Source: Ectothiorhodospiraceae bacterium WFHF3C12
GTDB lineage: Bacteria; Pseudomonadota; Gammaproteobacteria; Nitrococcales; Nitrococcaceae
Length of the DNA: 64,000 bases
Reading direction: 5' to 3'
NCBI GenBank assembly: GCA_013519935.1
Contig: JACDUA010000003.1
Location: 62,001 to 126,000, forward strand
The stretch's first letter is position 1. Every line of letters begins with the position of its first letter. The notes under the pieces were generated by a model that was not told the origin of the DNA, searched no databases, and saw nothing but the letters and a program-made list of their open reading frames with translations. Shown here one piece after another: positions 1-64,000 of this stretch. The position numbers and the translations under genes were made by a program.

Positions 1-412
1 CCCCGGCGCCCGGCAGAATACCCAGGGTCACCTCGGGCAGCCCCAGGCGCGTGCCGGCGTCGACCACCCGGTAATGGCAGGCCAGCGCCAGCTCGAGCCC
101 GCCGCCCAGCGCCGCGCCGTTGACGGCGGCCACCACGGGCTTGTCCAGCGCCTCCAGCTCGTCCAGGAGCGCCGGCAACGACGGCGCGGAGAAGAAGGTG
201 CCGTCGCTGAATTCCGAGATATCGGCGCCGGCGCAGAAGAGCTTCAGCGCCGAGGCCACCACGACGGCCTCGACCGCGGAGTCGTCGCGGGCCTGGCCGA
301 TGGCCTGCTGCAGCCCCCGGCGAAGCTCCAGGCCCAGCGCGTTGACCGGCGGGCTGTTCAGGGTAATGACGGCGACGCCGGATTGAATATCGAGCTGCAC
401 GGGCTGTGCCAT
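1..412 (-). CDS. Enoyl-CoA hydratase/isomerase (crotonase) family protein, N-terminal part
   Basis: The first 137 residues are visible; the rest lies outside the window. The crotonase fold is clear. An oxyanion-hole segment (CAGADISEF) starts at residue 60, the second glycine-rich element (GGGLELALACHYR) lies at 103-115, and a GLPEVTLGILPGAG segment carries a candidate catalytic Glu at about 127. The protein should hydrate 2-enoyl-CoA in fatty-acid beta-oxidation. The style resembles the N-terminal half of FadB/FadJ-type bifunctional proteins, but the dehydrogenase half cannot be seen, so a stand-alone hydratase is possible. The start is the ATG read leftward from 412. A promoter and a palindromic operator lie just upstream. 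Confidence 0.85.
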   Translation of the reverse strand, partial: MAQPVQLDIQSGVAVITLNSPPVNALGLELRRGLQQAIGQARDDSAVEAVVVASALKLFCAGADISEFSDGTFFSAPSLPALLDELEALDKPVVAAVNGAALGGGLELALACHYRVVDAGTRLGLPEVTLGILPGAG

Positions 413-479
413 GGGACGAAACCTCCGCCTCTATCCGGGCCGCCCGGAAACGTTCGGCCCTTTGCTGTTCAGTCTGTCG

Positions 480-525
480 GTTTGTCGGACAAACGGACAT
501 TATGCGGGTCAACAGACGCTGTCAA
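480..525 (-). promoter_or_regulatory. Promoter with overlapping palindromic operator upstream of the enoyl-CoA hydratase gene
   Basis: Read on the minus strand, TTGACA (520-525) is followed after 15 nt by CATAAT (499-504). Immediately downstream, over the expected start point, lies a perfect 7-1-7 palindrome GTTTGTC-G-GACAAAC (480-494). This is where a repressor would block initiation. The motif looks like a TetR-family fatty-acid regulator site, but the regulator itself is inferred and is not identified here. The 15-nt spacer is shorter than ideal. Confidence 0.5.
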
Positions 526-770
526 TGCGCCTCGCCTGGCAGCCCGACGGACGGGATAGCGGCCGCCGTGCCTCCATCTCCGCCAGGACTCGAGCGCCCA
601 TACCAACGCGGGCGCCACCCTGCATACCTCAATATGGTCTTTCTTTGCGACTTTCGCGACCGGGCACCCAGCCGGGATCGGGGCGGGAACGGTCAAATGG
701 CCAGGCCTGTTCGCGGCCAGGGGCCGCTCCTACGCCCGCTGCCGGTATCGTCACAGCGGAGCGGAGGAAT

Positions 771-1230
771 GTGGGAGGCGCGTCCCCGCGGCGACGACTT
801 TCGGATGCCTCTTTCGCGGCGAGGACGCCGCTCCCACAAAGGGTCCGGCCCCGAGGCTCAACGAAGACCTGTGGGAGCCGCGTCCCCGCGGCGACGACTC
901 TCAGATGCCTCTTTCGCGGCGGGGTCGCCGCTCCCACAGCCGGATCAGGCCCCGAGGCTTAACGAAGACCTGTGGGAGCCGCGTCCCCGCGGCGACGACT
1001 CTCAGATGCCTCTTTCGCGGCGAGGACGCCGCTCCCACACCCGGATCCGGCCCCGAGGCTCAACGAAGCCCTGTGGGAGGTGCGTCCCCGCGGCGATAGC
1101 TTTCGGATGCCTCTTTCGCGGCGGGGTCGCCGCTCCCACAGCCGGATCCGGCCCCGAGGCTTAACGAAGGCCCGTGGGAGGCGCGTCCCCGCGGCGACGG
1201 CTCTCGGATGCCGACTGCACGGCGGCTGCG
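771..1230. repeat. Tandem array of about 101-bp REP-like palindromic units
   Basis: Four full copies and one partial copy begin at 771, 871, 972, 1073 and 1174. Each unit starts GTGGGAG, runs through CGCGTCCCCGCGGCGAC and ends its palindromic part with CGGCGAGGACGCCGCTCCCAC. The unit is thus a long imperfect inverted repeat, followed by a roughly 33-bp linker. Copies differ at only a few positions, which indicates recent expansion. The fifth copy is cut off close to the end of the acyl-CoA thioesterase gene. The same core occurs singly at 5529 and in a duplicated block at 9180-9585. No gene is seen in 526-1231; the rest of the gap (526-770) shows nothing recognisable. Confidence 0.9.
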
Positions 1231-1231
1231 C

Positions 1232-2149
1232 TCATACCGACAGCCCCGGCACCACCACCTTTTCCAGCCCCGTGCGCATGCCGTCGGGAATGGCTATGGC
1301 CTTGCGCGCTTCCATGTCCAGGGCCACGGCAACGGCTTCCGCCGTCGCCACGGCCTCCCCGGAGGACCGGTCGAACATCCAGTGGCAGAAAGTGTAAGCC
1401 TTGCTGGCAATGTCCTTGATGCCCGTCCGCAGCGCGATGACATCATCCTGGCGCGGAGCCTGGCGGTAGACGAAGCGATACTCCAGGGCGGCGCCGCCAA
1501 TGCCGCTCCTGGAGCGGTCCTCCCCGCGGGTCTGCGCCAGCAGGTTGGGCACGGAATCCGAGATCACGCCCATGTAGGCGCGAGTCGCCATGCGTCCGTC
1601 ATCCGCGCACATCTCCGGGCGGACGAGTCCCGTGTAGGTGGGCACCATGCCGTTCGCTTCGGCGTCGGCCAGCGTCGGGGCATCCCGCGGCGGGTCCATG
1701 CGCAGCCCCCTTGGGGCGCCGTGATCCGGCAGCTCAATGCGGTGGGCGTCCGCCGCCGCCATCACCGCCCGCGGCAGCGGCATCCATTCCCGCGTCCCGC
1801 GTTGCTGGAGCGTCACCTCACTGACGAACGTGGCCGCCACATCGTCGCTCAGGGTGTTCCGCATCTCCTGATAAACGCGCAGCCGTTCCGGCCCCGTCTC
1901 CAGAACGCCGGCGAGAATGCGAATCGGCGCGCCGGGCCGTTGCTCGCGGAGGAACCGGATGTGCTGCTCCACCGGCAGGAGCCGGGCGTCCCGGGCCCGG
2001 AGGTCCGCCGGAGCAAGCCCGAGCACCTGGCCCAGCACCGCCAGGCCCTCGACGGCCTTGGCCACGTAATGCTGGACATTCAGGTGCCCCATCATGTCCG
2101 CTTCCCAGGAATTGACGCTGTTGCGGTAGACCTCCACGAGCTCGGTCAT
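1232..2149 (-). CDS. Acyl-CoA thioesterase with two hot-dog domains
   Basis: The predicted protein has 305 residues. Near the N-terminus NSWEADMMGHLNVQHYVAK matches the 4HBT hot-dog thioesterase motif (catalytic Asp and a GHxNxxxY segment). A second hot-dog-like half starts around residue 180 (RAYMGVISDSVPNLL). Tandem hot-dog thioesterases hydrolyse acyl-CoA. The ATG at 2149 is preceded by a strong GGGGGAGGG ribosome site, which excludes the longer upstream frame. The gene stands alone, reads leftward into the REP-like array and lies near a beta-oxidation gene. The acyl chain specificity cannot be read from the sequence. Confidence 0.7.
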   Translation of the reverse strand: MTELVEVYRNSVNSWEADMMGHLNVQHYVAKAVEGLAVLGQVLGLAPADLRARDARLLPVEQHIRFLREQRPGAPIRILAGVLETGPERLRVYQEMRNTLSDDVAATFVSEVTLQQRGTREWMPLPRAVMAAADAHRIELPDHGAPRGLRMDPPRDAPTLADAEANGMVPTYTGLVRPEMCADDGRMATRAYMGVISDSVPNLLAQTRGEDRSRSGIGGAALEYRFVYRQAPRQDDVIALRTGIKDIASKAYTFCHWMFDRSSGEAVATAEAVAVALDMEARKAIAIPDGMRTGLEKVVVPGLSV

Positions 2150-2307
2150 CGACCCTCCCCCGAAAGTAAAGCTGAGTACTGGCGACACGGCCGGGGAACC
2201 CCGAACGGGAGCCCACACCGGGCTCCGGGTCCCCGGCCACCGGGAAGTCAGGGATGATGCAATAGCCGGAGGCGATCAGGGAAGTTGCAAATTAAAACTC
2301 TTCCTGC

Positions 2308-2958
2308 TCAGGCGGCCGCTTCCTCGGCGATGCTGCGGAAGGCGCGAACGAAGGTCGCGGGCTCCTGGCCGCCCGAGATCAGGTATTTCTCGTTGATGAC
2401 GTACGCGGGCACGGCGTGGATGCCGGCTTCCGTGTACACGGCCTCCTCACGGCGAACCGCCTCGGCGTGATCGTCACCGTCCAGGATGGCGGTCACCGCC
2501 GAGTCATCGAGACCCAGTGCACCGGCGATCCGTCGGAGGACATCGGGGTCCGCGGGATTTTCCCCGTGCGTGAAATAGGCCTCGAACAGGGCCAGATTGA
2601 ACGCCAGCTGTACACCCTGCTCCCGGGCCCAGTGCAACACCCGGTGGGCGTCGAAGGTGTTGTAGATGCGCCGGTCGTCGGTCATCCGGAACTCGAACCC
2701 GAGATCCTCGCCGATCTGCGCGATGCGCTGGCGGGTCTGCGCCGAGGCCTCCGCCGTCGTGCCGTACTTGCGGGTGATGTGGTCGACGATGTTCTCGCCC
2801 TCCGGCGGCATGTCCGGATTGAGCTCGAAGGGATGCCAGTCAATGTCGAAGGCGAGCTCGTCGCGGAGCTCTTCCATGGCGATCTCCAGGCGCTTGTAAC
2901 CAATCACGCACCAGGGGCATACCACGTCGGAGACGATATCGATCTTGAGTGTCTGCAT
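2308..2958 (-). CDS. DsbA-family oxidoreductase, FrnE-like
   Basis: The 216-residue protein opens with MQTLKIDIVSDVVCPWC, which has the CPWC thioredoxin-fold active site at residues 14-17. There is no signal peptide, so it acts in the cytoplasm, unlike DsbA itself. The helical insert and the conserved C-terminal GIHAVPAYVINEKYLISGGQ with a cis-Pro loop match the FrnE/2-hydroxychromene-2-carboxylate isomerase-like branch. Those proteins carry out disulfide exchange or glutathione-dependent isomerisation. It follows the SRPBCC and sterol-desaturase genes on the same strand with a 34-bp gap, so it may be cotranscribed with them. Confidence 0.8.
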   Translation of the reverse strand: MQTLKIDIVSDVVCPWCVIGYKRLEIAMEELRDELAFDIDWHPFELNPDMPPEGENIVDHITRKYGTTAEASAQTRQRIAQIGEDLGFEFRMTDDRRIYNTFDAHRVLHWAREQGVQLAFNLALFEAYFTHGENPADPDVLRRIAGALGLDDSAVTAILDGDDHAEAVRREEAVYTEAGIHAVPAYVINEKYLISGGQEPATFVRAFRSIAEEAAA

Positions 2959-2992
2959 GTTTTCGCTGCCGCTCAGTCGGGTTTGATACCGG

Positions 2993-3454
2993 TTACTGGT
3001 GGCGAAGCGTCTCGCATGCAACGGTGAGCTGTCGAATGCAGTCGGCCATCGCCAGCTGGAAGAAGGGCGCGATACCCAGGCGAATGGCCCAGGCGCCGAA
3101 TACGCCGCTGGCATTGAAGCGGTAGGACCAGGTCACGTCCGTCTCCCCTTCCCGGGGCTGAAAGCGCCACTCACCCTCCGCCGAGTCGCACCACCAGCGC
3201 AATGGCGTCGCGAAACCGGAGGCTTCGTAGACGATGCGCTCCCCGGGCACCACCTCGCGGATGCGCTCGAGTACATCGTTGCCGTCGTGCAGCACAACCC
3301 GGCGGGTCGCACCCTCGTCCTCGACAACGATGAAGCTCACCCCGGGTACCGGACCGAAGCCGCGGAACAGCTCCGGGAAACGCGCGGTATCGAAAACGCG
3401 GGCGAAAACACGCTCGGCGGGCGCGGGGACGCGCCCGGTGGCCTGGCAGCTCAC
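2993..3454 (-). CDS. SRPBCC-family ligand-binding protein
   Basis: The 153-residue protein has the START/Bet v1-like (SRPBCC) pattern. PAPAERVFARVFDTARFPELFRGFG comes at the N-terminus, then a central run of beta strands, then a long C-terminal helix. Such proteins bind hydrophobic ligands, but the ligand is unknown. I chose the GTG at 3454 because it overlaps the upstream stop as GTGA, which implies translational coupling with the fatty-acid hydroxylase gene. A GTG at 3472 is possible. The coupling suggests the two proteins work on the same lipid-like substrate. Confidence 0.7.
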   Translation of the reverse strand: MSCQATGRVPAPAERVFARVFDTARFPELFRGFGPVPGVSFIVVEDEGATRRVVLHDGNDVLERIREVVPGERIVYEASGFATPLRWWCDSAEGEWRFQPREGETDVTWSYRFNASGVFGAWAIRLGIAPFFQLAMADCIRQLTVACETLRHQ

Positions 3455-4326
3455 GGTTCCGGTCGTTGCCACTCGGGCGGCCTCCACAGGTGCGCGAGGC
3501 GCATGCGCAGCGATCCCGGCCGCATCACGTCCCGCAGCATCGCCGTCCATTCATGAAAGATAGTCCGCAGCGGGTTGTCCGTGTGGATCTGCCGGCGGAT
3601 GCCGTAATCCGGCGGCTCGGCGTCCACCTCGGGCGAGAAAGTACCGAACAGGCGGTCCCAGACGATCAGCACGCCGCCGTAATTGCGATCGATATACCGC
3701 GGATTGCGCGCGTGGTGGGCCCGGTGGTGGGAGGGCGTGTTGAACACCCATTCCAGTGGGCCCAGTCGGCCGACGGCCTGCGTGTGAACGAAGAACTGGT
3801 AGGCCAGGTTCGCGGAGACGATCAGCAGGATATGGTGGGGGTCGAAACCGACCAGCGCCAGGGGCAGCCAGAATACCCACATGCCCGCCACCGGGTACAT
3901 CAGGCTCTGCCGGAAGGCGGTGGAGAAATTCAGACGCTCCGAAGAGTGGTGCACCACGTGCGCCGCCCAGAGCCAGCGAACCCGATGGCTCGCCCGGTGG
4001 AACCAGTAGTAGAGAAAGTCCTGCCCGAGGAAGAGCAGAAGGCCCGAGGCGGCGGTCAGAGGGACATCCCACGCCCGGTACTGGTGAACCCAGAAATAGA
4101 CGCCGATCAGGGCGGACCAGGCCAGGGCATCCACGGTCTGGTGACTCAATGCCAGGAAGGCATTGTTGGCGGTGTCACCGACGGAATACAGACCTTTCCC
4201 CCGGGTTCGCCAGGCCTCCCAGGCAATGAAGGCGAGAAACACCGGCCCCAGCCCCAGCAACAGCAGGGCTTCCGGTCCCAGCCCCGGCAGCGGGTTGCGA
4301 AGAAACTCCCACATGGCGGCACGCAT
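3451..4326 (-). CDS. Sterol desaturase / fatty acid hydroxylase family membrane protein
   Basis: The protein has 291 residues and several membrane helices. It carries the di-iron histidine boxes of the fatty-acid hydroxylase superfamily: HRASH at 110-114, HVVHH at 123-127, a lone His at 182 and HHRAHH at 201-206. These enzymes hydroxylate or desaturate lipids or alkylglycerols using oxygen. The reaction here is not fixed by sequence. ATG starts at 4326 or 4314 are both possible. The gene overlaps the SRPBCC gene by four bases and diverges from an AraC-type regulator, which is the obvious candidate controller. Confidence 0.8.
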   Translation of the reverse strand: MRAAMWEFLRNPLPGLGPEALLLLGLGPVFLAFIAWEAWRTRGKGLYSVGDTANNAFLALSHQTVDALAWSALIGVYFWVHQYRAWDVPLTAASGLLLFLGQDFLYYWFHRASHRVRWLWAAHVVHHSSERLNFSTAFRQSLMYPVAGMWVFWLPLALVGFDPHHILLIVSANLAYQFFVHTQAVGRLGPLEWVFNTPSHHRAHHARNPRYIDRNYGGVLIVWDRLFGTFSPEVDAEPPDYGIRRQIHTDNPLRTIFHEWTAMLRDVMRPGSLRMRLAHLWRPPEWQRPEP

Positions 4327-4410
4327 CCGATCGGAGAATCGTACTCATGGTGTCGCCGTCTGGTCCGCCACGTCTTGACGTCCGGTGCAAGAGGTTTGAC
4401 ATTTCTCGCC

Positions 4411-5445
4411 ATGAACCCGGAATCCGCTTACGACGCGAGCCAGGGGGGCGAGGTCTCGATCGCCTATGTGCGATCGCTCTTCGACTACCTGACCGACCAC
4501 GGTTACTCCCCGGCTAGCCTATTCGGCAAGCGAACGGCCGAGTCCGTGGAACGCCAGGATGCCTTTGGCACGCTCCCGGTGCTGGAATGGGCCCGGCTCT
4601 TCGACGTGGCCGAAGCGGCCACCGGCGACCCCAACCTGGCCCTGCACGTGGGCGAGGCCATCAAGCCCCGGCATTTCGGCATCCTGGGGTACGTCACCAT
4701 GAGCTGCTCGACCCTGGGCGAGGCCATCGACCGTCTGCTTCGCTACGAGGCGCTGGTCGGCGAGCTCTCCCATTCCGAGCTCCGGGTCGACGACGGCATC
4801 GCCCGGCTGCGGTGGCGTTCCCCCATTCGGCCGATACCGCCACGGGTTCTGTCCGAGACCGCCATGGCCGGTTGGGTGAGCTACGGTCAGTGGCTCCTCG
4901 GCGGCGACTACCCCGCCGAGGAGGTCAGCTTCGAGCACGCCGCGCCACCCGACACCCGTGAGCATCAACGGATCTTCCGGTGCCCGGTCCATTTCGCGGC
5001 GGACCATACCGGCCTCGCCTTTCCCGCCGAGTACCTGGACCGGCGCCTGATTCAGCACGACCCGGCGATGCGCGCCCTGCTCGATGCGCAGGCGGAGGCG
5101 CGCCTCAGGGAGCTGCAGCGACTCTCGCCGCTGCACCGCCGCGCCCGGGAGGCCACTCGCACGGCCCTCATGCAAGGACGTGCGAGCCTGGCGAACCTGG
5201 CGCGGGATCTGGGAATGGCGCCGCGGACGCTGGAGCGTCGGCTGCACGCAGAAGGGTTGAGCTACCGGCGCATACTTGATGAGGCCCGGCTGAACTATGC
5301 CCGGGACCTGCTGGGCGACCCGGAGGCGCGGCTAAGCGAAGTCGCCCTGCTCCTGGGCTATTCCGAGCAGAGCGCCTTCACCCGCGCCTTTCGCCGCTGG
5401 ACGGGCATGACGCCCGCCCGGTATCGGGACGGTCATGGCGACTAG
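4411..5445 (+). CDS. AraC-family transcriptional regulator
   Basis: The 344-residue protein has an N-terminal arabinose-binding-like domain, with the HFGILGYVTMSCSTLGEAIDRL signature of the AraC_N type, and a C-terminal pair of helix-turn-helix motifs (SLANLARDLGMAPRTLERRL and LSEVALLLGYSEQSAFTRAF). This architecture is seen in regulators such as OruR and ArgR of Pseudomonas, which respond to small effectors. The start ATG at 4411 has only a distant GAGG. It is separated by 84 bp from the divergent sterol-desaturase gene, so the shared promoter region is the likely target. The effector is unknown. Confidence 0.85.
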   Translation: MNPESAYDASQGGEVSIAYVRSLFDYLTDHGYSPASLFGKRTAESVERQDAFGTLPVLEWARLFDVAEAATGDPNLALHVGEAIKPRHFGILGYVTMSCSTLGEAIDRLLRYEALVGELSHSELRVDDGIARLRWRSPIRPIPPRVLSETAMAGWVSYGQWLLGGDYPAEEVSFEHAAPPDTREHQRIFRCPVHFAADHTGLAFPAEYLDRRLIQHDPAMRALLDAQAEARLRELQRLSPLHRRAREATRTALMQGRASLANLARDLGMAPRTLERRLHAEGLSYRRILDEARLNYARDLLGDPEARLSEVALLLGYSEQSAFTRAFRRWTGMTPARYRDGHGD

Positions 5446-5528
5446 GCGGTCACGGGTGCCGGCCCGGGGCATCGCATTTGCGGCCCGCGGCGGGATACGA
5501 GCTCTCCCGCAGGAAAGGGGGAAGCCCA

Positions 5529-5553
5529 TTCGCGGCGAGGACGCCCCTCCCAC
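5529..5553. repeat. Single REP-like half-element
   Basis: TTCGCGGCGAGGACGCC followed by CCTCCCAC matches the right arm of the 101-bp repeat units at 771-1230, with one change. It sits in the 240-bp gap between the convergent AraC and HIT genes. That is a typical place for REP sequences, which accumulate in intergenic regions. Confidence 0.7.
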
Positions 5554-5685
5554 AACTGCTGTGCAACCCTGACGGTATCCCTCGTAAGGTGGATCAGACG
5601 AAGCCGTATTCCACCGCTCGTGTCCCGGAAGTTCCCGGGGTATCGCGGGCACCGCCATTTTCGGTGGATAGGTCTGCGCCCCTGC

Positions 5686-6111
5686 CTAGTCCAGCGCCGC
5701 TGCAATCCGCTCCGCCATGGCCTTGAGGTCATCGGGGTTTGCCTGGGCGCGGCCGTGGGTGGCCCGGTCGCTGCCGGCCCAGCGCGGCAGGCAGTGCACG
5801 TGGTAATGGAACACCGTCTGCCCGGCGGCTTCGCCATTGAACTGGGTAACCAGCAAACCGTCGGGCTGCAGGGCCTTGCGCTGGGCCAGGGCCAGGCGTT
5901 GGGCGGCAATATTGACCTTGGCCACGAGCGCTTCCGGCAGCGCGAACACGTCGGGGTGGTGCGCCTTGGGCACCACGAGCGCGTGGCCCTGCTCCGCCGG
6001 AAAGGCATCGCAGAATGCCACCACGTCGTCGTCCTCGAAGATGACCGCCGCGGGGATCTCCCCGGCGATTATCTTGCAGAAGATGCAGTCGGCGTTGGAT
6101 TGTTCGCTCAT
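5686..6111 (-). CDS. HIT-family (histidine triad) protein
   Basis: The 141-residue protein carries the histidine triad HYHVHCLPR, with the His residues at 102, 104 and 106, and an N-terminal CIFCKI (Cys 9 and 12) typical of the zinc-binding HinT/Fhit-like branch. HIT proteins are nucleotide hydrolases or transferases acting on AMP conjugates or dinucleoside polyphosphates. The gene follows comB by 11 bp and is the last gene of a four-gene leftward operon. The physiological substrate cannot be told from sequence. Confidence 0.9.
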   Translation of the reverse strand: MSEQSNADCIFCKIIAGEIPAAVIFEDDDVVAFCDAFPAEQGHALVVPKAHHPDVFALPEALVAKVNIAAQRLALAQRKALQPDGLLVTQFNGEAAGQTVFHYHVHCLPRWAGSDRATHGRAQANPDDLKAMAERIAAALD

Positions 6112-6122
6112 GATCGCTCCTG

Positions 6123-6872
6123 TCAGCTTGATTGTTCATCGGCACCGGCCCGGACCAGGCGCTCGCCGTCCATGACCGGCACCACCTCGAATGCACCCGG
6201 GCGGGCGGCGTAACGCAGCTCCTCGCCGGAGCCCACCCGTTCCAGCAACCGTCCCAGCCACGCGGCACCCAGGCAGCCGGCCGGGTCGGCGGCATGCTGG
6301 CGGTAGCAGGCCACCGCCGCCAGCGCGGCATCGGAAGCTCGCCAGTGCCCCGCGGAGGTACTCAGCAGGCAGTCGGCGATATAGCCCGCGCCAAAGAAAT
6401 CCTCAAGGTTGAACTCGCCGCCGGAACCGGCACAGAGCAGCAGCACCGTGGCGTCCGGACGCCGGCGCTGGATGTCCGCGGCGACCGCCGCGCCATTGAG
6501 CAGCGTGCCGGCATACACCCGATCCGCGCCGCGCGCCCGCCACAGGGCCACGGTACCATTGGTGGTCGAATAGACGAGCCGGTGTCCGGCCAGGGCTTCG
6601 CGGCTCAACGCCAGCGGCGCGTAGCTGGCGAACCCGGGAATCGGGCGCATATCCTGTTCGCCGGCCAGGGTGACATCCAGGCTGTCCGTCGCGGCGGCTA
6701 TGTTCCGTGCCGCCTGGGGATCGGATGCCGGCACCACGTCCGCCACGCCGTGCTCGAAGGCCGTGGCGATGGTCGAGGTGGCGAACAGCACGTCGATGAC
6801 CACCACGACCTTCCCGTCCAGGCGGGCGGGATCCAGATCCTCCTTGCGCATGAGCACATGCAGCTTCGCCAT
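6123..6872 (-). CDS. comB: 2-phosphosulfolactate phosphatase (ComB family)
   Basis: The 249-residue protein shows the ComB signatures VVVVIDVLFATSTIATA near residue 25 and VYSTTNGTVAL near residue 105, plus an acidic GGEFNLEDFFGAGY segment. ComB removes phosphate from 2-phosphosulfolactate to give sulfolactate, a step of coenzyme M synthesis in archaea and of sulfonate metabolism in some bacteria. No ComA or ComC is visible nearby, so its role here is uncertain. The ATG at 6872 is preferred to a TTG six bases upstream. It lies two bases after the stop of the small gene at 6875-6973. Confidence 0.75.
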   Translation of the reverse strand: MAKLHVLMRKEDLDPARLDGKVVVVIDVLFATSTIATAFEHGVADVVPASDPQAARNIAAATDSLDVTLAGEQDMRPIPGFASYAPLALSREALAGHRLVYSTTNGTVALWRARGADRVYAGTLLNGAAVAADIQRRRPDATVLLLCAGSGGEFNLEDFFGAGYIADCLLSTSAGHWRASDAALAAVACYRQHAADPAGCLGAAWLGRLLERVGSGEELRYAARPGAFEVVPVMDGERLVRAGADEQSS

Positions 6873-6874
6873 AC

Positions 6875-6973
6875 TCAATTCCCGCAGTCCAGGCAGATAA
6901 TGACGAGACGCTCAGGGGCGCCGCCGGGCACCACCGCCAGCCGTCGCACTGCGGCCGTACGCGGGTCGTTCAT
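6875..6973 (-). CDS. Small 32-residue protein ending in a CLDCGN motif
   Basis: A short frame encodes 32 residues, beginning MNDPRTAAVRRLAVV and ending with ICLDCGN. Its ATG overlaps the stop of the MFS gene as ATGA and is preceded by an excellent GGGGAGGAG ribosome site at ideal spacing. Its own stop lies two bases before the ATG of comB. This tight fit and strong ribosome site argue for real translation, either as a peptide or as a coupling device for comB. The CxxC pair could bind a metal. I know of no family for it. Confidence 0.55.
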   Translation of the reverse strand: MNDPRTAAVRRLAVVPGGAPERLVIICLDCGN

Positions 6974-8193
6974 GGCTCCTCCCCGGGGTGCGCACGCCGA
7001 GCCCCGAACCGCGCCGCGTGCAGGACCGGCAGGCGGCTGAGGGCTACGATGGCGAGTCCCAGCACCAGGCCCGCCGCGCCCAGGAAGAATAGCGGCTGGT
7101 ACGCGCCCAGCCAGTCGAACAGGCCCGCCATGCCGTAGGCCGCCACGGCCTGGCTCACGGCGAAGGCGGCGGTGGCCCATCCCCAGGCCCGCCGGTGAAC
7201 CGACAGCGGCACCAGGTGAGCGAGATAACCGGAGGTCAGGGAGACGATGCCCGGTGCCATGGCGCCGACGAAGAACGAACACAGGCTCGCTACCACGAAA
7301 CCCCGCGCCAGGCCGGAGGCGCCCACCGCAGCGGCCATGATCAGCGTCGCGGCGACCAGGGCCCCGTACCATCCCAACCTGTGGGCCATCCACCCCGTCA
7401 GGAAGGAACCGCAGATCCCGCCGATGGCAAAGACACCCCACTGGGTGGACGCGAAGGCCATGCCCAGGCCCTGCTCCCGGGCCAGGAAGTCCACCCAGAA
7501 CAGGGCGTGGGGCACGTAACCCAGTGCCTCCACGCTATAGGCGGCCACCACCAGCAGCACGGCGATGGGCAGCCCCTGACCCGCCGCCGCGGTCTGCGAA
7601 GATGCGGTTTCGGCGGCGATGGGCCGGTCGTCACGCCAGGCCGGCCACGTGACCACGGTCAGCGCCAGCGCCAGGGCACCCAGCGCGAACCACGCCCAGC
7701 CCAGGGAGACACCCACCAGCCAGGGCACCAGGGTGGCCGATCCGAGCACGCCCACACCGGAGCCGCTGAATACGATGGCTCCGGCCATGGCGCGGCGCTC
7801 CGGTGCCGTGTCCGTCAGTACGGTCGACGCGGCCACCACCATCAACACCGCCCCTGCCCAGCCGGAGAGCAGACGCCAGGCGAAGAACCACACGAAAGGG
7901 GCCGGCTGCACGCAGAGCAGGAAACTCAGCGAGACGGTAACCATGCTGACGTGAATAGCCCGCGCCGCGCCCACCCTGTTGGCGAACCAGGCCGCGCTGA
8001 TCGCGCCGATCATGTAGCCGAGCAGGTTCGAAGCGCCGAGGTAGGCGGTCCGCGGCGCATCGAACCAGCCGGCATCGATCATGGCCGGCATCAGCGGCGG
8101 AAAGGCGAACCGCGACAGGCCCAGGCCGACCAGTATCGCCGCCGCCCCGGCCAGTACCCGGCCCATCGGCAGTCTTGCGGACTCGGTGCTCAA
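6970..8193 (-). CDS. MFS transporter, YbfB/YjiJ-like
   Basis: The 407-residue protein has 12 predicted membrane helices. The conserved N-terminal GLGLSRFAFPPLMPAM and the helix-2 YLGASNLLGYMIGA match the YbfB/YjiJ branch of the major facilitator superfamily, whose substrates are mostly unknown. I use the TTG at 8193 because a GAAGGGG ribosome site lies six bases upstream. An ATG at 8166 would remove nine residues. The stop overlaps the next small gene by ATGA, making MFS, small gene, comB and HIT one transcription unit. Confidence 0.8.
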   Translation of the reverse strand: MSTESARLPMGRVLAGAAAILVGLGLSRFAFPPLMPAMIDAGWFDAPRTAYLGASNLLGYMIGAISAAWFANRVGAARAIHVSMVTVSLSFLLCVQPAPFVWFFAWRLLSGWAGAVLMVVAASTVLTDTAPERRAMAGAIVFSGSGVGVLGSATLVPWLVGVSLGWAWFALGALALALTVVTWPAWRDDRPIAAETASSQTAAAGQGLPIAVLLVVAAYSVEALGYVPHALFWVDFLAREQGLGMAFASTQWGVFAIGGICGSFLTGWMAHRLGWYGALVAATLIMAAAVGASGLARGFVVASLCSFFVGAMAPGIVSLTSGYLAHLVPLSVHRRAWGWATAAFAVSQAVAAYGMAGLFDWLGAYQPLFFLGAAGLVLGLAIVALSRLPVLHAARFGARRAHPGEEP

Positions 8194-8339
8194 AACGGAC
8201 CCCTTCGCGACATTGGCGGCACTCTACCCCATCGCGCTGGCGGCCGGGAATGCAGGGAATCCCGCCCGGCGGCTTTTGCAGGCCACGATCTGCGGGCATC
8301 ATGGGCGGCCACGAACCACGCATTTCCGGGACGAGGCCC

Positions 8340-9167
8340 ATGGCGAACCAGCAAGGCATTCAGAACATGGCATTGTTCTGCGATTTCGAGAACATTGCCC
8401 TCGGCGTGCGCGACGCCAACTACGCGAAGTTCGACATCGGCCGCGTCCTGGAGAGGCTCTTGCTCAAGGGCAACATCGTGGTCAAGAAGGCCTATTGCGA
8501 CTGGGACCGCTACAAGACCTTCAAGCCGGACATGCACGAGGCCTCCTTCGAGATGATCGAGATCCCCCACGTGCGGCAATCCGGCAAGAACTCGGCGGAC
8601 ATCCGCATGGTCGTGGACGCCCTGGATCTTTGCTACACCAAAGCGCACGTCGACACGTTCGTCATCATCAGTGGCGACTCCGACTTCTCGCCACTGGTCA
8701 GCAAGCTGCGCGAGAACAACAAGGTCGTCATCGGCGTCGGCGTAAAGAGCTCTACGTCGGACCTGCTCATCGCCAACTGCGACGAGTTCATCTTCTACGA
8801 CGACCTGATCCGCGCCGACGAGAAAAAGCGCAAGGGCCGCCAGCGCTCGGGCAAGAAGAAGACCGGAGAGGCGGCCGCCGGCGGCACGACGAAGAAGGAC
8901 ACCGAGGCCGACAAGACGCAGGAAGCGCTGGACGAGGTGCTGGAGACCGTGGAGGCCCTGTTCGCCGAGCGCGGCGAAGAGGAAACGATGTGGGGCTCCA
9001 TGGTCAAACAGGCGCTGAAGCGCCGCAAACCGGGCTTCAACGAGTCCTACTACGGCTTCAGCTCCTTCAGCCGCCTGCTGGAGGAAGCAAAAAAGCGCAA
9101 GCTGCTGGAACTGGAACGCGACGAGAAATCCGGCGGCTACATCATCCGCGGCTACAACAACGACTGA
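8340..9167 (+). CDS. NYN-domain (LabA-like) protein with C-terminal OST-HTH/LOTUS-like domain
   Basis: The 275-residue protein begins with a PIN-like NYN domain. The acidic metal-site residues are visible: D15 and N18 in FCDFENIA, D87 in NSADIRMVVDAL, and D113 and D115 in ISGDSDFSPLV. A charged, lysine-rich linker (about 160-200) follows. The C-terminus (MWGSMVKQALKRRKPGFNES through GGYIIRGY) resembles the winged-helix OST-HTH/LOTUS RNA-binding domain. The predicted role is a metal-dependent RNase acting on RNA. The ATG at 8340 has a GAGG five bases upstream. It diverges from the MFS operon. Confidence 0.85.
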   Translation: MANQQGIQNMALFCDFENIALGVRDANYAKFDIGRVLERLLLKGNIVVKKAYCDWDRYKTFKPDMHEASFEMIEIPHVRQSGKNSADIRMVVDALDLCYTKAHVDTFVIISGDSDFSPLVSKLRENNKVVIGVGVKSSTSDLLIANCDEFIFYDDLIRADEKKRKGRQRSGKKKTGEAAAGGTTKKDTEADKTQEALDEVLETVEALFAERGEEETMWGSMVKQALKRRKPGFNESYYGFSSFSRLLEEAKKRKLLELERDEKSGGYIIRGYNND

Positions 9168-9179
9168 GGCCGACGAGAA

Positions 9180-9585
9180 ACCGGGACCCTCGCCCCGGGG
9201 CTCCCAGACCCTTCGGCCAACCCGGCGGCACAGAGCCGGCCTGCAAGGGCGGCCCATGGCCGCGAACCGGGTGACATTCGCTTCACCCATCGCCGCGAGA
9301 ACGCGCCTCCCACAGCCAAGCCGATGGCGATCGGGCTTGCTATCTGGTGTGGGAGCGGCGTCCCCGCCGCGATAAGCCGCTCCGGATCGATCGTCCCGGG
9401 GTCTCCCACAGCCCTTCGGCCGGCCCGGCGGTACCGAGGCGGTCTGTAGGGGTGGCCCATGGCCGCGAACCGGGTGACATTGGTTTCACCCATCGCCGCG
9501 AGGACGCGCCTCCCACAGCCAAGCCGATGGCGATCCGGCTTGCTATCTGGTGTGGGAGCGGCGTCCTCGCCGCGATGTCTCAGAG
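9180..9585. repeat. Direct duplication of a 203-bp block carrying REP-like palindromes
   Basis: Two copies with a 203-bp period can be aligned; for example CCCTTCGGCC at 9209 and 9412, and CCCATGGCCGCGAACCGGG at 9253 and 9456. Each copy holds a pair of REP-like arms, GCGCCTCCCACAGCC and GTGGGAGCGGCGTCC, on either side of GATGGCGATC(C/G)GGCTTGC. These are the same cores as in the 771-1230 array. The block fills the gap between the convergent NYN and Old Yellow Enzyme genes and reaches the latter's stop codon. Confidence 0.85.
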
Positions 9586-10719
9586 CTTCTCCAGCGCCCG
9601 CGCCCGGCGCTTCAGCCACCAGCCGTATTGCTCCGGCCAGGCCTCGAAGCCGCCCTGGTCGACGCCCAGCGACTGCGCCGCGTGGTGCGCCCAGAAGGGG
9701 TCAACCAGCGCTTCACGGCCAATGGCGACCAGGTCGGCACCGCCTCCCCGGAGAATGGCCTCGGCCTGGGGCCCGTCCAGTATCAGGCCGACGCATTGCG
9801 TCGCTATGCCGGCCTCCTCGCGGATCTGTCGGGCAAAAGCCACCTGGAAGCCCAGGCCCCTGGGAATCATCGCCTTCTTCACCTGCCCCATGATGCCGCC
9901 CGACGAACAATCGACCACGTCCACGCCCCGCGCCTTGAGCTCACGGGCCAGCACCACGGAATCCTCGATGCTCCAACCGTCCTCGAGACCGTCCACCGCT
10001 GAGACACGGAAGAACAACGGCTTGTCCTGCGGCCAGACGTCGCGCACCGCCTCGGTCACCTCCAGCGCCAGGCGCATGCGCCCCTGGCGGTCGCCGCCGT
10101 AGCCGTCGCGCCGGGTGTTGGACACGGGCGAGAGGAAGCTGTGCAGCAGATAACCATGGGCACCATGGATCTCCGCGATCTCGAAGCCGGCGTCCAGGGC
10201 GCGGCGCGCGCCGTCGGCAAAGGCCTGCACCACCTCGGCGATGTCCGTGGTATCCATGGCCCGCGGCACCAGCCACCCCTCGCCGGCGGGCTCATCCGTG
10301 GGCCCGATGATCTCCCAGGGTTCGTCGCCACGGGCGAAGTCGTCTTCGTTCAGCGGTCCGTTGCCGTGCCAGGGCCGCTGCATGCTGGCCTTGCGGCCGG
10401 CATGGGCCAGCTGTATCGCCGGCACTGCCCCGTGGTCCCTGAGGAAGCCCGCCAGCCGGGCAAGGGCCCGTCCGTGCTCATCCGACCAGATCCCCGTGCA
10501 GCCGTGGGTGATGCGCCCGCGCGCCTCCACGCCGGTCGCCTCCACGAAGACGGTGCCGGCCCCGCCCAGGGCGAACTTGCCAAGGTGGGCCAGGTGCCAG
10601 TCGTTGGCGAGCCCGTCCTCGGCGGAGTAGGTACACATCGGCGAAATGACGACACGGTTGGGAAGCTCCACGCCGCGTAGCGGCAAGGGCGAGAACAGAC
10701 GGCTGGAATCGGTTTGCAT
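9580..10719 (-). CDS. NADH:flavin oxidoreductase, Old Yellow Enzyme family (YqjM/XenA-like)
   Basis: The 379-residue TIM-barrel protein opens LFSPLPLRGVELPNRVVISPMCTYSA, the hallmark of OYE class III enzymes (YqjM, XenA). It also has IQLAHAGRKAS and the phosphate-binding IHGAHGYLLHSFLSP. These FMN enzymes reduce activated C=C bonds of enones or nitro compounds with NAD(P)H. Natural substrates are rarely known. The ATG at 10719 has a GAGGGG ribosome site three bases upstream and is preferred to an upstream in-frame start. Confidence 0.9.
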   Translation of the reverse strand: MQTDSSRLFSPLPLRGVELPNRVVISPMCTYSAEDGLANDWHLAHLGKFALGGAGTVFVEATGVEARGRITHGCTGIWSDEHGRALARLAGFLRDHGAVPAIQLAHAGRKASMQRPWHGNGPLNEDDFARGDEPWEIIGPTDEPAGEGWLVPRAMDTTDIAEVVQAFADGARRALDAGFEIAEIHGAHGYLLHSFLSPVSNTRRDGYGGDRQGRMRLALEVTEAVRDVWPQDKPLFFRVSAVDGLEDGWSIEDSVVLARELKARGVDVVDCSSGGIMGQVKKAMIPRGLGFQVAFARQIREEAGIATQCVGLILDGPQAEAILRGGGADLVAIGREALVDPFWAHHAAQSLGVDQGGFEAWPEQYGWWLKRRARALEKL

Positions 10720-10797
10720 GGACCCCTCGCGGTAGCTGAGCGTTTCCTCGACCCGGCCGATCATAGCCGACCGCCGGCGACACGCCCAGGCACCGGG

Positions 10798-10980
10798 TCA
10801 GTCGTCTTCGCTGAACACCTGCTCCCGCCAGTCGGGTCCCAGGCGCTCCTCGATGTAGTTGCGGATGAACTGCCGCACCATCTGCGAGGGCGTCACGTCC
10901 TCCTCCGCGCAAAGGCGCTCGAACACGGCCTTTTTCTTGGGGTCGATGAGCAGCGTCAGGCGGGTCGTTCGATTCTCCAA
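10798..10980 (-). CDS. Ribbon-helix-helix (CopG-like) small DNA-binding protein
   Basis: The predicted protein has 60 residues. TTRLTLLIDPKKKAVFERLCAEEDVTPSQMVRQFIRNYIEE matches the ribbon-helix-helix fold: one beta strand, helix, turn, helix. I chose the TTG at 10980 because GAGGAGG lies eight bases upstream; a GTG at 11019 would add 13 residues. No toxin partner is adjacent. Its promoter region is shared with the divergent sulP gene and contains an inverted repeat and direct repeats, so it may regulate itself and sulP. Confidence 0.75.
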   Translation of the reverse strand: MENRTTRLTLLIDPKKKAVFERLCAEEDVTPSQMVRQFIRNYIEERLGPDWREQVFSEDD

Positions 10981-11018
10981 GACGGGGACCTCCTCACAGG
11001 GCAAAAAAGGTTGATGCA

Positions 11019-11075
11019 CATTCTATTAACATTGACTGTAATCATAATACACATAGAATGACGATGCTATTAACA
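11019..11075 (+). promoter_or_regulatory. sulP promoter with inverted and direct repeats (possible RHH operator)
   Basis: In an unusually AT-rich stretch, TTGACT (11032-11037) and TAGAAT (11054-11059) form a good promoter with a 16-nt spacer reading towards sulP. The perfect inverted repeat CATTCTAT (11019-11026) / ATAGAATG (11053-11060) brackets it, and CTATTAACA occurs as a direct repeat at 11023 and 11067. The layout suits a dimeric repressor such as the adjacent ribbon-helix-helix protein. That link is inferred. Confidence 0.55.
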
Positions 11076-11094
11076 GACCTGGACCAGCCACTCC

Positions 11095-12858
11095 ATGCCC
11101 CATCGTGCCCACCTGACCTCCCTCGGGCTTGCCAGCGCATTCCGGCAGGCCTGCATCACCGAGCGCTACGACTCGCGCCGCTTCCGCGGTGACCTGTTCG
11201 CCGGTCTTACCGTCGGCCTCATCGCCCTGCCCCTGTCCATGGCGCTGGCCATCGCCAGCGGCGTGCCGCCTCAGCACGGCCTCTACACCGCCATCATCGC
11301 CGGGGCCCTCATCGCCCTCACCGGCGGCTCCCGGTTCAGCGTTTCGGGGCCCACCGCCGCCTTCGTGGTGATCCTCCATCCCGTGTCGGCGCAGTTCGGT
11401 CTCGGCGGGCTGTTGGTGGCCACGCTGATTGCCGGGGGGTTGCTGATGCTCATGGCCGTGGCGCGGCTCGGCCGGCTCATCGAGTACATCCCGCCGCCGG
11501 TCACCCTCGGTTTCACGGCCGGCATCGCCGTGGTGATCGCCACGCTGCAGCTCCCGGACCTGCTGGGCCTGACCCCGCAAGGGACAGCCGAGAGCTACCT
11601 GGGCAAGGTTGCGGCGATCTGGCACGCGTTGCCCGCGGTGGACGGAGGCAGCGTCCTGGTCGGCGGAATCACCCTCGCCGTAATCGTCCTGTGGCCACGC
11701 CTGAGGACCCCGCTACCGGGTCATCTGCCCGCGGTCCTCGCCGGCGTGGCGGCCTCACTGGTACTCGCCGCATGGGGCATGGACGTGGCAACCATCGGCT
11801 CCAGCTTTTCCTACACCCTCGCCGATGGCACTACCGGACAGGGCATTCCGCCGGTGCTGCCGGAGCTTCGCTGGCCCTGGGACCAGCCGGGCCCGGACGG
11901 TGCGGCCATCGAATGGTCCATGGACACCGTCCGTAGCCTGCTCCCGGCGGCGTTCTCCATCGCCGCCCTGGGCGCGATAGAGTCCCTGTTGTGCGCGGTG
12001 GTCCTGGATGGCATGAGCGGTCGGCGCCACAGCGCCAACGGCGAGCTGCTCGGCCAGGGCATCGGCAACCTGGTGGTCCCGCTGTTCGGTGGAATTCCCG
12101 CGACGGCGGCCATCGCCCGCTCCAGTGCCAATTACTCGGCGGGCGCGCAGTCCCCGGTTTCCAGCGTGGTGCATGCCGGTGTCGTGGGCCTCGCGCTGGT
12201 GGCCCTGGCGCCCTGGCTGTCGTACCTGCCCATGGCCTCCATGGCGGCGCTGCTGCTGATGGTGGCGTGGAAAATGAGCGAGGCCCACAAGGTCCGGTCG
12301 CTGCTGCGCAAGGCGCCGGCTGGCGACGTTGCGGTTCTGCTCACCTGCTTCTCGCTGACGGTGCTTTTCGACATGGTCATCGCCATCGCCGTCGGCGTGG
12401 TGCTGGCGTCGGTGCTGTTCATGCGCGACGTGGCGGCCATGACCCGGGCCAGCGACATTACCGATTCACCGCGACTGAAGGACTCATCGCTACCGCCGGG
12501 CTGGTCGGTCTACAAGATTAGCGGCCCGTTGTTTTTCGCCGCCGCCGACCGCGTGTTCGCGGAACTGGCCCTCAAGACCGCCGGCAGACAGGGCGTGGTC
12601 CTGTACATGGACGGCGTGCCGATTCTGGACGCCGGCGGGCTCTCCGCCCTGGAGGGCTTCCTCCAGGCGATGGAACGGCAGGGCACACGGGTCGTGATCG
12701 CCGACCTGCAGTTCCAGCCGCTCAAGACCCTGGCGCGGGCCCGGCTCCGTCCCGTCCCGGGGCAACTGCAGTTCACCGCCACGCTCGAAGAGGGGCTCCG
12801 GGCCAGTGCCCAGTCGCTGCCGTCACGGGGAGCCGCCGCGCTCAACGTCGTCAGCTGA
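11095..12858 (+). CDS. SulP-family anion transporter with STAS domain (DauA-like)
   Basis: The 587-residue protein has about 12 to 14 membrane segments with the SulP signature region GLYTAIIAGALIALTGGSRF and SGPTAAFVVIL. It ends in a STAS domain of roughly 110 residues (from about 455, with YMDGVPILDAGGLSALEGFL). The family moves sulfate, bicarbonate or C4-dicarboxylates in symport or exchange. E. coli DauA is a close architectural match. The substrate is not decided by sequence. No carbonic anhydrase or sulfate-assimilation gene is adjacent to help. Confidence 0.88.
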   Translation: MPHRAHLTSLGLASAFRQACITERYDSRRFRGDLFAGLTVGLIALPLSMALAIASGVPPQHGLYTAIIAGALIALTGGSRFSVSGPTAAFVVILHPVSAQFGLGGLLVATLIAGGLLMLMAVARLGRLIEYIPPPVTLGFTAGIAVVIATLQLPDLLGLTPQGTAESYLGKVAAIWHALPAVDGGSVLVGGITLAVIVLWPRLRTPLPGHLPAVLAGVAASLVLAAWGMDVATIGSSFSYTLADGTTGQGIPPVLPELRWPWDQPGPDGAAIEWSMDTVRSLLPAAFSIAALGAIESLLCAVVLDGMSGRRHSANGELLGQGIGNLVVPLFGGIPATAAIARSSANYSAGAQSPVSSVVHAGVVGLALVALAPWLSYLPMASMAALLLMVAWKMSEAHKVRSLLRKAPAGDVAVLLTCFSLTVLFDMVIAIAVGVVLASVLFMRDVAAMTRASDITDSPRLKDSSLPPGWSVYKISGPLFFAAADRVFAELALKTAGRQGVVLYMDGVPILDAGGLSALEGFLQAMERQGTRVVIADLQFQPLKTLARARLRPVPGQLQFTATLEEGLRASAQSLPSRGAAALNVVS

Positions 12859-12891
12859 CACGACCGCGTCACGCCAGTGACGGAAATAGAT

Positions 12892-12912
12892 GGGCCCCGC
12901 GACGCGGGGCCC
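12892..12912. terminator. GC-rich hairpin between sulP and opgH
   Basis: GGGCCCCGC-GAC-GCGGGGCCC is a perfect 9-bp stem with a 3-nt loop, lying 34 bp after the sulP stop and between convergent genes. It lacks a T-run, so it is at best a weak or Rho-assisted terminator, or an RNA 3'-end stabiliser. The rest of the 302-bp gap (12859-13160) shows nothing else. Confidence 0.45.
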
Positions 12913-13160
12913 GGCCACCGCGGTCCGAGGGGAGGGAGTGCCTCGGGCCGAGGGGCGCCTTGCCTGGGAAGATCCGCACCCGGCTACCGCCCCACCGAGG
13001 GCCGCCACCATTTCCGGCGTGCCGGGCGCCGCCGAATGCACCCGACATGATCGACCCGTCTATTCCGGGGTTCAAATTGATACTGGCGATAACCGCGATT
13101 GACGCGGACTTGGTCCCCGGCAATGCCCCGGTGGCGGAAAAACGGGACACGCGCCGCGGC

Positions 13161-15101
13161 TCAGGCCCCCAGGCCGGAGTCGCGGGGTTTGAGCGGCGCT
13201 TCATCCAGCCGCTGCACGGGCATGGGCCGATAGCGGGTTTCCGGCAAAGGCAGTGATGCCGAGCTGACCGCATGGGTCGGCGGCCGTGGGGAGAGCTCCA
13301 GTGCCGCGAGGCGGGCCAGCGCCGATGGTGGCCGGGTCTCGGCCGGCGTCAGGAACAGTCCCCTGCGGCGGCACCACCGGCCAAGATCCGTACTGCTCGA
13401 CCAGGCCACCAGCGCCGGGGCCAGGACCAAACCGGAGAGCACCGGCGTCAAAGCCCAGAAAAAGATGGGTGTAATGAAGGCGGTACCCAGCCCCCAGAAC
13501 ACGCCGGCCACCGCGGCGAAACCCGTGGCCCGCCATGCCGTGCTCCAGGCCACCGCCCGGCCCTCGCGATTCTGCGGCTGCCACCGGACCTTGCGGCCAC
13601 AAAGGACGCTCGCGACGAAAAAGGCATGGAAGGTCATCATGATCGGCGCGATGACGATGGAGAAGACCAGCTCCACGACGGCGCTGACGGCCAGACGCCA
13701 ACCGCCGCCGAAGGCCCTGCGCCGGCTCCGACTGATCAGCGCGAGCAGCAGGCCGAAAACCTTGGGCAGGATCAGCATCCCCGCCACGGTGGCGAGCAGC
13801 AGGATCATCACGCCCGTGCGCGCTACCGGCCAGTCGGGGAACAGCTGGTGCGCGGAACCGAAATACTCCGCGACGGTGAGCGCCCGGGAGCCCGCGTCGA
13901 GGGTGCTGACGGTGAGCATCAGCAACCACAGCAGGGAACAGCCATAGGCCAGCGCCCCCATCAGGAAGTACAGCCGGTTCAGCGGATGCAGGCCCCGGGC
14001 GCCGAGCAAGCGCATATGCTGCAGGTTGCCCTCGGACCAGCGCCGGTCACGCTTGGCGTAATCGAGGACATTGCCCGGCACCTCCTCATGGCTGCCCTCC
14101 ACGTCGGTCAGCAGGTACACATGCCAGCCCGCCCGCCGCATCAAAGCGGCCTCCACGAAGTCATGACTGAGGATCTCGCCGCCCAGCGGCGGTTTGCCCG
14201 GCAATCGTGGCAGGCCGCAGTGGGCCATGAACGGCGCGACGCGAATAATGGCGTTATGGCCCCAGTAATTGGCCGTGTCCGTCTGCCAGAAGCTCATGCC
14301 GGCGGCCAGCATCGGGCTGTAAAGGGCGGCGGCGAACTGCAGGAAGCGGCCGAAGAACGTCTCCTGGCGCACCGGTATCGGCACGGTCTGGATGATGCCG
14401 GCCGAGGGATTGGCCTGCATGGCACGAGCCAGGCGCACCAGGCAGTCGCCGGTCATGACGCTGTCGGCGTCCAGCACCACCATGTAGTCGTAGTAGGCGC
14501 CCCAGCGGCGGCAGAACTCGGCGATATTCCCCGCCTTTCGCCCCTCGTTGTCCTCCCGACGGCGATAGCGGATGCGCTCGCCACCGGGCATCCGATGGCG
14601 AAGGTCGGCCACGGCGGCACGCTCCCGGGCCGCGATGCGGTCGTCGGTGCTGTCGCTCAGCAGGAAGAGATCGAACGCATCGGCGCTGCCGGTGGCATGC
14701 AGGTCCCGCCACACCGCTTCGATACCCGCGGCGACGCGGTCGACATCCTCGTTGAACACCGGCATGGCGAGTACCGTGCGTCCGACTATTGGCTCGGCCA
14801 CGGGACCGGGTTCAGCCCTGCGCCGCAGCGACAGGGGATCCAGCCGCAGAAGCTGCAGTCCGAACCCGGCGACCGCCGTCCAGAACGCGATGGAGATCCA
14901 CGCGAACGTGACGGCAAACAGGCCCAGGGTGACCGTCTCCAACGGGCTCATGCCGTTGGCGCGCAGGATGTCCACCATCAGCTCCACGCCGGCCGCGACA
15001 GTCGTCGCCACCAGCAGGAACAGGACGGCCCTGCGCCAGCCGGAGCCGGGAAAGGTCAGGGGCGTTAAGGAGTCGCTTTGTGCACCGGGTCGGTTGAGCA
15101 T
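13161..15101 (-). CDS. opgH: Osmoregulated periplasmic glucan glucosyltransferase OpgH (MdoH)
   Basis: The 646-residue inner-membrane protein has N-terminal and C-terminal membrane helices around a GT2 glycosyltransferase domain. Motifs include VLDADSVMTGD (DxD-type), NEGRKAGNIAEF and the processive-synthase RRWSEGNLQH. OpgH polymerises the beta-1,2-glucan backbone from UDP-glucose and passes it to the periplasm, where OpgG acts. It is shorter than E. coli OpgH (about 850 residues), mainly at the N-terminus. It follows opgG by six bases, the usual order opgG-opgH. Osmoregulated glucans balance periplasmic osmolarity at low salt, which is notable beside ectoine genes. Confidence 0.95.
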   Translation of the reverse strand: MLNRPGAQSDSLTPLTFPGSGWRRAVLFLLVATTVAAGVELMVDILRANGMSPLETVTLGLFAVTFAWISIAFWTAVAGFGLQLLRLDPLSLRRRAEPGPVAEPIVGRTVLAMPVFNEDVDRVAAGIEAVWRDLHATGSADAFDLFLLSDSTDDRIAARERAAVADLRHRMPGGERIRYRRREDNEGRKAGNIAEFCRRWGAYYDYMVVLDADSVMTGDCLVRLARAMQANPSAGIIQTVPIPVRQETFFGRFLQFAAALYSPMLAAGMSFWQTDTANYWGHNAIIRVAPFMAHCGLPRLPGKPPLGGEILSHDFVEAALMRRAGWHVYLLTDVEGSHEEVPGNVLDYAKRDRRWSEGNLQHMRLLGARGLHPLNRLYFLMGALAYGCSLLWLLMLTVSTLDAGSRALTVAEYFGSAHQLFPDWPVARTGVMILLLATVAGMLILPKVFGLLLALISRSRRRAFGGGWRLAVSAVVELVFSIVIAPIMMTFHAFFVASVLCGRKVRWQPQNREGRAVAWSTAWRATGFAAVAGVFWGLGTAFITPIFFWALTPVLSGLVLAPALVAWSSSTDLGRWCRRRGLFLTPAETRPPSALARLAALELSPRPPTHAVSSASLPLPETRYRPMPVQRLDEAPLKPRDSGLGA

Positions 15102-15107
15102 CGTCGA

Positions 15108-16658
15108 CTACTCCATTGCCGCCGGGTCCCAGACGTAGTTCCAGGTCTCGCTAATGCGTTTTCCCCGCAGCGTAAGATGCATGCTGAGGTCCACCGCTTC
15201 GTCCTCGCTGTCCGGCATCAGCTTGAAGGCCACCCGCCAGCCGGCGCTCTCGGGCAATTGCTCCACGGTCACGTGGCGCGTGCTGCCGTCACGGGCCGTC
15301 AGCCGCGCCTCGACGGGCTGGGCCGCATCGAGCCCCTCAAGGGCGCCGCCCTGGAAGTCCACCACGAACTGGCGAAGCTGCCTGGACGGCTTCTCGTCAC
15401 TGCCCGGGATAGCGCCCCAGCCAATGCGCGTCCGCGCGACGCTCGCCAGCGACTCCGGAACGCGGCCGTTGCCGAAGGTCTCGATCCGGTAGCTCAATTC
15501 AATCGACTCGTCCGCTTCGAGGGAATTCGACGGCACCCAATAGGCCACGATGTTGTCGTTGGATTCGTCCTCGGACGGGATCTCGACCAGCTGCACGGCG
15601 CCACTGCCCCACGCCCCGCCGGTGGGCTTCACCCAGAGGCTCGGCCGGCGCTCGTAGGCGGCCTCCGGGTCCAGGTAGTGGCGGAATTCGCGGTCGCGCT
15701 GCACCAGGCCGAAACCGCGGGGATCGGAGGTCAGGAGCGAGCTCACCCGCAGCTGTGCGGGATTGGTCAGTGGCCGCCAGATCCACTCACCCGCGCCGTT
15801 GTGCACCAGCAGGCCGTCCGAGTCGTGGACCTCCGGACGATGATCGTCGAAATGCCGCACCCGGTTCTCGCCCCACATGAACATGCTGGTCATGGGCGCC
15901 AGGCCGAGCTTGTTCACGTCGGCCCGCGCGAACAGCCTGGCGCGCACGTCCATCGCGAATCGCCGGCCCGGATGCAGGTCGAACCGGTAGACCCCGGTCA
16001 CCGAGCGGCTGTTGAGCAGCGCGTAGATGGTCATGCTGGTGGCATCCGGCTCCGGCTTCACCAGCCAGAACTCCTTGAAGCGGGGGAACTCCTCGCCGCC
16101 GGGCGAGGCCACGTCGATGGCGAGTCCCCGCGCGGACAGGCCGTAACGCTGCCCCCGGCCCACCATCCGGAAGTAGGAGGCGCCCAGGAACACCACCAGC
16201 TCGTCCTTGTACTCGGGGGTGTTCAGCGGGTAGTGCAGCCGGAACCCGGCAAACCCGAGATGCGGTCCGAGCGCGCCCTCGAGCTGTTCGTTGTCCCCGT
16301 AGTCGAACAGCGAGGACCGATAGCGGACGCGTTCCACCCGGTCACCGATGACCTCGTTGATGCGCACCGGCCGCTCGTACAGAAAACCGAGGTGGAAGAA
16401 CTCGACGTTGAACAGCGCATCGCCCCGCCACAGCGCGTTCTCCTTGCGGAAGCGGATGTCCCGGTAATCCTCGTAGTCCAGCGCCCGCAAGACCGCCGGC
16501 AAATGCTCGCCCTTCGGCGCCTTGTAGGGGCTGTCGGCAAGTGCCGAGGCGTGCCGGGCGATCTCCTCGAACAGGGACCCGGCGTCCCCACTGCCGGACT
16601 GGGCGCAGACCCCGGTGGCATAAACGGCCAGAACCACAATGAACAGGTTACGGAACAT
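15108..16658 (-). CDS. opgG: Periplasmic glucan biosynthesis protein OpgG (MdoG)
   Basis: The 516-residue protein starts with a signal peptide (MFRNLFIVVLAVYATGVCA, probable cleavage after residue 19). The mature OpgG/OpgD fold follows: FEEIARHASALADSPYK, then LWRGDALFNVEFFHLGFLYE in the beta-sandwich catalytic domain, then a C-terminal Ig-like domain (MHLTLRGKRISETWNYVWDP). It modifies or branches the linear glucan made by OpgH in the periplasm. OpgG and OpgD are close paralogues; the adjacency to opgH supports OpgG. Confidence 0.95.
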   Translation of the reverse strand: MFRNLFIVVLAVYATGVCAQSGSGDAGSLFEEIARHASALADSPYKAPKGEHLPAVLRALDYEDYRDIRFRKENALWRGDALFNVEFFHLGFLYERPVRINEVIGDRVERVRYRSSLFDYGDNEQLEGALGPHLGFAGFRLHYPLNTPEYKDELVVFLGASYFRMVGRGQRYGLSARGLAIDVASPGGEEFPRFKEFWLVKPEPDATSMTIYALLNSRSVTGVYRFDLHPGRRFAMDVRARLFARADVNKLGLAPMTSMFMWGENRVRHFDDHRPEVHDSDGLLVHNGAGEWIWRPLTNPAQLRVSSLLTSDPRGFGLVQRDREFRHYLDPEAAYERRPSLWVKPTGGAWGSGAVQLVEIPSEDESNDNIVAYWVPSNSLEADESIELSYRIETFGNGRVPESLASVARTRIGWGAIPGSDEKPSRQLRQFVVDFQGGALEGLDAAQPVEARLTARDGSTRHVTVEQLPESAGWRVAFKLMPDSEDEAVDLSMHLTLRGKRISETWNYVWDPAAME

Positions 16659-16966
16659 CCATTACCCCTGTTGGCGAGATGCGTGTGACCCCCGGCCCAT
16701 CCGTAGACCGCGGCACCGGGCAACCAGTGCCCGTGACCGCTGGCTTCGGGCCGGGAGGAGACGGATAAGGGCGCAGGCCTTGGGTTTCGACGGTATGACC
16801 AGGTGCGCATACCGTGAGGGACTGCGCAGCGCGAAAGCCCCGGGCCGTGGCAACCTGCGTTGAAACTACCGCACGGCAGTTCATACAGGCTTATGGCCGT
16901 ACTTCCGCGCACACAATGAAGCAAAATGCATGCCGGATTATACGGTAGCAGGACGGTTTCCGGGAA
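16659..16966. other. Divergent intergenic region between opgG and an outer-membrane protein gene
   Basis: These 308 bases must hold the promoters of both divergent genes. I see no clear consensus promoter, no regulator site and no open frame with a ribosome site. A GGGAGGAG at about 16754-16761 resembles a ribosome site but no start codon follows. Confidence 0.4.
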
Positions 16967-18451
16967 ATGCGGGGCAGAAGGAACCGACACACCAACCTCT
17001 TCACGGTGCTGGTCACCGCCTGGCTCGTCACGATCCAGACCGCCGCCGGCGCCGCCTCCGGGCGGGTTGACGGGCATGACAGCCGGGCCGAGGGCGCGTC
17101 CGTGGCCCTGGTCCAGGCCGGCGCCCAGGACGATCAGGCACCCGCGTCCCCGGACGGGCGGGCATTGCCGGATCTGTCCCCGTATGACGACATCCGGACC
17201 ACCAGCCCAACCGCCCCCGAGTCGCGATTGACCGGATTCCAGCGCCATCACGGTACCGCCCGGGACGCCGGCCACGGGTTCTGGCACACCAGCCAGGCGG
17301 CACAAATCAACGGTTTGGGGCTGTCGCTGTCACCCGGGCAGGGACACGCGGGCGGTTTCCGGCTCAACTCGGCGTTCATGCGGGAGGCGTTGGCGGACGG
17401 CCCGGCACGGCTGTCGCCGAAAACCAACAACGTCTGGGGCGTCGGCCTGATCGGGCACGCGTTGAACCGCCGGCTCCTGGTTCGCGGCGAGTACGCGGCC
17501 AGCCGGCGAACCGCCGTCGGCCGCCATGCCTCTGCGCCGCCGACCAGTGGCAATGCCTACGACCTCAACGTGGAGCTTCAGCCGTTCGCCCCGCGGGACA
17601 GGGCGCGGCCCACGCAACTGCGTCTGTCGCTCTCCAGGACCGCGGCCGATCAGGGCTTCTGGAGCCCCGAGGACACTCCCAGCGGAACACTCGTCGAAGC
17701 AGTCGCGGGCGAGCTGTCCTGGAACCGGCTCCATTCCCGGCTGGCGTACTCCCGTGCCCGTCCGCGCGAAGGCTACGGTGGCGAGTCGGACACCTGGAAG
17801 ACCCGCCGGCTATCCGCCGAAGTGGTTTACGACGCACCCAGCAGCGCCTGGCTCCCCTTCGGCGGGACGCTGCTCGCCAGTCCCCGATACCTGCTGCGTC
17901 TGTCCCGCACGGCCGATGCGGCCAACACCGACCAGGCCCGCGTGGACGCCACGGCCGTGCGGGCGCACTTCGAACCCGGCCCCTGGCAGTGGGATATCAC
18001 CTATGACCAGTCCCGCGAGTACGCCGACGCGCACACGGTGTACCGCAGGCGCCGGCACGGCAGCGTGGGCGCCCACTGGGGCCGGCCCGACAGCTGGTCC
18101 CTGGACCCGCGCCTGTTCGGGGAAACCGAGGATGTCCCGCGTGCCGACGTGCGGCGTCGGGTCGTTGGTGGAAACCTCAGCGCGCGGCTCACCCTGATCC
18201 CCCGGCAACTGCGTACCGGCGTCGACATCCATTCGCTGCGCGTCGACCACCGCGCGAGCGGTCTGACCGAACAGCAGACCGCCCTGCAGACCAACGTCGA
18301 CTGGGTGATCCGTCGACGCCACGGATACGGCCCACGTATCCGGGTTTCCCTCGACGGCCGGCTGGAAACCTACGACGGCGCACACCGGGGCGACGCCGCC
18401 AGGAACTACCGCGTCCTGGCCCGGTTCGAGGCCGAGTGGCCGGATGCGTGA
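16967..18451 (+). CDS. Hypothetical exported protein, probable outer-membrane beta-barrel
   Basis: The 494-residue protein has an N-terminal hydrophobic signal (NLFTVLVTAWLVTIQTAAGAA). After a low-complexity stretch it shows many alternating-hydrophobicity strands (for example LRLSLSRTAADQ, WQWDITYDQSR, GPRIRVSLDGRLETY), which suits an outer-membrane barrel. It ends ARFEAEWPDA rather than with the usual aromatic terminal residue. I recognise no named family. It diverges from opgGH, and a link to periplasmic glucan or envelope function is only suggested by position. Confidence 0.65.
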   Translation: MRGRRNRHTNLFTVLVTAWLVTIQTAAGAASGRVDGHDSRAEGASVALVQAGAQDDQAPASPDGRALPDLSPYDDIRTTSPTAPESRLTGFQRHHGTARDAGHGFWHTSQAAQINGLGLSLSPGQGHAGGFRLNSAFMREALADGPARLSPKTNNVWGVGLIGHALNRRLLVRGEYAASRRTAVGRHASAPPTSGNAYDLNVELQPFAPRDRARPTQLRLSLSRTAADQGFWSPEDTPSGTLVEAVAGELSWNRLHSRLAYSRARPREGYGGESDTWKTRRLSAEVVYDAPSSAWLPFGGTLLASPRYLLRLSRTADAANTDQARVDATAVRAHFEPGPWQWDITYDQSREYADAHTVYRRRRHGSVGAHWGRPDSWSLDPRLFGETEDVPRADVRRRVVGGNLSARLTLIPRQLRTGVDIHSLRVDHRASGLTEQQTALQTNVDWVIRRRHGYGPRIRVSLDGRLETYDGAHRGDAARNYRVLARFEAEWPDA

Positions 18452-18502
18452 AGGCGGCCGGCGCCCGGGCGTCATCGCTCGAGGCAATGCGAACGGGTGC
18501 GG

Positions 18503-19795
18503 CTAACCGAGCGTGGCCGCACCCGAGAACGCCACGAAAACGATCCCGAAAATGGCGATGACGCCGTAGAGGCCAAGGACCTGCCGGGCCATGACCCCGC
18601 CGCAGATCACGGCCACCATGCCGCCCTTGACGGCGGTATTCGCCAGCGCCGCCAGGAGAATGCCGCGCGCCGCCACGGCATGGGCCAGGTCGCCGGCCGC
18701 CATCTTGCTCAACGACAGGGTGATCGCGTCCACGTCCGTAAGCCCGGAGATCAACGCCACCGCATAGATCCCGGAATCGCCCAGATAGCGGCTTGCCGCC
18801 TCGGCCAGGAACAGGATCAAGGCCAGCGCCACTGCGAACTGGATGGCCGAGCGCAGCTCGAACGGCCGGCGGAAGGTGACGTCCTCGTCGGTCTCACCCG
18901 GGGTACGGTGGCGCTGCTGCCACCACAGCCAGGCCGCGCCGGCTAACCCGACGACCGTCAGCACCACCAGCGGCACGGCGACGCTCGTCAGCAGGGCCGG
19001 ATTGACCACCGCCACTTCCAGCAACATCCGCGGGAACATCGTCGTGCCGGCGACGATCACCCCGGCGGCCAGGGCCGGCTGCAGCACCGGCCGGTCCCGG
19101 CCCATGCGCGAGAAGCTCAGGGTCAGGGCGGTGGATGCGGCGAGCCCCGCGAACAACCCGGTCAGCAGCAGGCCCCGCCGCGCCCCCGCAATGCGAACCG
19201 CGAAATGCCCGGCGAAGCTGATGGCACTGATCAGCACCACCATCAGCCAGAGCTGGTAGGGGTTGAACACGTTCCAGGGCCCGAAGCCCCGAGCGGGCAG
19301 CACCGGCAGCACCACCAGGGAAATCAACGCCAGGTGCATGCCCGCGGTGAGCTCGTACTGGTGCAGACGCCGAAGCCACTCGTGCAGCGTCTGCTTGAGC
19401 CCCAGCAACGCGGCCGTGACAACCGCGCCCGCGGCGGCCAGTGCCGGCTGCCCCGTGACCGAAAGCCCAGCCAGGACGTAGGTCACCAGCGCGGCCACCT
19501 CGGTGGTGATCCCGTAATCGTCCAGCTGGGACGCCGAGCGCCAGTGCGCGACCACCACCAACGCCGTCAGCGCCACGAATCCCGCCGCCAGCAGCCACGG
19601 TGCCTGGTCGCCGGCAAGCCCAAGCGAGCCGCCCAGGAGCCCGATGAGGCCGAAGGTGCGCAAACCGGCGACCCGGCCCCCTTCCGGCATCTCGCGCTGG
19701 GTCCAGCCCCGCTCCACGCCAATGAGCAGGCCGATGGCGAGGGCGATACCCAGGCTCTGAAAGGTCTGAAATGCAGCAGAGGCTTCAGGGCCCAC
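18503..19795 (-). CDS. MgtC/SapB-DUF4010 family membrane protein
   Basis: The 430-residue protein begins with a MgtC-like N-terminal domain (GIALAIGLLIGVERGWTQRE, then RVAGLRTFGLIGLLGG) and continues with the DUF4010 membrane domain (SGIYAVALISGLTDVDAITLSLS). The function of this combination is unknown; a transport or magnesium-homeostasis role is often guessed. The GTG at 19795 has an AGGAGG eight bases upstream that lies inside the end of the preceding gene. Three bases separate it from that gene's stop, so it is the last gene of the exporter operon. Confidence 0.8.
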   Translation of the reverse strand: MGPEASAAFQTFQSLGIALAIGLLIGVERGWTQREMPEGGRVAGLRTFGLIGLLGGSLGLAGDQAPWLLAAGFVALTALVVVAHWRSASQLDDYGITTEVAALVTYVLAGLSVTGQPALAAAGAVVTAALLGLKQTLHEWLRRLHQYELTAGMHLALISLVVLPVLPARGFGPWNVFNPYQLWLMVVLISAISFAGHFAVRIAGARRGLLLTGLFAGLAASTALTLSFSRMGRDRPVLQPALAAGVIVAGTTMFPRMLLEVAVVNPALLTSVAVPLVVLTVVGLAGAAWLWWQQRHRTPGETDEDVTFRRPFELRSAIQFAVALALILFLAEAASRYLGDSGIYAVALISGLTDVDAITLSLSKMAAGDLAHAVAARGILLAALANTAVKGGMVAVICGGVMARQVLGLYGVIAIFGIVFVAFSGAATLG

Positions 19796-19798
19796 GTC

Positions 19799-20482
19799 TC
19801 AGTCCTCCTCGCGCTCGTGGGGTAGATAGGCGGCCAGCCCGAAGGGATTGCGACGGGCTATCCAGCGCGGCAGGGCGAAGAAGGCCGCCACCATCAAAAC
19901 GCCGAAGGCAATCGCAAACTCCGGCCGGAAGACCATTACGTCGCCGAGCCCGGCGTATATGGCCGTCATGGGCAACATGCCGAAGAAGGTCGCCACCGCA
20001 AAGCTGCGGGCCGACATGGCGGTCAGTCCGGCACCGTAGGAGACGACGTCGAAGGAGACGAAGGGAATCAGCCGGGAGACGAAGACCACCAGGAACAGCA
20101 CACGGGTATTGCAGTGTCCGCACAGATGCACGTGATGGCCGACAAAGCGCTCCACCACATCCCGGCCCAGGGTCCGCGCGATCCAGAAGCTCAACAGCGC
20201 CCCGACCAGCGCCCCGGTCGCCGCGTAGAGAGTCCCGAGCGCAACGCCGAAAACCGTCCCACCGGCAACGCCCAGTGGCAGGCTCGGCAGAGGGCTGACC
20301 ACGATGGCCGCGGCCATGCTCGCCATGAATAACCAGGGCCCCCATGCGCCGGTTCCGTGAAGCCACTGCTCGATGAGATCGGTACTCAGCCACTCCCGCC
20401 AGTCCACGGCGGACGCCAGCACCACCGTGGCGATCAGCAACAGGGCCAGCACCCCCACTCTCAGCCAAGCGGAAGCGGACAA
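19799..20482 (-). CDS. TVP38/TMEM64 (VTT, DedA-like) family membrane protein
   Basis: The 227-residue protein has about five membrane segments and the VTT-domain motifs SPLPSLPLGVAGGTVFG, a GALLSFWIARTLGRD re-entrant region and FVSRLIPFVSFDVVSYGAGLT. The family is related to DedA and to eukaryotic lipid scramblases. Transport or lipid translocation is inferred. I chose the TTG at 20482 with AGGAGG ten bases upstream. Longer in-frame starts run into an arginine/glycine-rich stretch overlapping the ABC permease gene and are unlikely. Confidence 0.75.
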   Translation of the reverse strand: MSASAWLRVGVLALLLIATVVLASAVDWREWLSTDLIEQWLHGTGAWGPWLFMASMAAAIVVSPLPSLPLGVAGGTVFGVALGTLYAATGALVGALLSFWIARTLGRDVVERFVGHHVHLCGHCNTRVLFLVVFVSRLIPFVSFDVVSYGAGLTAMSARSFAVATFFGMLPMTAIYAGLGDVMVFRPEFAIAFGVLMVAAFFALPRWIARRNPFGLAAYLPHEREED

Positions 20483-20556
20483 GGGCAGCAGGCCTCCTCT
20501 TCGTACGGCAAGTGATACCCCCCGGACCTTACCACGCAGTCGACCGGCACGGCGGG

Positions 20557-21756
20557 TCACTCCTCCCGCAGCGCCTCCACCGGGTCCAGCCTGGAGGCCC
20601 GCACGGCGGGACCGACCCCGGCGCCAAGGCCGATGATCGCGGCCATCGCCAGCGCGAGCACCGCGAACAGCCACGGTGTCTGCACCGGCAGCACGGGCAG
20701 CAGCCAGTGAAGGCCCTGGGCGATGCCGACGCCCAACCCCAGCCCGGCCACGCCGCCGAGGAAAGCGAGCACCACCGCCTCGCCCAGGAACAGCCCGAGC
20801 ACCGTGCGCCGGCGCGCCCCGAGGGCGCGCAACAGGCCGATCTCCGCGGTGCGCTCGCGCACGTTGATGGTCATGATCGTCAGGATCCCCACGCCGCCGA
20901 CGAACAGCGAAATCCCGCCCAGGGCGCCCACGGCGAACGTCAGCACGTCCAGCACGGAACCGAGCGTGGAGAGCATTTCCTCCTGGGTCACGATGGTGAA
21001 GTCCACGCGGCCGTGGCGCAGCTCGAGAATCCGCCGCGTGCCGCGCGTGACTTCGTCCACGGGCGCCCCCTCGCGGTAGAGCAGGTCGATCTCCATGACC
21101 CCCTCGCGGTCGAAGAGCTCCAGTGCCCGCGCGGTGGGGATGTACACCGCGTCGTCCATGTCGAAACCCAGGATCTGGCCCTTCGGCGCCATGACGCCGA
21201 CCACCCGGTAGCGGGATCCGCCGATGCGCATCAGCTCGCCCATGGGCGGCGCCCCGCGGAAGAGCTCCTCGTGCACCTTGCTGCCCAGCACCACCATGGG
21301 CCGCGCCTGGGTCGGATCATCCGGCGGCAGGAAACGGCCTAGCGCGACATCGAAGCGGAAGACCTCCGGCATCTCCGGGCCGACGCCGAGGATGGTGGTC
21401 CGCCGTGAGCGCCCGCCCCCTTCCACCTCGGCGTTGCCCTGGACCACGCCCATCGACGCGGTCACGTGCGGCACCCGCTCCAGGGCCTGGGCGTCCTCCA
21501 TCGTCAGGGGCCGGTCGGTGCCGAACGCCCCCACCGACCCGCCGAAGGTCTCCGATTTGCCGGGCTGAATGGCGACGATGTTCGTGCCGAACTGGCTGAA
21601 CTCGCTGATGACGAACTGATTCACCCCCTCGCCGATGGAGGTGAGCAGGATCACCGCGGCGATGCCGATGGCAATGCCGAGCCCGGTGAGAAAGCTGCGC
21701 AGGCGCTGGCTCAGCACGCTACGCAGAGTCAGACGGGTGAAGTCCTCCGCACGCAT
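20557..21756 (-). CDS. ABC transporter permease, MacB/FtsX family (second copy)
   Basis: The 399-residue protein has one N-terminal membrane helix, a large periplasmic MacB_PCD domain (about 45-240) and three C-terminal helices of the FtsX domain. INVRERTAEIGLLRALGARRRTVLGLFL is the typical coupling-helix region facing the ATPase. It begins three bases after the stop of a paralogous permease, so the two probably form a heterodimer. With the ATPase and periplasmic adaptor upstream it makes a MacAB-like exporter. The substrate is unknown. Confidence 0.88.
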   Translation of the reverse strand: MRAEDFTRLTLRSVLSQRLRSFLTGLGIAIGIAAVILLTSIGEGVNQFVISEFSQFGTNIVAIQPGKSETFGGSVGAFGTDRPLTMEDAQALERVPHVTASMGVVQGNAEVEGGGRSRRTTILGVGPEMPEVFRFDVALGRFLPPDDPTQARPMVVLGSKVHEELFRGAPPMGELMRIGGSRYRVVGVMAPKGQILGFDMDDAVYIPTARALELFDREGVMEIDLLYREGAPVDEVTRGTRRILELRHGRVDFTIVTQEEMLSTLGSVLDVLTFAVGALGGISLFVGGVGILTIMTINVRERTAEIGLLRALGARRRTVLGLFLGEAVVLAFLGGVAGLGLGVGIAQGLHWLLPVLPVQTPWLFAVLALAMAAIIGLGAGVGPAVRASRLDPVEALREE

Positions 21757-21759
21757 CCG

Positions 21760-22965
21760 TCAGCGCCTCGACAAAGCGGTAACCGGATCCAGCGCCGCCG
21801 CCCGCCGGGCTGGCAGCCAGGCGAAAAGCACCCCCGTGGCGAGGGCAATGGCCGAGGCCACGACGACCGCCCACAGCGGCGGCAGCGCCGGCAGCACCGG
21901 AAACGAGAGATGGATCAGCCAGGTGCCCAGCAGGCCCGCCAGCAGCCCCGCGACGGCGCCGAAGGCGGACAGCAGGGCCGCCTCGCCGAGAAACAGAACC
22001 AGCACGCGGCGGCCGGACGCCCCCAGCGCGCGCAGCAGACCGATCTCCGCCGTGCGCTGACTCACGGCCACCAGCATGACGTTCATGATCAGCACCCCGG
22101 CCACCATGAGGCTAATGGCGCCGATACCGCCCACGGTCATCGTCAGCGCCTGCAGGATACGGTCGAAGGCCGCCAGCATGGAGTCCTGGGTGATGACCGT
22201 GACGTCCTCCTCGCCGTCGTGGCGCTCGGCGATGATGCGCAGGATGTCGGCCTGGGCCGTTGGTATCGATGGGCGATCCCGGGCGGCGACGAAGATCCGG
22301 AACAGCGAGCTGGTATTGAACAGCGCCTGGGCGGCGCCGACCGGGATGATCACCAGCTCGTCCATGTCCATGGTCATGGACTGCCCGCGCTGGCTCATCA
22401 CGCCCACCACGCGGAAGCGCCGGTCCCCCAGCCGTATCCATTGGCCCAGCGCCCGCTCGCCGCTGAACAGCTCGTCACGGATAACCGTGCCGATGACCGC
22501 CACCGGGTCGGCACGCTGGTATTCCTGCTCGGGCAGGAACCGGCCCTGGTACAGATCCACGTTGCGCACTTCGGCGAAGCTGGCGGTGGTGCCCATCACC
22601 ACGGTCTCCCGCCCCAGGGCGCCGTGGGTCACCGTGGACTGGCCAACATTGATCGGCGCAACGCTGGCGATGGCCGGGCTGCGGTGGAGCGCCTCGGCGT
22701 CCGCCAGGGTCAGGTCCCGCGGCGTCTCGCCGACGATTGGGGGCGCGCCGCCGGCGGTCTCGTTGCGGCCGGGCATGACGATGAGCAGATTGGTGCCGAG
22801 GGCGGAGAACTCATCGGTGATGTACCGGCGCGCGCCCTCCCCCAGCCCCGTGAGCAGCACCACCGAGCCGACCCCCACCGCCATGGCGAGCAGCATCAGC
22901 AGCGTGCGCGTGGGATAGCCCGACAGCGCCCGGTAGGCGAAGGCGATGATATCGATGCCCCTCAT
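21760..22965 (-). CDS. ABC transporter permease, MacB/FtsX family (first copy)
   Basis: The 401-residue protein has the same layout as its downstream paralogue: an N-terminal helix, a MacB_PCD periplasmic domain, then three helices with VSQRTAEIGLLRALGASGRRVLVLFLGEA. It overlaps the ATPase gene by four bases (22962-22965), so ATPase and permease are translationally coupled. Neither permease carries a fused ATPase domain, unlike MacB itself. Confidence 0.88.
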   Translation of the reverse strand: MRGIDIIAFAYRALSGYPTRTLLMLLAMAVGVGSVVLLTGLGEGARRYITDEFSALGTNLLIVMPGRNETAGGAPPIVGETPRDLTLADAEALHRSPAIASVAPINVGQSTVTHGALGRETVVMGTTASFAEVRNVDLYQGRFLPEQEYQRADPVAVIGTVIRDELFSGERALGQWIRLGDRRFRVVGVMSQRGQSMTMDMDELVIIPVGAAQALFNTSSLFRIFVAARDRPSIPTAQADILRIIAERHDGEEDVTVITQDSMLAAFDRILQALTMTVGGIGAISLMVAGVLIMNVMLVAVSQRTAEIGLLRALGASGRRVLVLFLGEAALLSAFGAVAGLLAGLLGTWLIHLSFPVLPALPPLWAVVVASAIALATGVLFAWLPARRAAALDPVTALSRR

Positions 22966-23651
22966 GGCGCGCCTTCGCCGGCGACGCGGTCGGACTCGAT
23001 ACGGCCATCCACCATGCGGACGTAGCGCCGCGCCCGTTTGCCCATGGCGGTGTCGTGGGTGACCAGCAGCAACGTGATGCCCTGGTCGTTCAGCCCTTCC
23101 AGCAGGTTGACGATCTCGGCGCCGGAGGCGCTATCCAGGTTGCCGGTGGGCTCGTCGGCCAGCAGTACCGCCGGGTGCGTAACCATGGCCCGGGCAATGG
23201 CCACGCGCTGACGCTGCCCGCCGGAGAGCTGGTTGGGCAGGTGGCGGGCGCGGTCCGTCAGGCCCACGGATTCCAGCATGGAGTCCACGCGCTCGCGCCG
23301 CTCGGCCGGGCGCATGCCGGCCAGGGTCAGCGGCAGCTCAATGTTCTCCGCCGCGCTGAGCCGCGGCACCAGGTGGAAGAACTGGAACACGAACCCGATG
23401 CGCTCGCCGCGGATGCGGGCGCGCTCGTCGTCATCCAGATTGCTGACGTCGCGGCCTTCGATGCGGTAGATGCCGTCGGTCTGCCGGTCCAGCATTCCGA
23501 GGATGTGCAGCAACGTCGACTTGCCCGAGCCGGACGGCCCCATCACGGAGATGTACTCGCCGGGCTCGATCCGCAGGTCCACGCGGTCCAGCGCCTTCAC
23601 CAGCTGATCGCCCACCTGGTAGGCTCGGGTCAGCCCCTCCAGCTCGATCAT
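22962..23651 (-). CDS. ABC transporter ATP-binding protein, LolD/MacB type
   Basis: The 229-residue ATPase has Walker A GPSGSGKST at 38-46, the signature LSGGQRQRVAIARAM, and Walker B VLLADEPTGNLDS, which is typical of the LolD/MacB/FtsE family. It lies between the adaptor and permease genes and overlaps both by four bases. It should power the adjacent permease pair as a mechanotransmission-type transporter rather than a classical channel. Confidence 0.92.
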   Translation of the reverse strand: MIELEGLTRAYQVGDQLVKALDRVDLRIEPGEYISVMGPSGSGKSTLLHILGMLDRQTDGIYRIEGRDVSNLDDDERARIRGERIGFVFQFFHLVPRLSAAENIELPLTLAGMRPAERRERVDSMLESVGLTDRARHLPNQLSGGQRQRVAIARAMVTHPAVLLADEPTGNLDSASGAEIVNLLEGLNDQGITLLLVTHDTAMGKRARRYVRMVDGRIESDRVAGEGAP

Positions 23652-24799
23652 GGCGCCGGGGCGTCCTTCACGGGGATCACCGTCGCGCCATCGACCACCC
23701 CTTCGCGGCCCGGGGACAGCACCACCCGCTCGCCGGCCTCCAGGCCCGACGTCACCGCCGTGAAGTCCCAGTTACGGATGCCCGTGGTGACCGACTTGCG
23801 GCGCAGGATGCCCTCGCCGTCCACCACGAAGACCTCGCCGCCCTCGGTGATGGCCTCGGTGGGGACGCGCAGCACGTCCCGGGCGACGTCGGTGATGATC
23901 TCGGCGTCCGCGCTGTAGCCGGCCAGCAGATGCGCGTCCTCCGGCTGATCATTGAACACCACCTCCACCTCCACCGTGCGTGCCTGCTTCTCCCGGTCCA
24001 GGACGTAGGGGGCGATCCGGGAGACCTCGCCGGGGAAGGACCGGCCGCCGAAGGCGTCCAGGGTGATGCGCGCCGGCATACCCACCCGCACGGCCGGGGC
24101 GTCCACCTCGTCGATGGGCGCGCTGACGTACATGGTGCTGTCGTCGATGAGATCCACGGCGGGCGGCGTCGGTATGCCGGGCGGGGACGGCGTGACCACC
24201 TCGCCCAGCTCGCCGTTGATCTCCGCCACGACGCCCGCGAACGGGGCCGTCAGGCGGGTGCGCTCCAGCTGCGCCTGTACGGTCTCGACGCTGCGCTCGG
24301 CGATGTCGGCATCCGCGCGGCTGGCGCGGCATGCCGCGGCCATGGCATCGCGCTCGGCGATGGCCCGGTCGGTCGCCTCGGCCGAGGCAGAGCCCTGGTC
24401 ACGAAGACGCTGCAGGCGGGCCGCTTCGCGCTCCGCCGACTGCGCCTGGACGCAGGTCTGGCTCGCCCGGGCCTCCGCCGCCTCCACCCGGGCCCGCGCG
24501 ACCGCGAGCTCGGCCTGGAGATCCGAGTTCCACAGCTCCAGCAGCAGCTGACCCTGCTCCACCCGGTCGCCGCGCCGTACGGGCAGGATCGCTACACTCC
24601 CGCTGGTGGTCGGCGCGAGCTTCGCACGCCGCTCCGCCTCGACGGTGCCCGCACGGGTATTGGCCACCGTGGCCTCCACTTCGCCGCGCTCGACCTCGGC
24701 CACCTGCAGCTGCAAGGGCTCCGGCCGGTTGAGATACCAGATGCCGGCCGCGGCCAGGCCGACCACCACAACGGCGATGACGATCCCCCGATACTTCAT
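23648..24799 (-). CDS. Periplasmic adaptor (MacA/HlyD-type membrane fusion protein)
   Basis: The 383-residue protein has an N-terminal anchor helix (GIVIAVVVVGLAAAGIWYL), a barrel-sandwich half starting LAPTTSGSVAILPVRRGDRVEQGQ, an alpha-helical hairpin rich in Ala/Glu/Arg (about 90-175), the returning lipoyl half (LTAPFAGVVAEINGELGEVV) and beta-barrel and membrane-proximal domains. It would link the inner-membrane ABC permeases to an outer-membrane TolC-like channel. No channel gene is present here, so a shared TolC elsewhere is likely. It is the first gene of the operon. Confidence 0.88.
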   Translation of the reverse strand: MKYRGIVIAVVVVGLAAAGIWYLNRPEPLQLQVAEVERGEVEATVANTRAGTVEAERRAKLAPTTSGSVAILPVRRGDRVEQGQLLLELWNSDLQAELAVARARVEAAEARASQTCVQAQSAEREAARLQRLRDQGSASAEATDRAIAERDAMAAACRASRADADIAERSVETVQAQLERTRLTAPFAGVVAEINGELGEVVTPSPPGIPTPPAVDLIDDSTMYVSAPIDEVDAPAVRVGMPARITLDAFGGRSFPGEVSRIAPYVLDREKQARTVEVEVVFNDQPEDAHLLAGYSADAEIITDVARDVLRVPTEAITEGGEVFVVDGEGILRRKSVTTGIRNWDFTAVTSGLEAGERVVLSPGREGVVDGATVIPVKDAPAP

Positions 24800-25278
24800 C
24801 CCCAGAGAAGCTCCTGTTTACGTCTCGAACACTCAGTGTCCGGCATCGGCAAGTGGATGAACAGGCAGCAGTATGGCGCCTTCGCCGACCGGACTTGTGA
24901 CCTGGATCATTCTTGCCCGGCGGTCATGCGCCGCCACCAAAAAGCGGCGCCTACGACACGGGAAAGTCGCACGACCACCCGATTGCCGGAAAAATGCCAA
25001 TCGGTTTCATACCCGGAGAGGCCCATCCTGCATCGTGTGTCCGGGCCTTCGCCGTTCCGCATCCAGTTTCCCGCTTGCCCCTGCCGCAACTGGGCGTAAG
25101 CTGGTGGCCTCGGGCGGTTGACCAGCCCCCCCATCGCCATCCAACGGACAATTCCATGCCCCGAGCGCATTGCATCACCAACGGCCAACGCGGCAGCGCC
25201 GGCCAACCCCGCCGTGACACCGCGTTCCGGGCGGCAGATCGCGCTAGTCCGGGCCGAACCCGGACCGGCGACCAGGAC
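24800..25278. other. Intergenic region between the exporter operon and a DUF1835 gene
   Basis: This 479-base gap lies between divergently transcribed genes. I see no convincing promoter hexamers, terminator or coding frame. An in-frame ATG at 25156 would extend the DUF1835 protein by 41 residues, but they look non-coding (rich in Arg, Gly and Thr) and do not fit the family N-terminus. Confidence 0.4.
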
Positions 25279-26259
25279 ATGCGCACTCTTCACGTCCGGT
25301 GCGGCTCCGACATCCGCCAGGGCCTGATGCGAGCGGGACTACGGGGGGATTTCCAGGAGTTTTCCGATCCGTTATGCATGGGCCCGGTGCCGGCGCTGCC
25401 CACCGAGCAGCTCATGAACGTCCGGGCCGAATACCTGACCGCGCAGCCCGGCGTCGACCGGCAGCAGGTGCTGGCGCGCCAGCGCCAGGAATACAGTGCC
25501 CTGGACGGGCTGAACGGGTACGAGCGGGTGGTGCTCTGGTTCGAGCACGACAGCTACGACCAGCTCATCCTGGCGTATCTGCTCGCGCGGCTCGCCGACC
25601 AGCGGCGCAGCTTTCGCCTGGAGTTGATCGCCGTGGACAGCCTCCCGGGGGTGGAGCGCTTCATCGGTCTCGGCCAGCTCGAGCCAGAGGTTCTGAAATG
25701 GCTATGGGCGCAGCGCGAGCCGGTGTCCCCGCAGCTTCTGGCCACGGGGACGCAGGCATGGTCAGCCATCACCGCTACCGATCCCACGGCACTGGACAAG
25801 CTCTCCAGCCAGGGCACGCCGGCATTACCGATGCTGAGCCGCGCACTGCGACGGCACCTGCAGCAGCTCCCGGCACTCGACACCGGACTGGGCCAGACCG
25901 AGCGCCTCGCGCTGGAGGCCCTTCGAGAGCTCGGCCCCTTGACCACATCGGCGCTGTTCGCCGAGCTCATGAACCATCGCGAGCCCCTGCCCTATCTGGG
26001 CGATCTGATGTTCTGGTGGCTGCTGCAGCCCCTCTTACAGGCGAAACAGCCGCTACTGGAATCGGGCCCCGGCAATGGCTGGAGAGAATGCCGGCTCAGC
26101 CTGTCCCCCACCGGCCGCGCCGTCCTCGACGGCGAAGCGCATTGGCTGGACCTGAGTCCCCCCGCGCGATGGGTCGGCGGCGTCGAGGTCCCCGGCGACC
26201 GCACTAGCTGGTGTTATGACGCAGCCAGCGACACCATCGCTCGGCGTCCGGAACACTGA
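25279..26259 (+). CDS. DUF1835 domain-containing protein
   Basis: The 326-residue protein begins MRTLHVRCGSDIRQGLMRAG and continues through FSDPLCMGPVPALPTEQ to VVLWFEHDSYDQLILAYLLARLA. These are the N-terminal features of DUF1835 proteins, whose fold resembles a Rossmann-like domain and whose function is unknown. The C-terminal half (ALEALRELGPLTTSALFAEL) looks like a winged-helix segment of the companion DUF3658 type. The ATG at 25279 has AGGA close upstream. It stands alone on the plus strand. Confidence 0.75.
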   Translation: MRTLHVRCGSDIRQGLMRAGLRGDFQEFSDPLCMGPVPALPTEQLMNVRAEYLTAQPGVDRQQVLARQRQEYSALDGLNGYERVVLWFEHDSYDQLILAYLLARLADQRRSFRLELIAVDSLPGVERFIGLGQLEPEVLKWLWAQREPVSPQLLATGTQAWSAITATDPTALDKLSSQGTPALPMLSRALRRHLQQLPALDTGLGQTERLALEALRELGPLTTSALFAELMNHREPLPYLGDLMFWWLLQPLLQAKQPLLESGPGNGWRECRLSLSPTGRAVLDGEAHWLDLSPPARWVGGVEVPGDRTSWCYDAASDTIARRPEH

Positions 26260-26584
26260 CGCGCAAGCGGCGGCTAATCACCTACGCCCGCCCGGTCATT
26301 CCCGGGCACCGCGTTAGATGAAGCGTCGGCCCCGGCCCGTGATACCCGGAAGCGGATGCCGCGCCAGAGGCATGAACGTGCTGAGGTCCGTTGCCGCTCC
26401 CCAGCCGACCCCGGTTCCCCCCCTCGGTTTATTGAAGGACACCAAACGTCGGGCGGGCGGAGCCCACCTTGTGGAGGGCAAGAGTCGACCCGAAGCTGCG
26501 GGTCGCGCCCGGTGTATAGGGGCTCGAGCAATTTGCTTGTCTGCAACACCCGACCCGAGCGCGGGTTCCGCAGTTGCATGCTGT
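26260..26584. other. Intergenic region downstream of the DUF1835 gene
   Basis: These 325 bases separate two convergent genes. Short frames run through it on both strands, but none has a ribosome site or recognisable product. I see no T-rich terminator and nothing else I can name. Confidence 0.35.
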
Positions 26585-27265
26585 TCACGGGTAGAGCCCG
26601 AAGGTAGCCATGGTGACGAGGGCGATCCCAGCGTGGGCGTAGTCGGCTCCGCCTGCTTCCACCACCGTCTGCCTTACCGTACCGCTTCGAACCAATGCGG
26701 CCGCTAGCGCCAGGGGTGGTAGAAACAGTATGAAAAGTGGCAGCCGGAGCAGGGATCTCCAAGTTGTAGTCCCGTTGTGCAGCCCATAGCTTAGCCAAAC
26801 GCCAATACACCACACCGTCAGCGCAATCAGACATAAGGAGAAATACGGCGCGCCTATTGCCGGAGGCAAGGCCGCGAGTTCACTCCCAATTAGGATCATC
26901 AGCGGGACAGCAATGAAAAGCACCCCGAAGAAGTAGCAATTGGCCACAAGGTAGTTCTGAATCCGGCCGCGGCAGCCGAGCCACGCGACGCTCATCGCCA
27001 CCGATGCGGTTCCCACCAAAATCAACTTCCACACGCCATCCATGGCCATGTACGCCCAAGGGTCTACCGTGTCGGGTATAAAAGGCGTCTTAACGACCAG
27101 CGAGGCCACGAGGGACACACCGAAGAAGACCAAGGCGTCATCCAGTCTGTCCGTGCTGAACAGTTTTGCCTCGTTTGGGAACACGCGCGGGCTCACGATC
27201 AGGTTGATAAGGATCCTGATATACGTGGACAGGTGCTGGAGCACAAGCTTGACTGCGGCTTCCAT
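26585..27265 (-). CDS. Hypothetical multi-pass membrane protein (YIP1-like layout)
   Basis: The 226-residue protein has five or six hydrophobic segments. A short amphipathic start (EAAVKLVLQHLSTYIRILINLIVSPRVF) is followed by DDALVFFGVSLVASLVV and several later helices. A short cytoplasmic N-terminus followed by about five helices resembles bacterial YIP1-family proteins, but the match is weak and no function can be given. The ATG at 27265 fits better than a start 48 bases upstream. Base composition is lower in G+C than neighbouring core genes, which suggests acquired DNA. Confidence 0.6.
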   Translation of the reverse strand: MEAAVKLVLQHLSTYIRILINLIVSPRVFPNEAKLFSTDRLDDALVFFGVSLVASLVVKTPFIPDTVDPWAYMAMDGVWKLILVGTASVAMSVAWLGCRGRIQNYLVANCYFFGVLFIAVPLMILIGSELAALPPAIGAPYFSLCLIALTVWCIGVWLSYGLHNGTTTWRSLLRLPLFILFLPPLALAAALVRSGTVRQTVVEAGGADYAHAGIALVTMATFGLYP

Positions 27266-27670
27266 GAATTGATCCGCACAGTTCGCTAGGATAACCACGC
27301 CGCGTCGCGGCACCGGCAGGCGGCACGCGTGACAATTGCCTGGCGCAGACAGCCGTGTGGCTCATTTCCGCCACCATGACAGTATAGAAGCCCAGTACCC
27401 GGTGATTTAGCCTGGTCCGTTCCTGGTCGGCCGCTGCTAACGCCCGCCGTCGCTTCCTCACGGCCCGAGATGGACCTAAACGAGTGTGGTGGACTTTCCA
27501 ACGCGCTATTGGACTGCCATGTGCCCTGGTTCCCCCGCCTGTTACACCAGTCCGAACACTGCGGTGTCGGCGAAACATGAGGGGGACGCGGGTTACCTCA
27601 ACCCGACCCACTGCTGCCGGTCGCGGTGTTGTTCAACGGAAAGTGGGTTTGCTGGATTGCGCTGTGGTAG
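27266..27670. other. Intergenic region, no recognisable gene
   Basis: The 405 bases lie between divergent genes. Composition is less GC-rich than in the rest of the window. Short frames exist on both strands, but none shows a ribosome site or a known motif. It may hold degraded DNA. Confidence 0.35.
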
Positions 27671-27883
27671 ATGCATATGAAGCTGCGTTTCATTGTCTAC
27701 ACGGTCCTGCTAACCGGGATCGTGGTCGGTCTCGACGTAATGTCGAGTTTAATCATTACCCCTACCGGCATTAATTGGACCTTCGAAGAAATATTCTCCT
27801 GGAGAAATGTCATCGAGGTATTTCTTTCGCTTTCGGTTGCGGTTCTGTTGTATCTCCTGATCTACGCATTTAGGCGAGGGTAG
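27671..27883 (+). CDS. Small two-helix membrane protein, unknown
   Basis: The 70-residue protein has two clear hydrophobic helices, FIVYTVLLTGIVVGLDVMSS and VIEVFLSLSVAVLLYLLIYAF, separated by a polar loop, and ends in basic residues (RRG). Both helices use typical membrane residues, which supports real coding. G+C is clearly below the window average. ATG codons at 27671 and 27677 are both possible and no strong ribosome site is seen. Nothing indicates its function. It probably belongs to the same acquired stretch as its neighbours. Confidence 0.5.
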   Translation: MHMKLRFIVYTVLLTGIVVGLDVMSSLIITPTGINWTFEEIFSWRNVIEVFLSLSVAVLLYLLIYAFRRG

Positions 27884-28200
27884 GCCATGCTTTAGCCCCC
27901 CTTTGCCACGAGGTTCGTGGTTCGGTCACTGCTTCCCCACCCCGCGCCGCGCCGCGCCGTGGCAACAACCGGTTAACCGGGGTCGCGTCTCACATTCCAA
28001 CATCGCATTGGGCCGGATGACCGCTCTTGGCCGCTTGTCGCCTTAAACCGCGCCTCCGGCCCGCCGGTTCCGGCGAGTGCAAGGACTTGAGAGGCTCGGG
28101 GTCAACGCGAAATCGGAGTCAGGCTATAAGACGCCGGCCGCCTGGGACGGAAGCGCGGGCAATCGTGGTGTCGATCGGAGCCCCTTATCCGGGCTGTCAA
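27884..28200. other. Intergenic region upstream of the TetR gene's end, no recognisable gene
   Basis: The 317 bases between the small membrane protein gene and the convergent TetR gene contain a short GC-rich direct repetition (CGCGCCGCGCCGCGCC near 27944) and no frame with coding features. No T-rich terminator is seen. Confidence 0.35.
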
Positions 28201-28863
28201 TTATGCGTCAACGATTAAGCCGTTGAGCATCGGCTCGATGACGCTCATGGCCTCGTCCAGCGCTTCGTCAGAATCCGCCGCATTCGCTACGAGCAAGCAG
28301 GCTTCGTTAAGTGCGCCAACGATTATCGCCGCCAGCGTTGTCAACGGCAGGCGCCTGATGATGCCCCGCTGCATGGCGCGCCGCAAATCCGCGCGCAACA
28401 ACGTGACCCCATACTCGCGTTCAACGCGCTGCCAAGTCTCCCAGGAAAGGACCCAGCGAGCATCGACCAGCACGATCTGGCGTATTGACGCGTCACTGTG
28501 GAGCTCGATGTACCGCCGGCAACGTGACCTAAGCTCGGCCCAGATTTCCTCGTTCGTTTGCTCGGTGAAGCGCTTCAGGTGCAGGACATGGTTTTCGTCC
28601 TGGGCGAATGGCTGATGCTCGGCGTGGGTTATGAACGCGCCCCGGCTGAGCTCCTTCTTGACGTTCTCGAACACTCGCAGGAACAAATCCTCCTTGCCAC
28701 TGAAATGGTGGTAGAACGCACCTTTGGTGACGTCGGCCAGACGCACGATGTCGTCTACGGACGCATTCGCATAGCCCTGTCTGGCGAACTCCTTGCGGGC
28801 CGCTACGATGAGTGCATCGCGAGTCGCCCGCCCCTGTTCGGCCCTCTTTGAAGGCGGTGCCAT
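28201..28863 (-). CDS. TetR-family transcriptional regulator
   Basis: The 220-residue protein has an N-terminal TetR helix-turn-helix (ALIVAARKEFARQGYANASVDDI, then ADVTKGAFYHHFSGKEDLF) and a helical ligand domain with the TetR_C-type segment IRQIVLVDARWVLSWETW. The ATG at 28863 has AAGGGAG six bases upstream; an ATG six codons earlier lacks one. It diverges from the DUF4242 gene. Two 17-bp palindromes in the shared 81-bp region are the obvious binding sites for autoregulation and control of the DUF4242/MFS genes. Confidence 0.88.
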   Translation of the reverse strand: MAPPSKRAEQGRATRDALIVAARKEFARQGYANASVDDIVRLADVTKGAFYHHFSGKEDLFLRVFENVKKELSRGAFITHAEHQPFAQDENHVLHLKRFTEQTNEEIWAELRSRCRRYIELHSDASIRQIVLVDARWVLSWETWQRVEREYGVTLLRADLRRAMQRGIIRRLPLTTLAAIIVGALNEACLLVANAADSDEALDEAMSVIEPMLNGLIVDA

Positions 28864-28881
28864 AAGTCGCTCCCTTGACAT

Positions 28882-28920
28882 ACATACTGTCGGTATCTAT
28901 ACAACATACTACCGGTATGT
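28882..28920. promoter_or_regulatory. Twin TetR-type operators
   Basis: ACATACTGTCGGTATCT (28882-28898) and ACATACTACCGGTATGT (28904-28920) are identical at 14 of 17 positions. Each is a palindrome of ACATAC and GTATGT type; the first has one mismatch. Their centres are 22 bp apart, about two DNA turns, so two repressor dimers would bind the same face. They lie between the divergent tetR and DUF4242 start codons. Assignment to this TetR is by position. Confidence 0.7.
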
Positions 28921-28944
28921 GAATCAAGCAAACGGGAGGTAGCC

Positions 28945-29220
28945 ATGCCGAAGTACGTTATTGAACGCGAGATCCCCGGGGCGGGGGAGATGAGTGCGGA
29001 ACAACTCCGGGAGGCATCGCATGCATCCAATGCCGTGCGTGACGAACTCGGTCCGAAAGAGCTGCAGTGGATCAACAGCTACATCTGCGATGACAAGATC
29101 TACTGCGTCTACATTGCGGCCGACGAAGACATCATCCATGAGCATGCACGCTGCCTGGATATCCCCGCGAGCCGGATCTCCCGGGTCAAGGCCGTAACTG
29201 ACCCTTCCACGGGAGAGTAG
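28945..29220 (+). CDS. DUF4242 family protein (SCO4226-like, possible nickel-binding)
   Basis: The 91-residue protein reads MPKYVIEREIPGAGEMSAEQL through LQWINSYICDDKIYCVYIA, then EDIIHEHARCLDIPASRISRV. This is the ferredoxin-like DUF4242 fold. The Streptomyces member SCO4226 is described as nickel-binding. Candidate metal ligands are the HEHARC cluster and the other Cys and His residues. The ATG at 28945 has GGGAGG six bases upstream. With TetR control and an NreB-like exporter downstream, a role in metal handling is inferred, not shown. Confidence 0.75.
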   Translation: MPKYVIEREIPGAGEMSAEQLREASHASNAVRDELGPKELQWINSYICDDKIYCVYIAADEDIIHEHARCLDIPASRISRVKAVTDPSTGE

Positions 29221-29234
29221 CTGTGAACGGTTAT

Positions 29235-29266
29235 GGAGCTGCGGTGGCCGGACCCGCCGCAGCTCC
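29235..29266 (+). terminator. Hairpin after the DUF4242 gene
   Basis: GGAGCTGCGG (29235-29244) pairs perfectly with CCGCAGCTCC (29257-29266) around a 12-nt loop, 15 bp after the stop codon. There is no T-run, so it may be a weak terminator or an mRNA 3'-end stabiliser that separates DUF4242 from the MFS gene. Confidence 0.45.
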
Positions 29267-29757
29267 GCGCTACGCACGCCAGTTTTTCGTGCCGCAACCA
29301 GAACGAACGGGTCGGACCGACGCAACTAACGGATCACCCGAAATTATTTGCCGAATATTGGTGTGCGTAGCGCCCTTGGACGTTTGGTTTTTGCCGGTAT
29401 ATCGGGATTCTAAAGGGGGGGCTTCGATGTGGCCGCCCCCGGCGACCACTCCTGGCCGTACGGAGCCGATCGCCAGATGGGTGCAATTTTCAGCCGGCGT
29501 TCACAACCTGATCCTTCCGTAAGCTGTGGTCGGGAACCGACGTTGGCTGTGGCCGCGGGCCGACGGAGCATGATGCGGATGCGCCCCTTCCTACCCCGCT
29601 CAGCCGGGTGCGGCGCGGCGGAGGATGGACTCCGCCGACTCTCGACGCGAAGATTGGACTGGCGCAGCGCTGCTGAATGGCGGCAGTCTTCCACTGCGTC
29701 GCTATACACAAGCCAGCGGTAGATCACGTTGAAGGAGTACCGCCGATTAGCCGCGTA
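29267..29757. other. Leader or intergenic region upstream of the His-rich MFS gene
   Basis: This stretch has patches of low G+C (for example near 29340-29420) and no supported gene. A GAAGGAG at 29731-29737 lies 20 bases before the MFS ATG, too far for an ideal ribosome site. I found no clear promoter hexamers, so read-through from DUF4242 is possible. Confidence 0.4.
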
Positions 29758-31131
29758 ATGCAATCGAGTCCACTTGGCAATCGCACGTACCGACATCTGT
29801 TCACCGCGCAGGTCATAGCCCTATTCGGCACGGGCCTGACGACCATAGCGCTGGCGTTGCTGGCCAATGACCTGGCGGGCGAACGCGCGGGCGAGGTGCT
29901 CGGCATCGCCCTCGCCATCAAGATGGTCGCGTATGTGTTGATCGCCCCGGTCGTGGGCGCATATGCCTCGAAGGTGCCGCGCAGAGGTCTTCTGGTAGCA
30001 CTCGACCTCGTCCGAGCTTCAGTGGTGGCCCTGCTGCCGTTCGTCGATGCGGTCTGGCAGATCTACGTGCTGATCTTCCTGCTCAACGCCTGCTCGGCAG
30101 GGTTTACACCGGTCTTTCAGGCGACCATCCCCGACATCATCGAGGACGAGCAGCAGTACACGCGCGCCCTGTCTCTCTCACGTCTCGCCTACGACCTGGA
30201 GAATCTGCTCAGCCCTACCGCCGCTGCGCTCCTGCTTGCGTTCATGAGCTTCGAGAGCCTGTTCGTCCTCAATGCCGTGACGTTTCTGCTCTCCGCGGCG
30301 CTCGTGCTCTCCGTTGTGCTCCCGCGTCCAGCGGCGGCTGAACTGGCGCGGAGCGTGTGGTCCAACGTGACCTATGGCGCCAAGGTCTATCTGCGCACGC
30401 CCCGCCTTCGCGGGCTTCTCGCGCTGAGCATGGCCGTGTCGGCCGCCGGTGCCATGCAGATCGTCAACACCGTCGTCTATGTCCGCACCAAGCTCGAACT
30501 TGGCGAGAGCGATGTGGCGATCGCCTTCGCGGCGGCCGGCGGCGGGTCCATGGTCGTGGCTCTGCTCCTGCCGAGGCTCCTGGAGAAGCTGCCGCAGCGC
30601 CCCGCCATGCTCACGGGCGGCCTGTTGATGACCGCCAGTCTGTTCGGGGGAACGCTGGAACCCGGGTTCGCGGGCTTGCTGGGGTTGTGGTTCCTGTTGG
30701 GGGCCGGCGCGTCGCTCGTGCTTACGCCCGCGGGGCGGGTGCTGAAGCAGTCCTGCCGTGAGGAGGATCGCTCGGCGCTATTCTCCGCGCAGTTCTCGCT
30801 GTCCCATGGCTGCTGGCTCGTCGCCTACCCGCTGGCGGGCTGGCTCGGAGCGAACGTGGGACTCGGCACGGCCTTCCTGATCCTGGGCGCGATTGCGCTG
30901 GCCTCAACGGCGTCAGCCGCCCGGGCGTGGCCGCGAGAAGATCCATTGGTCATCACTCACGAGCACGCGGCGCAGGAACACGAGCACCTGCACTACCATG
31001 ACGATCACCACCAGCATGAACACGAGGGCTGGGAGGGGCCGGAGCCCCATGCTCATCCACATGTCCATCCGGGCGGGCGACACAGCCACGTCTTCGTGGT
31101 GGACCCGCATCACCCGTATTGGCCCGTCTAG
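29758..31131 (+). CDS. MFS exporter with histidine-rich C-terminal tail (NreB-like)
   Basis: The 457-residue protein has 12 predicted membrane helices of the MFS_3/NreB branch (YRHLFTAQVIALFGTGLTTIALALL; FLLNACSAGFTPVFQATIPDII). The last 60 residues are extraordinarily His-rich (EHEHLHYHDDHHQHEHEGW, then PHAHPHVHPGGRHSH). Such tails are known in NreB, an inducible nickel-resistance exporter, and bind Ni or similar ions. The ATG at 29758 was taken as the start. Together with the DUF4242 protein and TetR regulator it suggests a divalent-metal efflux locus. The metal is inferred. Confidence 0.82.
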   Translation: MQSSPLGNRTYRHLFTAQVIALFGTGLTTIALALLANDLAGERAGEVLGIALAIKMVAYVLIAPVVGAYASKVPRRGLLVALDLVRASVVALLPFVDAVWQIYVLIFLLNACSAGFTPVFQATIPDIIEDEQQYTRALSLSRLAYDLENLLSPTAAALLLAFMSFESLFVLNAVTFLLSAALVLSVVLPRPAAAELARSVWSNVTYGAKVYLRTPRLRGLLALSMAVSAAGAMQIVNTVVYVRTKLELGESDVAIAFAAAGGGSMVVALLLPRLLEKLPQRPAMLTGGLLMTASLFGGTLEPGFAGLLGLWFLLGAGASLVLTPAGRVLKQSCREEDRSALFSAQFSLSHGCWLVAYPLAGWLGANVGLGTAFLILGAIALASTASAARAWPREDPLVITHEHAAQEHEHLHYHDDHHQHEHEGWEGPEPHAHPHVHPGGRHSHVFVVDPHHPYWPV

Positions 31132-31137
31132 AGTCCT

Positions 31138-31806
31138 TTACGAAGGCGGGACCGCTGAGGAGCGCCCGGAATGGCGCCTCATGGTCTCGGTGATCTCGAT
31201 CGCGATGGCAAAGAGTCCCGCGACGACGAGCCCGTAATCTTCGGTCACCCCCAGGGCGAACGCGGCACTGCCGCCAATGACCGACCACACGATGGGAATG
31301 AACAGCACGTACCTCGGCCACGGCTCGGCGAGCCAGAAAAGCAGGCCGATGGTGAAGATCGTGGTCGGGCAAGGCGCGCCGAACGTCGGCATGGCGGGGT
31401 AGGTGTGGCCGAACGCGTAACCCAGCAGTGGATACACGACCAGGCCGTAGAGTATGAGCGCACCGCCCACGATGCCTCGCAGGGAGGCCCGCGGCCGGAA
31501 GGTGAGCTCGCCTCTGAATACGCCTGCCCAGAGGAATACCAGCGCCTGCAGGACGAACAGCGCGCCGAAGACATAGGCCGGCGGATTGAGGGCCGCGAAG
31601 AAGCCGATGTGGTAGACGATCCCCGTCCAGGCCCATAACAGCCCGAGCAGGACGGCGATTATCCTGTCCTTATGCGGGCCACCCCGAAATGACAGGCCCA
31701 GTCCAACCAATGCGAGTACGGCCAGGACAACCGGCATCGGTCCAATGGCCTGGTTATAGCGGATGAAGACGTCCATGAACTCGGTGATGGTGAAGGGAAT
31801 CTGCAC
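31138..31806 (-). CDS. DUF6064 family membrane protein
   Basis: The 222-residue protein starts VQIPFTITEFMDVFIRYNQAIGPM, the typical opening of DUF6064 proteins, and has six or seven helices with a conserved PPAYVFGALFVLQALVFLW and a FGAPCPTTIFTIGLLFW segment. Function is unknown. The GTG at 31806 has AGGAGG seven bases upstream. Its stop is six bases from that of the convergent MFS gene, so the two were probably acquired together. Confidence 0.75.
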   Translation of the reverse strand: MQIPFTITEFMDVFIRYNQAIGPMPVVLAVLALVGLGLSFRGGPHKDRIIAVLLGLLWAWTGIVYHIGFFAALNPPAYVFGALFVLQALVFLWAGVFRGELTFRPRASLRGIVGGALILYGLVVYPLLGYAFGHTYPAMPTFGAPCPTTIFTIGLLFWLAEPWPRYVLFIPIVWSVIGGSAAFALGVTEDYGLVVAGLFAIAIEITETMRRHSGRSSAVPPS

Positions 31807-32015
31807 GAATCGGCCTCCTGTGCGCACGGGGTCCCGGTTCCCCTTGAACGAACGTCTCACAGGGCGACCCAGGGCCCTTTGACCGACGTCAATGCGTGGG
31901 TAGCTAACGCGACGCCTTCCCTGCCGCAGCCTGAAGGCGCCGAGGGACTGACGAGCATCTCAAGTCGATGGCCACGGATGGCTGGAGCGCGGGGCTCAAA
32001 CCGATACCGATTTCG

Positions 32016-32057
32016 GAATGCGAATCGTTTGCATTCTCTCGATACCGTGTGTACGCT
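32016..32057 (+). promoter_or_regulatory. Fur-box-like palindrome and promoter of a candidate small RNA
   Basis: GAATGCGAA-TCG-TTTGCATTC (32016-32036) is a 9-3-9 palindrome with one mismatch, similar to Fur boxes of GC-rich proteobacteria. It overlaps a possible -35 (TTGCAT, 32029-32034), followed after 17 nt by a modest -10 (TACGCT, 32052-32057). No protein gene starts nearby. What follows is a structured stretch ending in an intrinsic terminator. Confidence 0.5.
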
Positions 32058-32063
32058 CTGCAC

Positions 32064-32154
32064 TGTCGATGCCTCGCTCAACCCGCATCGACATCAAGTA
32101 ACTCGCTCCTAAGCTAGCCATTTTGGGGCGGCTCCACGCCGCCCCGTATTTTTT
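32064..32154 (+). ncRNA. Candidate small RNA of about 90 nt, possibly Fur-regulated
   Basis: The segment holds a perfect 9-bp stem, TGTCGATGC (32064-32072) with GCATCGACA (32085-32093), around a 12-nt loop. A single-stranded linker follows, and then the intrinsic terminator at 32125-32154. CTCGCTC occurs twice in unpaired positions, once in the loop and once in the linker, like the seed regions of base-pairing sRNAs. The promoter, Fur-like box, length and terminator resemble the arrangement of RyhB/PrrF iron-sparing RNAs, although I see no sequence similarity to them. The start point is estimated. Confidence 0.5.
32125..32154 (+). terminator. Intrinsic terminator of the candidate small RNA
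   Basis: GGGGCGGC (32125-32132), loop TCCAC, GCCGCCCC (32138-32145) and then GTATTTTTT form a strong Rho-independent terminator. It lies 47 bases before the HAD-like gene and has no upstream protein gene on this strand that it could serve. Confidence 0.85.
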
Positions 32155-32200
32155 GACCTGAATACAAACGCTTGCCGGGCACCTTCAGGGAGGGAAATCC

Positions 32201-32902
32201 ATGTGGGAAAGCGCCGTCCGCTGCCGCCTGCTCATGGACTGGGAAGGACCCCTGCTGGACCCGGGACCCGGCATGCTGCTGGCCCTGCGCCGGGCCTGTC
32301 TTCGCGCCGGCCGGCCCTTGCCCGTTGAAGAAGACCTCTCCTGGGTACTGAACACGCCGCTGGAAGGCGCCCTCGAAGCGCTGCTCGGGCCCGGCTCGGA
32401 GGCGGAACGGACGCAGGTAATGGCCAATATCCCCGTCTACTTCCAGCGGTGGGGCCGCTATTGGTGCCGGGAGCAGGCGGGCGCCCGAGCCATGCTCGGC
32501 AATCTCAACGAGGCCAGCAGCGTCGAGACCGTGCTCTTCTCGGCCGAGACCGCGCCGGGTGTTCAGACCCTACTCACCCACTACGACCTGGAACGCAGCT
32601 TCGATCGTATCCTCTGCGCACGCCGGCAGGCCTGCATGCAGTGCAAGGCCGCGACCGCCGAGCGGCTGTCGCGCCAGTGCGATCCGGCCGATCGGCTGTT
32701 GGTCTGGCTCACCGACGATCCCCGCGAGCTGCGCTTCGCCAAATACGTCGGCATTCCGTCCATCGCCGCGGGCTGGGGGCGCGCCACGCCGGAGGAGCTG
32801 GAGGCCGAGGCGCCGGCCATGCTCGCCCCGGAGCCGCATGACGTATTGCGGCTTCTGGCGGGGCTTGGGAGTGCCCGGGAACCCGCCGTGGCCGTGGGCT
32901 GA
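32201..32902 (+). CDS. HAD-superfamily-like protein with altered catalytic motif
   Basis: The 233-residue protein has the order of HAD phosphatase motifs. Motif I reads LLMDWEGPLLD instead of DxDGT: the first Asp is kept and the second is Glu. There is a helical cap, a motif II-like VLFSAE, a Lys in the CMQCKAATAERL helix, and a motif IV-like VWLTDDPRELRFAKYVGIPSI. It resembles phosphoglycolate-phosphatase-type HADs. Asp to Glu at the acid/base position may weaken or change activity. The ATG at 32201 has GGGAGGG seven bases upstream. Confidence 0.7.
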   Translation: MWESAVRCRLLMDWEGPLLDPGPGMLLALRRACLRAGRPLPVEEDLSWVLNTPLEGALEALLGPGSEAERTQVMANIPVYFQRWGRYWCREQAGARAMLGNLNEASSVETVLFSAETAPGVQTLLTHYDLERSFDRILCARRQACMQCKAATAERLSRQCDPADRLLVWLTDDPRELRFAKYVGIPSIAAGWGRATPEELEAEAPAMLAPEPHDVLRLLAGLGSAREPAVAVG

Positions 32903-33007
32903 ATGACACCGTGACGGCAGATGGTGGCATACGCTGCGCTATTCCACCGTGCCCTCCGAGTTGCGGCGCTGCGTCCCCGATAACGCGGGGACGTACGGCG
33001 CGGCCAT

Positions 33008-33032
33008 AAAAAACGGAGGCCTAAGCCTCCGT
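33008..33032 (-). terminator. Intrinsic terminator of hsp20
   Basis: Read on the minus strand, ACGGAGGC, loop TTAG, GCCTCCGT and then a T-run (complement of the A-run at 33008-33013) form a strong Rho-independent terminator, 25 bp after the hsp20 stop codon. Confidence 0.85.
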
Positions 33033-33057
33033 CGTGTCCGCGCGATTCGCGGCCGGC

Positions 33058-33513
33058 TTACTGCTCGACCGGAATGCGGCGGCTCTGCGCCTTTTCCTGC
33101 TTGCCGATCTCGATCTTCAGCACGCCGTTCTCGCCGCGCGCCTTGATGTTGTCGGGATCGGCACTCTCCGGCAGCGCGAAGCGCCGGTAGAAGACGCCGC
33201 GGGCACGTTCGACCCGGCGATAGCCGCCCTCGTCCTCGGTCTGTTCGTGCCTGCGCTCACCACGGATGGCGAGCACGCCGTTCTCCATGGTGACCTCGAT
33301 ATCCTCGGGCTTAACGCCGGGGATATCCGCCTCGACCACGAACCGGTTCTGTTCCTCGCGTATGTCCACGCTGGGCACCCACTGGCTGGTTTCCACCGTG
33401 GAGCCGTCGCGGGCCAGGTCGAACAGTGGCGAATCGAACAGCCGGCTGAGCTCGGACTGCACATCCCAGATGTTGCGAGCCGGGGTGCGATTGGTGCGAC
33501 GTACCAGATCCAT
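33058..33513 (-). CDS. Small heat shock protein, Hsp20/alpha-crystallin family
   Basis: The 151-residue protein has a variable N-terminal arm (about 1-45) and an alpha-crystallin domain beginning WVPSVDIREEQNRFVVEADIPG, with the family-typical GVFYRRFALPE and ENGVLKIEI near the end. A C-terminal RRIPVEQ corresponds to the IxI/V anchoring motif. It is an ATP-independent holdase chaperone. The ATG at 33513 has AGGAGG eight bases upstream. A sigma-32 promoter and an intrinsic terminator frame it as a single-gene unit. Confidence 0.95.
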   Translation of the reverse strand: MDLVRRTNRTPARNIWDVQSELSRLFDSPLFDLARDGSTVETSQWVPSVDIREEQNRFVVEADIPGVKPEDIEVTMENGVLAIRGERRHEQTEDEGGYRRVERARGVFYRRFALPESADPDNIKARGENGVLKIEIGKQEKAQSRRIPVEQ

Positions 33514-33571
33514 ACGAACCACCTCCTGATAACTGTTGGGTTCTTGCGAACCATCCTTTGCCTTGGTCAGG

Positions 33572-33600
33572 AAAATGGGGTCAATGCCGGGCATTTCAAG
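33572..33600 (-). promoter_or_regulatory. Sigma-32 (heat shock) promoter of hsp20
   Basis: On the minus strand CTTGAA (33595-33600) is followed after 14 nt by CCCCATTTT (33572-33580). This matches the sigma-32 consensus CTTGAA-N13-17-CCCCAT essentially perfectly. It predicts a start near 33565 and a leader of roughly 50 nt. Confidence 0.85.
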
Positions 33601-33629
33601 CGCTTGGCGGCCTGAACGCACCGTGTTCT

Positions 33630-34301
33630 TCAACCGGTCACGCGGTCTCGCAGGTATACCGGCTGCGCCTCGGCCGGCCCCACCGTCGCGCCCGATTCGA
33701 TCAGCATGCGCGCCATGGGAATGAGGTCGAGCGCCGAGGGCAACAGGGCTTCCCCGCTACCTTCAAGGCTATCCCCAAGGCGTTCCTGCAGCGCTCGCGG
33801 ATAACTGGCCCAACCGGTCCCGTAACCACGCCAGCCCCGGCCCGGCGGCCGCGCCACCTGCTCCGGCGGGCTCACGGCTTCGTCCAGTACCGGCTCCATC
33901 ACGCCGGCGGCATTCAACTCGTACGCGCCCCAGTACACCTCGCCCATCCGGGCGTCTATGGCGGCAGCGACCCTCACGGCGCCGAATTCCCGATGCGCGC
34001 GCTGGGCGATGGCGGCGAGCGAGGACACCGGCGCCAGGGGCAGGCCCAGCCCCAAAGCGAGCCCCTGGGCGACGCCCGCGGCGATGCGCACTCCGGTGAA
34101 GGACCCCGGCCCCCGGGTGAAGGCGACGTGGGTGAGGGCTGAGCGCGTGAGACCGGCCTCGCCGAGAACCTCCGCGATCATGCTCAGTAACAGCTGAGAA
34201 TGTCCGCGTGCGGTCTCCTGGAACCGGCTGAAAGTGCCGGTGTCGCCGGCAAGAGCGACCGAGCAGGCTTCCGTAGCTGAATCGATGGCCAGGATGTTCA
34301 T
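33630..34301 (-). CDS. tsaB: tRNA threonylcarbamoyladenosine biosynthesis protein TsaB
   Basis: The 223-residue protein begins MNILAIDSATEACSVALAGD, followed by the ASKHA-fold helix RGHSQLLLSMIAEVLGEAG and FTRGPGSFTGVRIAAGVAQGLALG, which are characteristic of TsaB (YeaZ). TsaB is the scaffold that joins TsaD and TsaE to make the t6A modification at position 37 of ANN-decoding tRNAs. Length matches E. coli TsaB (231). The ATG at 34301 fits the family N-terminus; an upstream in-frame extension is not conserved-looking. Confidence 0.93.
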   Translation of the reverse strand: MNILAIDSATEACSVALAGDTGTFSRFQETARGHSQLLLSMIAEVLGEAGLTRSALTHVAFTRGPGSFTGVRIAAGVAQGLALGLGLPLAPVSSLAAIAQRAHREFGAVRVAAAIDARMGEVYWGAYELNAAGVMEPVLDEAVSPPEQVARPPGRGWRGYGTGWASYPRALQERLGDSLEGSGEALLPSALDLIPMARMLIESGATVGPAEAQPVYLRDRVTG

Positions 34302-34976
34302 AGACCGCGAATGGTAAATCGCTTCCGGCCTTCCAGTCTCGTCCATTGTTGCAGGCACCGGGGGCCGGCCGATCAGTCGCTGCCCGAGTGACTCACCGAT
34401 CCGGTTACCCGGCGGGTTCCGCGGGATTTCCCGCCGCCAGGCCGGACCGCCGTGGGATTCTCGTTTTTTGTTTTTGGACAATACCTTACGGTTATCCAGC
34501 CGCGGACCTTAAATTGACATGGATGCCACGAAATGCTTTAATCTCGGCGCACTTGAGCTGACCAGAACAGTGCCTTCACACCTATCAAAGCCGAACCGTC
34601 AGGCGACCGGGACGTTGCCGATAACTCCTTCCCCCCTGCCCGCCGAAGGTTTCGCGTCATCGCGCGATGCCGCTGTCAGCGAGGTCTTGAGCGCGCGGAT
34701 GCGTGCCCAAATATTCAGGACATATCGTGCGAGTCTGGGCAACGGAGTATTGCGCACCACCACCAGCGCAAGCGCGACCGTACAGCCGGGGCGTACATGC
34801 CCCGGGCCGGAGGCGGTGGCCATGCGCCCGGCATGGATCGTGGTGTCGCCCGGTTTGGGGCACGACATCGGAAACCGCATTCGAACCGGCTCTCGGCGGT
34901 CTCGTGACATGGCAACCCGTCACGACGCCGCCGGCAGACACAATTTCAAGAATTCAACGTACTGAGAGGTCTAGTC
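34302..34976 (+). other. Long ectB leader region without a supported gene
   Basis: This 675-base gap lies between the divergent tsaB and ectB genes. An open frame of 148 codons (34519-34965) runs through it, but its first ATG lies inside the promoter, it has no ribosome site, and the product (Arg, Thr and Ser-rich, no GNAT motifs) is not EctA. From the promoter at 34514 a leader of about 430 nt would precede ectB. This is long for an ectoine operon and could contain regulatory RNA structure. Confidence 0.45.
34514..34542 (+). promoter_or_regulatory. Sigma-70 promoter upstream of ectB
   Basis: TTGACA (34514-34519), a 17-nt spacer and TTTAAT (34537-34542) give 11 of 12 consensus positions. The start would be near 34549. 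It is the best promoter I find upstream of ectB. Osmotic regulation is expected for ectoine genes but is not visible in the sequence. Confidence 0.7.
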
Positions 34977-36275
34977 ATGGACATGATGGACATTATCGAG
35001 AATTACGAGTCGGTGGTGCGCAGCTACGTGCGCAGCTTCCCCACCGTATTCGAGAAGGCGCGCGGCTCCTACCTCTACAACACGGAGGGCGAGGCGTTCC
35101 TGGACTTCTTCGCGGGCGCCAGTGTCATGAACTACGGGCACAACCACCCGGAGCTCAAGAAGGCGCTGCTGGACTACCTCTCCAATGACAACGTCGTGCA
35201 CAGCCTGGATATGGCCTCGGTCATGCGGGCCCGCTTCCTGGAAACCTTTCACGACAGGATCCTCAAGCCCCGCGGCATGAATCACCGCGTGCAGTTCCCG
35301 GGACCCACCGGGACGAACGCGGTGGAAAGCGCGCTGAAGATCGCCCGCAAGGCCACGGGCCGCCCGGGCGTGGTCGCGTTCACGAACGCCTTCCACGGCA
35401 TGACGCTGGGTTCCCTGTCCGTCACGGGTAACCAGTTCAAGCGCGACGGCGCCGGCGTCCCGTTGTCCTACACGGAGTCCATGCCCTACGACAGTTACTT
35501 CGGGGACGACTTCGACACCATCGACTACCTGGAGAAGATGCTCCAGGACGGAGGCAGCGGCGTCGGCCATCCTTCGGCGGTCATTGTCGAGACCGTGCAG
35601 GCCGAGGGCGGCGTCAACGTTGCCAGCGGCGAGTGGCTGCGCAAGCTTCAGGATTGCTGCCGGCGCAACGACATGCTGTTCATGATCGACGACATCCAGA
35701 CCGGCAACGGCCGCACGGGCCACTACTTCTCCTTCGAGGAGTTCGGTCTCGATCCGGACGTGGTCACCGTGTCCAAGTCCATTTCCGGCTTCGGCTTCCC
35801 GCTGTCCATCGTGCTGGTGAAGCCCGAGTACGACATCTGGGAGCCGGGCGAGCACAACGGCACCTTCCGCGGCTTCAATCCCGCCATGGTCACGGCCAAG
35901 CGGGCCATCGAGCTGTTCTGGAGCGATGACAGCTTCGCCAATGAGGTGCAGGAGAAGTCCAAGCACGTCCGCGCCCGCCTGGCCGCCCTGGTGGAGAAGT
36001 ACCCGGAGGCCCAGGGCACGGTGCGCGGCCGCGGTATGATGCAGGCGGTGGCGTTCGAGAACGAGGACATCGCCGGCGCCATCTCCCAGCATTGCTTCAA
36101 GCGCAACATGATCATCGAGACGGCTGGTCCGAACGACGAGGTGTTGAAGCTGCTGCCACCGCTGACCACCGAGATGGACGACCTGGACCGGGGTCTGGAT
36201 CTCATCGAGGAGTCCCTGCGCGCCGTGCTCGCCGACATGGGCATCGGCGGCCACCAGCCCGCTGCGAACCAATAA
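34977..36275 (+). CDS. ectB: Diaminobutyrate--2-oxoglutarate transaminase EctB
   Basis: The 432-residue class III aminotransferase makes L-2,4-diaminobutyrate from aspartate semialdehyde and glutamate, the first ectoine-specific step. NYESVVRSYVRSFPTVF at the start, FFAGASVMNYGHNHP, and the PLP lysine at about residue 267 (TVSKSISGFG) are typical of EctB. Length matches the family (about 420-430). The ATG at 34977 has GAGAGG seven to eight bases upstream. ectC follows 62 bp downstream, but ectA, normally upstream of ectB, is absent from the window. Confidence 0.95.
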   Translation: MDMMDIIENYESVVRSYVRSFPTVFEKARGSYLYNTEGEAFLDFFAGASVMNYGHNHPELKKALLDYLSNDNVVHSLDMASVMRARFLETFHDRILKPRGMNHRVQFPGPTGTNAVESALKIARKATGRPGVVAFTNAFHGMTLGSLSVTGNQFKRDGAGVPLSYTESMPYDSYFGDDFDTIDYLEKMLQDGGSGVGHPSAVIVETVQAEGGVNVASGEWLRKLQDCCRRNDMLFMIDDIQTGNGRTGHYFSFEEFGLDPDVVTVSKSISGFGFPLSIVLVKPEYDIWEPGEHNGTFRGFNPAMVTAKRAIELFWSDDSFANEVQEKSKHVRARLAALVEKYPEAQGTVRGRGMMQAVAFENEDIAGAISQHCFKRNMIIETAGPNDEVLKLLPPLTTEMDDLDRGLDLIEESLRAVLADMGIGGHQPAANQ

Positions 36276-36281
36276 TCAACG

Positions 36282-36317
36282 GCGGCGCCCCGGCGTGTAT
36301 AGCCGGGGCGCCGCTTT
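36282..36317 (+). terminator. Strong hairpin between ectB and ectC
   Basis: GCGGCGCCCCGGC (36282-36294) pairs perfectly over 13 bp with GCCGGGGCGCCGC (36302-36314) around GTGTATA, followed by TTTAAT. It sits just after the ectB stop and 21 bp before the start of ectC. With only three Ts it could be a partial terminator or a stabilising stem that sets the ectB:ectC ratio. Confidence 0.55.
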
Positions 36318-36337
36318 AATCGCGGAGGTGCGATTGC

Positions 36338-36727
36338 ATGAAGATCGTAAAGATCGACGACATCATCGGAAGCGACCGCGAAGTGGAAGGTCCGGGCTGG
36401 GTCAGCCGGCGCATGCTGCTCAAGAGCGACGGCATGGGCTTCTCATTCCACGAGACCATCATCCCGGCCGGAGCGGAGCTGCACCTTTGGTACAAGAATC
36501 ACCTTGAGGCGGTTTACTGCGTGGCCGGCAATGGCAGCATCGAGGACAAGGCCACCGGAGAGGTCCACGAGATCCGCGACGGCGTCCTCTACGCCCTGGA
36601 CAACCACGATGCCCACATCCTGCGTGGCGGCACCGAGGACATGCGGTTGATCTGCGCCTTCAATCCGCCGGTCACGGGCCGCGAGACCCACGACGAGGAC
36701 GGCTCGTACAACCTCGTGGAAGACTAG
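36338..36727 (+). CDS. ectC: L-ectoine synthase EctC
   Basis: The 129-residue cupin protein reads [21 protein letters not shown] through HNHLE-like NHLEAVYCV. The catalytic residues known from ectoine synthase structures are all present: Glu57, Tyr85 and His93. EctC closes the ring of N-gamma-acetyl-diaminobutyrate to give ectoine, using iron. The ATG follows a GCGGAGG ribosome site. The required acetyl substrate is made by EctA, which is not encoded here. Confidence 0.97.
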
Positions 36728-36743
36728 TACTTATCGGGAATCG

Positions 36744-36768
36744 ACGAGGCCGCGGGACGCGGCCTCGT
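36744..36768 (+). terminator. Probable terminator after ectC
   Basis: ACGAGGCCGCG, loop GGA, CGCGGCCTCGT is a perfect 11-bp stem starting 17 bp after the ectC stop. The following bases are pyrimidine-rich but have no clean T-run, so efficiency is uncertain. Confidence 0.6.
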
Positions 36769-36993
36769 GCCCTTCCACATACTTCGGCGATAGCATGATC
36801 AGCGAGGCACCTCGACCATCCGGGCCGCCATGCGGTCTGTATGTAAGCGGGACAAAGCCCATCCCCATCGAGATGCACTTCGCGGCGAGTATCCCTCCTC
36901 AATTTGACTGAAACCGTCTCAGGTTATCTGTCGGGCGCTCCGAGCCTCTATGTTGGATAGCGTGACGTTACCGACACAACCACTCCCTCTACC

Positions 36994-37021
36994 TTGATTT
37001 CATTCCGAGAATGCGCATTAT
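36994..37021 (+). promoter_or_regulatory. Possible promoter of a second candidate small RNA or leader
   Basis: TTGATT (36994-36999), a 16-nt spacer and CATTAT (37016-37021) match the sigma-70 consensus reasonably, in a locally AT-richer stretch. The start would fall near 37028, just before two hairpins and a T-run. The rest of the ectC-to-lipoprotein gap (36769-36993) shows nothing recognisable. Confidence 0.4.
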
Positions 37022-37027
37022 GGAGCC

Positions 37028-37138
37028 CGGGGATAACGACAATTGCATTGCTGAACGGTCTCTCTGAGTTCGTTCAGCTAAGAGATGCACGGGGCGGCAG
37101 CTGATCATTCCTGGAACCAGCCCGCTGCCTTCTTTTTT
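37028..37138 (+). ncRNA. Candidate small RNA or attenuating leader upstream of the lipoprotein gene
   Basis: After the possible promoter comes a perfect 8-bp stem, GCTGAACG (37050-37057) with CGTTCAGC (37071-37078), around a 13-nt loop. A second stem, GGCAGC (37096-37101) with GCTGCC (37124-37129), is followed by TTCTTTTTT. That looks like an intrinsic terminator, although its loop is large. The product would be about 110 nt. It could be an independent sRNA or the leader of the lipoprotein mRNA, whose start codon lies 131 bases further on. Confidence 0.35.
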
Positions 37139-37268
37139 CGGGGACGTATCGCGACGCTTGGACAGTTGGGCACATTGGGCGCCTATGCCTGTACGTTCTC
37201 TCCCGGCGCACCGGGAAGCAGGACGGGGGACTGGCTGGGCGTCACGCGCTTACTCAGGGGGAAAAGCA

Positions 37269-39413
37269 ATGCAGAAGAATGCCTTATTTGTCAGTTTCGT
37301 ACTGGCACTTCTCATGGCCATGAGCGTCGCCGGTTGCGGGGGAGGAGGCAACGGCGACGGCAATATCGGCGATTTCTTCGACGGTGATCTCGGCGGATCC
37401 AACGGCGAAGATACCGGGCCGAGCCTGGAGGTCCGCGATCCCAACGATCAGACAACCACGACGGTGAACATCGACGAGCCTCTCACCGTCAGTGTCGAGA
37501 ACGTCGGCGCGGACGTGCACTACCGGTTGCGCGTAACAGGTCCCAACGGCGAATTGCTGCATCCCGGCGATGGCTTCCTGATCGTGACCGATGAGGATGG
37601 AGATGCGCTGAGCCACACCGTCGTTCAGCATCTGGACATGGACCAGAGCTCGATGAGCCAGACCGCCGTTCGGGCGGCGCAGACGGGCGACCAGGGCGTG
37701 GGTGCTTTCGCCGTTGGCGATCACCTCCTGGAACTGGTGAATGATGGTGGCGAGGTGGTCCTCGAGCGTGGCTTCACTGTCACCGATAACCCCTACGTTT
37801 TCTGCGCGGACAGCAGTGGCACGGCCGAGGCTTCGTTCACGAGCGCCGAGTCCGTTCACGCTCAGGTCACGCAGGCGGGTGGGACCATCGAAGATGGAAC
37901 CTACGACGTTCATTTGATCTCTGACCTGAACCCGGTTCTGTTCAATGGCGCCGGCCTTCCCGCGGCCCAGGGTACCGTTTCCGTATCCGACGGTTCGGGG
38001 ATCGTGGACCTGGGCACATTCGACGACGGTGCCTGGGACGTGGTGGTGGACATCGACGGCGATGACCGTTTCACTGCCGGCACGGATTTGCTGTCCCGGG
38101 CCCGGCGGCTCCACCCCTGTTTTGTGGTACAGGACGCGTCCGGCAGCACGAGCATCACGGGCCAGATCGCGGCGGACGCCGGCGGCAACTACCGGGATGT
38201 GTTCGATCCGTTGGCCGCCTCGGCCGATGTTCGGGATGTCTTTGCCTACATGACACCGGAACAGCAGTCACAGGTCACGGAGAGGCTCGCGGTGGACCAT
38301 TATGTCGTTGATCATCAAGACACGTGGTCCGATGGCGACACACTGTCCGACGTGACAACGGCGGTGGAATCGAGCCCCGTTCAGAGCAATGCGCTGACTA
38401 CCGCCCCATGGCGGGTATGGCCGCGCAGTGCCCTGACTTCGGGCTGCTATGACGCCGTAATCGATGCAAACCGCAATGGCACCTACGATGCCGGCACCGA
38501 TTTCGTCGACAATATCGACAACGCCGGTGCGACCTCCTGCGGTCTTCGCGTTGCCAACCCGAGTTGTACCGACAACATAACAATTACCAGCCACCAGGAC
38601 GGCGATCAGTTCCAGAGCACAGCCATAACGCTCGCCGGCACCGTCTCGGCCTCCGGAACCACAAGTGAAATGCCCGACAGCGGACAGGTCACGATCACTT
38701 CGGGCCGCGAATCCACCACCGTGAACCTGGGCTCTGCCAGTTCGGGGGACTTCTCCGCGGATCTGCCACTGTTTGCCGGGGCGAACCAGCTGACGGTGAG
38801 CTTCCTGTATCCCGACGAGACGACCTGTGCGAAAACCATAACCCTGACCAATGGCAGTGCGGCCAGTGCCAACGTCAAGTTCCGGGCCCAGCTCCTCTGG
38901 GACGGCGACACCGACATGGACCTGCACCTGGTCAGGCCCGGCGGAACATACTGGAATAGCACCGACGACTGCTACTACGCCAACTGCAAGGTCGGACTCG
39001 ACGGCAGTGGCTCGAACAGCGTGGACTGGGGCGAAGCCGGGGAAGAGGACGACCCGAAGCTCGACGTTGACTGCATCGCCTGCGGAAACGGCGTTGAAAA
39101 CACCTGGCTCAACGAGATACCGCAGGACGGGACCTATACGGTCTACGTGGACGCCTTCAGCGGTAGCGAAACCGATGTGAGGGTCGGCATCTTCATTGGC
39201 AGCAGCCAGGTGGCAACCGTGAATTGCGGCAGCATGAGCAGCGGCAGCAATACGGACACCTGCCGGGTTGGCACGATAACCTGGAGCGGCGGTGACGATG
39301 GTACGGGCAGTTTCACGGCTGATGGCAGCAAGGGAAGTGAGAGCACGTATCAGTCAGCCCCTGGTCAGCTCCTCTTGAAGCCACTGAAAGGCGACGTCTA
39401 CGAGCGGCGCTAG
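37269..39413 (+). CDS. Large acidic lipoprotein with C-terminal DUF2135-like (YfaP-type) domain
   Basis: The 714-residue protein has a lipoprotein signal with lipobox SVAGC (Cys23), then a Gly/Asn/Asp-rich linker and several beta-rich segments. Asp and Gly are frequent throughout, with calcium-loop-like stretches (DIDGDDRFTAGTD; DANRNGTYDAGTD) and many Cys. The C-terminal part (LLWDGDTDMDLHLVRPGG, later DGTYTVYVDAFSG) resembles the DUF2135 domain of YfaP. The acidic surface suits a salt-adapted envelope protein. The ATG at 37269 has GGGGGAAAAG upstream. Function is unknown. Confidence 0.75.
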   Translation: MQKNALFVSFVLALLMAMSVAGCGGGGNGDGNIGDFFDGDLGGSNGEDTGPSLEVRDPNDQTTTTVNIDEPLTVSVENVGADVHYRLRVTGPNGELLHPGDGFLIVTDEDGDALSHTVVQHLDMDQSSMSQTAVRAAQTGDQGVGAFAVGDHLLELVNDGGEVVLERGFTVTDNPYVFCADSSGTAEASFTSAESVHAQVTQAGGTIEDGTYDVHLISDLNPVLFNGAGLPAAQGTVSVSDGSGIVDLGTFDDGAWDVVVDIDGDDRFTAGTDLLSRARRLHPCFVVQDASGSTSITGQIAADAGGNYRDVFDPLAASADVRDVFAYMTPEQQSQVTERLAVDHYVVDHQDTWSDGDTLSDVTTAVESSPVQSNALTTAPWRVWPRSALTSGCYDAVIDANRNGTYDAGTDFVDNIDNAGATSCGLRVANPSCTDNITITSHQDGDQFQSTAITLAGTVSASGTTSEMPDSGQVTITSGRESTTVNLGSASSGDFSADLPLFAGANQLTVSFLYPDETTCAKTITLTNGSAASANVKFRAQLLWDGDTDMDLHLVRPGGTYWNSTDDCYYANCKVGLDGSGSNSVDWGEAGEEDDPKLDVDCIACGNGVENTWLNEIPQDGTYTVYVDAFSGSETDVRVGIFIGSSQVATVNCGSMSSGSNTDTCRVGTITWSGGDDGTGSFTADGSKGSESTYQSAPGQLLLKPLKGDVYERR

Positions 39414-39471
39414 AGCGCCAGAAGGAGTCCGTGGAGCCCGGGGATTACCCGGAGCCGCTGACGAGGAACCA

Positions 39472-39509
39472 AAAACCCCGGTGCCCGCGGTTGAGGGGAC
39501 CGGGGTTTT
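39472..39509. terminator. Bidirectional intrinsic terminator
   Basis: AAAACCCCGGT (39472-39482) pairs perfectly with ACCGGGGTTTT (39499-39509) around a 16-nt loop. The A-run on one side and T-run on the other let it serve both the lipoprotein gene and the convergent acetyltransferase pseudogene. Nothing else is seen in 39414-39719. Confidence 0.8.
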
Positions 39510-39719
39510 ACGTTTACGGGGCTGTGAACAGGCCATGTTCTTCGTGAGGCGGTGAGCGCGCATCCGCAGCCTATCCTGTGACGGTATGGCGGCATGCTCA
39601 ACGAGCCTTCGCAGCATTGATGCCACTGGGGGGCTGCTTCGTCCCACCGAGACCACCCAGCGCCGGTGTGAGTGTAACCGGTACCACCCCTATGGCAGGA
39701 AAAGGTCAGCGCGTCGCGG

Positions 39720-40494
39720 TCACGCGAACCACCGCATCCGGTCGTAGGTCCGGTAACCCAGCCGGCGATAGATCGGCTCCCCATAGGGGCTTGCCTGTAG
39801 AGTCACCACGCGCGCCGCGTTCGAAACCCGCCCGGGTCGCCAGCCAGGTGCACCAGGCGCCCAGTCCGCGTCCCCGCGCCTCCTCCAGGGTGCCGACCCA
39901 GTAGAGTCCAGCCGCCTCACCGCTGAGCAGCGTCATGGCCGTCGCCACGGGTCTGTCGCCGAGGTACGCGATGAAGCCGGCGACCGCCTCGGCCAGCAGC
40001 CCTTCCGGCTTGTTGAAGTAATTCCGAATCTCCCCGGATGACAGCCCGAGGGACTGGAACGCGGCGGCGTTGACCGCCACGGCATCCTGCACGAGCTGGA
40101 GATCATCGAATTCCCTGACGTGAATACTTCCCCTCGAGGTGGGCTCGGTCCCCGCCGTGTCGGCCAGCATGCACGGCGCCGTCGACCGCTCCCTGAGCCC
40201 CGCCGCCTCCAGCACCGGGACCAGGTCGGTGTCCCGGCCGTCGCGAAGGATGAACGTGAAGCGCCGGTCCCGTTCCCCGAAATAGGCCTGCGCGCGTTGA
40301 AGCGCCTCCGGGGCCGGGACGTCCGGGTCCACGCGGATCGCGCAATTCCTGTAAGCGAACGGCGCGGCATTGGCGCCGGCCATCATGAGTACGCCGTCGG
40401 CCTCGGCCGACTCACAGGGATGCTGCCACCTGGCGTGCTGGCGTACCGAATCGATCAGGTTGGCGTCGGCGAGGTCGGTCAGTAGGCGCTCCAT
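39720..40494 (-). pseudogene. GNAT-family N-acetyltransferase, frameshifted
   Basis: The frame from the ATG at 40494 encodes a GNAT-like protein (VAVNAAAFQSLGLSSGEI; YLGDRPVATAMTLLSGEAAGLYWVGTLEEARGRGLG with the acetyl-CoA loop). After GFERGAR it loses homology. The family's usual ending, VVTLQASPYGEPIYRRLGYRTYDRMRWFA, continues in the next frame and stops at 39720. A single-base loss in the GCGCGCG run near 39808-39815 explains this. The repaired protein would have about 258 residues. It may be a genuine pseudogene or a sequencing error in a GC repeat. It is not EctA. Confidence 0.75.
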
Positions 40495-40692
40495 TCCGGC
40501 TTCCTTCCAGGTGAGACTCAGACGCAGGCAGATGATTCTAACCGCGCCCGACCCGTTCGCCCCTATCGGCGACCACCGGCGCCGGACGTGGCGTCAGGGG
40601 GACGCGGGCGGCGAGATGACCTACAGGAATACCCTCGACTGCCCGGCGGTTCAAATTCTCCACCGAATGTTCGGTCTTATCGGGGCAGCGCG

Positions 40693-40706
40693 TTGACATG
40701 AGTCAA
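40693..40706 (+). promoter_or_regulatory. FNR/DNR-type site upstream of the globin gene
   Basis: TTGAC-ATGA-GTCAA is a perfect palindrome with the 5-4-5 layout of CRP/FNR-family sites; DNR/NNR-type variants have C/G at the inner position. It is centred about 68 bases before the chosen start codon, so a class II position (-41.5) would place the transcript start near 40741. Confidence 0.6.
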
Positions 40707-40767
40707 TCGGGTTGAGCGCGATCTCCGCGATCATTCGCCGCTTTCTATGGCGGCAAACGGAGACCCT

Positions 40768-41172
40768 ATGCAGGACGAGTTCAACGATGTGCAGCGCAGC
40801 TATGGCCGGTGCCTGCAGTCGAACAACTTCATCGCCCGCTTCTACGACATCCTGATGGACAGCCATCCGAGCATGCGCCCGATGTTCGCCCGCACCGATC
40901 TGGGCCGGCAACGCCGTGCGCTGCGTCGCGGGATTACGAGCGCCATTCTCTACGCCGGTGGCAGCGATCTGGTCAGCGGCACCATCCGGGAAATGGCGCA
41001 GGTGCACAGCCGGGCCGGCCGCGCACCGGTGAAACCGGAGCTTTACCGCTATTGGATGAACAGCCTCGTTCAGGCAGTCAATGAAGCCGATCCACAGGCC
41101 TCGCCAGCTCTGGAAAAGCGCTGGCGTAAGGCTCTCACACCGGTAATCGACACGTTCGTCGAGCATTACTAG
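40768..41172 (+). CDS. Bacterial globin, single domain
   Basis: The 134-residue protein has the globin helices FIARFYDILMDSHPSMRPMF (B-C-D region) and a proximal His at residue 80 in EMAQVHSRAG (helix F). Glu or Gln partners and a full H helix (RWRKALTPVIDTFVEHY) are present. It lacks a reductase or signalling domain. Likely roles are NO, O2 or redox handling. The ATG at 40768 has GGAG five bases upstream and is preferred over the ATG at 40747. The FNR/DNR-type palindrome suggests induction at low oxygen or by NO. Confidence 0.82.
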   Translation: MQDEFNDVQRSYGRCLQSNNFIARFYDILMDSHPSMRPMFARTDLGRQRRALRRGITSAILYAGGSDLVSGTIREMAQVHSRAGRAPVKPELYRYWMNSLVQAVNEADPQASPALEKRWRKALTPVIDTFVEHY

Positions 41173-41296
41173 CACGGCGGGTAAGCGCGAGCTCCGGCGG
41201 CGAATGGCAAGTTCGACAGATTCTCCAAGACCCGGGGCGACAAGGAACGCGAAGCCAATGACTCCGGGGGCACCGTCGTGCCGTGCTCCAGCGCGC

Positions 41297-43243
41297 CTAT
41301 TGCCAGGCACGCCCCCCGGCACCCGCGGCTTCAGCGGAGAAGAACCGCTGCACAGTCTGCAAGCTTCGCGTCCGCCGCATGGGCGGCAGGCTGTCGATGA
41401 AAGTGCGCCCGTACGGCTTGGTGACCAGGCGTATGTCGCCCACCATGAGCACGCCACGGTCGCCGGCGTCCCGGATCAGCCGGCCGACGCCCTGGCGCAG
41501 GGCGATGACGGCCTGGGGAACCTGGAAGGTCATGAAGGGGTTCTTGTCCTCCCGGCGCAGGGCGTCGATACGGGCCTGCACCACCGGATCGCCCGGTGAG
41601 GCGAAGGGCAGCCGGTCGATCATGACGCAGGACAGGGCCTCGCCGCGCACGTCAACGCCTTCCCAGAAGCTCTGGGTACCCAGCAGCACGGCGTTGCCCT
41701 GCTCCCGGAAGGCCTCCAGCAAGCGGTTCTGGGACTGGCTGCCCTGGACCAGCAGCGGGAAGTCGACATGCTCCGGCAGCCACTGGGCGGCGTGCTGGAG
41801 CGCTCGGTGGCTGGTGAAGAGCAGGAATGCCCGCCCCTGGCTCGCCTCCAGCACCCGCGTGGCGCATTCGAGAAAACGCGTCTGGAAGTCCGGCGCGTTG
41901 GGCGGCGGCAGCTCCTGGGGCAGGTAGAAGATGGCGTTGTTGGGATAGTCGAAGGGGCTGGCGAGCTGCAGGGTCCGTGGCTCGCCGAGGCCCAGGCGCG
42001 CGGTGTAATGATCGAAGCGGTCATTCACCGACAGCGTGGCGGAGGTAAAGACCCAGGCCGCCTGGTGACGGGCCATCTGCCCGCGGAAGCTGTTGGAGAC
42101 TTCCAGCGGCGTAAGCCGCAGGATGAAGGCCTGGGTATAGGTCTCGAACCATTGCACGTAGTCCGAGGCGGCCGTGTTCAGGAACTCATCGAGGGCCGCG
42201 GAGAACTCGGCGGCGCGGCGGTGGCAGCTCTCCAGCCCCTTGCCCCGCTCGGCCATGGGGGCGAGGCCCTGCTCCAGTGACGTCAGCGTATCGGCGAGGG
42301 TTTCCAGGGCCCGCGTAACACCTTCATCCTCGCAGACCGCGGCCCAGGGCTCGCGCCGGCCCTCCTGGCCCAGGGCGAGCCGGAAGTCCTTCACGGCCTG
42401 GCCGAGGGCTTCCGCCCGCTGGGGGATCTCCGGTACGTCGCCGGCTTCCCGCTGGTATTCCACCAGGGTGTCTCGCACCAGCTCGGTGAGCTGACGGCTG
42501 CCCAGGGACAGGCCGAAGAACTGGGAGGCGACGTCCGGCAACTGGTGGGCCTCGTCGAGGATGTAGACATCCGCTGACGGCAGCACCTCCCCGAAACCAC
42601 CCTCCTTCACCGCCCAGTCGGCCATGAGCAGGTGGTGGTTGATGACCACCACGTCGGCCTCTTGGGCCCGTTTCCGCGCCTCCATGAGGAAGCAGTCGCC
42701 GTAGAGGGGGCACTCGGTACCCAGGCAGTTCTCCGCCGTGGAGGTCACCTGCGGCAGCAGTGACGACTCCGCCAGATTGACGGGCGCCTCGTTGATGTCG
42801 CCGCTGCGGGTGATGCCCGCCCATTCGCGAATGCGTTGCAGCTGGTGGACCTGCTCCCGGGAGACGAAGCGGCCTTCCTCGGCCGTCATCTCCATCCGGT
42901 AGAGGCACAGGTAGTTCGCGCGCCCCTTGAGCAGCGCCGGTCGCAGCGAGCGTTGCAGGGCCCTGGACACCAGCGGCAGGTCCCGGTGATAGAGCTGGTC
43001 CTGGAGGGTCTTGGTTCCAGTGGCGACGATGGTCTTGCGACCCGCGTTCAGTGCCGGGACGAGATACGCGAAGGTCTTGCCGATACCGGTTCCGGCCTCG
43101 GCGACCAGGACCTCGCCGTCGGCGATGACCTCGGCCACGGCCTCGGCCATCTGCTGTTGCTCCGGCCGGGCCTGGAAGCCATCCACCACGTCGGCGAACG
43201 GGCCGTCATCGGCCAGCAGCGCCGTCACGCCGCCCTCCGTCAT
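41297..43243 (-). CDS. ATP-dependent DNA helicase, DinG/YoaA (XPD-like) family
   Basis: The 648-residue superfamily 2 helicase has Walker A EAGTGIGKT at 49-57, DEAH box (ILDEAHQLPDVA), and the terminal GQGVGRLIR-type motif VIALRQGVGRLIRD. Four cysteines (113, 173, 178, 184; the last three in ENCLGTECPLYGDC) form the Fe-S cluster site of XPD/YoaA helicases. It unwinds DNA 5' to 3' in repair. The size and close spacing fit YoaA rather than DinG. Its start overlaps the stop of the TPR lipoprotein gene by four bases. Confidence 0.92.
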   Translation of the reverse strand: MTEGGVTALLADDGPFADVVDGFQARPEQQQMAEAVAEVIADGEVLVAEAGTGIGKTFAYLVPALNAGRKTIVATGTKTLQDQLYHRDLPLVSRALQRSLRPALLKGRANYLCLYRMEMTAEEGRFVSREQVHQLQRIREWAGITRSGDINEAPVNLAESSLLPQVTSTAENCLGTECPLYGDCFLMEARKRAQEADVVVINHHLLMADWAVKEGGFGEVLPSADVYILDEAHQLPDVASQFFGLSLGSRQLTELVRDTLVEYQREAGDVPEIPQRAEALGQAVKDFRLALGQEGRREPWAAVCEDEGVTRALETLADTLTSLEQGLAPMAERGKGLESCHRRAAEFSAALDEFLNTAASDYVQWFETYTQAFILRLTPLEVSNSFRGQMARHQAAWVFTSATLSVNDRFDHYTARLGLGEPRTLQLASPFDYPNNAIFYLPQELPPPNAPDFQTRFLECATRVLEASQGRAFLLFTSHRALQHAAQWLPEHVDFPLLVQGSQSQNRLLEAFREQGNAVLLGTQSFWEGVDVRGEALSCVMIDRLPFASPGDPVVQARIDALRREDKNPFMTFQVPQAVIALRQGVGRLIRDAGDRGVLMVGDIRLVTKPYGRTFIDSLPPMRRTRSLQTVQRFFSAEAAGAGGRAWQ

Positions 43244-43737
43244 CGGCCCGCCGCCCGCTCGGCGAAGCGTTTCGCCTCCGCCTCGGCCTCCCGGGCGCCG
43301 GCCTCGTCACCCATGGCCCGGCGGGCCTCCGCCACCAGCAACCAGTTCTGGCGCTTCAGACCGGCGTCGGCGGTCAGGGAGTTCGACTTCAGCGCGAGAC
43401 TCTCCGCCTGGGCATAGCGCTCCTGGCGGTACCGCACAACAGCCAGGTTCTGCCAGAGGGCCGCGTTGCGGGGCGCTATACGAATGGCACGCTCCAGTCT
43501 GACGGCGGCCTGCTCGTGGTCGCCGGCACTGCTCGCCGCGTTGGCGTCGCTGACCAGGGCCACCACCACTTCCGGCACCTGCGCCTCGCCGCCCTTCAGC
43601 GGCCGCTGGGGGTCACTGGTCAGGTCACCCTGCTCGGACGGCGGTGGCTCCCGGTCGCGAGGCGCCACGGAACAGCCGGCGACGAGTCCCATGAGCATCA
43701 CCCAGATAATCAGTCGTGCCAGACGCCTGGTATTCAT
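43240..43737 (-). CDS. Tetratricopeptide-repeat lipoprotein
   Basis: The 165-residue protein has a lipoprotein signal ending in lipobox LVAGC (Cys22), a proline-rich linker and two or three TPR helices (AVRLERAIRIAPRNAALWQNLAVVRYRQERYAQAE). It overlaps the PBP1B gene by four bases upstream and the helicase by four bases downstream. Its position beside mrcB suggests an envelope role, for example as a partner of PBP1B similar to LpoB or CpoB. That is inference from location only. Confidence 0.82.
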   Translation of the reverse strand: MNTRRLARLIIWVMLMGLVAGCSVAPRDREPPPSEQGDLTSDPQRPLKGGEAQVPEVVVALVSDANAASSAGDHEQAAVRLERAIRIAPRNAALWQNLAVVRYRQERYAQAESLALKSNSLTADAGLKRQNWLLVAEARRAMGDEAGAREAEAEAKRFAERAAGR

Positions 43738-46073
43738 TCAAACAACCCTTTCACCCAGTCGGCGGCCCGGTCCAGCGCGCCCCGGCGTTTGGCACAGGGT
43801 GCCGTATCCGCGGGCTGATGCCCGCGCACGTAGGGCAGCTCGACCGCGCCCTCGCAGCCGGCCACCGCCAGTTGTCCCGTGTTGGATTGCACCCAGATGC
43901 GCTCGATGTCCTCCGGGGGCACGGGTTCCAGCGGCTTGAGATCCAGCGCGCCGAACGCCTCGCCCCAGATCTGCATGGCGCCCGACGAGCCCGTCAGGCC
44001 GGTACGTCCGTTCTTGTCACGCCCCACCCAGACCACGCCCAGGCGATTGCCCGTGAAACCGGCGAACCAGCTGTCCCGTGTATCGTCCGTGGTGCCGGTC
44101 TTGCCGGCCGCCTGCACATGATCGGGTATCCACCGGGCGAGGCCCTGGGCCGTGCCCTCGCTGACGACGCGCTGCATGGCGGTGGTCAGCAGGTAGACGC
44201 TCTCCGGACTGAACGCCCGCTCCACGGCCAGCTCGTAGCGGTTCAACGGCTCGCCCTCGGCCGTGGTCACACCGCGCACGGCCCGCAGCGGCACGCGGAA
44301 ACCGCCCGAGGCGATGGTCTCGTATATCCGTGCCACCTGCAGCGGCGACTGCGGCAGAGCGCCCAGGAGCATGGAGGGATAGACGCGGCGCGGCGGCTCC
44401 CCGCCCAGCTCGACGAGCGTCTCCGTCACCGCCGGCAACCCCAGATCCAGGCCCAGCCGGACCGCCGGCACATTGTAGGACTTCGCCAGCGCCTCCCACA
44501 GCGGCACCTGGCCGTGGAACGCGTCGTCGTAGTTCCGGGGCGACCAACGATTGCCGGAACGGTCTTCCAGCGTCACGGGCTTGTCCTCGAGCACCGTGCC
44601 GAGCCCATAGGTATCCGGCCGCGACAGCGCCGTGAGGTAGATGGCTGGCTTGATCAGCGAGCCGATGGGCCGATGCGCGTCCAGGGCCCGGTTGAAGCCG
44701 TCGTAACGCGGGTCGCGGCCGCCCACCACGGCGCCCACCTCGCCGTCGTCCACGTTGACCATGACCGCGGCGCCCTCGATACCCTCGTCCCAGCGCTCCA
44801 GGTGGCGGCTCAGGGCGCGTTCGGTGGCTTGCTGCACGTGGGGCGCGAACGTCGTGAAGATCCGCAGGCCTTCAGTGGACAGATCCTCGTACCGGTAGTC
44901 CCGCCGCAGGTGGCGCTTGACCAGGTCCATGAACGCGGGATAGTTGGTCACCGCCGTGCGGCCGCGCGGCACCACCCCCAGGCCGCTGCTGCGGGCGCGC
45001 CAGGCGGCATCCTCGTCGATGACGCCGGTCTCGACCATCTCCGAGAGCACCAGGTCACGCCGGTCCTTCGCGCGCCCGGGATTGGAGCGCGGATTGTAAT
45101 ACGACGGTCCCTTGACCATGCCAATGAGCAGCGCCTGTTCGGCCAGGTCGAGCTGCTGCAGCGGCTTGGCGAAGTAGAAGCGGCTGGCCAGCCCGAAGCC
45201 GTGGATGGCCCGGCTGCCGTCCTGGGCCAGGTAGACCTCGTTGAGGTAGGCCTCGAGGATCTCTTCCTTGTCGTAATGCAGCTCCAGCAGCACGGCCATG
45301 ACGGCCTCGTTGGCCTTGCGCCAGAGCGTGCGGTCCTGGGTCAGGAAGAAGTTCTTCACCAGCTGCTGGGTGAGCGTGCTGCCGCCCTGCACGACACGGC
45401 CGGCGCGGATGTTGGCCACCAGGGCCCGGGCAATGCCGGTAAAGGACAGGCCGTAATGGTCGAAGAAGTGGTGATCCTCGACGGCGATCAGCCCGGCCAC
45501 CAGCGTGGGCGGTACCTCGCCAAGCTGCACCAGGACCCGGTCCTCCCGTTTCGCCGGGTAGATGCTCCCGATCCGTGCCGGATCCAGCCGCACCAGCGCC
45601 GGGTCCTGGGCGGCGCCGGGCTGCGAGAGCGCGCTGACCTCACCGCCGCCGACGTTCAGGCGGATACGGCGGGCGGGCTCGCTGCCGTCCCAGAACTCGA
45701 AGGCCCTGGAATGGAGCGTGAACGTATCGCCGCGGCGATCATAGCTGCCGGGCGTCGACGCGCCGGCCTGCCGGGCATAGTCGAGGGCCTCGATCTCCCG
45801 CTCCAGGTTGTCCGCGGAGAGCTGCAGGCCGTTGTAGAGCTCCAGCGGGCGGGCGTAGACACGCGCCGGAATGGCCCAACGCTTGCCCTCGAACTCGCTG
45901 GTGATGCGGAAATCGAGATAGGCCGTGTACGCGGCAAGGACGACGAGCCCGGACAGGGCAAGGCGCACCGACCAGCGCCAGAAGCCAGGGAGTCGCCGCC
46001 CCTTGGCGGACCGCCGGGTCGGGGACCCCCGGCTGCCCTTCTTGGTCGAGCGGCGTTTGGTGCTCTTCGCCAT
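43734..46073 (-). CDS. mrcB: Penicillin-binding protein 1B (bifunctional peptidoglycan synthase)
   Basis: The 779-residue protein has a very basic N-terminus (KSTKRRSTKKGSRGSPTRR), a single membrane anchor (LALSGLVVLAAYTAYLDF), a UB2H-like region, a GT51 glycosyltransferase (IAVEDHHFFDHYG with catalytic Glu; GGSTLTQQLVKNFFL) and a transpeptidase with SxxK (GSLIK, around residue 470), SYN-type KSYNVPA and KTGTT motifs. It polymerises and crosslinks peptidoglycan. Length and order match E. coli PBP1B. It heads the mrcB, TPR lipoprotein, helicase operon, possibly with dsbB upstream. Confidence 0.95.
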   Translation of the reverse strand: MAKSTKRRSTKKGSRGSPTRRSAKGRRLPGFWRWSVRLALSGLVVLAAYTAYLDFRITSEFEGKRWAIPARVYARPLELYNGLQLSADNLEREIEALDYARQAGASTPGSYDRRGDTFTLHSRAFEFWDGSEPARRIRLNVGGGEVSALSQPGAAQDPALVRLDPARIGSIYPAKREDRVLVQLGEVPPTLVAGLIAVEDHHFFDHYGLSFTGIARALVANIRAGRVVQGGSTLTQQLVKNFFLTQDRTLWRKANEAVMAVLLELHYDKEEILEAYLNEVYLAQDGSRAIHGFGLASRFYFAKPLQQLDLAEQALLIGMVKGPSYYNPRSNPGRAKDRRDLVLSEMVETGVIDEDAAWRARSSGLGVVPRGRTAVTNYPAFMDLVKRHLRRDYRYEDLSTEGLRIFTTFAPHVQQATERALSRHLERWDEGIEGAAVMVNVDDGEVGAVVGGRDPRYDGFNRALDAHRPIGSLIKPAIYLTALSRPDTYGLGTVLEDKPVTLEDRSGNRWSPRNYDDAFHGQVPLWEALAKSYNVPAVRLGLDLGLPAVTETLVELGGEPPRRVYPSMLLGALPQSPLQVARIYETIASGGFRVPLRAVRGVTTAEGEPLNRYELAVERAFSPESVYLLTTAMQRVVSEGTAQGLARWIPDHVQAAGKTGTTDDTRDSWFAGFTGNRLGVVWVGRDKNGRTGLTGSSGAMQIWGEAFGALDLKPLEPVPPEDIERIWVQSNTGQLAVAGCEGAVELPYVRGHQPADTAPCAKRRGALDRAADWVKGLFE

Positions 46074-46102
46074 GAGACTCCGAGGTCAGCGGCAGGCCGC
46101 GT

Positions 46103-46615
46103 TCAGCCGCGGCGGCCGGAACCGCCCAGGAAATTGGTCACGACGCCGAGACCGCCGATGCCCAGGTAGCCCATCAGCGTCCAGCCGGGGATGGTCAGGC
46201 CCCAGACCTTCTGCACCTCGGCGCATTCCCCGGAACCGGCGAGCACCGTGCCTATGGTCTCCAGCAGCGGGAAGGTGTCCAGCATGTAGTCCAGTCCGGG
46301 GCCACAGGCCGGCACCTGGTCCGGCGGCAGGCTCTGCAGGTAGAGATGGCGCACTGCCAGGGCCACGCCCGCGCCGGCCGCGACGAGTATCAGCCCGCCA
46401 TAGGACTTTGCCCCCCAGCCCCTCGGGTGGTGTGCCGCGGCGACCAGCAACACGACGCCCAGGCCCAGAAAGGCCAGGCGCTGGAAGACACAGAGCGGGC
46501 AGGGCTCGAGTCCCTCTACGTACTCCAGATAGTAGGCCCATGCGAGCAGCAGCGCGCAGACGATAAACAGGCCGAAGTTGATGGGCCTGCGCCATTCCCT
46601 GAGCATTGCGATCAT
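46103..46615 (-). CDS. dsbB: Disulfide bond formation protein DsbB
   Basis: The 170-residue inner-membrane protein has four helices and the two periplasmic cysteine pairs of DsbB: Cys39-Cys42 (EPCPLC) and Cys104-Cys131 (ACGPGLDYM to GECA). It reoxidises DsbA and passes electrons to quinone. The start may be at 46615 or 46606. The gene lies 29 bp before mrcB on the same strand. Confidence 0.93.
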   Translation of the reverse strand: MIAMLREWRRPINFGLFIVCALLLAWAYYLEYVEGLEPCPLCVFQRLAFLGLGVVLLVAAAHHPRGWGAKSYGGLILVAAGAGVALAVRHLYLQSLPPDQVPACGPGLDYMLDTFPLLETIGTVLAGSGECAEVQKVWGLTIPGWTLMGYLGIGGLGVVTNFLGGSGRRG

Positions 46616-46720
46616 GTAGTTATATGACGGTCACGAGGGGTTTGAGTTCCGGGCCGATGGTAGCAGAAATCGGGGCTGGAAGGCCGTCGCCGGCGGACGA
46701 CAATCCGAACACTGGATGGC

Positions 46721-46736
46721 GAGCCCATCCGGGCTC
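46721..46736 (-). terminator. Small hairpin after the mshQ-like gene
   Basis: GAGCCC-GGAT-GGGCTC (read on the minus strand) forms a 6-bp stem just after the stop codon of the large adhesin-like gene. There is no T-run. It may only mark the mRNA end weakly. Confidence 0.3.
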
Positions 46737-46742
46737 CGACGA

Positions 46743-49700
46743 TCAATAGAGCTCGCGCTGGTAGATTACGTTCCTGGAACCCCGGTAGATGCCGAAGTTC
46801 GCACGTCCGCGGGGATCTTCGAGACCCACGGCCGCCGCGTCCCAGTCATACCGCAGGTACGGGGGTACCGAGAGAACCGCGTCGACGCCACCGGACTGCC
46901 CCGGCCCATTGCCGGCGCCACTGCTGCCGCCGATGACGAGCGGGTTGGCGGGGTCGGCGACACCGCCGGTCAACGTGCCGTTACCATAAGCGGCGACGTC
47001 GCCACTCGACAGGTCCCCCTCGAAGTTCTCGAAGGTGACGCTGGCGGCGTCATAGGTGGTGCAGGCATCGGCCCCGTTCACGATATAGCCGTCGCCGTCG
47101 AAGTACTCCGCGGCCACGGGCATCTCCAGCGGCAGCATTTCCGAACCATAGGCGTTGGTCAGCGTCAGCCGGCCATAGCGGATTTCCGTGGCACTGCCGT
47201 CCACGGGCATGGGGGTGGGCGTATCGGCGGCACTGACACCATCCCCATCGCCGTAGCTGTTCACGTCAATGTCGATGGCCGGGGCGAAAGGGGCGATCTC
47301 GGCGCCGGGCTGCGTCTTGTCGTAGACGAAACTGTCCCCGTCCAGGGCGATATCCGTGGTGCCGTCGCCATTGTCGGTGACATCCAGCGTACCCGGCGTC
47401 CGGTCCCACGTGAGGCCGCTGTTGCCATCCGTCCCGGTGGTGTCGATATCCGCGCTCAAGCCACCGCCGGTGAGCTTGTTGAAAGCACCCGTGTAGTTGC
47501 TGGTGACCGCCAGGCTCGCGCCGGTGGCGGGCCTGGCGGTGGCGGTGAAGGACGGGCTGATGACATAGCCGAAAGCCTGGCCCGTGTAGCTGAAGTCGGT
47601 GCCACCGGCCGTGCAGGCCGGGGCGAGCTCCCCGGTCGAGGGGCTGCTGACGGTGGTCGTGAACCGGTCGGGCACGAACCGGCCCACGTAGCCCGAGCGG
47701 CCGGCAATAAGCGAGGTCTCGCCACTGCCGAGACCCAGGTACTGGCCATCCTCGATAGCCGAGCGCAGCTCGATGATGCCGACCTCATCGAAGCGGGTCC
47801 CCGAATTGGCGCCCTCGCCACCCGAGAAACCGGCGATGACATCGCCGGCCGCGAGGCCCGGATTGTTGCCGCCCGACGGCAGCTGGAGCGAGGCCGAGAG
47901 ACCCGCGGATTCGCCGCCGCCGTCCTCGTTGCCGAAATTCGGCGCCACGGCGTTGCCGCTCAGGTCCGCGTTGTTGGTGGGATCGTCGTCGTCGTGGCCG
48001 TCGGCAACGCCGTCGGCATCCGCGTCATCCGCCGACGCCCAGAGCACTGCCGCCACGCGGCTGGTGAAGGGGACGCCCGCCGTCGTGAAAATCCCACCGG
48101 ATGCATTCACGGCGCCGGGGTTGCCGTCCGCGCTGACGCGAAGCGCGAAAGGCCGCACGACGAACGCGTTGCTCGGTCCGGCCATGACCTGGCCGTTGGG
48201 CTCGAGGGTCTTCCGGGGGAGCAGGCGGATCAGCCCCACGTCGTCGTAACGGAAACTGACGGGCGCCGTCGTGTCCGCGGCATCACCGAAGTCCAGCGAC
48301 ACCGCCTCGGTCTGTGAAACCGCGTTGCCGGCGACGCTGGATATGGCCGTACCGTTGAGAATCAGATCGGAGCCGGCACAGGTATCGGGATCGCGGCACT
48401 CGAACCGGAAGTCCACGTCGGTGGCGCCCTGGAAGGCGGCCTCGCAGGCCCCGGTCTGGTCGTTGGTGCGAATCGCCTCCAGCTCGATGCTCTGCGCACC
48501 CGGCGCGACATCCGACGCCTTGCCGCCGATCTGGGTGCCGATGTTGCCCGGCGTACCCCCGACCAGAAACTGGAACCCGACCTCGGCGAAGCTCAAAAGA
48601 CCCTCGCTGTCGTCGTCACCGATACTGTTGTCGCTCTGCAGGACGACATCGATGTCGACGTCCTCGATGTGGGTATTGCGAAGACCCAGCACCGCCTCGC
48701 CGTTGTCGGCGTCGGCGAACGTGTAACTGGCCTGGCCGTCATCATCCCCCGGGTTCTCGCTCAGGGTGCCGAAGGCATCGGCCGATGGATCGATGATGGA
48801 CCAGACGCCGTTGCCGGTACTCGTCGACAGGTTCACCGTGCCCGTGAAGTCCCGCACGCGGTTACCCGCATCGTCGACGATGCGCAATGTCACCGGCTCG
48901 GCCTGACAGGTGACGGCGGCGTTGTCGTGCGCGATTTCCACGGCCAACGCTGTCTCGCCGAATCCCCGCGATGCGCAAACCTCGAGCTCGTCGATCTCAT
49001 GGAAATTGGCCGAGCCGCCCGTAGCGCCGGTGAAGGTCAGGAAGACTTCCGCCGGCGCGGCGCTGTTCTGGTCGTCCGCTACGTCCTCGGAAATGAGAGT
49101 GACGAAGCTGCTTCCGGTCCCGGTCGTATCCCGCTGCACCTCCACCAGCGCCTCGCCGGGCGTGCGCGTGTCGACGACGAAGCGGTAGAGGTGACCCGGC
49201 GCGCGGCTATCCGAGTTGGGGGCCGAAACCGGCGGGCTGAGCGAGCCGGTGCCGGCGATATACTCATAACCGCTCCCGCCGGAGCCATCGCCGCGGACCG
49301 CGACGGAGTTGAGCGTTCGCCCCGGACCGCCCTCGCGACCCTCAGTGGGGTTCGAGAAGTTGCCGTACTCATCCAGCGCGATACCCAGCCAACCACCGGC
49401 GAAACCGTCCACGCCGCCATTGCGCTGGGCGTAGCCGAGGGAGCCTCCGTACCCGCCCGGATCCGGTGTGACCGCCGCGTCGGAGAACGTCACCGCGATG
49501 CCGTCGGCGTCGCCGTTGCCCGTGCCGTAGGCATAGTGGCGCAGCGTCACTTCAACGCGGTTGTCGTCCCAGGGGATCGAGTCCAGCAGCGTGGCCCGCG
49601 TGGCCACGTTGCCGGACTGGTCGGTGAGGCGGAGCGCACCGTTTACCACCCTTGGATCGCCGAAACCGCCGCTCTCGTTACTGACGGCCCAGTCGGCACC

Positions 49701-51569
49701 GAGAGTCGAAGAGAAGTCCCGATTCTCGCAGACAAGGCTCACCGCGCAGGGATGCGTGGCAGCCTGATCGGCCTGGACCTGGGCCTGATCGATGACGCGA
49801 TCGTAGATGCGCACTTCATCGAGCTCCCCCTCGAAGTGGATCGCGCCGCCGCCGGTGTCCTCAATGCGGCCGATGCTGGAATAGGCGTTGCCGATGATCC
49901 CGGCGCCGGTCGTGCCGCTGGCATCGAGGCTGCCGTCGATATAGACCTCGTACTCCCCGGTGGAGGCGTTGCGGCTGAGGCCGATGTGGTGCCAGGCCCC
50001 GTCGTTGATGGCCGTATCGGAGCGGGCGTCGTCGTCGTTGCCGACGGCCACGCCGATGCGGCCGTTGGTATCGATCCAGCCCCAGAATATGTCGTCAACG
50101 CCGCCCCTCTCCTCCACCCCGGCAATTCCTGGCGAGAGATAGGTTTCGCTGCCGCCCGCCAGGCTCGGGGACACCTTCACCCAGAATGTCATGGACGCCG
50201 AGCCATTGAGCACGCTGGACAGGTTCGGCACCCCGATATAGTCGTCGCTCCCATCGAACACGCCGTAGCGGCAGGTACCGTCGGCGCCGGCAATCGCCGG
50301 ATCGGCGCCGCTGGTGTTCGTCCCGCCGGAGGCCGTGCCGTCCCAACCGTTGCCGGTCTGGTCGATGACCTCTCCGGCCGAACCGTTCCAGGCTGTGGCA
50401 TCCATGCGGTAGTACGCGCGGAGACCGCCGGCCGCGCTGGCACCGGTATCCCGGACATTCACGTCGTCGATGTGCCAGTAGTCCGCGCCCGCGCCACTGC
50501 CGTCCAGCTGCCGGAAGCGCAGACGGAAGGCCGGATGGAGGGCAGCGCCCGAGAGCGTGTAGCTGCGGCCGAAGGTTTCGCCATCCGCCCCATTCCCGGG
50601 AAACTCCTCGAGCAGCGACCATTGTTCATTCGCGTCGAGATACTCCAGCCGCAGGTCCTCGCCGCCCTCGGGGGCATTGCTGCCGGGCGCTCCGTCATCC
50701 CCTCGCTTGACCCAGGCGTCGACCGTGACCTCCGTCGTGGCCGAGGTATCGACGTAGTCGCTAACGGCGACGGCGGTGTTATTGCCCAGATACAGCGACT
50801 GGTTGCCGGAATTCGCGTTGGCCGGGTTGGTTCCCAACCCGGCGTCGCCAGAGCTTCCGCCGGGCCCCTGGTCGCCGTGCGCGAACAGTGTCCAGTTACC
50901 CAGCCCGGCCTCGAAGTCGTCTGAAAAATCCAGTGCCTGCCCGGAGTTGGGTACAGTCTCCGTAACGACTACATCGTCGACATGCCAGTAATCGTAGCCA
51001 TCACCACTGCCGCCGGTCAGGCGGAATCTCAACCGAAAAGACGATCCGAGCTGGGCGTTATCGAGATCGAACTGCCGCTGAAAGATCTCTCCGGAGGCCG
51101 TGCCATCGGCGTCAAAGCTCGTCCCGCCCGGAAACGTTTCCAGTGTCTCCCAGGCGCCGCCTCTCGTCTGGTATTCCAGTACCAGATCTTCTTCGTACTC
51201 CGGGCGCTCGCTGTCGTTGTTGCCATTGGCGCGACCGCTCCCGAAACCTCTGCGAACCCAGACACCGAGCGCGGCACCCGGCACATCCGCTGATATCGGG
51301 TCGCTGGTTACTTCAACGGTGTCGTGCCGAAGGTACAGGCTTCTGCCCCCAGAAGCCGATGTCGCGTTGCTCCGCCCCGCCTCGCCGGCGCCGCTGACGG
51401 TCCAGTTGGGTAATGCTGAGGGTCGGCCGCCTTCGAAGTCATCATCGAATAGCACATCACCCGGCGCCGCGCAGATGGTTCCGGGCGCCAGGAGAACGAA
51501 CGCTCCCAGCAACCACCGCGGCAACACCGCCGCGCCGGCATATCGGTCTGCACTGTGAAACGGTGGCAT
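46743..51569 (-). CDS. Giant MshQ-like exported protein with repeated MAM-like, LamG and lectin-like domains
   Basis: The 1608-residue protein has a signal peptide (LLGAFVLLAPGTICAAPG). Two MAM-like jelly-roll domains follow (each starting near DDDFEGG or SDDFEAG and ending YWHVDDVVV or YWHIDDVNV), then a LamG domain (GLRAYYRMDATAWNG onward), an L-type-lectin-like domain (CENRDFSSTLGADWAVSN onward) and a long C-terminal MshQ/DUF6701 region ending GRANFGIYRGSRNVIYQREL. MshQ proteins belong to MSHA type IV pilus loci and may act at the pilus tip, but no pilin or assembly genes are near. It is probably a secreted adhesin. The ATG at 51569 precedes the signal. Confidence 0.8.
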   Translation of the reverse strand: MPPFHSADRYAGAAVLPRWLLGAFVLLAPGTICAAPGDVLFDDDFEGGRPSALPNWTVSGAGEAGRSNATSASGGRSLYLRHDTVEVTSDPISADVPGAALGVWVRRGFGSGRANGNNDSERPEYEEDLVLEYQTRGGAWETLETFPGGTSFDADGTASGEIFQRQFDLDNAQLGSSFRLRFRLTGGSGDGYDYWHVDDVVVTETVPNSGQALDFSDDFEAGLGNWTLFAHGDQGPGGSSGDAGLGTNPANANSGNQSLYLGNNTAVAVSDYVDTSATTEVTVDAWVKRGDDGAPGSNAPEGGEDLRLEYLDANEQWSLLEEFPGNGADGETFGRSYTLSGAALHPAFRLRFRQLDGSGAGADYWHIDDVNVRDTGASAAGGLRAYYRMDATAWNGSAGEVIDQTGNGWDGTASGGTNTSGADPAIAGADGTCRYGVFDGSDDYIGVPNLSSVLNGSASMTFWVKVSPSLAGGSETYLSPGIAGVEERGGVDDIFWGWIDTNGRIGVAVGNDDDARSDTAINDGAWHHIGLSRNASTGEYEVYIDGSLDASGTTGAGIIGNAYSSIGRIEDTGGGAIHFEGELDEVRIYDRVIDQAQVQADQAATHPCAVSLVCENRDFSSTLGADWAVSNESGGFGDPRVVNGALRLTDQSGNVATRATLLDSIPWDDNRVEVTLRHYAYGTGNGDADGIAVTFSDAAVTPDPGGYGGSLGYAQRNGGVDGFAGGWLGIALDEYGNFSNPTEGREGGPGRTLNSVAVRGDGSGGSGYEYIAGTGSLSPPVSAPNSDSRAPGHLYRFVVDTRTPGEALVEVQRDTTGTGSSFVTLISEDVADDQNSAAPAEVFLTFTGATGGSANFHEIDELEVCASRGFGETALAVEIAHDNAAVTCQAEPVTLRIVDDAGNRVRDFTGTVNLSTSTGNGVWSIIDPSADAFGTLSENPGDDDGQASYTFADADNGEAVLGLRNTHIEDVDIDVVLQSDNSIGDDDSEGLLSFAEVGFQFLVGGTPGNIGTQIGGKASDVAPGAQSIELEAIRTNDQTGACEAAFQGATDVDFRFECRDPDTCAGSDLILNGTAISSVAGNAVSQTEAVSLDFGDAADTTAPVSFRYDDVGLIRLLPRKTLEPNGQVMAGPSNAFVVRPFALRVSADGNPGAVNASGGIFTTAGVPFTSRVAAVLWASADDADADGVADGHDDDDPTNNADLSGNAVAPNFGNEDGGGESAGLSASLQLPSGGNNPGLAAGDVIAGFSGGEGANSGTRFDEVGIIELRSAIEDGQYLGLGSGETSLIAGRSGYVGRFVPDRFTTTVSSPSTGELAPACTAGGTDFSYTGQAFGYVISPSFTATARPATGASLAVTSNYTGAFNKLTGGGLSADIDTTGTDGNSGLTWDRTPGTLDVTDNGDGTTDIALDGDSFVYDKTQPGAEIAPFAPAIDIDVNSYGDGDGVSAADTPTPMPVDGSATEIRYGRLTLTNAYGSEMLPLEMPVAAEYFDGDGYIVNGADACTTYDAASVTFENFEGDLSSGDVAAYGNGTLTGGVADPANPLVIGGSSGAGNGPGQSGGVDAVLSVPPYLRYDWDAAAVGLEDPRGRANFGIYRGSRNVIYQRELY

Positions 51570-51657
51570 ATTCGGTCGCCCGCCCCCGGGACAGCGGCCA
51601 TTCGAGTTATTCTTTATGGATGGCGACAGAGTATACGTGATGCCGGTCCGGTACCTG

Positions 51658-51945
51658 TCAACTGCAGCGGCCGCGACAGTGAAGCCCGGGGCTATTGGCG
51701 ACGCGCAGTCGTGACAGGTCCAGTCCCCAGTGGCTGTAAGCCGACGCCGCGCAGTTGCCCACGGCCGGACGACGCGCCTGGCGGTCGCCCCCGACATCCA
51801 CGATCGTCAGCCAGTGCTCCTGCCGCGAGGTGTCGCCGGCATAGGAGCAAACGAGCTCCCGCCAGAACTCACAGGCCTGCTCGGCGACCTGGATCCCCGC
51901 GAGGGAGAGAACCAGGTAGTTCCGCACCCACGGATTCAACATCAT
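51658..51945 (-). CDS. Small cysteine-containing protein, unknown
   Basis: The frame encodes 95 residues: a moderately hydrophobic start (NYLVLSLAGIQVAEQACEFW) followed by a polar region with Cys residues, ending CRGRCS. GAGGAGGG lies seven bases before the first of two adjacent ATGs (51945 and 51942), a very strong ribosome site that supports translation. No family is recognised. It sits between the diguanylate cyclase response regulator and the giant mshQ-like gene, all on the same strand, so it may be cotranscribed. Confidence 0.5.
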   Translation of the reverse strand: MMLNPWVRNYLVLSLAGIQVAEQACEFWRELVCSYAGDTSRQEHWLTIVDVGGDRQARRPAVGNCAASAYSHWGLDLSRLRVANSPGLHCRGRCS

Positions 51946-52078
51946 GCCTACCCTCCTCAGCGACCGGTCGGCGCCTGTAGCCGGCGCCTTGTTGCAGTCG
52001 TCGATTTCAGGTTTGCATGCACAAGGCAGCCAAACCGTGCCGCTCTTCGCAGAACCGGCGTCCGCGCTGAGGCCTGCT

Positions 52079-53725
52079 TCACATATCGCCGCGGACCGCG
52101 CCCTCGGCCAGCTCGACCCGGTCGCGTCCGGCCCGCTTCGCGGCGTAGAGCGCGGCATCGGCCCGCCCGGCGAGATTCAAGACGTCCTGTACCGGCGGTA
52201 CCGCCGCGATGCCGGCGCTGAAGCTCACGCTGAACACCTGTCCATGGGAGAAGTGCCGGATACTGCCGAAGGTTTTCCGTATCCCGTCGATGACCCGGGC
52301 GGCGTCCGCGGGCGGGGTATCGGGAAGGATGACGGCGAACTCCTCGCCGCCGTAGCGGCCGATAAAGTCGGTCGTGCGCAGACGTTGCCGCAGGACCCGG
52401 GCCAGGGTCTTGATGACCCGGTCCCCCACCGGGTGGCCGTAGGTGTCGTTCACGGCCTTGAAACGGTCGATGTCCAGCATGACGAAGGACACGACCGAGC
52501 CGTTTCGGGCCGTACGGGCCACCTCGATCTCCAGCTGCTCCTTGATGCGGCTGTGGTTGAGCAACCCGGTCAGGTTGTCCGTGACCATGAACGAGCGCAG
52601 CGTCCGGGCCCGCTCGGCGCGGATCGTCACCGACCGTATCAGGTGGGCGGGGCTGATGGGCTTGGTGAGGAAATCGTCGGCGCCCAGGCTCATGGCGTCC
52701 AGTTGCCGGTCTATCTCCGTCTCTCCGGAGAGGAAGACGATGGGTATGCTCTCGTAGACGGGCATCTGGCGGACGACCTTCGCAAGCTCGACGCCGTTGC
52801 AGCCCGGCATGTACATGTCCATCAGGATGAGATCGAAGGGCTGCGCGGCCAGCACGTCCAGCAGATCCTCCGGGTCGGAGACCACCGCGCATTCCATGCC
52901 CGCGCGCTGGAGTATGGCCGAGTAGTACTTCGCCTGCGTCCGGCTGTCCTCCACGATGACCACGTGGAAGCGGCGCTCCGGCTCCTGTCGCGTCGCCACG
53001 TCCAGGCCGTCCACCAGCTCGTGCATGTCCACCGGCTTGACGAAGAGGGCCGAGACGTCGGCGCGGGCCGCCCGCAGCCGGGATGCCAGTCCGCCTTCAT
53101 CCGCGAGTACCAGCACCGGCAGGTCAGGACCCGCCGCTGCGCGGACTTCCGCCACCGCCCCCTCCAATGCCAGTCCCGCGCCTCCCGGCGCCAGGTCCAC
53201 GATCACCGCGGACGGGCACTCACGCCGCAGACCGCCCGTCAGGGCAGCCAGATCCCGGAATCTGAGGATGGTGTACCCGAAGTGCGCCGCCTGGTGTTCC
53301 AGCTCCGCCGCGACTTCCGCGTCGCCCACCAGCAGGAAGACCGTGTGGCCCTGACGCCCTTCGACAACCGGTGCATCCGGTACGGACCGGGCTGGACCCG
53401 ATTCCGCCGGCGCTGCATCCGCCAGGCGTTTCAGGGCCTGGACGTAGTCTTGCAGGATGTCGCTGAACTCCTGGGTGGGGCGTTCCTCGCCATCGGCGAC
53501 GGGCCGGAGCATGACCTCGATAATGCTCGCCAGCTCCGCGAATTTGGGGTAGTTGAGGGCAAGTCCACCGGCGATCAGGCTGTGGACGATTTCCATGAGG
53601 GCGGACAGGTCCTCCGGCCGGACGTCCGCGTCCAGCTGGCCGCACTTGCCCTCGAGCCTGGCGACCAGGGTCGGCAGATCGGTTTCGTCCGGCTCGGCTT
53701 CTTCCCGCACCACTCGCTCCGGCAC
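52079..53725 (-). CDS. Multidomain response regulator with GGDEF (diguanylate cyclase)
   Basis: The predicted protein has about 548 residues. It starts with an Hpt-like helical region (LVARLEGKCGQLDADVRPEDLSALMEIVHSL), then a degenerate receiver (VFLLVGDAEVAAELE onward), then a true receiver (HVVIVEDSRTQAKYYSAIL, phospho-Asp in LILMDMYMPGCNG) and a GGDEF domain with an intact GGEEF and an inhibitory RxxD site (RTTD) five residues before it. It should make cyclic-di-GMP in response to phosphorylation, with product inhibition. The start is uncertain: GTG at 53725 has GGAG upstream, but the frame stays open to 53830. Confidence 0.85.
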   Translation of the reverse strand: MPERVVREEAEPDETDLPTLVARLEGKCGQLDADVRPEDLSALMEIVHSLIAGGLALNYPKFAELASIIEVMLRPVADGEERPTQEFSDILQDYVQALKRLADAAPAESGPARSVPDAPVVEGRQGHTVFLLVGDAEVAAELEHQAAHFGYTILRFRDLAALTGGLRRECPSAVIVDLAPGGAGLALEGAVAEVRAAAGPDLPVLVLADEGGLASRLRAARADVSALFVKPVDMHELVDGLDVATRQEPERRFHVVIVEDSRTQAKYYSAILQRAGMECAVVSDPEDLLDVLAAQPFDLILMDMYMPGCNGVELAKVVRQMPVYESIPIVFLSGETEIDRQLDAMSLGADDFLTKPISPAHLIRSVTIRAERARTLRSFMVTDNLTGLLNHSRIKEQLEIEVARTARNGSVVSFVMLDIDRFKAVNDTYGHPVGDRVIKTLARVLRQRLRTTDFIGRYGGEEFAVILPDTPPADAARVIDGIRKTFGSIRHFSHGQVFSVSFSAGIAAVPPVQDVLNLAGRADAALYAAKRAGRDRVELAEGAVRGDM

Positions 53726-53931
53726 CTGCCCTCGCTCCGCCCCCACCGTGTTGGCCGTGCTTCTGAAAACACGGCCCCTGCAGCAATATGGGCAAAGGCG
53801 CGCCAAGCGACGCGGCGACGCCCTGACCACCAGGTTGTTATTCCGCCAGTGTAGCCAGCAGGTTCCGGATCAACCGTGACCCTGTCACATAAAAAACCTT
53901 GCAGGGAAAGTATCGGGCGGAGCCGCCGGAG

Positions 53932-54267
53932 TCACATGAACCCGAGCTGGAGCCGGGCGGCCTCGGACATACGGTCCATGGTCCACTGCGGCTCGAACGT
54001 CAGCTGGACCTCGGCGGCCACGACGCCCTCGACCTGCTCCACGGCCGCCTTGACCATACCGGGCATCTGGCCGGCCACCGGGCAGGCAGGCGTGGTGAGA
54101 GTCATGATGACGTCGACGAAACCGTCCTCGTCCACGTCCAGCTCGTAAATCAGGCCCAGCTCGTAGATATCGATGGGGATTTCCGGGTCGTAGACGCACT
54201 TGAGCGCGGCGACGATACGCTCGCGAAGGGCTTCGGTGGCGCTGGTCTGGCCGGCAGCGTCGTTCAT
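53932..54267 (-). CDS. sufT: SUF-system Fe-S assembly protein, DUF59/MIP18 family (SufT-like)
   Basis: The 111-residue protein has the DUF59 hallmarks DPEIPIDIYELGLIY, a TPACPVAG segment with the conserved Cys, and a closing PQWTMDRMSE. SufT helps mature Fe-S proteins under high demand. It lies five bases after the sufU stop and is the last gene of the suf operon. A T-run at 53890-53895 (read on the minus strand, behind weak stems) may terminate the operon. Confidence 0.88.
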   Translation of the reverse strand: MNDAAGQTSATEALRERIVAALKCVYDPEIPIDIYELGLIYELDVDEDGFVDVIMTLTTPACPVAGQMPGMVKAAVEQVEGVVAAEVQLTFEPQWTMDRMSEAARLQLGFM

Positions 54268-54272
54268 GCCGC

Positions 54273-54716
54273 TCACTCCGTGCTGACGCTCTCGCGCTCT
54301 TCCAGCGCCGCGTGCAGCGTATGCCAGGCCAGCGTGGCGCACTTGACGCGGTTGGGGTAATCCTTGACCCCAGCGAGCACGGCGAGCTTGCCGAGCTCGG
54401 GGCTGGGCTCGACGTCATCGAGGGTGACCAGGTCGTGGAACTGCTCGAACAGCGCCTGCGCCTCCTCCACCGTCTTGCCCTTGATCGCCTCCGTGAGGAT
54501 GGAGGCGGAGGCGGTGGAAATGGCGCAGCCATCGCCCTGGAAGCTCAGGTCCTTGACGACGCCGTCTTCCACGTCGGCGTAGATGGTGACCTTGTCGCCG
54601 CACAGGGGGTTGTAACCGTCCGCGTGGTGAGTGTGCGGCTCCGCCACCCGGTAGTTCCGGGGGCGCTTGTTATGGTCCAGGATGACTTCCTGGTAGAGCT
54701 CGCGAAGGTCGGACAT
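54273..54716 (-). CDS. sufU: SufU, NifU/IscU-like sulfur acceptor and scaffold
   Basis: The 147-residue protein begins MSDLRELYQEVILDHNKRPRNYR and keeps the three SufU/IscU cysteines (NPLCGDKV, DGCAIS, VKCATLAWH). The 18-20 residue insertion typical of SufU (KGKTVEEAQALFEQFHDLV region) distinguishes it from IscU. It accepts sulfur from SufS, in some bacteria through a zinc-dependent Cys swap. It takes the place of SufE/SufA here. The ATG at 54716 fits the family N-terminus. Confidence 0.92.
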   Translation of the reverse strand: MSDLRELYQEVILDHNKRPRNYRVAEPHTHHADGYNPLCGDKVTIYADVEDGVVKDLSFQGDGCAISTASASILTEAIKGKTVEEAQALFEQFHDLVTLDDVEPSPELGKLAVLAGVKDYPNRVKCATLAWHTLHAALEERESVSTE

Positions 54717-54756
54717 CTCGTCGTTCAATACCTCGATGCGGGTGTCGGCGTGACGC

Positions 54757-56010
54757 CTAGCCGAACAGCTCCCGGACCTTGTCCAGGGCCGCCACCAGGG
54801 CGTCGACTTCGGCATGGGTATTGTACAGACCAAAGGACGCGCGTGCCGTGGCGGCTACGCCGTAGAAATCCATGACCGGCTGAGCGCAGTGGTGCCCGGC
54901 ACGGATCGCGACGCCGTTCATGTCCAGGATCGTGCCGATATCATGGGGGTGCGCCTGATCCATAGTGAACGACACCACGGCGGCCTTCTCCGGGGCCGTG
55001 CCGTAGATACGCACGCCCTCCAGCGCCGACAGCTGCCGCGTCGCGTAATCCAGCAGATCCGCCTCATGGGCCGCGATGGCGTCCAGTCCGACCTGCTGCA
55101 GGTAGTCGATGGCTGCGCCCAGACCGATGGTACCGACGATATTCGGTGTTCCGGCCTCGAACTTCTGGGGAACCTCCGCGAAGTCCGTCTTCTCGAAGGT
55201 GACGTAGCGAATCATGTCGCCACCGCCCTGGTACGGGCGCATGCCCTTGAGGTGCTCCATCCGGCCGTAGAGCACGCCAATGCCCGTGGGGCCGTAGAGC
55301 TTGTGGCCGGAGAAGCAGTAGAAATCGGCATCCAGATCGCGCACGTCGACACCCATGTGGGGCACCGCCTGCGCGCCATCCACGAGCACGGGAACGCCGC
55401 GTTCGTGGGCCAGGCGGATCATTTCCTTCACCGGGTTGACCGTGCCCAGCGCGTTGGAGACGTGGACGACGCTCACGAACCGGGTGCGCTCATTGAGTCG
55501 CGCCTCGAAGTCCTCCAGCCTCACGGTGCCGTCGGCCTGTAACGGCACCACGTTGAGCTGCGCCCCGGTCTCGTCGCGCAGCAGCTGCCAGGGCACGATA
55601 TTGGAGTGGTGCTCCATGCCCGTGATCAGGATCTCGTCTCCGGGCTTGAGACGCGGGCGCACGAAACTCTGGGCCACCAGGTTGATGGCCTCCGTCGTCC
55701 CGCGCACGAAGACGTTCTCCGCGGGCTGCTCGGCGCCCAGGAAGTCCGCCACCTTCGCCCGGGCCGCCTCGTAGGCCTCGGTTGAGCGCTGGGACAGCGC
55801 GTGCACACCACGATGAATGTTCGCGTAGTACTCGCGATAGCAGCGCTCCACGGCCTGGATGACCGCCTCGGGCTTCTGCACGCTGGCGGCGTTGTCCAGG
55901 TAAGCCAGGGGCTTGCCGGCAATCTCCTGCCGGAGAATGGGGAAATCCTGCCGCAGGCGCTCGACATCGAGCTTCGCGGCTTTCGTCTGGACGGGGGTCG
56001 GGGTGCTCAT
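54757..56010 (-). CDS. sufS: Cysteine desulfurase SufS
   Basis: The 417-residue PLP enzyme shows LDNAASVQKPEAV, the PLP lysine in SGHKLYGPTGIG and the persulfide Cys in RAGHHCAQPVM with the short group II loop. It removes sulfur from cysteine and feeds SufU. It overlaps sufD by four bases and precedes sufU by 40. Confidence 0.95.
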   Translation of the reverse strand: MSTPTPVQTKAAKLDVERLRQDFPILRQEIAGKPLAYLDNAASVQKPEAVIQAVERCYREYYANIHRGVHALSQRSTEAYEAARAKVADFLGAEQPAENVFVRGTTEAINLVAQSFVRPRLKPGDEILITGMEHHSNIVPWQLLRDETGAQLNVVPLQADGTVRLEDFEARLNERTRFVSVVHVSNALGTVNPVKEMIRLAHERGVPVLVDGAQAVPHMGVDVRDLDADFYCFSGHKLYGPTGIGVLYGRMEHLKGMRPYQGGGDMIRYVTFEKTDFAEVPQKFEAGTPNIVGTIGLGAAIDYLQQVGLDAIAAHEADLLDYATRQLSALEGVRIYGTAPEKAAVVSFTMDQAHPHDIGTILDMNGVAIRAGHHCAQPVMDFYGVAATARASFGLYNTHAEVDALVAALDKVRELFG

Positions 56011-57341
56011 ACCACCTCTCTAACGGTCTCGTCACCCGGCAGCCGGCGGAACAGCAGGCCGCGCTCATAATCGTGAAGACCGGAAACCTTGATCGGCTCC
56101 AGCATCTCGTTGGCGAAGGCGAACACCAGCATGCTCTTGGCGTCGGCCGGACCAACGCCCCTGGAGCGGAGATAGAACAGGGCCTCCTTGTCCAGCTGTC
56201 CCGTCGTGGATCCGTGCGAGCACTTCACGTCGTCGGCGTAGATCTCCAGGCGCGGATTGGAATGCGCCAGGGCCATCTTGGACATGAGCAGGTTGCGGTT
56301 CTCCTGCTGCGCATCGGTCTTCTGCGCACCCTCGGCCACCTTCACCAGACCATCGAAAACGGTCTCGGAACGGCCGTCGAGCACGCCCTTGAACACCTGC
56401 CGGCTGGTGGTGTGCTCGGTGTTGTGGCTCACCCACGTATGGTGATCGCAGAACTGCCGGCCCTCGGTCAGGTACAGGCCGTTGAGCTCCACGTCGGCCC
56501 CGGTGCCGTCCAGGTCCGCGTAGATATCCGTGCGCGACAGCTGCCCGCCGGCGGCCAGCGTGTGCATCCGCACCGCCGCGTCCTTTCCGGCACGGGTGCT
56601 CACCGTACCCAGCTGCCGGGCGGCATCGCCCGGTTCCTGAACACGGTAGTAGTCGAGTATGGCGCCGTCGGCGGCCACCAGCTCCGTCACGGGGCAGCTG
56701 AGATAATTCGCGCCGCCGCCGACATGCTGTTCCACGACCCTGAGCTCGGCGCCGGATTCCACGACCACCAGCAGCCGGGGATAGACCGCCTGCTCCTCGG
56801 AATCCGAGCTGGCGAAGACCACGCTGATGGGCGTCTCGCTCAGGCTGCCGCGGGCGGCGTGAATGACCATGACGTCCTGCACGAACGCGGTATTGAGCGC
56901 CGCGAACGGATGCTCGTCGACAGGGGCCAGCGTGCCCAGATGGTTCTCCACGGCCGTCGCCGCGGCGCCGTCCAGCTCGGACAGCGGCGCCGCCGTCACC
57001 CCGGCGGGCAGCTCGGCCCAGCGGGAACGCTCGGCATCGAACCGGCCATCCAGGAAGACCAGGCAGGGCCCCGCCTCCACCGCCGGGCGATAACCCGCCA
57101 GGACACTCGCTTCGCCGGCGGCCGGCTGGACGGTGTAATGGGTGTTCGCCACCTGGGACAGCCGCGTCTTGCGCCAGGACTCCTCCTTGCTGTGGGGGAA
57201 TCCGCGGCGCTCGAAGGCCTCGATGCCGCGCCGGCGCAGCGCCGTCAGCCACTCCGGCTCACCGTCGCGCGCGGGCGCATGCTCGAAGTCCCGGAGATAG
57301 ACGCTCTTCTGCTCAGCGATGGATTCAACGGGCTGATTCAT
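56007..57341 (-). CDS. sufD: Fe-S cluster assembly protein SufD
   Basis: The 444-residue protein has the SufBD beta-helix core and the C-terminal YADDVKCSHGSTTGQLDKEALFYLRSRG signature of SufD. With SufB and SufC it forms the SufBC2D scaffold. An N-terminal helical region (EWLTALRRRGIEAFERRGFPHSKEESWRKT) matches SufD rather than SufB. It is followed without a gap by sufS. Confidence 0.95.
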   Translation of the reverse strand: MNQPVESIAEQKSVYLRDFEHAPARDGEPEWLTALRRRGIEAFERRGFPHSKEESWRKTRLSQVANTHYTVQPAAGEASVLAGYRPAVEAGPCLVFLDGRFDAERSRWAELPAGVTAAPLSELDGAAATAVENHLGTLAPVDEHPFAALNTAFVQDVMVIHAARGSLSETPISVVFASSDSEEQAVYPRLLVVVESGAELRVVEQHVGGGANYLSCPVTELVAADGAILDYYRVQEPGDAARQLGTVSTRAGKDAAVRMHTLAAGGQLSRTDIYADLDGTGADVELNGLYLTEGRQFCDHHTWVSHNTEHTTSRQVFKGVLDGRSETVFDGLVKVAEGAQKTDAQQENRNLLMSKMALAHSNPRLEIYADDVKCSHGSTTGQLDKEALFYLRSRGVGPADAKSMLVFAFANEMLEPIKVSGLHDYERGLLFRRLPGDETVREVV

Positions 57342-57400
57342 GGTGTTGGCACACTCGTCGCGTTCGTGGGCTTGTTGCGCTCGTTCGCCGGGAGGCGGCC

Positions 57401-58156
57401 TCAGGCCGCCTGCTCGCCGAACATGGCATAGCCGGACTGCTCCAGCTCCTTGGCCAGCTCCTTGCCGCCGGACTTGACCACCTTGCCGCCCAGCAGCACG
57501 TGCACGTGGTCCGGCACGATGTAGTTGAGCAGGCGCTGGTAATGGGTAATCACCAGGAAGCCGCGCTCGGCGCTGCGCATGGCGTTGACGCCCTCCGCCA
57601 CGGTGCGCAGGGCGTCGATGTCCAGGCCCGAGTCGGTCTCGTCGAGAATGGCCAGCACCGGTTCCAGCACGGCCATCTGAAAGACCTCGTTGCGCTTCTT
57701 CTCGCCGCCGGAGAAGCCCTCGTTCACGGGACGCTGCAACAGCGTGTCCTCGAGCTTGACGGTCTTGGCGCGCTCGCGGATCAGCTGCAGGAACTCCATG
57801 GCGTCCATCTCGTCCTGGCCGCGATGCTTGCGGATCGCGTTGACCGCCGCCTTGAGGAAATAGGTATTGGATACGCCGGGGATCTCCACCGGGTACTGGA
57901 AGCCCAGGAACATGCCTTCGCGGGCCCGGATCTCCGGGTCCATATCCAGCAGGTCCTGGCCGTTGTACCGGATACTGCCCTGGGTGACCTCGTACGCCTC
58001 GTCACCCGCCAGGACCTTCGCCAGGGTGCTCTTGCCCGAGCCGTTGGGCCCCATGATCGCGTGAACCTCCCCGGTATTCAGGGTCAGGTTGATGCCCTTG
58101 AGAATCTCGGTGCCGTCGATGGCGGCGTGCAGGTTCTCGATTTCCAACAAAGCCAT
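57401..58156 (-). CDS. sufC: Fe-S cluster assembly ATPase SufC
   Basis: The 251-residue ABC-type ATPase has Walker A GPNGSGKST at 36-44, signature FSGGEKKRNE and Walker B LAILDETDSGLDIDAL. SufC drives conformational change of the SufBD scaffold. It is separated from sufB by 91 bp containing a REP-like hairpin and from sufD by 59 bp. Confidence 0.96.
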   Translation of the reverse strand: MALLEIENLHAAIDGTEILKGINLTLNTGEVHAIMGPNGSGKSTLAKVLAGDEAYEVTQGSIRYNGQDLLDMDPEIRAREGMFLGFQYPVEIPGVSNTYFLKAAVNAIRKHRGQDEMDAMEFLQLIRERAKTVKLEDTLLQRPVNEGFSGGEKKRNEVFQMAVLEPVLAILDETDSGLDIDALRTVAEGVNAMRSAERGFLVITHYQRLLNYIVPDHVHVLLGGKVVKSGGKELAKELEQSGYAMFGEQAA

Positions 58157-58200
58157 TACGTGTGGCCTCCGAAATACTTGTGTTCCAGCCCCAAGGCCCC

Positions 58201-58225
58201 CTGTAGGAGCGCCGCGAGGCGCGAA
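58201..58225. repeat. REP-like hairpin inside the suf operon
   Basis: CTGTAGGAGCGCCGCGAGGC followed by GCGAA contains GCGCC-GCGA-GGCGC, a 5-bp stem with a GNRA tetraloop. The sequence belongs to the broad TGTRGGAGCG type of REP found in many gammaproteobacteria. It lies between sufB and sufC and could adjust sufB versus downstream mRNA levels. Confidence 0.6.
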
Positions 58226-58247
58226 TCCCTATTCCATTCCGGCGGTG

Positions 58248-59679
<1,432 letters not shown>

Positions 59680-59696
<17 letters not shown>

Positions 59697-60165
59697 AGCG
59701 AACTCCAGTGAACTCCAGGGGATGAACCGTGCTTTCCGGCACGCCGACGCCCGGCGCGCCGCCCGGTTCACTCATCTCGGCCAGTGTTATGCGGGACAGC
59801 GCCTCGCGAACCACCGAGTTGATGCGGTTCCAGTTGGTGCTGACCGTGCAGTGGCTGCCGTACTGGCAGGCATCAACGCCGTCCTCGACGCATTCCGTTA
59901 GCGATATCGGCCCCTCCAGGGCCGTGATGATCTCCGCGACCGTGATCCGCTCGGCATCCCGGGCCAGCCCGTAGCCGCCCTTGGCCCCACGGTAGGAAAC
60001 CAGCAGCCCGGCCCGTGCCAGCTGCTTGAGGATCTTGCTGACCATGGGCTGCGGCAGACCGCCGTGCTCTGCCAGCCAGGCGGCATTGAAGCGCTCACCC
60101 GGGCTGCGCGCCAGCAGGCTCAGGATGCCTATCCCGTAGTCGGTTTCGCGGTTGATCCTGATCAT
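59680..60165 (-). CDS. Rrf2-family Fe-S regulator of the suf operon (SufR/IscR-like)
   Basis: The 161-residue protein has an Rrf2 winged helix ([46 protein letters not shown]) and a cysteine cluster [15 protein letters not shown] similar to the [2Fe-2S] site of IscR. Such SUF regulators repress the operon when clusters are plentiful. The ATG at 60165 has only a weak ribosome site. As first gene of the operon, it very likely regulates its own transcription. Confidence 0.9.
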
Positions 60166-60190
60166 CGCACTCGGGATTTTACCTCAATGT

Positions 60191-60236
60191 GGACCATATT
60201 GGTACTCTTTATTGGTGCGCCGCGGCACGATATCAA
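60191..60236 (-). promoter_or_regulatory. suf operon promoter with near-palindromic operator
   Basis: Read on the minus strand, TTGATA (60231-60236) is followed after about 17-18 nt by an AT-rich -10 candidate in AATAAAG (about 60208-60214), and then by GTACCA-ATA-TGGTCC (60191-60205), a 6-3-6 near-palindrome with one mismatch. The operator sits near the start point, in keeping with repression by the Rrf2 protein encoded immediately downstream. Confidence 0.45.
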
Positions 60237-60254
60237 GACGGCGCGGACAGACGC

Positions 60255-61316
60255 TCAGGCGAGTGCCACCGCCTTGACCTGGGCATAGACCGCCTGGCCT
60301 GGCGCCAGGGCCAGCCGCTCGGCGGAAAGCCGGGAGACCCACGACAGCAGGGCCGCATCGCCGACCGCTACCCGCACCAGCCGCTGGCCGGGCGCATCGG
60401 GGCGTTCCACGACCTCGGTAATGCGCCCCGGCAGCACATTGAGAATGCTAGTCTCGCTGGGCGGCTTCAGGGTCAGGGAGACATCCCGGGCGCGAATCCG
60501 CACCCGCAGACGCTCGCCCGGCTCGGCGGACTCACCGGGGAGCAGCAGCTTCTGGCCGGCAACCGTCGCCTCCGTCAGGTGGTAACCGGGCAACGGCCGG
60601 GGCGCGTGCGCCTCCAGCACCGCGCCGACGTCCTCACGCTGCGCGAGCGGCAGGTCCAGCCTCGAGAACATCTCGGTGACGCCGCCGCTGGCGACCACGC
60701 GCCCTTCGTCCATCAGCACGAGCCGGTCGGCCAGCCGGATCACCTCGTCCAGGCTGTGGCTGACGTGCACCACCGGAAGGGCGAGCTCCCGGGTCAGGCG
60801 TTCCAGGAAGGGCAATATTTCCTGCTTGCGGCGAGCATCAACGGCCGCGAGGGGCTCGTCCAGCAGCAACAGCCGGGGTTGGCTCAGAAGCGCGCGGGCA
60901 ACGGCGACCCGCTGCACCTCGCCGCCCGAGAGCGTATCCGGTCGCCTCGCCAGCAGGCGCTCGATGCCCATGAGCGCGACCGGCGCGTCCATCGCGGCCT
61001 CCTCGCAGCCGGCCCGGCGCATGGCGAAGCGCAGGTTGCCGCGCACCGTCAGGTGCGGGAACAGCCGGCCGTCCTGGAACACCATGCCGACGCGGCGGCG
61101 GTGCGCCGGCAGGAAATAGCCGTCGCGCTGCCAGTATTCGCCGCCCAGCGCCAGCTCGCCGGCGGGCCGTTCCAGCCCCGCCAGGCACCGCAGCAGGGTG
61201 GTCTTGCCGCTTCCCGATGGCCCGAAAACGGTCGTAACGCCACGCTCGGGCAGGCTCAGGGCAGCGTCCAGCAGGAACCCCGGGCGCCGCAGGCTCAGCC
61301 GCGCCTCCAGGCTCAC
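60255..61316 (-). CDS. modC: Molybdate ABC transporter ATP-binding protein ModC
   Basis: The 353-residue protein has Walker [13 protein letters not shown] (32-40 region), signature [16 protein letters not shown] and Walker [12 protein letters not shown], then a C-terminal TOBE (molybdate-binding) domain ([27 protein letters not shown]). It powers molybdate import. The GTG start overlaps the modB stop as GTGA. Confidence 0.94.
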
Positions 61317-61990
61317 GACCCGACCACCCGGGAGCGCCGGTTGGTGGCGTACACCACCGTCAGCAGGATCAGCGAGAAGAGCAGCAATCCCCCGGAGAGC
61401 AGGTGGGCCCGTCCGTACTCGAGCACCTCCACGTGGTCGTAGATGGCGATGGACAGGACCTGCGTTTCGCCGGGGATGTTACCGCCGATCATCAGCACCA
61501 CGCCGAACTCTCCCACGGTATGCGCGAACCCCAGCGTTATCGCGGTCACGAATCCACGACGCGCCAGCGGCACGGCCACCGTGAAGAACCGGTCCCACGG
61601 CCCGGCGCCCAGGCTGGCGGCGGCCTCCAGCGGGCCGTGCCCCACCGCCGCGAAGGCATCCCTCAGCGGCTGCACGACAAACGGCAGGGAGTAGATCACC
61701 GAGCCGACCACGAGCCCGGCGAACGTGAACGCCAGCGGCTGGGCGCCCAGGGCGTTCAGGAGCTGCCCGACCGGCCCGTTGGCCCCGAGCGTGATCAACA
61801 GGTAAAAGCCCAGCACCGTGGGCGGCAGCACCAGTGGCAGCGCGGTCAGAGCCTCGGCCAGGGGGCGCAGCCGATTGCGCGTGTGGGCGAGCCACCAAGC
61901 GAGCGGCGTGCCCAGCACCAACAGCACGATGGTGGTCACCGTCGCGAGCTTCAGCGTCACCCAGAGCGCCGCCAGATCCGGATCGGTCAT
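61313..61990 (-). CDS. modB: Molybdate ABC transporter permease ModB
   Basis: The 225-residue protein has five or six helices and the permease EAA-type loop [39 protein letters not shown] and [18 protein letters not shown] are characteristic of ModB. It overlaps modA (ATGA, 61987-61990) and modC (61313-61316) by four bases on each side. Confidence 0.95.
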
Positions 61991-62742
61991 GAGTCCCCGC
62001 CCGGGAGCCCGTAACCGAAGGCGGCGATCATTCGCCTCGCCTCCGCGCCGCGCAGGAATGACAGGAACCGCGCACCCGCATCCGCCGCGGTCAGGCGCAC
62101 GGCCTGTTGGTCGATGGGCGCGTAGAGGCGCTGCGGCACCAGCCAGCGGCTCTCCGGCGGCGCGTCATGCACCTGGGCCAGGGCGACCAGCCCGACCTGG
62201 GCGTTGCCGGTGGCCACATACTGATAGGTCTGAGCGATGTTCTCGCCCATCACGAGCCGGCCCCTTACCCGGTCCCACAGACCCGCGGCCTCCAGGGCCT
62301 GACGCGCGGCCTCGCCGTACGGTGCCGTTCTGGGGTTGGCGATGGATACGAAGCGCACGCCGGGTTCGACCAGGGCGTCCCATGGACGCGCGGGTAAAGC
62401 GCCGCCGCCGCGCCACAGCGCCAGTTGCCCGCGCGCGTAGGTAAAGCGGGAGTCGGGCAAGGCCAGACCCTGCTCCTCCAGCAACCGCGGACGGCGCGCG
62501 TCCGCCGCCAGAAACACGTCGAAGGGCGCGCCCTGGCTGATCTGGGCGTAGAGCTTGCCCGTGGAGCCGGCGCTAACCGTGACGGTGTCTCCGGACCGGG
62601 CCTCGAAAACCGGAACGAGCTGATGTACGGCGCCCAGGAAATTGGAGGCCACCGCCACGCGGACCTCCCCGGCAATGCCCTTGGGCGCGGCACCGATCAA
62701 CAGGGCCAGGATTGCGGCGAGCCGTATCGCAACGCGGCACAT
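61987..62742 (-). CDS. modA: Molybdate-binding periplasmic protein ModA
   Basis: The 251-residue protein has a signal peptide ([21 protein letters not shown]) and the ModA pattern [59 protein letters not shown], where Ser residues bind the oxyanion. It delivers molybdate (or tungstate) to ModBC. It is first in the modABC operon. No ModE-like regulator or clear ModE palindrome is seen upstream. Confidence 0.94.
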
Positions 62743-62889
62743 CGACTAGAGTCCTTCAGAAAAACGCCCCACTCGAGCCCCACGCAAGGCCCGCGGACCG
62801 CCAGTATATCGGCTCGCCGGGATGGTTCCCATGCGGGATGCCGGCGCTCTATTGTTCGCCGCTCGGCAGTCATATACGCTCCCGCGAAT

Positions 62890-62918
62890 CTGTAATGGAG
62901 TCGTCACGAAGCTGTAAC
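62890..62918 (+). promoter_or_regulatory. Pho-box-like triple 11-bp repeat upstream of the porin gene
   Basis: CTGTAAT (62890), TCGTCAC (62901) and CTGTAAC (62912) recur with an exact 11-nt period, the layout of PhoB half-sites (consensus CTGTCAT plus four bases). A weaker CGCTGTC follows at 62923. The site lies about 130 bases before the porin start. PhoB binding would make the porin phosphate-starvation inducible. The remainder of the 305-bp gap (62743-63047) shows no other recognisable element. Confidence 0.55.
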
Positions 62919-63047
62919 CTGACGCTGTCTCCGCGCCCCGTTGCACACCGGCTGGACGCCGCCGCGGTCGGCGCCCCGGATCAGCAGGCCGCACCGGCCG
63001 GTGCCACGACCACCTGAATCACTTTAACAACAAGGGAGTGCTCCCCC

Positions 63048-64000
63048 ATGAAGACCCTCAACAGATCGGCTCTTGCCCTGGTACTCGCGGCCGCGACGCT
63101 GCCCGCCCAGGCCGAGATCGAGCTCGCCGGCGATGCGCTGCGCGTCTACGGGAAAGTCCACATGTCCCTGGACTACCTGGACTCGGACGTCTCGGAGTCC
63201 GAATACAACAGCCCCAGGCCGGCGTACGGCGACAAGTACGCCGACAATACGTTCAGCGTATCCAGCAACTCCAGCCGCATTGGTTTCCGGGGGCTCTATC
63301 CGGTCAACGATACCTGGAACGCGACGTACCAGCTGGAACAGGGCTACAACCTGGACTCCGGCGACGGCGAGTGGGCAACGCGAAACTCCTACCTGGGCCT
63401 GCAGGCCGACTGGTTCGGCGAGGTCCGCGTCGGTCACCACGACACGCCCTTCAAGGACGTTGGCGGAATGATCGACGAGCTCGGCGACACCATCGGTGAC
63501 CGCCGCGCCATCATCGGCGCCGGGGCGGCAATCGGCAACACCATGAACGCCCGGGTCGAGAACATGATTCTCTACCGGCGCGGCATACCGCTCGGTGACT
63601 CGGAGCTGCAGGTCTCCGGTCTCTACTCCACGGACGCCGGCGGCAACTCCGGCTCACCGGATGACAACAACGACCGGGTGGCCAGCGTCGGCGCCATGTG
63701 GGGGCTGGGCCCGCTGACCCTGGGCGCGGCCCTCGAGGACTGGACGGACATCCGCGGCGGCGGCGACGCAAGGGGCGCGCGTGTCGGCGCCGAGGTCACC
63801 TTCGGCAACTTCATCGCCGGCGTCCTGCTGGAAAGCATTCACGCCACCGGTGCCGCACGCTCTCTCGATCGGGAAGCGTTCGGTCTGAAGCTGGCCTACG
63901 ACGACAACGTCAACAAACTGGTGGCCCAGCTCCACGCGGCGGATGAATACGACGACGTGGACGATTCGGCCGCGTACATGACCAGCCTCGCGGCATTCCG
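63048..64000 (+). CDS. Outer-membrane porin, N-terminal part
   Basis: The visible 317 residues begin with a signal peptide (MKTLNRSALALVLAAATLPAQA, cleavage before EIELAG). A porin beta-barrel follows: VYGKVHMSLDYLDSD, SSNSSRIGFRGLYPVNDTWNATYQLEQG, RNSYLGLQADWFGEVRVGHHDTPFK, typical of the trimeric gram-negative porin (Porin_4) family. The gene runs off the window. The ATG at 63048 has AAGGGAG upstream. A Pho-box-like repeat suggests a role in phosphate or anion uptake, which the sequence alone does not prove. Confidence 0.9.
   Translation, partial: MKTLNRSALALVLAAATLPAQAEIELAGDALRVYGKVHMSLDYLDSDVSESEYNSPRPAYGDKYADNTFSVSSNSSRIGFRGLYPVNDTWNATYQLEQGYNLDSGDGEWATRNSYLGLQADWFGEVRVGHHDTPFKDVGGMIDELGDTIGDRRAIIGAGAAIGNTMNARVENMILYRRGIPLGDSELQVSGLYSTDAGGNSGSPDDNNDRVASVGAMWGLGPLTLGAALEDWTDIRGGGDARGARVGAEVTFGNFIAGVLLESIHATGAARSLDREAFGLKLAYDDNVNKLVAQLHAADEYDDVDDSAAYMTSLAAF

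Follow-up and report, generated by a model that had tools for sequence, protein, structure and literature searches.

A candidate Fur-controlled iron-sparing small RNA in the leader of a HAD-like protein gene

A palindrome resembling a Fur box, followed by a hairpin and an intrinsic terminator, is located in the 340-nt intergenic region 31861-32200 of the window (i.e., the whole stretch of 64,000 nucleotides that was analysed), between a DUF6064 gene on the minus strand and a HAD-like gene on the plus strand (32201-32902). The locus raises the question of whether these elements specify an iron-responsive small RNA, belong to the leader of the downstream protein gene, or serve both. The features concerned are the following:

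32017..32035, unstranded: Fur-type box AATGCGAATCGTTTGCATT, 26.1 bits with the Fur position weight matrix (PWM); same form in family genomes
32018..32048, plus strand: putative promoter, ATGCGA (32018-32023), 19-nt spacer, TACCGT (32043-32048)
Plus strand: alternative putative promoter, TTTGCA (32028-32033), 18 nt, TACGCT (32052-32057)
32056..32154, plus strand: predicted small RNA of ~90-100 nt, its start (uncertain by several nt) placed from the promoter and its end from the terminator
32064..32093, plus strand: stem-loop 1, perfect 9-bp stem (32064-32072 / 32085-32093) with the 12-nt loop CTCGCTCAACCC
32073..32079, plus strand: seed copy 1, CTCGCTC, unpaired in the loop of stem-loop 1
32094-32124, plus strand: linker between stem-loop 1 and the terminator
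32102..32109, plus strand: seed copy 2, CTCGCTCC, in the linker (CTCGCTC at 32102-32108), complementary to GGAGCGAG
32125..32154, plus strand: intrinsic terminator, GGGGCGGC-TCCAC-GCCGCCCC (stem 32125-32132 / 32138-32145), then a T-run (T6, 32149-32154)
32201..32902, plus strand: HAD-like protein gene with D-x-E-G, CxxC and WLTD; Shine-Dalgarno sequence (SD) AGGGAGGG at 32187-32194

The box had been described in the first-pass annotation as a 9-3-9 palindrome. It is present and is the best-scoring Fur site in the window (26.1, the next best reaching 15.3), but the arms of GAATGCGAA-tcg-TTTGCATTC (core 19-mer 32017-32035) are complementary at eight of the nine positions, with one mismatch. None of 2000 Markov sequences reached its score; the PWM was derived from boxes at the family's iron-transporter genes together with the textbook consensus, leaving out the HAD loci. 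By an exact-form search in 23 family genomes, the same form of the box was found at iron ABC-transporter genes of the FbpA/FbpC type, the gene names being assigned by eye from translations. The host genome encodes a Fur protein (NF006999 match of 184 bits, cut-off 146), along with Irr-like and Zur-like regulators. Control of the unit by Fur, with binding predicted, is well supported because the box is strong, the Fur gene is bona fide, the same box form occurs at iron transporters in the family, and Fur-like boxes accompany all four HAD members (see below). A further strong Fur box in the host (G000:C81:130586-130602; L118) lies directly 5′ of the gene for a small membrane protein, which we take, by eye, to resemble DUF2061. 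Two separate Fur-like boxes are located between divergent FbpA- and FbpC-type iron transporter genes in a genus of the family that has small genomes (L112, L113, L115, ~1500-1590).

As in the class of iron-sparing small RNAs, the box overlaps the putative promoter. The hexamers were placed by eye against the pattern TTGCGA/TTGCAA-17-TACCAT/TAACTT upstream of the HAD relatives. A promoter overlapping the palindrome had already been proposed and candidate hexamers could be found for it, but these are poor, and a consensus sigma-70 site was not found at the Fur-box promoter.

The statement in the first-pass annotation that no protein gene follows does not hold: the HAD-like gene starts at 32201, 46 nt past the T-run, and the Fur box is common to its relatives. 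Its product belongs to a subfamily marked by D-x-E-G instead of DxDG, CxxC and WLTD..EL, which, in the samples from the family, the order and the class, is confined to the host, G004 (one copy) and G005 (two copies), i.e., in three genera of one family, and is poorly covered by Pfam. An undescribed Fur-linked HAD-like protein family is thereby indicated. Generic HAD matches in the class, lacking the DxEG/CxxC features, were set aside; the sole match in one scan of genome contigs, from Microbacterium, was regarded as chance.

Fur-like 19-mers precede the start codons of the three HAD relatives by 43, 36 and 39 nt and score 20.7, 11.7 and 9.5; these scores were reached in 0, 10 and 8 of 2000 Markov simulations and by 0, 0.07% and 0.17% of 150-nt segments of real genomes, respectively. 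Two of the three relatives adjoin uptake genes of the TonB/siderophore or haem type: one G005 copy neighbours a PepSY-TM protein, a TonB-dependent receptor and FecR, and next to the second G005 copy are genes for a TonB receptor, a periplasmic binding protein and a FecCD permease. Since the relatives have Fur-like boxes so close to their start codons, the Fur promoter most likely belongs ancestrally to the HAD-like gene, and the predicted RNA would therefore at the same time form the 5′ leader of that gene. The distance from box to start codon in the window is 165 nt versus 36-43 nt in the relatives, which suggests that hairpin, linker and terminator constitute an extra segment of ~125 nt in the leader.

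The structural elements described earlier for this segment were all confirmed, namely the perfect 9-bp stem-loop, the linker, the strong intrinsic terminator with its T-run, and the occurrence of CTCGCTC in both loop and linker. The predicted fold of the RNA has an energy of -34.5 kcal/mol (z -4.66 versus dinucleotide shuffles), and a coarser scan ranks the segment in about the top 1% of the window by folding (7 of 659 segments as extreme). The linker copy of the seed is engaged in only weak local pairing; the occurrence of the 7-mer twice in a 97-nt RNA is unremarkable by itself. The fold and terminator typical of a short structured transcript are thus present in the DNA, the transcript itself being predicted. 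A mini-ORF (ATG..TAA, 32069-32101; MPRSTRIDIK) begins within the 5′ arm of stem-loop 1 and stops just past it.

Candidate targets were sought in the whole host genome as occurrences of GGAGCGAG, the complement of linker CUCGCUCC, 1-14 nt before ATG/GTG; a 7-mer version of the search was also run. Filtering by ORF and coding bias left ~15 plausible gene starts. Four of these belong to iron or haem respiratory enzymes: narG (TIGR01580, 920 bits), sdhC (PF01127), cytochrome oxidase subunit I (coxA; PF00115) and an FdhF/YdeP-family oxidoreductase, a Mo/Fe-S enzyme (TIGR01701); the other ~11 have no obvious iron link. Complementarity to the seed extends over 9 nt at sdhC and 10 nt at coxA, while the adjacent sdhD carries a second 9-nt match, on its start codon, and gltD (Fe-S) an 8-nt match. 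Among background starts, at least 8 nt are matched in 4 of 229 and at least 9 nt in 1 of 229, and shuffled seeds give matches at sdhC and sdhD together in 0.7% of trials.

As the gene list is approximate, the base rate (5% of genes encoding iron proteins) assumed and the iron-enzyme class counted after the matches had been seen (though iron enzymes and sdh were expected beforehand), the binomial P of ~0.005 for 4 of 15 makes an enrichment of iron-sparing targets suggestive rather than conclusive. The sdh result alone weakens to roughly P 0.1 when several canonical targets are allowed for. Duplex energies of these targets fall only within the best 3-11% of background, and the CUCC within the seed makes it similar to an anti-Shine-Dalgarno sequence, so that many starts will be matched. 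The targeting that had been foreseen for CUCGCUC is supported by target prediction, as complementarity to ribosome sites at sdhC/sdhD, coxA, narG and the FdhF-like gene (P about 0.005-0.01) and as the match at gltD; repression is predicted, and the iron-sparing reading falls short of proof.

We consider it slightly more probable than its negation (roughly 0.52) that the locus specifies an orphan Fur-controlled iron-sparing small RNA, which would result from termination within the leader of the Fur-regulated HAD gene. When iron is plentiful, Fur on 32017-32035 would block the promoter; when iron is scarce, transcription would proceed from ~32056 and mostly end at the terminator, yielding a stable RNA of ~100 nt. 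Its CUCGCUC(C) seeds, in the hairpin loop and the linker, would base-pair at G-rich ribosome-binding sites on the transcripts of respiratory enzymes that use iron (sdhC, sdhD, cytochrome oxidase subunit I, narG, the FdhF-like enzyme and perhaps gltD), by which translation would be blocked and iron spared, while read-through of the terminator would allow expression of the HAD-like gene. More tentatively, the unit could have a dual output, with termination giving an RNA that acts in trans against sdhCD, coxA, narG and the FdhF-like gene and read-through giving the protein, the small RNA having arisen inside the HAD leader. The early suggestion of an unrecognised iron-sparing RNA is partly supported, by the evidence for Fur control and by target prediction; it overlooked that the promoter most likely belongs ancestrally to the HAD gene.

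The main rival is that hairpin and terminator are a cis-acting leader only, serving premature termination or attenuation of the HAD gene, with the short RNA a by-product devoid of targets in trans. The promoter would be the gene's own, as in the relatives with a Fur box directly upstream (36-43 nt), and no obvious second promoter lies between the terminator and the HAD gene; no antiterminator fold is apparent, however, since the terminator stem forms in the 5′UTR fold and its arms have, by inspection, no strong competitor. Nor does the mini-ORF at 32069 have a Shine-Dalgarno sequence or a telling codon run. In the HAD leader of G004 (L032, last 31 nt before 1483), an 11-bp hairpin (-20.8 kcal/mol) covers the Shine-Dalgarno sequence, which suggests translational control of that gene, and post-transcriptional leader control may recur in the HAD family. 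A purely cis-acting leader would leave unexplained why the exposed seeds match sdhC, sdhD, coxA and narG, and we regard it as unlikely.

Still less probable is an independent small RNA gene with a Fur promoter of its own, the HAD gene being served by another promoter and the Fur link of its relatives being incidental. The strong terminator between RNA and HAD gene would fit such an arrangement, but Fur-like boxes, with scores in the extreme upper tail of the background, stand at all four HAD members, in two cases beside iron-uptake genes, and promoter-like hexamers are similarly spaced across the members of the family.

No homologue of the RNA was found by BLAST in 59 genomes, by pattern search in 54 or, with a covariance model built on this one sequence, in 95 relatives, and there is, consequently, no covariation; the conservation of the stems in relatives that the first-pass annotation had looked to was not encountered. 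The collection contains no other genome of the host genus, and the lack of a homologue therefore neither supports nor strongly refutes function. The best other covariance match (E 0.003, one genome) was rejected, having neither an adjoining Fur box nor a shared seed. Similarity to the 3′ end of ettA (24-26 nt, four relatives, best E 2.6e-4) is treated as chance: the matches are coding (..LNPHRIK), and the ettA end of the host itself is less similar to the RNA than those of the relatives. Plasmid and phage collections gave no match. In Rfam, no family reached its gathering threshold for the predicted RNA; at relaxed E, suhB/mmgR (E 1.6; 14.7 bits versus a gathering threshold of 41 bits), AniS (E 3.9) and an antisense-strand match (E 3.4) were all at chance level. 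The least probable reading, in which there is no RNA gene and the intergenic region merely brings a Fur box together with a chance hairpin and an unrelated terminator, draws on this lack of conservation and of Rfam matches and on the commonness of generic GC-rich hairpins (7 of 659 window segments), but it is at odds with the order and spacing of box, promoter, hairpin, linker and terminator on one strand and with unpaired or weakly paired seeds complementary to iron-enzyme ribosome sites.

RyhB of Escherichia coli and PrrF of Pseudomonas are RNAs of ~90-110 nt with hairpins and an intrinsic terminator that repress sdh and other iron enzymes. Both have direct Fur boxes (PMC7377471). The candidate shares with them the Fur box at the promoter, a similar predicted length, the hairpins and terminator, and the predicted repression of sdh and iron enzymes, but it has a different seed and lies inside the leader of a protein gene; the RyhB, PrrF and NrrF covariance models of Rfam gave no match, in keeping with the earlier remark that its sequence differs from RyhB/PrrF. 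IsrR of S. aureus represses fdhA and a glutamate synthase, with narG a target and sdhC a reliable prediction, and FsrA of B. subtilis acts on sdhCAB and gltAB (PMC11257911). The predicted target set of the window RNA overlaps with both (narG, fdhA, glutamate synthase and sdhC for IsrR; sdhCAB and gltAB for FsrA), and C-rich seeds would pair at ribosome sites as in IsrR, although it has two seeds versus three C-rich regions, and no sequence relation to these RNAs of a different phylum was found. BrrF of Burkholderia, the targets of which include sdhC, shares the Fur promoter of hemP and arises by processing of the 3′ end of hemP mRNA (PMC7377471). A Fur promoter common to an iron-sparing RNA and an iron-related protein gene would likewise exist here, but the candidate precedes its gene and ends at a terminator, whereas BrrF is cut from the 3′ end. 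Iron-sparing RNAs have originated repeatedly, with unrelated sequences and the same targets. If real, the present one would be lineage-restricted and outside every Rfam family, its targets resembling those of IsrR and FsrA, and would show that such RNAs can be born in the leader of a gene already under Fur control.

Elsewhere in the window (~34977-36727), an ectB-like gene (class III aminotransferase), with no obvious ectA directly upstream, is followed by an ectC-like gene. On the minus strand at ~5845, there is a gene for a SufC-like ABC ATPase, and part of a suf cluster for iron-sulphur cluster assembly is therefore probably included in the window.
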